40,517 nucleotides of DNA from Bacteroidales bacterium (GTDB taxonomy: Bacteria > Bacteroidota > Bacteroidia > Bacteroidales > Muribaculaceae). This document shows positions 1 through 40,517 of the stretch, piece after piece. The DNA lies in the NCBI GenBank assembly GCA_014800515.1, contig JAAVFY010000003.1, forward strand, positions 5,056 through 45,572. Reading direction: 5' to 3'. Numbering within the stretch: position 1 is the first letter of the stretch; each line of letters starts with the position of its first letter. The notes beneath the pieces were generated by a model that was not told where the DNA came from, made no database searches, and saw nothing but the letters and a program-made list of their open reading frames with translations. Both the position numbers and the translations under genes were made by a program.

Positions 1-1127
1 TTCAATTCAATTACTCCTATGGCTCCGAGCACACGCACATCAGCCACATTCGGAAGAGCGGCTGCCGGAGCAAGTCGCTCTTTCATGATGCCTTCTATCT
101 CCTTCACGCGTTTTTGCCAGTCCTGACCGACCAATAGTTTCAACGAGGCGATAGCCACCGAGCATGCAAGCGGATTACCCATGAAGGTCGGACCATGCAT
201 CATCACTTTTGCCTGACTGTCGCTTATCATGTCGGCCACACGTCTTGTGGCTCCTACGGCAGCAAAAGTCATGTAGCCTCCGGTCAGTGACTTTCCTATC
301 AGCATTATGTCGGGTTCCACTCCGGCATATTCCCACGCGAATAGGCGTCCGGTGCGTCCGAACCCGGTAGCAATCTCATCAAAGATAAGGAGTATTCCTT
401 TTTCATCACAGAGCTTTCTGAGTTCGCGCAAATATTGTGGATGATAGAATCTCATGCCCCCGGCTCCCTGCACGATCGGTTCGAGAATGACGGCGGCCAG
501 AGTCTCCGCATGCTCCTCTATAAGGAGATGCATGGGCTCAAAATCAGCCGGATCCCATTCTTCTCCGAATCGGCATTGAGGTGCAGGTGCGAAATAACGG
601 ATCGGAAGAGCAGACCCGAAGGCTCCATGCATACCGGTGACAGGGTCGCATACAGACATTGCGTTCCACGTATCACCGTGATACCCGTTGCGTATTGTGG
701 CGAAATTCGTGCGCGTCGGATTGTCCTGGGCCTGGACTGCCATCTTCATGGCCACTTCGGTAGCCACTGACCCGGAGTCGGCATAAAAGAGATGATTGAT
801 GGAGTGTGGTAATATCTCAAGCAACATCTTGCCGAGTTCTATGGCAGGTTCATGTGTAAAACCGCCAAACATGATGTGCGACATATCGTGGAGTTGCTTT
901 TCAATCGCAGCATTAAGTTCCGGATGGTTATAGCCGTGAATGGCACACCACCATGATGACATGCCGTCGATCAGCCGTCGGCCGTCGGCAAGCTCTATTT
1001 CCGCGCCTTCCGCACGTTTCACTTTATATGTAGGGAGAGGATTGCGTGTCCCGGTGTAGGGATGCCAGAGATGTTCTCTGTCGAATTGGTCATGCAGTTC
1101 CATTCCTTGATTTTGTTTTGCTGTCAT
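1..1127 (-). CDS. bioA: adenosylmethionine-8-amino-7-oxononanoate aminotransferase (partial, C-terminus off the left edge)
   Basis: Reverse strand read from ATG at 1127 gives [38 protein letters not shown]... and stays open to position 1 (...[13 protein letters not shown]); BioA-typical motifs. Not in the ORF track because it runs off the edge. Confidence 0.93.
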
Positions 1128-1165
1128 TATTCTGATTAGTGGCTCGTGATATTTCTGTTTCCCTG

Positions 1166-3634
1166 TCATGCAGGATCCACATCAAAATAGATGGACGATC
1201 CCTTCACGGAGGGAAGAGTAGCTACGGTGACATATATGGCCCGCAGTATTTCTTTCACTCTCTTCATACTTGCCCCACTCTCCACTTTCAGCATGATTGT
1301 CTGAAGATGATATGTAGCCACGCGTGAGACGTATGGTTTCTCCGGTCCGAGTACACGGTTGCCGAACACTTTCACGAGTGCCTTGGCATAGGCCACGGCT
1401 GCATCTTCTGCCTGCCGGGCATCACGATGCTTGATATAGATATTGATCACTTTCGTGAAGGGCGGATAGCCATAACGTGCACGGTCGGCTATCTCCTCTT
1501 CGTAGAATCCTTCGTAATCATGGCGTCTCACATAGCTGAGCACATGATTATCGGGTTGTGTGGTCTGAATCACCACTTCCCCTTTCTCTTTACGCCGGCC
1601 GGCACGCCCTGCCACCTGCTCAAGCATATTGAATGCCCGCTCGTTGCTGCGGAAGTCGGGGAAGTTGAGAAGTGTGTCGGCATTGAGCACACCGACAATT
1701 CTGACATTTTCAAAATCCAGACCTTTCGTCACCATCTGCGTGCCGACAAGTATATCTGTGTCATGTCTGGCAAATTCTTCAATTATCTCCTGATGGGCGT
1801 CTTTATTTCGGGTGGTGTCAAGATCCATGCGCGACACCCGATAGTTCTCAAAACGCCGGTGAAGCTCCTCGGCGATGCGTTCTGTGCCGTATCCGAACAC
1901 CTTCAGCGTGTTTTCCCCGCAGGCGGGACATAGTTTCGGAAGGGGAGTGGCATAGCCGCAATAGTGGCATCGGAGCATATCTGTGTGTTTATGATACACG
2001 AGCGAGACATCACAGTTCACGCATTTCGGTGTCCACCCGCAAGTGTCGCACACCACTACCGGCGCAAACCCTCTGCGGTTTTGAAACATTATGGCCTGAC
2101 CGCCTCCGGCAAGTGCCTCAGTGGTCTTGCGTGCCAGAGGTGCGGAGAGTATGCCGTCAGTAAGTTTCTTGCTACGCATCTCTTTCATGTCTACGATATT
2201 CACCTCCGGCAGATGAGCACCGCTGAATCTTTCGGTGAGCTTTACCAGTCCGAATTTCCCACCCTTGGCCTTCCAATAAGTTTCGATCGAGGGCGTGGCC
2301 GATCCGAGCAGGGTGTGGGCTCCATGCATGGAAGCGAGCATTATGGCTGCATCCCGTGCATTGTAGCGCGGAGCGGGATCATATTGCTTATAGCTGCTTT
2401 CATGCTCTTCATCTACAATCACCAGTCCGAGGCGCGAGAAAGGCAGGAACAAGGCACTGCGCGCTCCGATCACTACGAGCGGTTCGCGGCTGCCGAGCAG
2501 TCTGCGCCATATATCCACTCGCTCGTTGTCGGAGAATTTGGAGTGATACACAAGCAGACGCTCGCCGAAGACGCGTTTGAGTCTGTCGGTGAGCTGGGTT
2601 GTAAGCGATATCTCAGGCACAAGATATAGCACCTGCTCCCCCTTATGCAATGTCTCTTCGGCAAGGTGGGTGTATATCTCTGTTTTTCCGCTACCGGTGA
2701 CTCCATGAAGCAGACACACATTGTGGGTTTTGAAATCCTCTTTTATTGAAACTAAAGCATTCCCTTGCGCTTCGGAGAGGGGGGAGAGGATGCTCTCTGT
2801 TGACTTTTGTGATGATTTGAAGCGATTGATAGTCTCGGCATGTATATTGAAGATACCCTTGGATTCCATGGCTTTTATAGTTGCCGGACTCACATGGGCT
2901 TTTTCCTGGAGTTCTTCACGACTTACGCTTCGTGGTTCTTCGTCAGTGACGAGCCAACGGCTCAAGTCAAGATAAGCGATTAGAGCACGCTCCTGATTAG
3001 CCGATCTATTCACTTTGTTGAAGAACTCGTGAAGTTTTTCATCATCATTGCGCTCGCATTGCAGGCGGACCATCGTCACCTTCTTGGGCTTATATCGCTC
3101 CACAATGTTCTCGCCGATAATTATGCTCCCGGCATCGAGCATTTTTCCGAGTCTGCCGGTGAGATTTCTCAATCCCGTGGATTGCTCGATGTCTGCCACT
3201 TTGTGTCTTTTCCCATCGGCCAGTGCCTGCAATATCATCTGTTCCCTTTCATCGGGATGATATTCCGGAGCCGGTTCGAAGTCCGGATTGACCATGACAT
3301 AGGTCTCGCTCTCCGGTTTCAGTCCGGTGGGAACAGCCGCTTTATACACCTCGCCGAGGGTGCAAAGATAATAGTCGGCTATCCAGTTCCACAATTTTAT
3401 CTGAGGATGCCTCACAATGGGCACCGGATCCAGAGGGGCGATGATAGGTTTGACATCATAGCCTGAAGGAGCCTGGCTATGCAGGGCTGTGATTATGGCT
3501 GTATAGTGTTTCTTCTTTCCGAATTGCACGAGAACACGCGATCCTACCTCCACCTCTTTCTCCATTGACTCATCGATGGAATAGGTGTAGGTGCCTTGCA
3601 CCGAAAGAGGCAGTATCACTTCCGCGTATCTCAT
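1166..3634 (-). CDS. priA: primosomal protein N' (PriA helicase)
   Basis: ORF 1166..3700; likely start is the internal [21 protein letters not shown]. Walker [14 protein letters not shown] box, and zinc-binding cysteines [13 protein letters not shown]...CHYCG...CPAC. Confidence 0.95.
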
Positions 3635-3641
3635 CACTCTT

Positions 3642-4250
3642 TCAGAATAGATAAGCCACGTTGACCTGCCAGCCTTGTGCGCGGCTGCTGAAATTATCAA
3701 GCTTCACGGTGCGCTGCAGATAGCTAACACCCCAAAGATAGCCGGCCGATATCTGAATACGTTCAAAGAGCTCTGCGCCCAGTCCGCATTGCAAGCCTAT
3801 CCATCCGGCCGGATGTTCAAGGGCATGAGTCTTTGTAGAAGCCACATTGAAGTTGAACATCGGACCTCCATAAACAAACGGAGCGACGTATTGCTCCACG
3901 CCTTCCATTCGAGTCCACTTAAATCTCAGGTTGATGGGAATCTGAATCAGATGATTCCATACTTTCATATCGCCTATGCCGTCGGAGGCCCACACATTCT
4001 GTTGGCCGAAGTCGACCGTAGCACCCGTCATCTGATAGCGTAGGCCGAAGTCAATACCGAATCCGATACCGGGAATCATTATCTCTCCCATGATACCGGC
4101 CTGAGGTCCGAGGAGCTGATGATTGTCAATCAGTTTCTGCTTCCAGTAATAGTTGGAGATGTTGATACCCGCCGTGGGCCCCCATCTGAACTCAGCATTG
4201 CAGGCCAAGGCGGAAGTGATGGCGAGACTCGCTAATAAAATTTTTTTCAT
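3642..4250 (-). CDS. outer membrane beta-barrel protein (PorT-like)
   Basis: 202 aa, signal peptide MKKILLASLAITSALACNA, repeated amphipathic strands, C-terminal aromatic AYLF. Confidence 0.8.
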   Translation of the reverse strand: MKKILLASLAITSALACNAEFRWGPTAGINISNYYWKQKLIDNHQLLGPQAGIMGEIMIPGIGFGIDFGLRYQMTGATVDFGQQNVWASDGIGDMKVWNHLIQIPINLRFKWTRMEGVEQYVAPFVYGGPMFNFNVASTKTHALEHPAGWIGLQCGLGAELFERIQISAGYLWGVSYLQRTVKLDNFSSRAQGWQVNVAYLF

Positions 4251-4346
4251 GTCTATGCGATTCCGGAGCCGATGCCGACGTAAGACGCCGGCATCGGCTC
4301 CGGTGAAAGGAAATATTATGGAATGGTTATCGCCTCAGGATGCTCC

Positions 4347-4964
4347 TTAGAAGAGCCATGCGGCCGAAACTGTCCAATAGTTGTTATAAGCCTTGAGTTG
4401 CTTTGAGGTGGCATTGATTCCGTTACTTTCCATTACGTCATCCAGAATGTTGTTCATACCGAATCCGTAGCTGCCCGAAACCTGGAGATGATGAATCAGC
4501 TCCACTCCGATACCGATATTCCATGTTGACTGGAAAGTCTTATCCATAAAGGATTTGTCAAGCTTGAACGCAAAGGAAGGTCCGGTGAAAATATAGGGGG
4601 CTACAATACCGGAAATCACCGGAATCTGAAATTTATACTTGATGTTGATGGGCACTTCAAGAAAATTTTTGCCCCAGCTCATATCTTTGTCGAGCAATGC
4701 AGAGGTGGCTTCATCATACGAAGTGCTGATAGCGTTGTTCATACGCGAATAGAGCAGCGAAGCATCGAAATTCAGACCGATGATGGGCACTGTGAATTCA
4801 GCCATCACGCCGGCATTGAAGCCGCAACTTCCGGAGGGATCGAGGGTTTCCTTAACATGAATCTTGTTGAAGTTGGCGCCGGCCTTGATACCGAATCTCA
4901 CTTGTGCGCCCGCCACTCCGGCTGAAAGCACCAGGGCCATAAGGGCAAGGATAATTTTCTTCAT
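4347..4964 (-). CDS. outer membrane beta-barrel protein (PorT-like), paralogue of the neighbouring gene
   Basis: ORF 4347..5045; signal peptide begins at the internal MKKIILALMALVLSAGVAGAQ. Ends AAWLF. Confidence 0.8.
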   Translation of the reverse strand: MKKIILALMALVLSAGVAGAQVRFGIKAGANFNKIHVKETLDPSGSCGFNAGVMAEFTVPIIGLNFDASLLYSRMNNAISTSYDEATSALLDKDMSWGKNFLEVPINIKYKFQIPVISGIVAPYIFTGPSFAFKLDKSFMDKTFQSTWNIGIGVELIHHLQVSGSYGFGMNNILDDVMESNGINATSKQLKAYNNYWTVSAAWLF

Positions 4965-5058
4965 AATTATAAATTTGGGTTTTGATTTATGATTCCGGCT
5001 ATCACAAGCGGAATGCTCTCTGACAGTTCTTTCGGCTTGTGACAATGCCGTTACGCTG

Positions 5059-5066
5059 CAAAGTTA
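5059..5066 (-). promoter_or_regulatory. putative Bacteroidetes -7 box (TAACTTTG on minus strand) for the 4347..4964 gene
   Basis: CAAAGTTA on + strand, ~95 bp upstream of the start; matches TAnnTTTG. Confidence 0.45.
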
Positions 5067-5145
5067 AAAAATTTTCCGATAATTAAGACCTCATCTCAGA
5101 AAAAATGTTAATACCTCCCTCCTCTTTCCGCTGACTGCCCGACGA

Positions 5146-5177
5146 TTTGGACGTTCCGTGATTTATACCTATTTTTG
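5146..5177 (+). promoter_or_regulatory. putative Bacteroidetes sigma-ABfr-type promoter
   Basis: TTTG (5146-5149), 20-nt spacer, TATTTTTG (5170-5177), just upstream of CDS 5206. Confidence 0.6.
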
Positions 5178-5205
5178 TAGCCGTATTTATCAACGTAAAT
5201 AAGTT

Positions 5206-5544
5206 ATGTCAGAACAACTCAATGAGACTGACGAGCAGATGCGCGTCACACAGAAAGCTATAGAAATGCTTCGTACGGTTTTTGACCCGGAGATACCTGT
5301 CAACGTCTACGACCTTGGCCTGATATATAAGATAGATTATGATCTCTCTGACAAGACTCTTCATGTCGATATGACTCTCACAGCCCCGAGTTGTCCCGCA
5401 GCTGATTTTATCATGGAGGATGTGAGACAAAAACTTGTAAGTATCGAAGGTCCGGAGAAGGTGGATCTCCGCCTTGTATTTGAGCCGGTGTGGTGTCATG
5501 ACATGATGAGCGAAGAAGCCAAGCTCGAACTCGGTTTCCTCTGA
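5206..5544 (+). CDS. DUF59/MIP18-family metal-sulfur cluster assembly factor (SufT-like)
   Basis: 112 aa; VFDPEIPVNVYDLGLIYKI...LTAPSCPAAD...VWCHDMMSEEAKLELGFL is typical of DUF59 proteins. Confidence 0.88.
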   Translation: MSEQLNETDEQMRVTQKAIEMLRTVFDPEIPVNVYDLGLIYKIDYDLSDKTLHVDMTLTAPSCPAADFIMEDVRQKLVSIEGPEKVDLRLVFEPVWCHDMMSEEAKLELGFL

Positions 5545-6317
5545 TGGGGTCTAAGAAAGCCTATTTTTTAAGCGACCTTCATCTGGGTGCCCCGTATTTC
5601 CCGGATTCCCGGAAGGCGGAGAAGAGGGTAGTGGATTTTCTGGAATCAATACGCCATGATGCCTCCGAAATATATCTGCTCGGGGATATTCTGGATTATT
5701 GGTATGAATATCGTTATGTTGTGCCACGGGGGTTCGTTCGATTTTTCGGCAAGCTTGCCGAACTGTCTGATTCCGGCATAAAGATTTGTTGGCTTAAAGG
5801 CAATCATGACATCTGGATTTTCGATTATCTTCCTGACGAACTCGGGGTGGAGGTGGCCGATGGGATTATAGAGCGCGATATTCTAGGCACCCGTTTTCTC
5901 CTCTCTCATGGTGACGGTGTGCCTCCTCTTCCACGCACATTCAGAACGCTCCGCTCCCTATTCCGGAATAGATTTTGCCAACGACTTTTCTCAGCTATAC
6001 ATCCCAGATGGACAGTCCCGTTCGCTTACAGTTGGAGCCGCCACAGTCGGGCAAACGGGTTGCCGCCGGAAAGCGATTCTCATCCTCTTCTCACCAATCT
6101 CCTCACATTCTCAGGAGAGTACTCGGTTACTCATCCTGACATTAAATACTATGTCTTCGGACATCTTCACATCCTTCATAGAAGCTGCATAGTATCTGCG
6201 GGCGATACTCGCAATAATGATTCAGATCCGGAACTGATAATACTCGGCGACTGGATCACCCGTTGTTCATACGGAATATTCGACGGCAATTTCTTTACAC
6301 TTCATTCCTTCAAATGA
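5544..6317 (+). CDS. lpxH: UDP-2,3-diacylglucosamine diphosphatase (LpxH-like metallophosphoesterase)
   Basis: Starts 1 nt overlapping the upstream stop; SDLHLGAP, GDILDYW, KGNHDIW, SHGDG, FGHLH metallophosphoesterase motifs. Confidence 0.85.
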   Translation: MGSKKAYFLSDLHLGAPYFPDSRKAEKRVVDFLESIRHDASEIYLLGDILDYWYEYRYVVPRGFVRFFGKLAELSDSGIKICWLKGNHDIWIFDYLPDELGVEVADGIIERDILGTRFLLSHGDGVPPLPRTFRTLRSLFRNRFCQRLFSAIHPRWTVPFAYSWSRHSRANGLPPESDSHPLLTNLLTFSGEYSVTHPDIKYYVFGHLHILHRSCIVSAGDTRNNDSDPELIILGDWITRCSYGIFDGNFFTLHSFK

Positions 6318-6446
6318 AAATGTAAAAACGAATGTTTTGTAAGATCCTATCTAATATAAATGCCGGTAGATAGGAATCGGATAGGTTAGAAGTTAGGCTC
6401 TAAAATATGTTATACAGCATGTTTTAATAGATTTGGCCTATTTTGA

Positions 6447-6478
6447 TTTGGAAGAGTCGGGACGAATATTTAATTTTG
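6447..6478 (+). promoter_or_regulatory. putative Bacteroidetes promoter with no ORF downstream
   Basis: TTTG (6447-6450), 20-nt spacer, TAATTTTG (6471-6478). Confidence 0.5.
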
Positions 6479-6484
6479 CATCAA

Positions 6485-6573
6485 AACCTAAAAACAATCT
6501 TTTTTACCTTAAGATTTTTTACCTGTAGAAACTTATAGAAAAGGGTGCGACCGTTGAGGTTATCACCCTTTTT
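6485..6573 (+). ncRNA. candidate ~90-nt small RNA (promoter to terminator, no ORF)
   Basis: Lies between the promoter-like element 6447-6478 and hairpin AAAAGGGTG...CACCCTTTT with T-run; no start codon in between. Transcript start is inferred. Confidence 0.4.
6539..6573 (+). terminator. intrinsic terminator-like hairpin
   Basis: 9-bp stem AAAAGGGTG (6539-6547) / CACCCTTTT (6564-6572) followed by T's. Confidence 0.6.
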
Positions 6574-6578
6574 CTATA

Positions 6579-6774
6579 TAAGTAGCTAAGAAAAATTAAA
6601 CAATATAATAACTCAGTAGCTTTGAAAGTATCTTAATATGATATATGCGGTTAATTTTGGCCATCTTGACCTTGTCGCTCAGTCGCTTAGCTCGCTAAGC
6701 TGCTTCGCTCCGCGGCCAACCTGACTCAAAATTATCACGCATCTATCATATTATTAATTTTTCTTAGCTACTTA
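6579..6774. repeat. intergenic palindromic repeat, copy A (196 bp, MITE-like)
   Basis: TAAGTAGCTAAGAAAAATTAA at left, perfect inverse TTAATTTTTCTTAGCTACTTA at right; ~95% identical to copy B at 8965..9159. Confidence 0.9.
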
Positions 6775-6786
6775 TCTATTTATTTG

Positions 6787-6825
6787 GACCTTATTCCACA
6801 AAATCATTTTTTATGGAATGAGGTC
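6787..6825 (-). terminator. terminator-like hairpin at the end of the bioD/exonuclease/small-protein unit
   Basis: GACCTTATTCCA...TGGAATGAGGTC near-perfect inverted repeat downstream of stop 6840; weak T-tract. Confidence 0.35.
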
Positions 6826-6839
6826 TTAGCTCGTCAGTG

Positions 6840-7082
6840 TCAAGTCCGATGTTTTATATTCTCTCTTTTGCGTAGAAAGATTACCAGAATCACAAGTACA
6901 AATATTTCACCGGCTGCAATCCCGATGAAGCTCCATATTCTTCCGGCAGCAATCATCTCAACTCCAAATCTCAGAGCCATAATGATGAAATATATCGAGA
7001 GAAGAGTTGGAAGCCATACGTATTTCCTTCTCCAAAAGGGCAGATTTTTCATCTTAATACTAAATGTCATAGCTCCCTTCAT
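6840..7082 (-). CDS. small integral membrane protein (hypothetical)
   Basis: 80 aa with two hydrophobic segments; start overlaps the stop of the upstream CDS by 4 nt, suggesting translational coupling. Confidence 0.6.
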   Translation of the reverse strand: MKGAMTFSIKMKNLPFWRRKYVWLPTLLSIYFIIMALRFGVEMIAAGRIWSFIGIAAGEIFVLVILVIFLRKRENIKHRT

Positions 7083-7960
7083 GGCTGTGTCGGGAGAGAA
7101 GGATTTGAGTTTCCGGGTTCCATATCGTTGGCGGCCTTGGCAGCCGCTTTTTTTGCTCTTAAAGCGGCCTTTCTCCTGATTCTTGCATTTCGGCGCCGAC
7201 GACGTTTGGCCTCAGCCGCCGGACTTTTGTCAAGTATCTCTTTGGGAGCGGGAGGGTTTAGCAATGCCTCTGCTTTTTTTCTCTCTTTTTCCTCCCTACG
7301 TTCCCGCTCTTCACGTTCTGACTCCTGCTCCGGATGCATATACGGAGAGAGTTCGGGGATGAATTTTCCCTGTGTTATCCAATCATATATCTGTATGCAG
7401 GCTATTGCATCGAGAGCCGCATAATTGCGTTGGCTGACAGTAAGCTCGTCAGCCTCCCAATTTGTGAGTCTCTGACCTTTCGAAATACGCTGGCCGAAAA
7501 GTATGCCATAGATTCTGGCAAGTGAATTATCGGCAATACTATATTTCTTTACGAAGGGCTGCAGGTCAATAAAACCCGCCGGGTTAAAACTTCCACATAC
7601 ATTACGGATATTATGAAAGTCATCGTGGATACTGAGGCCTACCTTCAATTTAGACTCATCTTCCAGAAGATCACGCAGCGTATCGGGCACTCCAATGCGG
7701 TTGAGTCGGAATAGATAGCAGCACTTGCGTGTGGAGAGCTGCATAAGAGCCACCTTATTGATGACACCTTTCTTGAAGCTGGGGCGTGTTTCGGTGTCAA
7801 AGCCTATGATATCAGAATCCCGAAGGTCAGTTATAGCGGCCTCAGCATCCTCCACGCGGTCCACCACGACGATATTGCCCAAATAGTTGGCCATGGGAAG
7901 GCGTGAGAGTTGCTCCTTTGTAATTGAGACCGTGATGTGCGGTTGTTTCTCTTTCTCCAT
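7079..7960 (-). CDS. 3'-5' exonuclease domain protein (RNase D-like) with basic C-terminal tail
   Basis: IIGFDTETRPSF, VGLSIHDDFHNIR, YAALDAIACIQIYDWI match DnaQ-like/RNase D exonuclease motifs; C-terminus KRRRRRNARIRRKAALRAKKAAAKAA. Confidence 0.85.
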   Translation of the reverse strand: MEKEKQPHITVSITKEQLSRLPMANYLGNIVVVDRVEDAEAAITDLRDSDIIGFDTETRPSFKKGVINKVALMQLSTRKCCYLFRLNRIGVPDTLRDLLEDESKLKVGLSIHDDFHNIRNVCGSFNPAGFIDLQPFVKKYSIADNSLARIYGILFGQRISKGQRLTNWEADELTVSQRNYAALDAIACIQIYDWITQGKFIPELSPYMHPEQESEREERERREEKERKKAEALLNPPAPKEILDKSPAAEAKRRRRRNARIRRKAALRAKKAAAKAANDMEPGNSNPSLPTQP

Positions 7961-7990
7961 AATTTCTTGAGATTAGAGCTGAAAAACTTC

Positions 7991-8653
7991 CTATAATGAT
8001 TGCGGCATCTCTATAAACATTGCGTCAGGAAATCTCTCCATCGTCCATCGTCTCAGATATTCCCGAGAGTCATCGCTTATAGTCTTATCCTTGTCGAAGT
8101 AGGGATTATATACCACGGCTGCCAGCGCGATACCGGCCTCCCTGATAGCTGAGAGCGTCAGAAGTGTGTCGCTGACTGAACCTAACTGTCCGTTAGTCAC
8201 GACTACTGTCGGCAGCTTCCGGTCAATAATATAATCTATCGTGAGATAGTCATCCTTCAACGGCACCATTATGCCTCCCGCGCCTTCTACAAGAACGAAG
8301 TCATATTCCTTCTGCAACGTTGAGGTGGCTTCATCTACGATATGCAGATCAAGTTCACGTCCGTCAAGACGAGAAGCAAGATCCGGCGAGGCGGGATATG
8401 AGAAGATTATAGGGGCTGTGATGTGAAGGCGATCCACAGTCTGCATAGGAATACCCATCAATCTGCGATGCACTGCGATATCTTCACTGAAATCTTTATT
8501 GCCCGTCTGAATGAATTTTTGGGTTATCACGCGTTTCCCCGTCTCTGATGAGAGTACACGTGCGAGCCATCCTGTGGCATAACTCTTGCCCACGTCTGTG
8601 CCAATTCCGGTGACAAACACCACTTCGGGCCATCTGCTGCTGCAAAGGTTCAT
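7991..8653 (-). CDS. bioD: dethiobiotin synthase
   Basis: FVTGIGTDVGKSYATGWLA P-loop and VEGAGGIMVPL motif. Confidence 0.92.
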   Translation of the reverse strand: MNLCSSRWPEVVFVTGIGTDVGKSYATGWLARVLSSETGKRVITQKFIQTGNKDFSEDIAVHRRLMGIPMQTVDRLHITAPIIFSYPASPDLASRLDGRELDLHIVDEATSTLQKEYDFVLVEGAGGIMVPLKDDYLTIDYIIDRKLPTVVVTNGQLGSVSDTLLTLSAIREAGIALAAVVYNPYFDKDKTISDDSREYLRRWTMERFPDAMFIEMPQSL

Positions 8654-8802
8654 CTCCGCTTTAGAGTAATGTTAATGATAGTTGGAGAGTCTTCCCTCCG
8701 AGGGGGGATTTACTCTCCGTCAGATGATAAAATTTACTGACTTTCCCGGCGGACATCGCGGAGCTACAGCCTGGCGATGGCGGCCATCTGGTTAAGTCGT
8801 TG

Positions 8803-8834
8803 CAAAAATAATAAGAATCCGCGTTTTCGGCAAA
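8803..8834 (-). promoter_or_regulatory. putative promoter of bioD
   Basis: Minus strand TTTG (8834-8831), 20-nt spacer, TATTTTTG (8810-8803). Confidence 0.55.
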
Positions 8835-8887
8835 TCTTTATACGAATTTCATATATGATTCCAATTGAAAGTATTGCTTCGTTTCAC

Positions 8888-8925
8888 TTCAAAACGACTC
8901 ATAGAATTCAAAATGACTCATAAAA
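8888..8925. repeat. tandem 19-bp direct repeat upstream of the bioD promoter
   Basis: TTCAAAACGACTCATAGAA / TTCAAAATGACTCATAAAA, 17 of 19 positions identical. Confidence 0.7.
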
Positions 8926-8964
8926 AGGTGAAGTTATGAAGATCTTAATTACTCAGGTAACTAA

Positions 8965-9159
8965 TAAGTAGCTAAGAAAATTAAACGCTATAATAACTCA
9001 ATAGCTTTGAAAGTATCTTAATATGATATATGCGGCTAATTTTGGCCATCTTGACCTTGTCACTCAGTCGCTTAGCTTGCTAAGCTCCTTCGCTCCGCGG
9101 CCAACCTGACTCAAAATTATCGCGCATCTATCATATTATTAATTGTTCTTAGCTACTTA
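8965..9159. repeat. intergenic palindromic repeat, copy B (195 bp, MITE-like)
   Basis: Same orientation as copy A; TIR TAAGTAGCTAAGAA...TTCTTAGCTACTTA; ~9 substitutions and one 1-nt indel against copy A. Confidence 0.9.
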
Positions 9160-9166
9160 ATAAAAT

Positions 9167-9200
9167 TGAGGGTGTATCAAAAACGTTTGATACACCCTCA
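9167..9200 (-). terminator. intrinsic terminator of glyA
   Basis: TGAGGGTGTATCAAA/TTTGATACACCCTCA 15-bp stem, 4-nt loop, T-rich on the minus-strand side. Confidence 0.75.
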
Positions 9201-9235
9201 TTAGTTTGATTTTATTGATGAGTTCTAACGGATGA

Positions 9236-10516
9236 TTACCATGCGAACATAGGATATTCGTTCATCATCTCATTTACTTCCTGACGTACTTCCTTGATTA
9301 CGTTCTCATCATCGGCATTACTGAGCACCTTGTCGATGAGTTCGGCAATCTTCTCCATGAGTTCTTCCTTCGCACCACGAGTTGTGATAGCGGCTGTTCC
9401 GAAGCGGAGGCCGGAGGTGAGGAAGGGTGAACGGCTGTCGTAGGGCACCATATTCTTGTTGGCTGTGATATCAGCCTCTACAAGTACTCTCTCAGCCTTC
9501 TTACCGCTCATCTCGGGGAACTTCGGACGAAGGTCAACGAGCATGGAGTGGTTGTCTGTGCCGTCGGAGATGATTTTATATCCGCGGGCGATAAGAGCCT
9601 TGGCAAGAGCGTCGGCGTTCTTCTTCACCTGAATAGCATATTCCTTCCATTCGGGCTGCAGACACTCGCCGAAAGCTACGGCCTTGGCTGCGATAACGTG
9701 CTCGAGCGGACCTCCCTGTACTCCGGGGAAAACTGCGCTGTCAAGAAGTGCGGACATCTTCTTGATTTCTCCCTTGGGTGTCTTCTTGCCCCAGGGATTG
9801 TCAAAATCTTTGCCCATGAGAATCATGCCGCCACGAGGACCACGGAGTGTCTTGTGGGTAGTGGTGGTCACAATGTGTGCGTGCTTGAGAGGATTCTCGA
9901 GCAGACCGGCTGCGATGAGGCCTGCAGGGTGAGCCATGTCCACCATGAAGATTGCTCCGATCTCATCGGCGAGCTTACGCATCCGGGCATAATCCCATTC
10001 GCGGCTGTAGGCACTTGCGCCGGCGATGATAAGCTTCGGACGCTCTGCGCGTGCCTTCTCCTCCATCTCCTCGTAGTTTACGCGACCGGTGTTGGCATCT
10101 ACTGTGTAGCTGATGGGCTGGAACATAAGTCCGGAGAAATTCACCGGGCTGCCGTGGCTGAGGTGACCACCGTGAGCGAGGTCCATTCCCATGAATTTGT
10201 CGCCGGGCTCGAGGCAAGCCATGAAGACTGCCATGTTAGCCTGCGCGCCGCTGTGCGGCTGCACGTTTACCCATTCTGCGTCGAAAAGCTTCTTGGCGCG
10301 GTCGCGTGCAAGATTCTCCACATCGTCCACTACCTGGCAACCGCCATAATAACGGTGGGCAGGATAGCCCTCGGCATATTTGTTGGTGAGGCAGGAGCCC
10401 ATGGCGCGCATCACCTCGTCGCTTACGAAATTCTCGCTGGCAATCAGCTCGATGCCGCGACGCTGACGAAGGTGCTCGCGGTCGATCATCTCGAAGATTT
10501 CGTTGTCTCTCTTCAT
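9236..10516 (-). CDS. glyA: serine hydroxymethyltransferase
   Basis: [42 protein letters not shown] motifs, 426 aa. Confidence 0.97.
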
Positions 10517-10618
10517 CTTGTATTGTTTCTGTTTTTCAGGGCTTGGTCAAATCTAATGGCCACTCGGGCTTTTGGATGTGACTTTAAGATTCCCTTAGGT
10601 TAGTTGACTAATTTTCCG

Positions 10619-10649
10619 CAAATTTAGTCAATCCCCCTCAATCTGCAAA
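10619..10649 (-). promoter_or_regulatory. putative promoter of glyA
   Basis: Minus strand TTTG (10649-10646), 19-nt spacer, TAAATTTG (10626-10619). Confidence 0.5.
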
Positions 10650-10737
10650 ACTTTTTCCTGCACTTAGATCCCATCCCACAAGAAATGTTAACGGAGGGGC
10701 GGCCTATTTTCAAAGAAATTTCGCATGGAATAGAGTT

Positions 10738-12699
10738 TTACTTAGGAGTCATGACGATTTCAGGTCTTTTCCAGAATTCAGATTCATCTGAGGTGAGGGT
10801 GTTTCCATAGTTGTATCTGAATCCTTCCGGCAAAAGCACCACCATATTTGCGTCCTCCGTAAGTGCCCCGGGCCCCTCTATGCGTGGGCGCTGATTGTCG
10901 TAGGCAGAGATGATATAGAGATTCTTAGCCATATAATCGTCGAGATATTCCTCCTTGGTCTCAGGCCTTTCATGATTCCAGTTGGCATCGTCATTCAGAC
11001 AGACCTCTTTTCCTGAGATCAGCCGTTGTCTTACCTCGCCGGGATGAAGTGGATATCCTTCTGAATCGGTCACAAAGGCTGCAAAGGTGGGGTCACACCA
11101 AACCCATTTGTCAAGTTCGCGGCTCCAGGCCACGCATATCACGTGGCAGTCGCTGTCAGTATCGTATGCCTTTGATTCGCATGTAAGGAATCTCGCGGGG
11201 ATGCCTTCGGCAAGCAATGCCTGCTGAAGTGCTATGGCCATCATACGGCAGTTTCCTCCGGAGTTGTCTTTTTGAGCATATTCTATGATGTTGCCCAAAT
11301 CGTAAGGCATCTTGGGTCGGTCAGCACGCGATCCATTATGTCTTATTGTCTCGTGAATCCAATATGTGAGATTCTTGATCTTGCTGTAATCATCCCCCTG
11401 TCCGGCTATGCTGTCAAGATTGAATTTCTCTCTCGCTTCTGTCAACAAGGAATCAGAAGGCGGAGCGTATCTCCAGTTTATAGTTACACCGGTATTTTTC
11501 AAATATGGTGCGCTCTCTTTAAGTATATCCAATTTTGTCTTGTTGATGTCGAATTTCATAGCCTCATTCAGGATGCTGTCAAGCTCGGGTAGATAATGAT
11601 AGCACTCCACACTGTCGGTGTAGTGTATAAGGTTGGACACAGCTTCGGGAGGGAACCATGCTATATTCGGGAAAGTGTGAGCGGCTTTCAATGAACCTCG
11701 AGCCATATCCGCCAATATTGACATATATTTTTCTTTGCCTTCCCAAGTGACAAACATCGCGCTGTCCTTGGCCGGGACATCTTCGTTGGAACTATGGAAT
11801 ATCGGACCATTGAACGTGTATTCTTTAAGTTTCGGTAAGTTACAGTCCTTAACTTGTGCGAATCCGAAGTTAAATACCGGGCCATTGAATACTATGGACT
11901 CGAGATTCTCACACGAATATGCGAGACATGTGCCGGTGTTGTAGACTGCTCCGTTGAACTCGATGCTTTTAAGCTGATGATTTTCTATGAACGGTGTGGC
12001 GTTTATATGTCCTGACGGACCGTTCACGACCACCTTTTCAAGTTTCGGAAGTTTATTGAAAGGGGAGTAACTTGTGATATAGAAACCTCCTGACTCTACC
12101 TCACGCAGCTCTTTTAGATATTCATCACCGAATTGATACAGGTCTGCGCTGAATGGTAGTCTCACTTTTTCAAGAAGGGAGTCAAGCGCGATTGCTCTCG
12201 GCATGACGGTCACTCCGTCAGCCACATATAATTCCTTCAATGGAATTCCTCCCAGTGCCCATGCATGGATGGTATCAATCTGATTAGGTAACGTTATTTC
12301 TTCAACATTACACATATATAAAAACAGTGGAGGGATGGAATGAGATGTTGTCAGACGTACACTGTCACGCAGATTGTTATACCAAGCAAACGCATTGCCG
12401 TCGGGTCTGAAACTTACTTCCGAGAGGTCAAGTGCTCTTACTGTGCCCTTGGTGGCATTAAACTTGGAGTCTCGACCGCAAAGTTGTCTCAATGCTATTA
12501 TGTCTGAGCTGCTGAGTGTGCCGGATATACGTAGCCCTTCGGGCTTAAGACTGTTGATTGAATCGTAAATCTCCGCTAATTGTCCGGGAGTTGACACCTT
12601 GACATCGGTATACTGATATGCTTGGCTGACTGTTGAAACTGTCAGTGCCGTGCCTGCGACGATAATTCCGAGAGCGCATGTTCGTAGATGTCTTTTCAT
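10738..12699 (-). CDS. secreted leucine-rich-repeat-like (BspA-like) protein with C-terminal transglutaminase-like domain
   Basis: 653 aa, signal peptide, repeats such as LPKLEKVVVNGP / HQLKSIEFNGAVYN / CENLESIVFNGPVFN; SGGNCRMMAIALQQ...DCHVICVAWSRELDKWVWCDPTF matches the transglutaminase-like Cys-His-Asp triad. Confidence 0.75.
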   Translation of the reverse strand: MKRHLRTCALGIIVAGTALTVSTVSQAYQYTDVKVSTPGQLAEIYDSINSLKPEGLRISGTLSSSDIIALRQLCGRDSKFNATKGTVRALDLSEVSFRPDGNAFAWYNNLRDSVRLTTSHSIPPLFLYMCNVEEITLPNQIDTIHAWALGGIPLKELYVADGVTVMPRAIALDSLLEKVRLPFSADLYQFGDEYLKELREVESGGFYITSYSPFNKLPKLEKVVVNGPSGHINATPFIENHQLKSIEFNGAVYNTGTCLAYSCENLESIVFNGPVFNFGFAQVKDCNLPKLKEYTFNGPIFHSSNEDVPAKDSAMFVTWEGKEKYMSILADMARGSLKAAHTFPNIAWFPPEAVSNLIHYTDSVECYHYLPELDSILNEAMKFDINKTKLDILKESAPYLKNTGVTINWRYAPPSDSLLTEAREKFNLDSIAGQGDDYSKIKNLTYWIHETIRHNGSRADRPKMPYDLGNIIEYAQKDNSGGNCRMMAIALQQALLAEGIPARFLTCESKAYDTDSDCHVICVAWSRELDKWVWCDPTFAAFVTDSEGYPLHPGEVRQRLISGKEVCLNDDANWNHERPETKEEYLDDYMAKNLYIISAYDNQRPRIEGPGALTEDANMVVLLPEGFRYNYGNTLTSDESEFWKRPEIVMTPK

Positions 12700-12784
12700 A
12701 TAATGAGAAGATTAGTTACTTAAGTACTTACCTTTTTAACGTATGAATTAATATGATGTTACATTCAAAATCATTCAAATGTGA

Positions 12785-12809
12785 AAAAACTCCCGGAAAG
12801 GGAGTTTTT
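12785..12809 (-). terminator. terminator-like hairpin downstream of nqrF
   Basis: AAAAACTCCC/GGGAGTTTTT 10-bp stem with flanking A/T runs. Confidence 0.7.
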
Positions 12810-12847
12810 CAAAATATTTGTCCGAACGCGGAGAGCGGGCGAAATGA

Positions 12848-14137
12848 TTACCCTCCGAAGTTGTCGTAGTGGATAGCCTCAGGTTCTACTCCGAGGTTGT
12901 AGAGCATATTATTGACGGCATTACTCATCGGGCCGGGACCACACATATAGAACTCAATATCCTCTGGAGCTTCATGATCCTTCAGATATGTGTTATACAT
13001 CACGTCATGCACGAATCCCGGAGTATATGCCACACCCGCCGCATCCGCCGCCGGATCGGGACGGTCGAGCGCGAGGTGGAACTTGAAGTTGGGGAATTCC
13101 TTCTCAAGATTCAGGAAGTCGTCAAGATAGAACACCTCGTTGAGGGCACGTGCACCATAGAAGTAGTGCATGATGCGGTCGGTGGTGTGAAGTGTCTTTG
13201 TCATCCACATAATTTGGGCGCGGAGGGGAGCCATGCCGGCGCCACCGCCAACCCATATCATCTCGGCCTTGGAATCAACGATAGGATGGAAGTCGCCGTA
13301 AGGACCACTCATCATCACTTTGTCGCCGGGCTTGAGCGAGAATATATAGCTGGATGCGATACCTGGCATCACATCCATGAAGCCTACCTGAGGTTTCGGC
13401 TTGAAAGGCGGAGTCGCTATTCTCACTGTCAGCATGAAGCGGTCGCCTTCCTCGGGATAGTTGGCCATAGAATAGGCACGCACTGTGTCTTCGGTGTTTT
13501 TACATTTGAGTGTAAACAACCCGAATTTCTCCCATGCCGGCAGATACTCGTCGCCGATAAGTGATTTGTCGATATCCTTATCATAGTCCATCTCAAACTT
13601 CGGTATTCTGATCTGTGCATAGCTACCGGGAATGAAGTTCATGTGCTCACCCTTGGGGAGCTGGACGATAAATTCTTTTATAAAGGTTGCGACGTTGCGG
13701 TTGCTGATCACCTCGCATTCCCATTCCTTGACATCGAGGGCTGCTTCAGAGACTTTCACTTCCATGTCTCCCTTCACTTTTACCTGACAGCCGAGACGCC
13801 AGTTGTCTTTCATCTCTTTACGTGTGAAATGCACTGCTTCGGTCGGGAGCATGTCGCCACCTCCTGATTCTACCTGCAGTTTGCACTGTCCGCAGCTTCC
13901 TTTGCCGCCACAGGCTGATGAAAGATGCACTCCTCCTTCGTTGAGAGTGGCAAGAAGACTCTTGCCGCTGGCAGTGCGGATCATCTTTTTGCCGCCGTTG
14001 ATCGAGATAGAGACCTCGCCACTATTGACAAGCCATCCCTTGCAGATCAGGAGCACAACCACCAGCACCAGCACTATCACGAAGAAGATGAGAGCGGCTG
14101 CTATCACTGAATTCCACTGTATGTCGGTCAGTATCAT
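12848..14137 (-). CDS. nqrF: Na+-translocating NADH:quinone reductase subunit F
   Basis: CGGKGSCGQCKLQV 2Fe-2S motif, RAYSMANYP FAD-binding and GGGAGMAPLR NAD-binding motifs. Confidence 0.96.
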   Translation of the reverse strand: MILTDIQWNSVIAAALIFFVIVLVLVVVLLICKGWLVNSGEVSISINGGKKMIRTASGKSLLATLNEGGVHLSSACGGKGSCGQCKLQVESGGGDMLPTEAVHFTRKEMKDNWRLGCQVKVKGDMEVKVSEAALDVKEWECEVISNRNVATFIKEFIVQLPKGEHMNFIPGSYAQIRIPKFEMDYDKDIDKSLIGDEYLPAWEKFGLFTLKCKNTEDTVRAYSMANYPEEGDRFMLTVRIATPPFKPKPQVGFMDVMPGIASSYIFSLKPGDKVMMSGPYGDFHPIVDSKAEMIWVGGGAGMAPLRAQIMWMTKTLHTTDRIMHYFYGARALNEVFYLDDFLNLEKEFPNFKFHLALDRPDPAADAAGVAYTPGFVHDVMYNTYLKDHEAPEDIEFYMCGPGPMSNAVNNMLYNLGVEPEAIHYDNFGG

Positions 14138-14178
14138 TCTTCTTTTCTTATTTTAAATTGATATTGAATGCCGGCTTG

Positions 14179-14793
14179 TCAGAGTTTTATTCCGAGGAAG
14201 CTCATAAAGGCGATTCCCATCAGGCCGGTAATGATGAAAGTGATGCCAATGCCGCGAAGCGGAGCGGGAATCACATTGTTGTTAAGTCGCTCGCGTATCG
14301 CTGCCAGGCATACGATTGCCAGCAGCCAGCCTATGCCTGAGCCGGCACCATACACTGTCGCTGTCCATGCGTTGCTGAAATCTCGCTGCTGCATGAAGAG
14401 CACAGCTCCGAGAATAGCACAGTTCACAGCGATGAGCGGCAAGAACAGACCCAGCGAATTATATAGGGCGGGCGAATATTTTTCTATCACCATCTCGAGT
14501 ATCTGCACCAGGGCTGCGATGACCGATATGAACATGATCAGTCCTAAGAAGCTGAGGTCGCTGTCTGCATATTCCTGGCCAAGCCAGCTCAACGCTCCGG
14601 GCACAAGCACATACTGATTGATACACCATGTGATGGGAAGCGCGATGATGAGCACTGCGGTCACGGCCATGCCGAGTCCGAACGCTGTCTTCACATTCTT
14701 CGACACTGCAAGATAGGAGCACATGCCGAGGAAGTAAGCGAAGATCATGTTGTCGATAAATATCGACCGTATGAATAGATTCAGGTTTTCCAT
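14179..14793 (-). CDS. nqrE: Na+-NQR subunit E
   Basis: 204 aa polytopic; [30 protein letters not shown]; gene order. Confidence 0.94.
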
Positions 14794-14822
14794 TGTTTCT
14801 CGCTTTGCTTATCTGTTCTTCC

Positions 14823-15458
14823 TTACTTTTCCTGAAGATCTTTATTCTTGGCACGGTGCACCCAGATGATGCAGGCCACAGTGATGAGCGCCATAGGGGG
14901 CAGGATCATCATGCCGTTGTTCATATATCCATGGTCATAGCACCATTGCGGCACAACCTGATAACCGAACAGTGTGCCGCTGCCGAAGAGTTCGCGGAAG
15001 AAGCTGACGATAATCAGGATGATTCCATAACCCAGACCGTTGCCCACTCCGTCAAGGAAGCTTGCCCAGGGGCGGTTGCTGAGAGCGAAGGCTTCAAGAC
15101 GCCCCATGAGGATACAGTTGGTTATAATCAGGCCGATAAATACTGAGAGCTGTTTGCTCACTTCATAATTGTATGCCTTCAACACTTGGTCCACGATTAC
15201 TACAAGAGCTGCCACCACCACGAGTTGCACTATGATGCGGATGGAGGTAGGGATAGTGTTGCGCATGAATGAAATTATGACGTTGGCGAGAGCCATGACG
15301 GCTGTCACAGAGATAGTCATCACCACTGCAGGTTCCATCTTGGCTGTCACGGCTAGAGCCGAGCAGATGCCAAGTACCTGAACAATCACAGGATTGTCTT
15401 TCGAAAGGGGAGATGTGAATATGGCTAATGCTTTCTTGAAATCCATTTCTCTCTTCAA
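14823..15458 (-). CDS. nqrD: Na+-NQR subunit D
   Basis: 211 aa polytopic; NPVIVQVLGICSALAVT, LIITNCILMGRLEAFAL; gene order. Confidence 0.94.
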   Translation of the reverse strand: MKREMDFKKALAIFTSPLSKDNPVIVQVLGICSALAVTAKMEPAVVMTISVTAVMALANVIISFMRNTIPTSIRIIVQLVVVAALVVIVDQVLKAYNYEVSKQLSVFIGLIITNCILMGRLEAFALSNRPWASFLDGVGNGLGYGIILIIVSFFRELFGSGTLFGYQVVPQWCYDHGYMNNGMMILPPMALITVACIIWVHRAKNKDLQEK

Positions 15459-16180
15459 TTTTTGTCGTTGGTTGTATTCTGCAGCGATTTCAGGAATGCC
15501 GCGTAGGGCTCAAGGGAGTTCTGAAGCATTCTGGATACTCCCTGGCTGGTGATGGTGCCGCCGCTTATGGCATGTACATAACTGCGGTCTGCCGGTTCCT
15601 GTCCGGTTTTCACCACTTCAACTGACTGGAAATCTCCACTCTTGGAGAATACGTTCTTTCCGTCAAACTGTGTGGAGAATGCGGGTTTCTCTATCTCGGC
15701 TCCCAGACCCGGAGTCTCACCCTGATGAGCGAAATAGGCTCCATAGATTGTGTCGCCATTGGAATCAAAGGCCACATAACCCCATATCGGACCCCACAGA
15801 CCGGCTCCGTAGCACGGAAGAATATATTTCTCTCCTGCCGATGTCCGGCACACGAAGACGGGCAGCAGACGCTCTGATGCGGGTTTCTTGACCTCACTGC
15901 CTACATTGACTTTAAAGGCGTCGACTCCATTATCTACTTTCTTTCCCTCACTATCCACGATATATTCGTCGGTGATATGAGCTGCGTATAGGTCGCCGAT
16001 GCTTTCTCCGGGTTCTGCCGTTATGCGGGCGGCAAGGAGTATCTGCTTCTTGGTGTCGTTGTCAATATTCTCAAGCTGACGCGGACGCAGAGCCTGATAC
16101 ACCACTGAAAGAACCACGCCTACCACAAGCACCAGTACGGAGGCATAGACCACTGTATAGATATTGCTTTGTCTGTTCAT
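15455..16180 (-). CDS. nqrC: Na+-NQR subunit C
   Basis: Single N-terminal TM; C-terminal SGGTITSQGVSRML flavin-attachment region; 4-nt overlap with nqrD. Confidence 0.93.
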   Translation of the reverse strand: MNRQSNIYTVVYASVLVLVVGVVLSVVYQALRPRQLENIDNDTKKQILLAARITAEPGESIGDLYAAHITDEYIVDSEGKKVDNGVDAFKVNVGSEVKKPASERLLPVFVCRTSAGEKYILPCYGAGLWGPIWGYVAFDSNGDTIYGAYFAHQGETPGLGAEIEKPAFSTQFDGKNVFSKSGDFQSVEVVKTGQEPADRSYVHAISGGTITSQGVSRMLQNSLEPYAAFLKSLQNTTNDKN

Positions 16181-16196
16181 GTCTTATCCTCCTTCC

Positions 16197-17390
16197 TTAT
16201 TGTGCGGCGCGTGCACCGGTTCGGCGCATGCGTCTACGGACATTACTATTGACCACACACCAGTCGATGAGTGAAGCGAAGCAGTTCATGAGAAGCACTG
16301 CAAGCATGGCTCCCTCCGGATATCCGGTGTTGTAGCATCTGATTATAATGGCGATCACTCCAATCAGAAAACCATAAATCCATTTTCCTGTCTCGGTTCT
16401 GCATGCTGTCACGGGGTCGGTGGCCATGAAGACTATGGCGAAGGCGAATCCTCCCAGACAGAGCTGCTCCAGAGGCGGAATCATAGTGACGGGATAAATG
16501 TCAGAATGGAAATGATAAGCCAGAAGACTCATGAGAAACGCGCCGGCCACACCGGAGGTGATGATTTTCCAACTTGCTATTCCGGTGGCGAGGAGAATCA
16601 CCATGCCTATAAGGATGCAGAATGTGGAGGTCTCTCCCCACGAGCCGGGGATAAATCCCCAGAAATAGTCGGCGAAGGTGAGGGGCTGTCCGAGCACGTC
16701 GGTCACAGTCGCACCCGGAGCTCCGGAGGCAAGCTGACCCAGGGGAGTCGCGCCTGTGAATCCATCCACGGCGTGTTCGCCGCCAAGACTCACGAATACG
16801 TTGTCTCCACTCATCTTTGAAGGATAAGCGAAGAAAAGGAACGCGCGGGCCACAAGTGCCACATTGAGGAAGTTATAGCCCGTGCCTCCAAACACTTCTT
16901 TGGCAAAAATCACGGCGAACGCCACTGCCACAGCTATCATCCAGCAGGGTGTGTCGATAGGGCATATCATCGGAATAAGGATTCCGGAGACCAGATAGCC
17001 CTCCTGAATTTCATGTCCGCGTATCTGCGCTATGACGAATTCTATGCCAAGACCCACGATATATGCCGTGAGGATCTGAGGCAGTGCGGCAAAGAGTCCG
17101 TAGAAAAAGAGGGGGAGAAGTTGACTCGTGTCTCCTCCTGTGGCCAGAGCATGTTGATAGCCGATATTCCACATTCCGAAGAGACAGCAGGGGAGCAGGG
17201 ACAGCACCACGATGATCATGGTGCGCTTTGAGTCGTTGCTGTCGTGGATGTGCACGCCCGACGAACTCGTCTCGTTGGGAGTGTAAAGGAAGGTATAAAA
17301 GCCGTCGAACACAGAATGGAGTTTCTCAAATTTGCCTCCTTTCTCGAAATGCGGCTTTACCTTGTCGATCGATTGTTTTAGTTTACCCAC
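16197..17390 (-). CDS. nqrB: Na+-NQR subunit B
   Basis: 397 aa polytopic; GFTGATPLGQLA flavin-attachment motif; gene order. Confidence 0.95.
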   Translation of the reverse strand: MGKLKQSIDKVKPHFEKGGKFEKLHSVFDGFYTFLYTPNETSSSGVHIHDSNDSKRTMIIVVLSLLPCCLFGMWNIGYQHALATGGDTSQLLPLFFYGLFAALPQILTAYIVGLGIEFVIAQIRGHEIQEGYLVSGILIPMICPIDTPCWMIAVAVAFAVIFAKEVFGGTGYNFLNVALVARAFLFFAYPSKMSGDNVFVSLGGEHAVDGFTGATPLGQLASGAPGATVTDVLGQPLTFADYFWGFIPGSWGETSTFCILIGMVILLATGIASWKIITSGVAGAFLMSLLAYHFHSDIYPVTMIPPLEQLCLGGFAFAIVFMATDPVTACRTETGKWIYGFLIGVIAIIIRCYNTGYPEGAMLAVLLMNCFASLIDWCVVNSNVRRRMRRTGARAAQ

Positions 17391-17427
17391 GGTGAGTATG
17401 CTTGTTCGTTGTTATTTGATGGTTTGG

Positions 17428-18762
17428 TTAGCTAAGTTCTTTGCGTAGCGAATCGAGACCTTCTCTCACTATCTTCTGGAGCTCCATCTTTGAAGTGTCT
17501 ACAAATTCGGGCAGTGCGAAGTCTTCAGGTGCCACTTCGTAGATGCCGAGTTGCTCCATGCGGTCTATGTCGCCGGCGATTATGGCCTTGAGCAGATACT
17601 CCGGATAGATATCGAAGGGGAACACTTTGTCATATTCTCCACTCAATATCATGGCACGTCGACCTCCTTTTATGCGTGCATCAAAGGGGAACGGTGAGCT
17701 CAGACCGCGTAGAAAAGCCGGAAAACTGCGTTTCACACTGTATTTTTTCGGATTCATGGATGCCCATCCCATGAATTCATCGGCAGTATCTCCTTCTTCA
17801 ATGACTGTCACCTGACGATAAGGCCAGCGCAGAAAACCCTCCTTTAGGTTGACACGCTTTCCGGTGAGAACGTTGCCGGAGATATAACGCAGATGATTTC
17901 CCGTGATAGGCTCGAAGGGACGAAGCAGACCCTCCATTGAGATTCCCATTCCGCACTCCACAAAGTGAGGATTACGTATCGCCGGACCGGTTACGGCCAC
18001 TTCGACCGTGTAATCGCATTTTCCTTCGGATGCCAGGAGTCCGATACGACATACTGTAGCTGCATCGAGGGTCCACACAGTTTCTCCTTTGTTGACAGGA
18101 TTGGTGTTGGCAATCTGCACGCCGACGTTGCCGGCCGGGTGAGGCCCTTCCATTGTGAGAATTTCGGCCACATTGGAGCGAATGCGGCTATCGCTTCTGA
18201 CGGCAAGATACACATTCCCGCTTGTCAGATGCTTAAGGATCTCAAGTCCTTTCTCAAGCCATTTTGAAAGACGCGGCGTGATAACCGGGCCGGCAAGCGG
18301 AGCGGAGTCGAAAGCTGTCACATATATGTCACGCGGTTCGGAATCCGGAGCCGGCACAATATCGAAGGGTCTCTGGCGCATCATTGCCCAAAGGCCGGAC
18401 TCTTTCAGTGCGGTCCTGATTGACACGGCATCAGTGAGCGTTGTCTCTTTATCGGCCACGAAGCCTCCTTCACGTTTCACCACTATGGCCTCTATGTGGC
18501 GACGTGCACCTCGGCGGATTTCCGCCACTTCGCCGTCAACGGGCGAAACAAGCCACACGCTGTCTGTCTCTTTGTCCGACATAAGCTTGTCGCCGGCCTT
18601 TACCTTGTCTCCGGGCTTCACCCTTGCTTTCCAGATGTAGCCGGGGTAGTCATCGGGCACTATCCCGTAAAGGGAGGTTTGAGTGTCGCTGACACTCGCT
18701 CCCACGGCTGCTCCATCCAATGGGATGTCCAGCCCTTTCTTAATCTTTATAACGCGTTCCAT
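17428..18762 (-). CDS. nqrA: Na+-NQR subunit A
   Basis: MERVIKIKKGLDIPLDG..., 444 aa, first gene of a complete nqrABCDEF operon. Confidence 0.95.
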   Translation of the reverse strand: MERVIKIKKGLDIPLDGAAVGASVSDTQTSLYGIVPDDYPGYIWKARVKPGDKVKAGDKLMSDKETDSVWLVSPVDGEVAEIRRGARRHIEAIVVKREGGFVADKETTLTDAVSIRTALKESGLWAMMRQRPFDIVPAPDSEPRDIYVTAFDSAPLAGPVITPRLSKWLEKGLEILKHLTSGNVYLAVRSDSRIRSNVAEILTMEGPHPAGNVGVQIANTNPVNKGETVWTLDAATVCRIGLLASEGKCDYTVEVAVTGPAIRNPHFVECGMGISMEGLLRPFEPITGNHLRYISGNVLTGKRVNLKEGFLRWPYRQVTVIEEGDTADEFMGWASMNPKKYSVKRSFPAFLRGLSSPFPFDARIKGGRRAMILSGEYDKVFPFDIYPEYLLKAIIAGDIDRMEQLGIYEVAPEDFALPEFVDTSKMELQKIVREGLDSLRKELS

Positions 18763-19149
18763 TACGTCTCTTTCCCCTATCCGGAATATAATATCTTTCC
18801 GGCCGAGGGATATAATATTATTATGATAAGATGACCCCGCACCTCCTTGGGGGGCACGGCGTCAGTTTTATTTAGAGTCAATAAGCCTTTCCTTCCTATC
18901 CTCTCTCCTCAATCTCCCCACTATCTGACTTTGGTGTAGATTCAAATATCGCTTAAGGAGGGTAGCCTTATTGGTAACTATTCATAGATGGCTGTTGTAT
19001 TTCAATGAATTACAGTAGTGCTGTTGATGACGTCTGCATTGATCTTACATTCAGGTGTCAACTAATCCGGACGCGAGGAATCCCGTCACTCCCGGGCGTC
19101 AGCCCTTAACATGCCCTACGGAAGCTGAATAGCTGCCATTATGGTATTG

Positions 19150-19181
19150 CAAAATTATAAAATAATGTTAATCCTTCCAAA
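19150..19181 (-). promoter_or_regulatory. putative promoter of the nqr operon
   Basis: Minus strand TTTG (19181-19178), 20-nt spacer, TAATTTTG (19157-19150); implies a leader of about 380 nt. Confidence 0.55.
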
Positions 19182-19261
19182 TTCCACCGCTTTTCTTCCC
19201 TTTTTATGAATCCAAAGGAAGGTTTCGGAGGGAGGGACTTCTCCACCTCATAAGAATAAAG

Positions 19262-19300
19262 AAAGAGGGTGTGGCAGATTATCATTCTGTCACACCCTTT
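19262..19300 (-). terminator. terminator-like hairpin downstream of the TPR gene
   Basis: AAAGAGGGTGTGGCAGA...TCTGTCACACCCTTT long stem. Confidence 0.6.
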
Positions 19301-19334
19301 GAGGGGGGAATAAGACACTCTTTATGAAGAGTGC

Positions 19335-20966
19335 TTATTTAAGACTTTCAACAAACTTTGCGTAGTCTGCATTGTTAGGGTCAAACGTGCGATAGTTGTT
19401 GAAGTATTCTTTGGCTTTTGCAGTATTCTTTTGGTCGAGGTAGTAATTGCCGAGATAGTTGTAGATAGTGATGGCATCATTCTTGTAGCGCGTCGGATCG
19501 TCAGACGCCATGAGCAGACCCCATGCCTCCTCGTAGAAGGGAGCCGCCACACTGGAGGCTGCTTCTTTTGAGGCACGCTGCATGGCTACATCGCCGGCAA
19601 GCTTCTTCGGACGATAGTTGGAGGGAAGCTCCTGTTGTGCCAGACCGGCATATTTCAGAGCGTCTTCAAAGAATTTCTCACTCGCAGCGGGATTGTCGGC
19701 TTTTGTCTGGACACCGGCATAGAAGGAATATGTGGCCTGCTGGTTGAAGTCATTGAAATTGGGCTTCTCCAATTTTGACAGATAACCTGCGAAGGCATCG
19801 GCAGCTGCAGGAAGATTATTCTCATCCACATACACCACTGCAAGACGCTTGTTGAAGTCAGCATTTGTCGGCACCTTCTCAATACCCTCTTTAAGCACAG
19901 CCTCAGCTTCCTCAAATCTCTTGGCCGCGGACAATTCCTCGGAGATGAGATTATAGTCCACTACTGACAGACTGGTTGCCGGTGTAGGCCCGTGTCCTTT
20001 CCAAAGAGCTTCCGCCATTCCGAGCAGACGGTCTTTCATGGCCGGTAGCTGAGCGGCATTCATGAATTGGAATCTTTGTGCCGTGAAGTTTGACGGATTG
20101 GTCTGGAGAAGTTGTGTGGCATAGTCATAACCCTTCTGATAGTCGCCACCGTAGAAGAGCAGGAAAGCATAGCGATCCTCGTCCTGCTTGAAGTGGTTGG
20201 AGTTACGGACGTATTCGCCGTATGCCTTAGCCGCTTCATTATAGTTCTCGTTATTGTAGTATGCGTTGGCAAGCTCTCTCTGAGCAAGAGCCGAATTAGG
20301 ATTCAGTTGTAGCAGACGATTGAGCATATTGATGGCATACTGTGGATTGACCTGAGTGAAAAGATTGGCATATTTCACGTATGCCTCCACAGCTTCTTGC
20401 TCGTAGTTTGCACCCATTTCATACTGCGCAGCGGCCCCGCCCCAATCTTTCTTATCATACTTGCGGTCGCCCTCGAAAAGATAGATATCGGCCTCCTCCA
20501 TATCGATTTTACGGGCCTTATCAAGATATTTCTCGATCTCTTTAGCGTAGGCTATCGGATCTGCATCATAGTAGGCACGTGCTATCGCCACTTGGAGAGA
20601 GGCATCTTTCTTGCCTCTCTTATCGGCTTCCTTGAGCAGGGTTTCTGCTCCTTTCTTATCGCCGTTTTTAAGTTCCAGCGATGCGAGACCCACATAGTTG
20701 TAGGCGAACTCCGGATCTGCCTCCACACCTTTGTTGAAGAACGCGAGTGCTTCAGAACTCTTTCCATCGCGAAGCGAGATAAGGCCGAGATAATAATTAT
20801 TCTCTGCTTGGTTCGCGCCGGGTGCATTCATGTTGCGCTGCAGCAACTCTTTGGCATTCTCAAATTGGTCAGCCTTATAATACTGCACCGCATCCGACTG
20901 TGTCTGTGCCGACATGCCGAGCGCCGCGCCTGCAAGCATCAGGCTAAAAATAGATCTGATTTTCAT
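19335..20966 (-). CDS. tetratricopeptide repeat protein (periplasmic)
   Basis: Signal peptide MKIRSIFSLMLAGAALGMSAQ and multiple TPR-like helices (e.g. NPNSALAQRELANAYYNNENYNEAAKAY). Confidence 0.88.
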   Translation of the reverse strand: MKIRSIFSLMLAGAALGMSAQTQSDAVQYYKADQFENAKELLQRNMNAPGANQAENNYYLGLISLRDGKSSEALAFFNKGVEADPEFAYNYVGLASLELKNGDKKGAETLLKEADKRGKKDASLQVAIARAYYDADPIAYAKEIEKYLDKARKIDMEEADIYLFEGDRKYDKKDWGGAAAQYEMGANYEQEAVEAYVKYANLFTQVNPQYAINMLNRLLQLNPNSALAQRELANAYYNNENYNEAAKAYGEYVRNSNHFKQDEDRYAFLLFYGGDYQKGYDYATQLLQTNPSNFTAQRFQFMNAAQLPAMKDRLLGMAEALWKGHGPTPATSLSVVDYNLISEELSAAKRFEEAEAVLKEGIEKVPTNADFNKRLAVVYVDENNLPAAADAFAGYLSKLEKPNFNDFNQQATYSFYAGVQTKADNPAASEKFFEDALKYAGLAQQELPSNYRPKKLAGDVAMQRASKEAASSVAAPFYEEAWGLLMASDDPTRYKNDAITIYNYLGNYYLDQKNTAKAKEYFNNYRTFDPNNADYAKFVESLK

Positions 20967-21121
20967 TTTATATCTTTGAATTTTTTGTTCGCGTCATTAT
21001 TATCCGGCCGTCGTGCAGAGATGTCTTCCGTGCTTTCTCAGGCTATCGGCCTTCTGTTTGTGGTTGGATTTCAACTTATATAGAACGGAAAAAATTCTTC
21101 CGAAGTCTACTACCAATATCG

Positions 21122-21153
21122 CAAAATTAAAAAATTTTAGTCATGCCTGCAAA
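21122..21153 (-). promoter_or_regulatory. putative promoter of the TPR gene
   Basis: Minus strand TTTG (21153-21150), 20-nt spacer, TAATTTTG (21129-21122). Confidence 0.5.
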
Positions 21154-21166
21154 TCCCTATTCCATC

Positions 21167-21194
21167 AGACCCCGTCTCAAGGGAGACGGGGTCT
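21167..21194. terminator. terminator-like hairpin between PstS-like and TPR genes (orientation ambiguous)
   Basis: AGACCCCGTCTC/GAGACGGGGTCT 12-bp perfect stem; the T-rich side is on the + strand. Confidence 0.55.
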
Positions 21195-21234
21195 GTATTT
21201 TTAGCAATTTTTAGAGGGTGCAGGGTCTTCTACA

Positions 21235-22266
21235 TCATTTCTTTTGAGTATTCCTGTCTACGAGTTGCACCACTCTCGGATTCATGTGATAGGGGAGTAT
21301 TCCGGTTTTAGAGATAACCTTCTGACCCACAAATCCTGTCATGAAGACATAAAAACTGTGAAGAAGTGAGGAGTTGGATGCTGTAGAGATCATGTATACC
21401 TTGCGATAGAGAGGATACTCTCCGGTCGCTATATATGCTTGATATGGTTTATAGGCCACAGGACTAAAGTCATTATCTTCATTTGGATTACTTACCTTGA
21501 GAATATTCACTTCATCAGTTAGCTGTGCCGCGATAGTGTCATTTTCGTTGGAATAATCTTCCATCCTTTTGTCCATGGGCACTTTCTTTGCCGCGCTCAG
21601 GTCATCACCAAGCCAGCTGACACTGATTATTCCTATTGCATCTTTATCTTTTTTAACTATATCAAACACCTGTGCATTCGTCTGCTGTGCGAATGAATTG
21701 GTCTTTTCCGAGATGCTCTCTCCTTTAGCGAGAAATTTGTCACGAAGGAAGCTGACTGTAGAGCTGCCGGCATTATCAAATACTAATTTGATCGCTGCCG
21801 TGTCGGCCACAGCAAGCTGACTCCATCGGGTGATTCGGCCATTAAGTATTTCTCCTATCTCCTGCATGCTGAGGCTGCTGACCGGATTTTCCTTATTGAC
21901 AATCAGAGCCACTGCATCTACCGCGATACAATTTGTCCTTACAACCCTCTTGAATTTGGCCTTCATATATTTTATCTGGTCGGGTGTAAGTTCCTTAGTG
22001 ACTATGATCGACTGCACGCGATCGCTGAGAAGAGAATCTATGCATGCATCTTCACTCATGTAAAATGGTATGATCGAAGATTCCGGATACGTATATTCAA
22101 ACACTCCGATCTCTTCATCAAGAATAGTGCGGAATCCATCGTCACAGAACACCGTGTCCGAGCCCTTCACATATTCTCCTCTTTTTATCTCTCCACAAGA
22201 GACTGCTCCCAGTGCTGTCAGCACCGAGAGCATAATCCCTGCAAATATGTTTTTTCCGATTTTCAT
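21235..22266 (-). CDS. PstS-like phosphate/substrate-binding lipoprotein
   Basis: Lipobox ALGAVSC; KGSDTV, DNAGSSTVSFLRDKF, IGIISVSWLG typical of PstS-like binding proteins. Confidence 0.8.
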   Translation of the reverse strand: MKIGKNIFAGIMLSVLTALGAVSCGEIKRGEYVKGSDTVFCDDGFRTILDEEIGVFEYTYPESSIIPFYMSEDACIDSLLSDRVQSIIVTKELTPDQIKYMKAKFKRVVRTNCIAVDAVALIVNKENPVSSLSMQEIGEILNGRITRWSQLAVADTAAIKLVFDNAGSSTVSFLRDKFLAKGESISEKTNSFAQQTNAQVFDIVKKDKDAIGIISVSWLGDDLSAAKKVPMDKRMEDYSNENDTIAAQLTDEVNILKVSNPNEDNDFSPVAYKPYQAYIATGEYPLYRKVYMISTASNSSLLHSFYVFMTGFVGQKVISKTGILPYHMNPRVVQLVDRNTQKK

Positions 22267-22306
22267 GTTGTCGTGGTTTGTCGTTACTTATTGCGCGGTA
22301 TGAGTT

Positions 22307-22540
22307 TTAGTTCATGCCCACATACAGTCGATAACCTCGCCAGATGCCATACAGAATCAGGAGTCCGCCCACAACACAGCTTACAGCATAGTTGATGATG
22401 TCAAAGGGTGGCCATAAGATGAAAAGAAGTCCTACTCCCACATACACCAATATCATGAATATTCCGAAAAGCAGACGCATGCTCTTGGGAGCCTGTGTTG
22501 TCTCCCTTACGCTTTTTCTTTCTCTTCTATTACCTTCCAT
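22307..22540 (-). CDS. small membrane protein (two predicted TM segments)
   Basis: ORF 22307..22621; likely start MEGNRRERKS; hydrophobic LLFGIFMILVYVGVGLLFILWPPF and AVSCVVGGLLILYGIWRGYRLY. Confidence 0.65.
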   Translation of the reverse strand: MEGNRRERKSVRETTQAPKSMRLLFGIFMILVYVGVGLLFILWPPFDIINYAVSCVVGGLLILYGIWRGYRLYVGMN

Positions 22541-22634
22541 AACTTTTCTATTTTTGATGTTCTTTATCTTTTTAACAATCTTTAAGCGTGCGGGTTCAAT
22601 TCTCTTTCGGATATTTTTCACAGGTCAGGACATA

Positions 22635-22676
22635 AATAAGAAGATGACCCCGAATGCACGGGGTCATCTTCTTATT
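22635..22676 (-). terminator. strong hairpin, probable terminator downstream of tonB
   Basis: 18-bp perfect stem AATAAGAAGATGACCCCG/CGGGGTCATCTTCTTATT, 6-nt loop. Confidence 0.7.
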
Positions 22677-22706
22677 ATAGTCGTTCCGAAAGATCGGAAC
22701 TTATTC

Positions 22707-23582
22707 TCACTGATTCTGCAGCCTGAAGGTCACCGGGAGGTTGAAGTAAGAACGGACGGGCTGACCATTGTTCTTGCCGGGTTGCCACTTAGGCATCTTC
22801 TTCACCACGCGGATAGCCTCGCGGTCAAGATCCTTGTCAACACCCTTGGCGATTGTCACGTTGCCGATCGAACCATCTTTCTCAACAACGAATCTTACTA
22901 CCACTCGACCCTGAATGTCGTTCTGCTGAGCAGCTTCCGGATAGCGGATATTATTGCTGAGCCATTTCATAAGAGCCTGCTGACCGCCGGGGAACTCTGC
23001 ATTCTGCTCCACAGCCACGAAGATCTCATCCTCCTTGGGCTTAGGCTCGGGCTTCGGTTCTTCAACCACTCTCACCTGTTCGGTGACAGCTTTCACCTTG
23101 TCGGCGTCATCGCTACCTTCCTGGTTGACAACACCACGCGCAGTGTTATCTTCCTTCTGTTCATCCATGGACATCACATCGTTTTTCACCTTGTCGGCGT
23201 CCACGATGGCGATCTGAGTCACCTGAACTGTAGCAAGCACCTCCTCAGGTACTTCAGGAATCTCCTGCTCAAACTTCTGCTCCTCCGGAGTCTCCTCTTC
23301 AGGAGTTTCCTCCTCCTGCTGGATAAGTTCGGCGGCTGCCATCTTCTCACGTTCCTGCTGGAGAGCGATAGCGTCCTGCTCTGCACGGTAGTCGCTATAT
23401 TTTGCCCAGCCTATAAGAAGAAGGAACACCACAACCAGACCCACAAGGGTGAACAGAGCCGCCATGTTGTGGCGTCGGTCGCTGTCCTTGCGGAGCTGAT
23501 AGGCTCCGAATTCCTGATTCTTGTTTGCGAATACTATATCACGCCATTCCTTCGACGTTAGATCTATATTTCTTTTAGCCAT
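22707..23582 (-). CDS. energy transducer TonB
   Basis: Single N-terminal TM, Pro/Glu-rich spacer, C-terminal GGQQALMKWLSNNIRYPEAAQQNDIQGRVVVRFVVEKDGSIGNVTI. Confidence 0.93.
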   Translation of the reverse strand: MAKRNIDLTSKEWRDIVFANKNQEFGAYQLRKDSDRRHNMAALFTLVGLVVVFLLLIGWAKYSDYRAEQDAIALQQEREKMAAAELIQQEEETPEEETPEEQKFEQEIPEVPEEVLATVQVTQIAIVDADKVKNDVMSMDEQKEDNTARGVVNQEGSDDADKVKAVTEQVRVVEEPKPEPKPKEDEIFVAVEQNAEFPGGQQALMKWLSNNIRYPEAAQQNDIQGRVVVRFVVEKDGSIGNVTIAKGVDKDLDREAIRVVKKMPKWQPGKNNGQPVRSYFNLPVTFRLQNQ

Positions 23583-23620
23583 GTTTTTTCTTGCTTTAAA
23601 GTGTGGATAAATCTAACTTA

Positions 23621-24412
23621 TCAGTCGTTGTGATGACGGTTCTGATAATCAATGAGCATCACTGAGTCCGCACGGGTCATATTATCGATCTGATACTTCG
23701 AGATCGAGTTGATCTGCATCTCGTCAAGCACCTCTACAAGGCTACCGAAGGAAGCCTGCGGTGTAGACTTGATGATAATCACCGGTTTCTTCAGATTCTC
23801 GTTCTTTCTGACTGCGGCTGCAGCCTCGTTGAAGGCCTGCTGTGCTTTCTCTCGACCGTCTTTGGTCTCGAGGTCGCCAAAGCCACCGTTCTTATACTTC
23901 TCCTTGAGAGCATTCACCTCTTTGAGAACTTCCTTATTTCTATCCTGAATGATCTGGCGGATGCCACGTGCCGTGTGGATACCTGCTGCATTCACCTCGT
24001 CGGTCAGGAATTCTGATTTCTGGATATTGTTGTTCTCGGAGAGAATCGCTCCGCCTGCTCCGAACATACCCGCGTCGCCGCCGGGTTTGCCGAAGTAGTA
24101 GTATACCTCGTTGACAACCTTTCCGTTGACGGAATCAACATCAAATGACCCGGGCTTTCTCTTTGCATCCAGAATGATGGTCACTGCATCGTCGGCCGAT
24201 GCCTGCGACATATTCTCCTCATTCTGCACCTTCTCATTCGAAGGCAACGCAATTGTCAGAGTCTGGGATTTGATCATGGTCGTACAGAGCATGAAGAATG
24301 TGATAAGCAACATGTTCATGTCAACCATGGGCGTGAAGTCCACGCGGATATGCATCTTTTTCTGGGCGCCTTTCTTACCGTCGCCTCCGCTTTTTTCCTG
24401 TACTTCTGCCAT
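23621..24412 (-). CDS. ExbD/TolR-family biopolymer transporter (long form)
   Basis: VDFTPMVDMNMLLITFFMLCTTM; C-terminal VVEVLDEMQINSISKYQID-type segment. Confidence 0.9.
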   Translation of the reverse strand: MAEVQEKSGGDGKKGAQKKMHIRVDFTPMVDMNMLLITFFMLCTTMIKSQTLTIALPSNEKVQNEENMSQASADDAVTIILDAKRKPGSFDVDSVNGKVVNEVYYYFGKPGGDAGMFGAGGAILSENNNIQKSEFLTDEVNAAGIHTARGIRQIIQDRNKEVLKEVNALKEKYKNGGFGDLETKDGREKAQQAFNEAAAAVRKNENLKKPVIIIKSTPQASFGSLVEVLDEMQINSISKYQIDNMTRADSVMLIDYQNRHHND

Positions 24413-24413
24413 G

Positions 24414-25136
24414 TTATTCCTGTGCCTTAAGTGCTGTCAATAAAGTAAACTTGTTCATGTGGATTGTCTGGAGATTGTCCATCACCATGTGAACAATGTC
24501 GAAAGCGGTGTTCTGGTCAGCCTTGATCGCTACGCCTGTTCCGTCCTTGATCTTGTCGGCAAGTGCGCTATTGTCTGTCTGGCGCATTGCCTTCATCCAT
24601 ATCTGGAACTCTGTGGGACGATCTTCGTTGGAATTCCAAGAGATGGGGATACCCGTCACGTGGTTCGGATTGCCATCCTCGCCCGACAGCCAATTGTCCA
24701 TCTTGGTCAAACCCTCAGGTTCGTTGGCCATATTGAGGAAATCGCCCATCTGAGCCATCGGAACGCCGAACGACCCTAACTTTGCAAAGGTTTCCTTCTG
24801 TGCTTCTGTGAAGTTGACTTTGTTGGCGTGAGTCTCGTTGTAGATCGAGGCAGCCTTCTCAAGCAACGCCTTGCGCATATTCTCATTGCCGTATGCTGCT
24901 GAGGTGTCGTTGTTCATTGTCAGCCAGACTTTCCCCTCAGGACTCACCAACACCTGTACGAAGTTGGTCTCCTGTACTTTCTCTTCGGATACCGAAGCCG
25001 GTGTCACCACCGTGGTCGGCTCCTTCTGGAGGAAAGTCGATGTCAGCATGAAGAAGGTAAGCAGAAGCACCGTCACGTCACTCATCGCCGTCATGTCGAT
25101 GAATGTACTCTTTTTTGCTATCTTTACTCTTCCCAT
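24414..25136 (-). CDS. ExbD/TolR-family biopolymer transporter
   Basis: FIDMTAMSDVTVLLLTFFMLTSTF; overall ExbD architecture. Confidence 0.88.
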   Translation of the reverse strand: MGRVKIAKKSTFIDMTAMSDVTVLLLTFFMLTSTFLQKEPTTVVTPASVSEEKVQETNFVQVLVSPEGKVWLTMNNDTSAAYGNENMRKALLEKAASIYNETHANKVNFTEAQKETFAKLGSFGVPMAQMGDFLNMANEPEGLTKMDNWLSGEDGNPNHVTGIPISWNSNEDRPTEFQIWMKAMRQTDNSALADKIKDGTGVAIKADQNTAFDIVHMVMDNLQTIHMNKFTLLTALKAQE

Positions 25137-25201
25137 TTTGCTATTAACTTTTTTCGGTTGTATTTATCTGTAGGTCCTTGCGGGCCCGCAGCTTCTCCTG
25201 A

Positions 25202-26044
25202 TTAGTGAGTGGCTGCAAATGTTGCTACGATGCTGAAACCGATTTCGTCGATAGCGTAGGACAGATTGTCGATCTTATTGGTAAAGAAGTTGTAGGAGAT
25301 TACGGCGAATGCACCTGTTGCGATACCGAAGGCGGTGTTCACAAGTGCCTCGGAGATACCGGTAGAGAGCTCTGTGGAGTCAGGCGAACCGGAAGTGGCA
25401 AGTGCCTGGAATGACTTGATCATACCCATTACGGTTCCGAGAAGACCGACGAGAGTACCGAGTGTGGTGAGTGTTGCCACGATGGGGAGGTTCTGTGAGA
25501 GTGAAGGCATCTCGAGTGCTGTAGCTTCCTCCACCTCGTTGCGGAGTGTGGTCAGCTTCTGCTCTTTGCTGAGCACAGTGTTGGCATCCATCTCTTTGTA
25601 CTTCACTAGTGTGTTGTAGACTACGGAAGCCACTGAACCCTTCTGGTCCTTGCAACGCTTCATGGCTGCGTCGATGTTGTTGGCAGCGAGATCAGCCTTG
25701 ATGTCGGCTACAAACTTGGTAGTGTTGCCCTTGCCGCTTGCAGAGCTGATGGCGATCCAACGCTCTACGGAGAGTACGATTACTGTGAGGAAGAGGGTCA
25801 TCAGGATAGGCACGATGAAACCGCCCTTGTATACGGTGCCGGCAAGGTTGATCGGGTGGCCGGCGGGATCATTGCCCTCGAAGTTGCCCGGGGCGCCCAT
25901 GCCGAAGAGGAAGATACATACGGCTGCGATGGCGCAGGCGATGATCACGAGGAACGCGTTCTTGATGCCGCGTACGTTGCTGATTTTCTCTTCCTTCTTG
26001 ATTTTCGCTGCTGCTGTGGCAGGTCTTGGAGTCTGAGATTCCAT
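25202..26044 (-). CDS. MotA/TolQ/ExbB proton channel family protein
   Basis: NLPIVATLTTLGTLVGLLGTVMGMIKSFQALA...STGISEALVNTAFGIATGAFAVISYNFF. Confidence 0.93.
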   Translation of the reverse strand: MESQTPRPATAAAKIKKEEKISNVRGIKNAFLVIIACAIAAVCIFLFGMGAPGNFEGNDPAGHPINLAGTVYKGGFIVPILMTLFLTVIVLSVERWIAISSASGKGNTTKFVADIKADLAANNIDAAMKRCKDQKGSVASVVYNTLVKYKEMDANTVLSKEQKLTTLRNEVEEATALEMPSLSQNLPIVATLTTLGTLVGLLGTVMGMIKSFQALATSGSPDSTELSTGISEALVNTAFGIATGAFAVISYNFFTNKIDNLSYAIDEIGFSIVATFAATH

Positions 26045-26192
26045 ACTGTTTCTGTTTTGTTGGTTGTTTTAATTTGTATTTGATTGAGTTTGTTTTTCTT
26101 TGACCTTTTGAAGTGGCCTAGTCTTTTTCTTTTTCCGGGTATCCCCTGTAGGTTTAGGCTACCTCATTATGCCTTTGTTGTATTAGACTTTG

Positions 26193-26222
26193 CAAAATTA
26201 GTATTTTTTTTAATTAATCCAA
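26193..26222 (-). promoter_or_regulatory. putative promoter of the exbB-exbD-exbD-tonB operon
   Basis: Minus strand TAATTTTG (26200-26193) with TTGG ~18 nt upstream. Confidence 0.4.
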
Positions 26223-26381
26223 TATTTCGGGCAAAAAAATAATTTACCTTCTTCTGTTTTCGCTTTCCGGTGCCTTGAATTTTATTGGATTATGGTATTT
26301 ATCATGTCTCTGCCGCCGTGAGTTGTGTGTCGCTTCGCCAGTTGTGCGCGGTATTATGCCGGTCTTTCTTCTTTATAAGAA

Positions 26382-26413
26382 AATTCCCTTGTGCCTGACG
26401 GCGCAAGGGAATT
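26382..26413 (-). terminator. intrinsic terminator of pgk
   Basis: AATTCCCTTG/CAAGGGAATT stem with T-tract on the minus strand. Confidence 0.7.
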
Positions 26414-26455
26414 CACTTTATAGTCTATATATTCTTTTTCTATGCGATAGCTTTT

Positions 26456-27706
26456 TTACTCTCCGATAGCGGCTATGCCGGGAAGGGTTTTGCCTTCGAT
26501 GGCTTCGAGAAGGGCACCCCCGCCTGTGGATACATAGCTTACGCTGTCGGCCAATCCGAATTTGTTGACACATGCCACGGAGTCTCCGCCGCCTACGAGT
26601 GAGAAGGCTCCCTTGTCGGTGGCTTCCACTATGGCCTCCGCTATGGCACGGCTGCCGGCGGTGAAGTTCTCAAACTCAAATACTCCGGCTGGTCCGTTCC
26701 AAAGTATGGTCTTGGCAGGAAGAATTACGCTGCGGAAGGCTTCAATGCTCTCCGGACCGGCGTCCAGACCCATCCAACCCTCGGGAATATCTATCACGGA
26801 GCATACCTGAGTCTTGGCTTCGTTGCTGAAGGAATCGGCGGCCACACAGTCTGTGCCAAGCACGAGGTTGACGCCTTTTTCTTTAGCTTTCTTCATTATA
26901 TCGAGTGCCAGGTCGAGTTTATCGTCTTCGCAAATGGAGGTGCCGATGTTTCCTCCCATAGCTTTAGCAAAGGTGTAGGTCATGCCGCCACAGAGAATGA
27001 GATTGTCTACCTTATCCATGAGGTTTTCAATGATACCGATTTTTGTCGATACCTTGGAGCCTCCCATAATTGCGGTGAAGGGACGACGTATGTCTTTGAG
27101 GATGGCGTCTACAGCCTTTACTTCCTTCTCCATAAGGAATCCCAGCATTTTGTCCTGTTTGTCGAAATAGTCTGCCACTACGGCTGTGGATGCGTGCTTG
27201 CGGTGAGCTGTGCCGAAGGCATCGTTCACATACACGTCGGCATAGCTTGCCAGAGTCTTGGCAAACTCTTTCTGACGTTCTTTCATCTCCTTGGCGGCTT
27301 CCTCGTAGCCGGGGTCTTTCTTATCGATTCCTACGGGCTTACCTTCCTCTTCGGGATAGAATCGTAGGTTCTCCAGAAGAAGTACTTCTCCGGGTTTGAG
27401 CTCTTTGGCTGCTTCGGCTGCCTTCATGCAGTCAGGCACAAATTTTACATCGGTCCCAAGTGCAGTGGCCACAGCCTCGCGGATCTGACCGAGACTGAGT
27501 TTCTCGTTCACCTTCCCTTTGGGCTTGCCCATGTGCGACATAAGAATCAGACTTCCCCCGTCTGCCAGTATCTTCTTAAGTGTGGGAAGGGCTCCGCGGA
27601 TGCGGGTGTCGTCCGTGATATTACCGTTTTCATCCAGAGGAACGTTGAAGTCGACTCTCACGATGGCGCGCTTGCCGCCGAAGTCATAGTTTTCGATATT
27701 TGCCAT
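26456..27706 (-). CDS. pgk: phosphoglycerate kinase
   Basis: [57 protein letters not shown] motifs. Confidence 0.97.
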
Positions 27707-27808
27707 TATCTGTGTTTTATTTTGAAATTGTGTTTACTAATCTGCTACTGCCGGACTCTGATATGCCTGTCAGCCTGCCATGTATATCTCCAATACGTGT
27801 TTTTTTAT

Positions 27809-27816
27809 TAATTTTG
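27809..27816 (+). promoter_or_regulatory. putative -7 box (TAATTTTG) for the kinase-RapZ/MurU operon
   Basis: TAATTTTG ~65 bp upstream of CDS 27880; no clear -33 box. Confidence 0.35.
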
Positions 27817-27879
27817 CAGGTGTTGTCCGCTTTGCGACACATACCTTTATTTATATAACACTCGGATTCCGGAAATGTT

Positions 27880-29415
27880 ATGACTAAGATTTTCTTCGAC
27901 TCTACCTCTTCGGGTTCAACCTCCTCTTCCTCCACACAAAGCTCTTCTCCCGCTCCTCTGCCTCCTCGCTCCTCGAACTCCCTATCAGGATGTTATGGAG
28001 GAAGCGACAATCCTATTGATTCCAATGCATTGATTGCATTGTATATCCAATATTTTTCCGAGCAGCCGGAAAGTGTGGTCAGACTTCTCGGAGCCGGATC
28101 CGATAGAGAATATTGGCGCCTGTCTTCCGGCTCTCGTTCCGCTATCGGTGTGATTGCCGACAATAGGGAGGAGGCAAGGGCTTTTATCTCGCTGTCTCAT
28201 ATATTCCGCGAAAACGATGTCAATGTCCCGCAGGTATATGCTTTCTCACCGGATTTTTCCACCTATCTTGTGCAGGATCTCGGGTCTGTCGACTTGTTCG
28301 CATTGTTGAAAAAAGAGGTGCCTGTCGGGTTGCTCGAGCAGTGTATGGATTCACTTGCAGCCATGCAGACCGTCCCGGAGGAGGAGTGGGGGGGCAAGGT
28401 GGCTTTCTCTCCTTTTTCATCCCGACTCGTGAATTGGGACCTCAATTATTTTAAGTATGAATATCTGAAGCCCTCGGGCATATCTTTTTCGGAAAATTTG
28501 CTTGAAGATGATTTCTGCAGACTCAGCGAGGATTTGGTGTCAATTCCTCATGCGAGGCTGGGCTTCATGATGCGTGACTGTCAGAGCCGCAACGTTATGA
28601 TTGCCGGCGACGTTCCTTTCTGGATAGATTTTCAGGGTGGCAGACGCGGGCCGGCTTTATATGATGCCGTCTCTTTCATATATCAGGCAAGAGCCTGCTT
28701 TCCGACAGAATTACGTAAGCGGCTTCTCAACCGCTACGTGGCCTCTTTTTCCAAAAGAAGGGACATCTCTGTTGAAGACTTTATGTCTGATTTGCCACTT
28801 CTGCGCCTTTTCAGGTGTCTGCAGGTGCTTGGAGCCTACGGCTTCCGGGGTCTTGTGCAACGCAGGGCACATTTTATCGAAAGTATTCCTCCGGCACTTG
28901 CCAATCTTTCTTCTCTTCTGGAGGAGGGATGTCTGGATTCATTTCCCGAACTTCGCAGAGTGGCATCTGCTCTTGTGGCTGATTCCCGCTTCGTAGTGCC
29001 CTCTCATAATGGCCTGCAGGTGTCTGTGTTCAGTTTCTCATATAAAAAAGGCTATCCTGATGATTTCTCCGGCAACGGTGGAGGATTCATGTTTGACTGT
29101 CGTGCGCTTCATAATCCCGGACGTTATGAGCAATATAAATCACTCACCGGGCTTGACCTCCCGGTGATTGAATTCCTTGAGGAAAGGGGAGAGGTTTCCC
29201 CATTCCTCGATGCTTGTTCGGCATTGGTCATCCCGGCCATAGAAAGATATATAAAGAGAGGATTCACCTCTCTTCAGATCGGGTTCGGGTGTACGGGCGG
29301 CCAGCATCGTTCCGTGTATTGTGCTTCCCGGATGGCTCGTATGATTAAGGAGAAATTTCCGGAAGTCAGTGTAGTTGAGATTCATCGCGAACAGGGAAAG
29401 GAGGTGAGGCGATGA
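27880..29415 (+). CDS. aminoglycoside-phosphotransferase-fold sugar kinase (AmgK-like) fused to a C-terminal RapZ-C domain
   Basis: Kinase motifs MRDCQSRNVMIAGDVPFWIDFQGGRRGPALYD; C-terminal VFSFSYKKGYP...FDCRALHNPGRY...IGFGCTGGQHRSVYCASRMARMI matches RapZ C-terminal domain. Confidence 0.88.
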   Translation: MTKIFFDSTSSGSTSSSSTQSSSPAPLPPRSSNSLSGCYGGSDNPIDSNALIALYIQYFSEQPESVVRLLGAGSDREYWRLSSGSRSAIGVIADNREEARAFISLSHIFRENDVNVPQVYAFSPDFSTYLVQDLGSVDLFALLKKEVPVGLLEQCMDSLAAMQTVPEEEWGGKVAFSPFSSRLVNWDLNYFKYEYLKPSGISFSENLLEDDFCRLSEDLVSIPHARLGFMMRDCQSRNVMIAGDVPFWIDFQGGRRGPALYDAVSFIYQARACFPTELRKRLLNRYVASFSKRRDISVEDFMSDLPLLRLFRCLQVLGAYGFRGLVQRRAHFIESIPPALANLSSLLEEGCLDSFPELRRVASALVADSRFVVPSHNGLQVSVFSFSYKKGYPDDFSGNGGGFMFDCRALHNPGRYEQYKSLTGLDLPVIEFLEERGEVSPFLDACSALVIPAIERYIKRGFTSLQIGFGCTGGQHRSVYCASRMARMIKEKFPEVSVVEIHREQGKEVRR

Positions 29416-30149
29416 AAGCTATGATTCTCGCCGCGGGTCTTGGCACGCGTCTGCGCCCCTTCACCCTGAAGCATCCGAAGGCATTGGTGCCGGTGGGCGG
29501 TGTCCCGATGCTTGAGCGGGTTATAACCCGGTTGATTGAGGAGGGATTCGATGATATCGTCGTGAATGTGCATCATTTTGCAGATCAGATAAAGGATTTT
29601 CTCAACTCTAAACGCCTGAACGCTACTATCCTGGTGAGTGATGAAAGTAATATGCTTCTCGATACGGGCGGAGCTCTTGTGAAGGCTCTGCCGTTGTTAG
29701 ACTCATCTGATGATTCTCCGTTTCTTGTTCATAATGTCGATATACTCAGCGACGCTCCGCTCGCTGGGCTCGTCGGTCATAATATGAATACGGGAGCGGA
29801 CGCCACTCTTCTGGTGAGTGATCGTGATTCTTCGCGGCGGTTGGTGTTTGATGATGATATGATTCTCAGTGGGTGGCACGATATTGTTTCCGATCGTTGG
29901 CGTCCTGAAGGTTTCCGGCCGCAGGCTGATAATAAGGAGTTTGCTTTCAGCGGTATTTATGTCGCGCGCCCTTCGATGATTCGAGATATGATCAGTCTCG
30001 GATTTGAAGGCAAGTTTGGGGTGATGGATTATTTTCTTTCACCGATGCGGCATAATATAGTGGAAGGATGGTGCCTCGAAAATGTGGGAATCATAGATAT
30101 AGGAAAGCCTGCGACATTGTCGCAGGCCAATCTCTCATTTTTGTCATAA
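29412..30149 (+). CDS. sugar-phosphate nucleotidyltransferase (MurU-like)
   Basis: [34 protein letters not shown] nucleotidyltransferase signature; 4-nt overlap with the upstream kinase. Confidence 0.88.
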   Translation: [245 protein letters not shown]

Positions 30150-30154
30150 TCCGT

Positions 30155-30172
30155 GGGGACTAAGCCCCTTTT
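30155..30172 (+). terminator. short terminator-like hairpin downstream of the MurU-like gene
   Basis: GGGGACTAAGCCCCTTTT; short stem. Confidence 0.35.
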
Positions 30173-30195
30173 CCATTCAAGTCATCAATGATGGC

Positions 30196-30390
30196 TTAGT
30201 GGGAGTGGGTGTCATGTCTCGGAAACATTATAGTGTCTTTAGTTGTCTGAAACTGGAATATGCATCCTGCAATCAGAAAAGCCACTGAAATTCCTCCAAG
30301 CCACCAGGTGAGCGTCACCCCGGTGGTGAAGCAGGAGATAATCAATAGGATGGATCCGATGACATAGCTGATAATAGATAGTGCTTTCAT
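30196..30390 (-). CDS. small hydrophobic membrane protein (64 aa, hypothetical)
   Basis: MKALSIISYVIGSILLIISCFTTGVTLTWWLGGISVAFLIAGCIF; preceded by an AAAGGAG-like ribosome binding site. Confidence 0.5.
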   Translation of the reverse strand: MKALSIISYVIGSILLIISCFTTGVTLTWWLGGISVAFLIAGCIFQFQTTKDTIMFPRHDTHSH

Positions 30391-30593
30391 AGTATAACTC
30401 CTTTCTTGTTAATTAAGGTTTTTGATAGTGAAGGGGGCCCCCCCTTCAAGGATAGGAGTGAATATCAGACTTATCCTATATATTTGATGTTTTTCATAAA
30501 GAAGCTGTTTTGACGGCTTCATTCGTGTGTTTGAAAATAAAACAAATCAATAGACCGATTGTTTGACGATTTGTAAATTATTTTCAACACTAT

Positions 30594-32945
30594 TTATTTC
30601 AGCAATCCGGTATCCTCGTCGGAGTTGGAGATGTTTTTGTAGTCGTTCACGCGTCTACGACCGTATGAGAAATTCCAGCTGAAAGACAGGGTTATTCTGT
30701 TTCTGAACCCTTCGGTATAACTGATTCGGGTGTAGTCGATGAAATCTTTATTGATTCCGGTAATTTTTTCCGTACCGGTATAGAATGGATTGGTCAGGCC
30801 AATCCTTACCATCATGCTCTCCTGAGGCTTATATCCACATGATATGCCGAATGCCTGTAGTCTGCGTCTCTCCATCTCTCCGTATGCTTCGTGTCCGGGG
30901 AATTGATAGTTTGCACTGATTTCCCATCGGCGTGTGAAGTAAGTGGCTGATACGTTGAAACGATAAGTGGGCACATTGTATTTGTTATTGTCAATGGTAA
31001 CGAAATTCTTGCCCAACATGCCGTTAAGGTCAAAAGACAGGGCATCAATAGGTCTGTACCTGAGAAATAGGGTGGAGAGTAGTTCATGAGAGCTCTTGGC
31101 ATTTACCGGCCTTTCAAGCACATAGTCGTTTTGCTGCGAGTATGCGGTCACTATCTTGTCAGGGGTGTAAATGTAGTTGATGCCGAGGGAGTATTGGAAT
31201 TTTCCGGTGGTGAACGATTGTGAGATATAGAAATAATTTCGGGAGAAGGAGTGCAGATCGGGATTGCCGGTTTTCACCAGTCCGTTGTCCATCACATTTC
31301 GTTGCGAGGTCATGTCGGAAGATGTGGGAGAGATGTTCTCGCGCATTAACTGCATATATACGTTCACTTTGGAGGAACAATCCCATGAAATATAGGCCAT
31401 CGGAAGAAAATCAAATCTTCTTTCGTTGTTGATTCCTGAATTGAATCTTGTCTCAAACAAGCTTCCTTGCCCTTTGAGGAATATAAAAAGCGGACCTGTG
31501 CGCCAACGGTAACCCACAGAAAGGTAGCCCTGATGTCTTGTCAGACTCGTTAGTTCGGATAATGAAGTTTGGTCGGAACGCTGAAGATAGTATTTGCCGG
31601 AAGCATCAAGTACCATTCGGGGGCGGAGAGTGAACTGATAAATCACCTCTGCGATCAGAGATTTATTTCTGACGTCATAATCCGTTGCAGCGTCGAAAGC
31701 GGGCTCGTTTTCCTTGCTCACGAATTCGGAGTAAGAGGAGGTGTTGTCACCGCGATAGGTTGTGGCCACAACGTTGGCCAGCAATAACTGCCGGCTGCCA
31801 AATGTCCTGTGGAAGTAAAGATCAAGTGAGAGATTAAGCAATTTTTCATGCGAATAATTCTCTGAAAGAAATTTCTCTCCGTAGGAGTATACGGTGGATG
31901 CCGAGTTGTGGTTCTTTATATTGGAAGCCGAGCCGGAGAATGTCGCGTTGAATTGTGTCGCCTCCTTTCCGTCAGGATCGCTGAATAGGTAGCTTGCCCC
32001 GAACTCATGCTCATTGGCATGAGAAAGATTACTGAGTCCGGTCTTATTTTTTTCAATTGTCCTGTCGATGGTTCTGTATATTATGGTTTCATCAACATTG
32101 GACTTATCGTTTTTTGAAAAATTATCCGAATATCTGACATTAAACCTGTTTTTACCATAATTATATGTGGATGATAAGGTGTTGGACGACTGATACCATG
32201 GATTAGGAGTCTCATTTAAGGATATGAAAGTATTACCACCCGTTATGTTTCGGCGTGTGCGGATATTGATGACCGCGGTCGTGTTTGCATCGGCAAAGCG
32301 TGTGGGAGGCACATCATAGATCTCTATGTCCCTTATGTCTTCTTTGGACAGCGACGCCGCTTCCGCAGGCGTTATCTTTATTCCGTTCAACAGAAGTGTC
32401 ACGCCGCTCCGCCCGTTAAAGGTTAGTCCGTCTGCTGTGACGGTTACTCCGGGGAGATCTCCAAGTGCGGAATATACATTGGAATATCTTTCCATCTTGG
32501 CCGGAGACCAGATAAAAGTCTTATGGTCGAAGTCGCGCATGTATTTTTCGGGAGTCACTACGAGCTCGTCAAGATCGGTGCTTTTCTCTTTCAGGATAAT
32601 GTCACCCATGTTGAATCCTTGCGGAGTGGTTGTGAAAGTCTCATAACCATCCTTATTAACGGAGAGGGTAAAATCCTGACCCGATATATTGTTGAAGAAT
32701 TTTCCTGTATAATCCGTTGCAGAAAGAGAAAGCACACTGTCTCCGGCGCAAACTTTCACGGCAGCCCCTTCTATGGGTTTGCCTGCTTCATCCTTCACCG
32801 TACCGGTGAATGCATTTGCAGACAGGGTTGCGATTGACATCGCAACCGACAAGAGTACACTTACTCGAAACATCCAATGGACCGGTGTATGATGAAAATG
32901 TTTTTTTTTGTCATAATATTGAAACATATTAGGATAATAAGACAT
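30594..32945 (-). CDS. outer membrane beta-barrel family protein with N-terminal CarboxypepD_reg-like domain
   Basis: FTGTVKDEAGKPIEGAAVKVCAGDSVLSLSATDYTGKF; plug-like LGDLPGVTVTADGLTFNGRSGVTLLLNG; long C-terminal barrel. Start may be 32945 or the internal Met at 32873. Confidence 0.82.
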   Translation of the reverse strand: MSYYPNMFQYYDKKKHFHHTPVHWMFRVSVLLSVAMSIATLSANAFTGTVKDEAGKPIEGAAVKVCAGDSVLSLSATDYTGKFFNNISGQDFTLSVNKDGYETFTTTPQGFNMGDIILKEKSTDLDELVVTPEKYMRDFDHKTFIWSPAKMERYSNVYSALGDLPGVTVTADGLTFNGRSGVTLLLNGIKITPAEAASLSKEDIRDIEIYDVPPTRFADANTTAVINIRTRRNITGGNTFISLNETPNPWYQSSNTLSSTYNYGKNRFNVRYSDNFSKNDKSNVDETIIYRTIDRTIEKNKTGLSNLSHANEHEFGASYLFSDPDGKEATQFNATFSGSASNIKNHNSASTVYSYGEKFLSENYSHEKLLNLSLDLYFHRTFGSRQLLLANVVATTYRGDNTSSYSEFVSKENEPAFDAATDYDVRNKSLIAEVIYQFTLRPRMVLDASGKYYLQRSDQTSLSELTSLTRHQGYLSVGYRWRTGPLFIFLKGQGSLFETRFNSGINNERRFDFLPMAYISWDCSSKVNVYMQLMRENISPTSSDMTSQRNVMDNGLVKTGNPDLHSFSRNYFYISQSFTTGKFQYSLGINYIYTPDKIVTAYSQQNDYVLERPVNAKSSHELLSTLFLRYRPIDALSFDLNGMLGKNFVTIDNNKYNVPTYRFNVSATYFTRRWEISANYQFPGHEAYGEMERRRLQAFGISCGYKPQESMMVRIGLTNPFYTGTEKITGINKDFIDYTRISYTEGFRNRITLSFSWNFSYGRRRVNDYKNISNSDEDTGLLK

Positions 32946-32947
32946 AT

Positions 32948-34057
32948 TTACAGTTCGCTTGCCTTTAGTTTCTCTGCGTTCTCCGCTACGGTCAGGCGGT
33001 CTATGCACTCTTGTATGTCTCCGTTAATAAAAGCGTCCAGATTGTATATTGTGTAGTTGATTCGGTGATCGGTTATGCGTCCCTGAGGAAAATTGTAGGT
33101 GCGGATTTTTGCGGAGCGGTCGCCGGTGCTCACCATGGTGCGCCGACGGGAGGCGATGTCGTCAAGGTATTTCTGATGTTCCTTATTATATATGAAACTC
33201 CTGAGTCGCGACAAAGCTCTCTCTTTATTCTTAGGCTGGTCGCGTGTCTCGGTGCATTCAATCAGTATCTCCTCCGTCTCCCCGGTATTGGGATTCTTCC
33301 AGTTATAGCGCAGGCGCACGCCTGATTCTACTTTATTTACGTTCTGACCGCCGGCGCCCCCTGAGCGGAAGGTGTCCCATCTTATCTCTCCCTCGTGAAT
33401 CTCCACCTCAAATTCTTCAGCCTCCGGGAGTACGGCCACAGTAGCGGCGGAGGTATGTACTCTTCCTTGGGTCTCAGTTGCCGGCACTCTCTGCACACGG
33501 TGCACGCCGCTCTCATATTTCATTATTCCATACACACCCTCGCCTGTGAGCGTGAAGATAATCTCCTTGAATCCTCCTGCAGCTCCCTCGGAATAGGAGG
33601 ACACGGCCAATTGCCATCCTTTTTTCTCGGCATATTTCTGGTACATCCTGAAAAGGTCGCCGGCAAAGAGGGCGGCCTCGTCGCCTCCCGTTCCTCCGCG
33701 TATCTCCACGATGGCGTTCTTGCCGTCATCGGGGTCGGCCGGTATCAGCAGCATCTTTATTTCCTCTTCCAGACGCGGCAGTCGCTCGCCGGCTGCTTCA
33801 AGATCTTCCTTGGCAAGCTGACGCATCTCTTCATCTTCCTCCTCTTTAAGCATTTTATTGGCTTCGGAGATATTGTCAAGTGTCAGTTTGTAGCGTCGGG
33901 TAGCATCCACAAGCCGTTCAAGCTCACGATATTCTTTCGTGAGCCGCGTATAGCGGGCCCGATCTGAAATGACATCCGGATCGCTGATAAGTGTGGAGAC
34001 TTCCTCAAAACGGGCTTCAATACCCTCGAGACGGTTGAGTAACGGATTCTCGTTCAT
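32948..34057 (-). CDS. prfA: peptide chain release factor 1
   Basis: RSGGAGGQNVNKVESGVRL GGQ motif, RIRTYNFPQGR-like KIRTYNFPQGRITDHRI; start at MNENPLLNRLEG inside the ORF 32948..34165. Confidence 0.95.
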   Translation of the reverse strand: MNENPLLNRLEGIEARFEEVSTLISDPDVISDRARYTRLTKEYRELERLVDATRRYKLTLDNISEANKMLKEEEDEEMRQLAKEDLEAAGERLPRLEEEIKMLLIPADPDDGKNAIVEIRGGTGGDEAALFAGDLFRMYQKYAEKKGWQLAVSSYSEGAAGGFKEIIFTLTGEGVYGIMKYESGVHRVQRVPATETQGRVHTSAATVAVLPEAEEFEVEIHEGEIRWDTFRSGGAGGQNVNKVESGVRLRYNWKNPNTGETEEILIECTETRDQPKNKERALSRLRSFIYNKEHQKYLDDIASRRRTMVSTGDRSAKIRTYNFPQGRITDHRINYTIYNLDAFINGDIQECIDRLTVAENAEKLKASEL

Positions 34058-34080
34058 GTGATGATATCGTTCAAAGAACT

Positions 34081-34120
34081 GCAAAATTAAGGAAAAAATA
34101 TTTTTTTTACTAATTTTGCA
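34081..34120. promoter_or_regulatory. divergent promoter-like element between prfA and the TraB/GumN gene
   Basis: Inverted -7 boxes CAAAATTA (34082-34089, minus) and TAATTTTG (34111-34118, plus); no good -33 boxes. Confidence 0.35.
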
Positions 34121-34222
34121 TAGTGAAGTTGCCTCGTACTTCTGTAAATCTCTCTTTTGGTACATAAGTGTGGAGAACTACATTTCTAAAATCTATATTC
34201 TATAATATAATGAATCAATATA

Positions 34223-35089
34223 ATGAATCGTATAATAGTTCTTATTGCCGCAATCCTGTTGCCGGCACTCGCATGGTCACAGATTTTCTTTAAAGTGGAA
34301 AGGGAGGGACTTGAGTCTCCTTCTTATCTTTTCGGAACTCATCATCTCGCCCCGCTCTCCGTACTCGACAGTATTCCGGAAGTGGTTGACGCTCTTTCGG
34401 CCTCATCTGCCGTGGTAGGGGAGATTGATATGCAGAAGTCGCAGGAAAATCCTATGGCATTGTTGCCTTATATGTCTGCTCCAGCCGACAGCGCATTGAC
34501 TAAACTTTTCACTCCGGAGAGGTTTAGGACTCTAAATGAAGAGTTCCATAAATGGACCGGAGGACTGGATCTGTCGATGTTTGATTCCATGAAACCGATA
34601 GTGGCAAATATGACGGTGGCGCTCGGAATGGTGATAGAGGATATCCCCGGCTATGTGCCCGGCGAGCAACTCGACACGTATGTTCAGACCTATGCCCGGC
34701 AGGCCGGAAAGAAGGTAATTGCTCTGGAGACTGTCGAGCAGCAGGGAGAATATGTTTTTAATGGAGTTCCCATTGCGGAGCAGGCGAAAGCTCTCGCTGA
34801 AACCCTTGATAATCCTGCAAAGGCCAAGGAGGATGCAATACGATTGAACAAATGCTATTTCAATCAGGATGTAGAGTCTCTATACCGTGAGAGTCTCAAG
34901 GAAAATGAAGACCCGATTCTTTTCGAGAACCTTTTATACCGTAGAAATGCCAACTGGCTCGAGCAGCTTCCCGAAATTTTCCGTGCGCAACCCTCATTTG
35001 TGGCAGTCGGTGCGCTTCACCTTGCCGGAGAAAAAGGACTCGTGGAAGGTCTGCGCCGACTCGGATTCACCGTCACGCCAATTATTTAG
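34223..35089 (+). CDS. TraB/GumN family protein
   Basis: Signal peptide; FFKVEREGLESPSYLFGTHHLAPLSVLDSIPEV and C-terminal FVAVGALHLAGEKGLVEGLRRLGFTV. Confidence 0.88.
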   Translation: MNRIIVLIAAILLPALAWSQIFFKVEREGLESPSYLFGTHHLAPLSVLDSIPEVVDALSASSAVVGEIDMQKSQENPMALLPYMSAPADSALTKLFTPERFRTLNEEFHKWTGGLDLSMFDSMKPIVANMTVALGMVIEDIPGYVPGEQLDTYVQTYARQAGKKVIALETVEQQGEYVFNGVPIAEQAKALAETLDNPAKAKEDAIRLNKCYFNQDVESLYRESLKENEDPILFENLLYRRNANWLEQLPEIFRAQPSFVAVGALHLAGEKGLVEGLRRLGFTVTPII

Positions 35090-35092
35090 ACT

Positions 35093-37288
35093 ATGAGGGG
35101 TATCTATGTTTTAATAATTTGTATTTTAGTTTCTTTCCCCTCTTTTTGTGAAGGGACGGATTCTGTGAGTTATATTCCCGAGATTTAGATAGTAGCGAAT
35201 AAAAAGCTTGTTAAGATTATTGAAGGAGGATATTCTTTCAGTATGCGTGACGATGATAGCGTCAAAAAGGAAAATTTATTGCAGGCTCTTAATCACGTCC
35301 CTTTTATTTCTACGACACCTGAAGGTTCAATTTCTCTTCAGGGTGGTAATTCATATAAGTTATATGTCAATGGCAGACCCTGGGATGCGGCAACTCAAGA
35401 ACCGGAAATGGTTTTGAGGACAATTAAGGCAAAAGACGTATTGAGAGTTGATATAATTACCGGTGAATCAAAGCAATACGGCAATAATTCAGTTGCAATC
35501 ATAAATATTGTCATTGAGGAAGCCGCTCTTAAAGGGCTGAGAGGAAGTATAGGAGGAGCCGGCGGAACACGTCCCGAAGCCGGAGCAAACGGCATTCTTA
35601 CCTGCAACTTCAATAAAGTTGACCTGAATCTGTCGTATGACTATTCATATACCGGACAAAGACACCAACGGATGAAGAAGACCACTTCTTTTATCTCTGA
35701 TTTGAAAAATAACGGTTTGTATTCTGATCTCCGGTTGCCGGAAGCCGATGGTTTATCAGAATATAAAGTGTTATCAGAGGGGGAGGGTTCCGGTAATTGG
35801 CATGTCAATACGCTGAGATTCATGCTTAATTGGAGTCTCGATTCGTTAAATTCCATTTATGCCGACGTCCATGGCAGACTTACAAAAACTAATACTTCCA
35901 ATTCATGGGAGCATAATGGTGTATTGATCGACGGCTCTAAATTATGCAACAGTTTTATAATTGATGATAATAACTCTGCCGGTTATCTCGAGAGTAATGT
36001 GATATGGAGAAATTACTATTCTCCGTCTAACAGCATGGAGCGTTGGCGTGTAGGTTACAGATATACCTATAATCCGGATAAGCGACATTATAGTCTGTCG
36101 TCGTTTCAGGATAAGGATGCTTTTCCTGACGTCCAACGAACCGATGGCGGATTGAATAGCCATTCTTTCTTTGGTGGCTATTATTTATTGGTTAACGGTA
36201 ATCAGACGTTTGATTTCTATCTGCGTAATGATTACAGAAATCTTCATTCTCATTCTTATCGGTTATGGGACAATAACCTTATATCCGGTGGCTCGCGTGA
36301 GTCGGTAATGTTGGATTACATTAATAATATTACTTCAGCTAATATTCTATATAATCTATATCTGAGAAATTTATCCTTGTATGCCGGTGTTAGGGGAGAA
36401 TACAGTTATCTATCCTATACGCTCGATAACGGTATAAGCGATCATGCTTCAAATAAGGATTTTTATTTGTTCCCGCAGGCAGGTCTTAGTTGGAGGGCTT
36501 CTTTAAATACCAATGTTAGGGTTCGGTATGGAATGAATATTAGGAGACCTAATATTGTGCAGTTGGTTCCATTTGAATTTTACGGTGATTATCTTTCTAC
36601 TTCAGATGGTAATTATGCTCTCTGTCCTTCTTTATCTCAAGACTTTGAAGCGAGTGTATATCAGTCAGTCGGGAAGATATTTCTTTATTTCTCAGGTGAA
36701 TTCTCTTTTACCAAGGACTATATTTCTCAATACAGTGTTGCTTACGGCAACTCAATACTTTCGTCATATCTGAATATTCCCAAGGTGCTTCAGGGAGGAC
36801 TTAATATGAATTTGAGCTATTCTCCTAAGAGGTGGATAGACTTGAGTGTATATGCAAATCTGAAAGGTAGAAAAGTGGGTGGATGCGATAATGTTTCCGA
36901 GAGATCGGATTGGGAATATAACATTTCTCCATATATTTCATTCTATTTGCCTGCGCAATGGATTGTCAGTATGAATTATGGACTTTATAAGCAATTGCCT
37001 GCAATGAATGTTGAGAATAAACCCTTTTCATTGTATTCCCTAAGGGTCAATAAGAGCTTTTTGAATGGTATGTTGAACATAGGACTGCGTGCTGATAATT
37101 TCTTTTCTTCCCATATTCATCTCAGAAATATAACTACGGTTGATGGCATCACTAACACGATGAACCATTATCTCACCGGTCGAACCATATCGATTAGCCT
37201 TTCATACGCTTTCAGAAGCGGTAAGCACCGCGATTTAGAGCGTGATCATACTCTTAAAGCCTCTGATCTCAATACCGGTGTCGATTGA
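35093..37288 (+). pseudogene. outer membrane beta-barrel protein interrupted by an in-frame TAG at 35186-35188 (possible pseudogene or readthrough)
   Basis: ATG 35093 gives MRGIYVLIICILVSFPSFCEGTDSVSYIPEI-TAG-IVANKKLVKIIEGGYSFSMRDDDSVKKENLLQALNHVPFI..., in frame with the 681-aa ORF 35243..37288. Confidence 0.75.
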
Positions 37289-37405
37289 TGAATATCAGTG
37301 CACGGCTCTAAAGGTAATATCTGATTGATAGACCAAGTCGATTGGTATTAAAGTCGGCAAAGTTGGTCTGAAACGGATATATTTTCAAATATTTTTATAA
37401 TAATT

Positions 37406-37435
37406 TTTGTATATCGTGATTTTGGGCTAATTTTG
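37406..37435 (+). promoter_or_regulatory. putative promoter of tnaA
   Basis: TTTG (37406-37409), 18-nt spacer, TAATTTTG (37428-37435), ~50 bp upstream of the start. Confidence 0.5.
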
Positions 37436-37484
37436 AATCATCGAATTAACTGAATACACATATCAAAAAAAAGTATAGACGACC

Positions 37485-38861
37485 ATGGAAATTCCTTTCG
37501 CAGAATCGTGGAAAATCAAGATGGTAGAGCCTATCCGCAAGAGCACACGCGAGGAGCGTGAGAAATGGCTCAAGGAAGCTCACTACAACGTATTTATGCT
37601 CAAGGCAGATCAGGTATACATCGATTGCCTCACCGACTCCGGCACAGGCGCGATGAGCGACCGTCAGTGGGCTGCCATGATGACCGGTGATGAAAGCTAT
37701 GCCGGTGCTCGCAGCTTCTATGAGCTGAAGGACACCATCACCCGTATCACAGGTTTCGATTATGTGATTCCCACTCACCAGGGACGCGCTGCCGAGAATG
37801 TACTCTTCTCTCATCTCGTAAAGGAGGGTGACATCGTGCCCGGCAACTCTCACTTCGACACAACCAAGGGTCATATCGAGTCTCGTAAGGCTTTCGCAGT
37901 TGACTGCACTGTAGACGAGGCTAAGAACACTCAGCTCGAGGTGCCTTTCAAGGGTAATGTGGATCTTGACAAGCTCGAAAAATGTCTGGCTGAGAATGCT
38001 GACAAAGTGCCCTTCATAATTGTCACTATCACCAACAACACTGCCGGCGGTCAGCCTGTTTCCATGGAGAATCTCCGTGGTGTGCGTCGCATCGCCGACA
38101 AGTATGGCAAGCGTGTCATCTTTGACTCCGCCCGTTTCGCCGAGAACGCATATTTCATCAAGACTCGCGAGCCTGAGTTCAAGGACGCCACTATCAAGGA
38201 GATCTGCCGTGAGATGTTCTCTCTCGCAGATGCCATGACAATGTCTTCCAAGAAGGACGGTCTCGTAAACATGGGTGGATTCATCGCTACCCGTTGGGAG
38301 GATATCTACGAGGGTGCCAAGAAGTATGTGATTCCTTTCGAAGGCTTCCTCACTTACGGCGGTATGAACGGTCGTGATATGGCCGCTCTCGCAGTAGGTC
38401 TTGACGAGAACACTGAGTTCGATATGCTTGAGACTCGCATTCGTCAGGTGGAATATCTTGCAAAGAAGCTCGACGAGTATGGCATTCCCTATCAGCGTCC
38501 CGTCGGTGGCCACGCCCTCTTCATCGATGCTGACAAGGTGCTCGACCGTATCCCCAAAGAGGAGTTCCCCGCTCAGACTCTCACAATCGAGCTTTATAAG
38601 GAAGCCGGAGTGCGTGGTTGCGAGATCGGCTATATCCTCGCTGACCGTGATCCCGTGACTCGTGAGAACCGCTTCGGTGGCAACGACTTCCTGCGTCTCT
38701 GCATCTGTCGTCGCACATATACCAACAATCACATGGATGTGATTGCCGCTGCTCTCAAGAATGTCTATGATCGTCGCCATGAGATCACTCGCGGTGTGAA
38801 GATCGTATGGGAGACTGAGCTTATGCGTCACTTCACTGTGCAGCTCGAACCCCTTCAGTAA
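37485..38861 (+). CDS. tnaA: tryptophanase
   Basis: IDCLTDSGTGAMSDRQWAAMM, PTHQGRAAEN, MSSKKDGLVNMGGF; RHFT near the C-terminus and VRGCEIG favour tryptophanase over tyrosine phenol-lyase (RFFT, VRSMERG). Confidence 0.9.
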   Translation: MEIPFAESWKIKMVEPIRKSTREEREKWLKEAHYNVFMLKADQVYIDCLTDSGTGAMSDRQWAAMMTGDESYAGARSFYELKDTITRITGFDYVIPTHQGRAAENVLFSHLVKEGDIVPGNSHFDTTKGHIESRKAFAVDCTVDEAKNTQLEVPFKGNVDLDKLEKCLAENADKVPFIIVTITNNTAGGQPVSMENLRGVRRIADKYGKRVIFDSARFAENAYFIKTREPEFKDATIKEICREMFSLADAMTMSSKKDGLVNMGGFIATRWEDIYEGAKKYVIPFEGFLTYGGMNGRDMAALAVGLDENTEFDMLETRIRQVEYLAKKLDEYGIPYQRPVGGHALFIDADKVLDRIPKEEFPAQTLTIELYKEAGVRGCEIGYILADRDPVTRENRFGGNDFLRLCICRRTYTNNHMDVIAAALKNVYDRRHEITRGVKIVWETELMRHFTVQLEPLQ

Positions 38862-38907
38862 TTTTTGTTGAAAATCGTTGCCCGGGGTGGCACGATGACT
38901 ATATGCG

Positions 38908-38940
38908 GGAGGATTGGCGGTTTTGTCAATCCTCCTTTGT
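38908..38940 (+). terminator. intrinsic terminator of tnaA
   Basis: GGAGGATTG...CAATCCTCC followed by TTTGTTTT. Confidence 0.65.
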
Positions 38941-39185
38941 TTTCATCTTCTTGTACTCTGTTTTATACTCGTAAATACGCGCCCCCTGGTGAATACATGA
39001 ATGATCCTATCGCTTGAAAGACATAGAAATGTTGTTATAAGTGGCTACTTATGAATGTAACGTTTCTCTGTTTTCTACGTCAGTCATATAAAGCATTCTG
39101 TGAGAGTTCTTCCTTATTAGAGCTGTGTATGGCCGTTTAGAGCTGTCTTTACAGATATGACTTAGAATTAATCACCTGTTTTGTC

Positions 39186-40127
39186 ATGAAGATTCCAACA
39201 CCTTTCAATCATAGATTAATCCCCTCGTTGGCGATTGTCTCCATAATGCTGTATGGATTTTTAGCTTCAGCGAATATGGAGGCAGCTGCTGCCGGAGAAA
39301 AAAAGAAGTTTCCGTCACGCGTGAAATTTCTTGATAAAGAGATAAAGAAGGAGATCCGACTTCCTGATTTTGAAAACATAGTTTTAAGCGGTGCCAAGGA
39401 AGTTTACTTTGAATTCACCGGCGGCCCGACATCATTGACCGTTATCTCCTCTCTGGCAAATCCGTTGGATTATCTTGACTATAGTGTGCAGGATCGCACG
39501 CTTTATCTTGAGCCTACCTCAATCACTTATCGTGATGCCGCCGAAGCAGATGCATCAGGCAATCTGCTTTTTCCGAATGATCTGATAACATTGGTGATAA
39601 AGGCACCGTGTCTTAAGAATTTTGTCTCTCATGATTTCTTCGGCAATTTCTATATCGGTAAGTGGGATAGTGAGGCTGTTATTAATATGTCACTGTGTAG
39701 CTGCGGCAATTTCTTTATGGACTCGGTCGAGACGAATATTTTAAATATCTCATCAGCAGGGAAGGACAAAATATTTATAGATAAGATTAAGACTAATAGC
39801 TGTAATATCACTAATAACGGTCAGAGCACTCTCGATATGAACGGTGTCGAGATCAAGGCAATCAATATAAGCTGCTCGGCGGAATCCACCACACTTCTTG
39901 AGGGCAAAGCTGCAAATGTCAATTATTATGCGAGTGCCGGAGCAGTGGTGGAGGCCTCGGAATTGTCAGCCGATATTGTCAATGCCTGTGCTACGTCAGG
40001 TGCTTCCATACTGTGTGATGTCCGCCGTATGTTTAGGGCACAAGCCGGCGATAATGCAGTAATTCTATATTCGGGATCTCCTACGAATGTGTATGTCTCG
40101 GGAACAGTCCTTCCTCTTAATCCTTAG
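39186..40127 (+). CDS. DUF2807 (GIN domain)-like secreted protein
   Basis: N-terminal signal segment; LPDFENIVLSGAKEVYFEFTGG...LEPTS with repetitive parallel-beta-like sequence typical of DUF2807 proteins. Confidence 0.6.
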   Translation: MKIPTPFNHRLIPSLAIVSIMLYGFLASANMEAAAAGEKKKFPSRVKFLDKEIKKEIRLPDFENIVLSGAKEVYFEFTGGPTSLTVISSLANPLDYLDYSVQDRTLYLEPTSITYRDAAEADASGNLLFPNDLITLVIKAPCLKNFVSHDFFGNFYIGKWDSEAVINMSLCSCGNFFMDSVETNILNISSAGKDKIFIDKIKTNSCNITNNGQSTLDMNGVEIKAINISCSAESTTLLEGKAANVNYYASAGAVVEASELSADIVNACATSGASILCDVRRMFRAQAGDNAVILYSGSPTNVYVSGTVLPLNP

Positions 40128-40169
40128 CATCCATACTTCGGTCAGAACCTCATCCCCTCCCGATAATAG

Positions 40170-40215
40170 TACAACCATCCGCGATAATGAAAAGATGCTA
40201 TCGCGGATGGTTGTA
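40170..40215. terminator. bidirectional terminator-like hairpin between convergent genes
   Basis: 17-bp perfect stem TACAACCATCCGCGATA/TATCGCGGATGGTTGTA. Confidence 0.7.
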
Positions 40216-40235
40216 ATATTTAAGTAAGGCGAACT

Positions 40236-40517
40236 TTAAGCCCCCTTTCCCGATGCGGGATCAGGTGACGCTTTCTGAACGTCAGTGGGAGATGTCGTAG
40301 GAGGAGCGACAAGCGACGGACGATCCGGATTAGAAGCTCCGGGTGAGAAGGGGAAAGGAATGCCCACCACGTCATTGGGGTTCTTACCCGGAGATAACCA
40401 GCCTTCGATGATAGTGTCGCGTCCCGTAGGATACTCGAAAGTGTAAAGTCCGAAATGATGGAGCATACCCATCAGATGTTCGATAATACTGTCCTTTATC
40501 GCCTCATATTCGAGCCA
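40236..40517 (-). CDS. hypothetical protein, partial (N-terminus off the right edge)
   Basis: Frame open from stop at 40236 to the window edge: WLEYEAIKDSIIEHLMGMLHHFGLYTFEYPTGRDTIIEGWLSPGKNPNDVVGIPFPF... Confidence 0.65.
   Translation of the reverse strand, partial: WLEYEAIKDSIIEHLMGMLHHFGLYTFEYPTGRDTIIEGWLSPGKNPNDVVGIPFPFSPGASNPDRPSLVAPPTTSPTDVQKASPDPASGKGA

Follow-up and report, generated by a model that had tools for sequence, protein, structure and literature searches.

Two repeats beside bioD in a Muribaculaceae genome: support for an IS630-type MITE with a hairpin core shared among element end types

Two gene-less repeats of about 196 bp stand on either side of a small group of genes that includes bioD in a Muribaculaceae genome, and the locus raises the question of what kind of element they are and why their interior is so strongly palindromic. 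The window used for the analysis is the whole stretch of 40,517 nucleotides at positions 5,056-45,572 of contig JAAVFY010000003.1 (GCA_014800515.1, Muribaculaceae); a window position equals the coordinate on this contig (C3) minus 5055.

Two repeat copies at the bioD locus

Comparison of the two repeats (Table 1) revealed direct repeats in the same orientation, with 95% identity over 183 ungapped nucleotides plus the left end. Consistent with the first-pass annotation, which had described repeats of about 196 bp with about 95% identity, shared terminal inverted repeats (TIRs), a perfect 21-bp TIR in copy A and no fitting ORF, our analysis reproduced the coordinates, the identity and the perfect TIR, and no ORF was found inside either copy. 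In copy B one A is missing, so that its perfect TIR is only 14 bp. The TIR pattern occurs four times in the window against 0.17 occurrences expected from shuffles, and these two are the only copies in the window. The nested palindromes noted earlier are real and join into one long hairpin (single-stranded DNA fold, z = -7.2). When folded as RNA, the minus strands of the two copies gave z values of -6.1 and -6.5, and the plus strands folded more weakly (z of -3.9 and -2.6). A typical element is mostly 195-198 bp in length, with a TIR of 14-21 bp, and is non-coding, in agreement with the size (50-1000 bp) and TIR of MITEs.

Table 1. Features of the two repeat copies and the genes between them (window positions)
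Feature	Position	Strand	Remarks
MITE copy A	6579..6774	- (that of the core hairpin)	Includes both TA (6579-6580 and 6773-6774); element proper 6581-6772
Copy A left TIR, 21 bp	6579..6599	+	TAAGTAGCTAAGAAAAATTAA; resembles IS630 ends
Copy A right TIR	6754..6774	-	Pairs perfectly with 6579-6599
Copy A core hairpin, 71 nt	6658..6728	-	Model R1, 87.3 bits (G000:C3:11713-11783); fold
80-aa protein of unknown function, conserved in the genus	6840..7082	-	Neighbour, outside the element
3'-5' exonuclease-domain protein	7079..7960	-	Neighbour, outside the element
bioD, dethiobiotin synthase	7991..8653	-	Neighbour, outside the element
MITE copy B	8965..9159	-	Includes TA at 8965-8966 and 9158-9159
Copy B left TIR, 14 bp, perfect	8965..8978	+	
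Copy B right TIR	9146..9159	-	
Copy B core hairpin, 71 nt	9043..9113	-	Model R1, 87.1 bits (G000:C3:14098-14168)

Copy A is located between the convergent genes for a phosphoesterase and the 80-aa protein, and copy B between bioD and a serine hydroxymethyltransferase gene. The bioD neighbourhood was located in 14 other genomes of the genus, and the core was present in none of them. Gene order around bioD is unchanged in all those congeners whose locus extends far enough for it to be read, and the distance from bioD to the next gene is 5-263 bp, compared with 585 in the window. The congener loci are empty sites; hence, the element neither carries nor defines the bioD unit. The bracketing of the bioD/exonuclease/small-protein unit, to which the first-pass annotation had drawn attention, is thus incidental, since the same gene order exists in relatives without the element, and a composite element carrying bioD was rejected on the same grounds.

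Two further features were observed next to the copies. A perfect 15-bp inverted repeat adjoins copy B at 9167-9200 and probably terminates transcription of the serine hydroxymethyltransferase gene. A weak Rfam match to the Bacteroides sRNA BTnc060 at 6440-6573 (32.7 bits against a gathering score of 228.9) is probably due to chance.

Copy number, target site and IS630 transposons with matching ends

The genome that contains the window (G000) consists of 1.99 Mb in 75 contigs and is 80.7% complete, and the copy numbers given here are lower bounds. A covariance model of the core matched at least 130 places in this genome, and all 40 full-length candidates that were scored matched copy A with 94-100% identity. 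The 13-nt end pattern gave 344 matches, against six for a reversed control. Sixteen core matches are located no more than 160 bases from a contig start. Sequence context was read from stretches surrounding the copies, and many of these stretches ended a few bases beyond the core, at contig ends. Since many contigs end within a copy, the true copy number is probably higher, and the element probably causes much of the fragmentation of this draft assembly.

Contig breaks inside copies were observed at C4:18-88, C41:2-72, C51:12131-12201 (of 12203) and C70:23269-23339 (of 23339). A second subfamily is represented by L004 (G000:C7:103361-103431), a 199-bp element with ends TAAGTAGCTGGTCAAATTAA that adjoins a copy of the first subfamily. 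Three short derivatives without the core, L345, L346 and L347 (G000:C7:73290, C11:4521 and C9:8393), have TA at both ends.

At the target site, 49 of the 54 different full-length copies examined are bordered by TA left and right. Where the direct repeat spanning the insertion could be determined (50 copies), it measured exactly 2 nt in 49, and no longer target duplication was found. One copy (L006) is nested in another: its joined flanks restore the terminal repeat of the other copy without a break. Runs of the 8-mer TAAGTAGC were seen beside copy ends at L006, L007, L017, L028, L029 and L348; such runs would be the expected residue of repeated insertion into the TA within a terminal repeat.

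Genes of the IS630 family (DDE_3) were identified in 18 of 101 genomes of the genus, and seven of these genes lie within TA-flanked elements of 1085-1124 bp. The two IS630 proteins tested both match PF13358 and the IS630 family transposase model NF033545; in one case the NF033545 score falls slightly short of the cut-off. The ends of the IS630 elements agree with their best MITE matches in the genus at 18-22 of 24 bases, and the right end of one of them (L063), TAAGTAGCTACTAAAAATTAAT, is identical to MITE ends of other species in the genus. The matching ends of these TA-flanked transposons support the conclusion that the two window repeats belong to an IS630-type MITE. The search for a transposase flanked by the same TIR, which the first-pass annotation had proposed, succeeded in part: IS630 transposons with matching ends are present in the genus, but in the window's own genome (80.7% complete) only truncated IS630 remnants were found, and no intact copy with exactly the TIR of the window. 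Because the ends and the TA target are shared, as for the RUP elements of Streptococcus pneumoniae, whose mobilisation by IS630-Spn1 has been proposed (PMC2229807), we infer that such an IS630 transposase probably moves the MITE in trans. The core was absent from the IS630 loci of the genus, and is therefore not part of the IS630 transposon.

Of the two readings offered in the first-pass annotation, the MITE-like one is upheld by the high copy number, the TA duplication, the empty orthologous sites and the matching IS630 ends in the genus. The REP/BIME-like one was set aside, as the unit is about 196 bp long with TIRs and a TA duplication.

A core hairpin shared by elements with different ends

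Elements of 185-199 bp occur across many species of the genus with differing ends and a constant internal plan. Read in the minus-strand orientation of the window, their 71-nt core folds into an extended hairpin interrupted by two tandem G.A/A.G internal loops that hardly vary. Among 24 diverse elements, 93.1% of the cells were paired, compared with 25-38% when the partner was slid by 1-3 columns, and double-sided changes were found in 21 of the 24 core pairs. A second set was collected with two short sequence seeds and with no requirement for pairing, and consisted of 60 representatives below 85% identity. At the 21 pairs outside the seeds, 80% were paired, compared with 33-39% when slid. Counted as sequences, which are not independent events, the double changes amounted to 328 cells, compared with 110 in shuffles, and none of 1000 shuffles reached as high a value.

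In the 54 clean representatives, the two GA/GA internal loops are kept in 96% and 98%, values somewhat favoured by the fact that both loops lie partly inside the seeds (one mismatch allowed in each), and a third loop is kept in 57%. G.T pairs outnumber A.C pairs by 85 to 26, and the GA strand is more stable than its complement in all 54 representatives with RNA parameters and in 53 with DNA parameters; the constraint on the structure is thus strand-specific. A known structured RNA family was rejected: Rfam 15 gave nothing at the core in the window at E-values up to 1, and nothing reached the gathering score at 12 diverse core loci.

The first-pass annotation missed that the nested palindromes make up a conserved core hairpin, which also lies within elements with other ends. 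In other genomes it is flanked by ends other than TAAGTA, namely AGACCCCATCCCAC..., GAG..TGTTTA..., GAAACTGTTTTGAATTT, AAGGT..GTTCTATAAATT and GGGCGGTTCTAATAATTC. The GAG...CTC and GAAACTG elements have identical flanking 3-mers (TAA or TTA) in most testable cases, and core-bearing elements flanked by TAA or TTA include L042, L129, L139, L142, L172, L193, L211 and L220; one GAAG-ended element showed a duplication of ATT. A 3-bp TNA target duplication is the rule in one group of IS5-type transposons. MITEs with different insertion rules have the core in common, and the TA and TNA duplications would imply different transposase groups. Hence, the core appears to be a structured, separable module found in MITEs that rely on different transposases. 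A search for an autonomous partner of the 3-bp-duplicating elements, which was not exhaustive, found none in the loci examined or among the listed TIR matches in four genomes. In the complete genome G228, cores are found with several end types; among those examined, TAAGTA was absent. Two inverted cores of differing sequence, one near each end, were observed in L044, L142, L170, L193, L201, L211 and L238.

Analysis of 297 genomes of the family revealed matches to the core model in 172 (58% of the sampled Muribaculaceae), representing 21 of 30 genera, and the named records of core matches point to Muribaculaceae. Elsewhere in the Bacteroidales the core is sporadic: the model matched 10 of the genomes sampled from the order's other families. 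When 396 genomes from across the phylum were sampled, matches turned up in just two apart from the window's own. The element had no match in phage, plasmid or E. coli records (E. coli by blastn). Two IMG/VR viral contigs carry the exact core pattern (L245, 13025-13052; L246, 11510-11537). Muribaculaceae-type elements with ends TAAGTAAGTCGTAAAAATTAATG were also observed in JAMPHR01, labelled 'Paenibacillus sp. isolate NALB_7961_12' (L157, L158, L162, L178 and L200), which may reflect a wrong label, a mixed bin or a cross-phylum transfer.

Role of the core and relation to known systems

Taken as a whole, an IS630-type MITE with a separable conserved hairpin module shared among end types is the best explanation of these results, with a probability of roughly 0.8. 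In the proposed mechanism, the transposase would come from an IS630 relative whose ends match (TA-AGTA... and then a AAAATTAA-like stretch), and it would excise the element and insert it at TA dinucleotides with duplication of the TA. The ends would be recognised by the matching transposase, the target being TA or TNA according to the type of element. The core would be active as a single strand, either in read-through RNA or as single-stranded DNA at the replication fork, and would bind a cell factor, by which several kinds of MITE may persist or amplify. Both the kind of active strand and the benefit of the core are presumed in this scheme. A further and tentative proposal, to which we would give somewhat less than an even chance, is that the tandem sheared G.A hairpin serves as a helper of many Bacteroidales MITEs, exchanged across transposase families and recruiting a cell factor for spread or tolerance.

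That the core accompanies ends of several kinds makes it improbable as a site for a transposase; contact with a cell factor is more likely. Transposition probably does not strictly require the core, to judge from the rare TA-flanked copies that lack it (L345-L347), although these copies may instead have arisen by later deletions. The copies showed no clear orientation bias relative to genes. In G228, 31 of 49 core matches have the lagging polarity (p = 0.085, not significant), as judged from a sparse skew sample of this genome; some elements contain two inverted cores, so that the matches are not independent. As neither a gene-orientation nor a replication bias is clear, neither the RNA nor the single-stranded DNA role is singled out.

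Among the other explanations, the one that survives best, although we regard it as unlikely, is that the core was inherited from the subterminal region of an ancestral transposon, e.g. as a hairpin blocking read-through into the transposase gene, and simply persisted in deletion derivatives whose ends meanwhile diverged or were swapped. An inverted core near each end, as in L201, L170, L211, L193 and L142, is what subterminal hairpins predict. However, the IS630 loci of the genus lack the core, the two kinds of target duplication point to different transposase groups, and a remnant within an element without genes would be expected to degenerate, not to be preserved through double changes.

In bacteria, template switching is a well-established process at quasi-palindromes. 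Rather improbable, in our judgement, is an ordinary IS630 MITE with a functionless hairpin, in which template switching between the palindrome arms during replication copied arm onto arm and so produced the paired changes. Template switching would perfect the palindromes, yet the GA/GA loops stay in 96-98% while the flanking pairs turn over; the strand-specific constraint and the presence of the same core with unrelated ends also argue against this reading, to set against the facts that long palindromes are a substrate of template switching and that MITE transcripts in general form stable stem-loops (PMC10969869).

A host regulatory element, acting as an mRNA stabiliser, a processing site or a terminator for neighbouring genes, is very unlikely. 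The copies are indeed intergenic (none of 23 own-genome copies tested overlaps a predicted ORF), and transcripts are affected by Correia and ERIC elements (PMC2229807, PMC10969869), but at the positions tested relatives do not share the copies. A role in gene expression is not favoured because the copies have no orientation preference relative to flanking genes and the core showed no terminator signature in a terminator scan. Hairpins were found beside one of 98 insertion sites, against 28 of 384 control TA sites; a terminator role or a preference for terminators was rejected, since the core is not terminator-like and the element flanks are poorer in hairpins than the control sites. The chance of a local segmental duplication of an intergenic stretch, which the first-pass annotation would have favoured had no further copies been found, is negligible, as the two copies are nearby and in the same orientation but clearly belong to a set of 130 or more copies that are scattered over the genome and have unrelated flanks.

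MITEs are usually seen as passive leftovers known only by their ends. In the IS630-type MITE with a hairpin module preferred here, the interior is structurally conserved and strand-specific, in an abundant gut bacterial family, and is also found with unrelated ends. No published description of these sequences was found in the open-access literature searched, which misses most subscription journals; other prokaryotic MITEs have been described. If the core is functional, it offers a handle on why some non-autonomous elements reach more than 100 copies. At a minimum, the elements are useful markers and probably part of the reason why Muribaculaceae draft assemblies break.

Comparison with known systems revealed likenesses to several families of repeats. 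REP/BIME repeats (RAYT; GTAG- or CGTC-tagged) are likewise high-copy hairpin repeats, but they are palindromes of 20-40 bp with a tetranucleotide tag (PMC3733652) and are without the TIR and TA anatomy of the window element. ERIC/IRU elements of enterobacteria are intergenic imperfect palindromes with TA at the ends (PMC2229807); they differ in their length of 127 bp and in their taxon, and the window element had no blastn match in the E. coli genomes searched. MITE464/PgRS and BrickBuilt of Porphyromonas gingivalis are also Bacteroidales MITEs (PMC4596501), although they contain tandem repeats of 41 or 23 nt, whereas the window element has IS630-like ends and TA. The IS5 elements ISPg1 and ISPg4 of Porphyromonas have GAGAC ends, and the GAG...CTC ends of the second group of core-bearing elements are similar to those of ISPg4 (IS5) and MITE464, GAGACTGTTGCA (PMC4596501). 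The Correia/NEMIS elements of Neisseria, compared here by description, share the terminal TA, with TIRs of 24 bp, a long stem-loop transcript and many copies (PMC2229807); RNase III processing is reported there, whereas in the window element conservation lies in an internal core common to several end types. RUP resembles the window element in its size of about 100-200 bp, its approximately 100 copies, its intergenic location, its IS630-like ends and its insertion at TA (PMC2229807). RUP is reported to be without other signatures of structure or function, whereas the window element has a G.A-loop core shared across end types.
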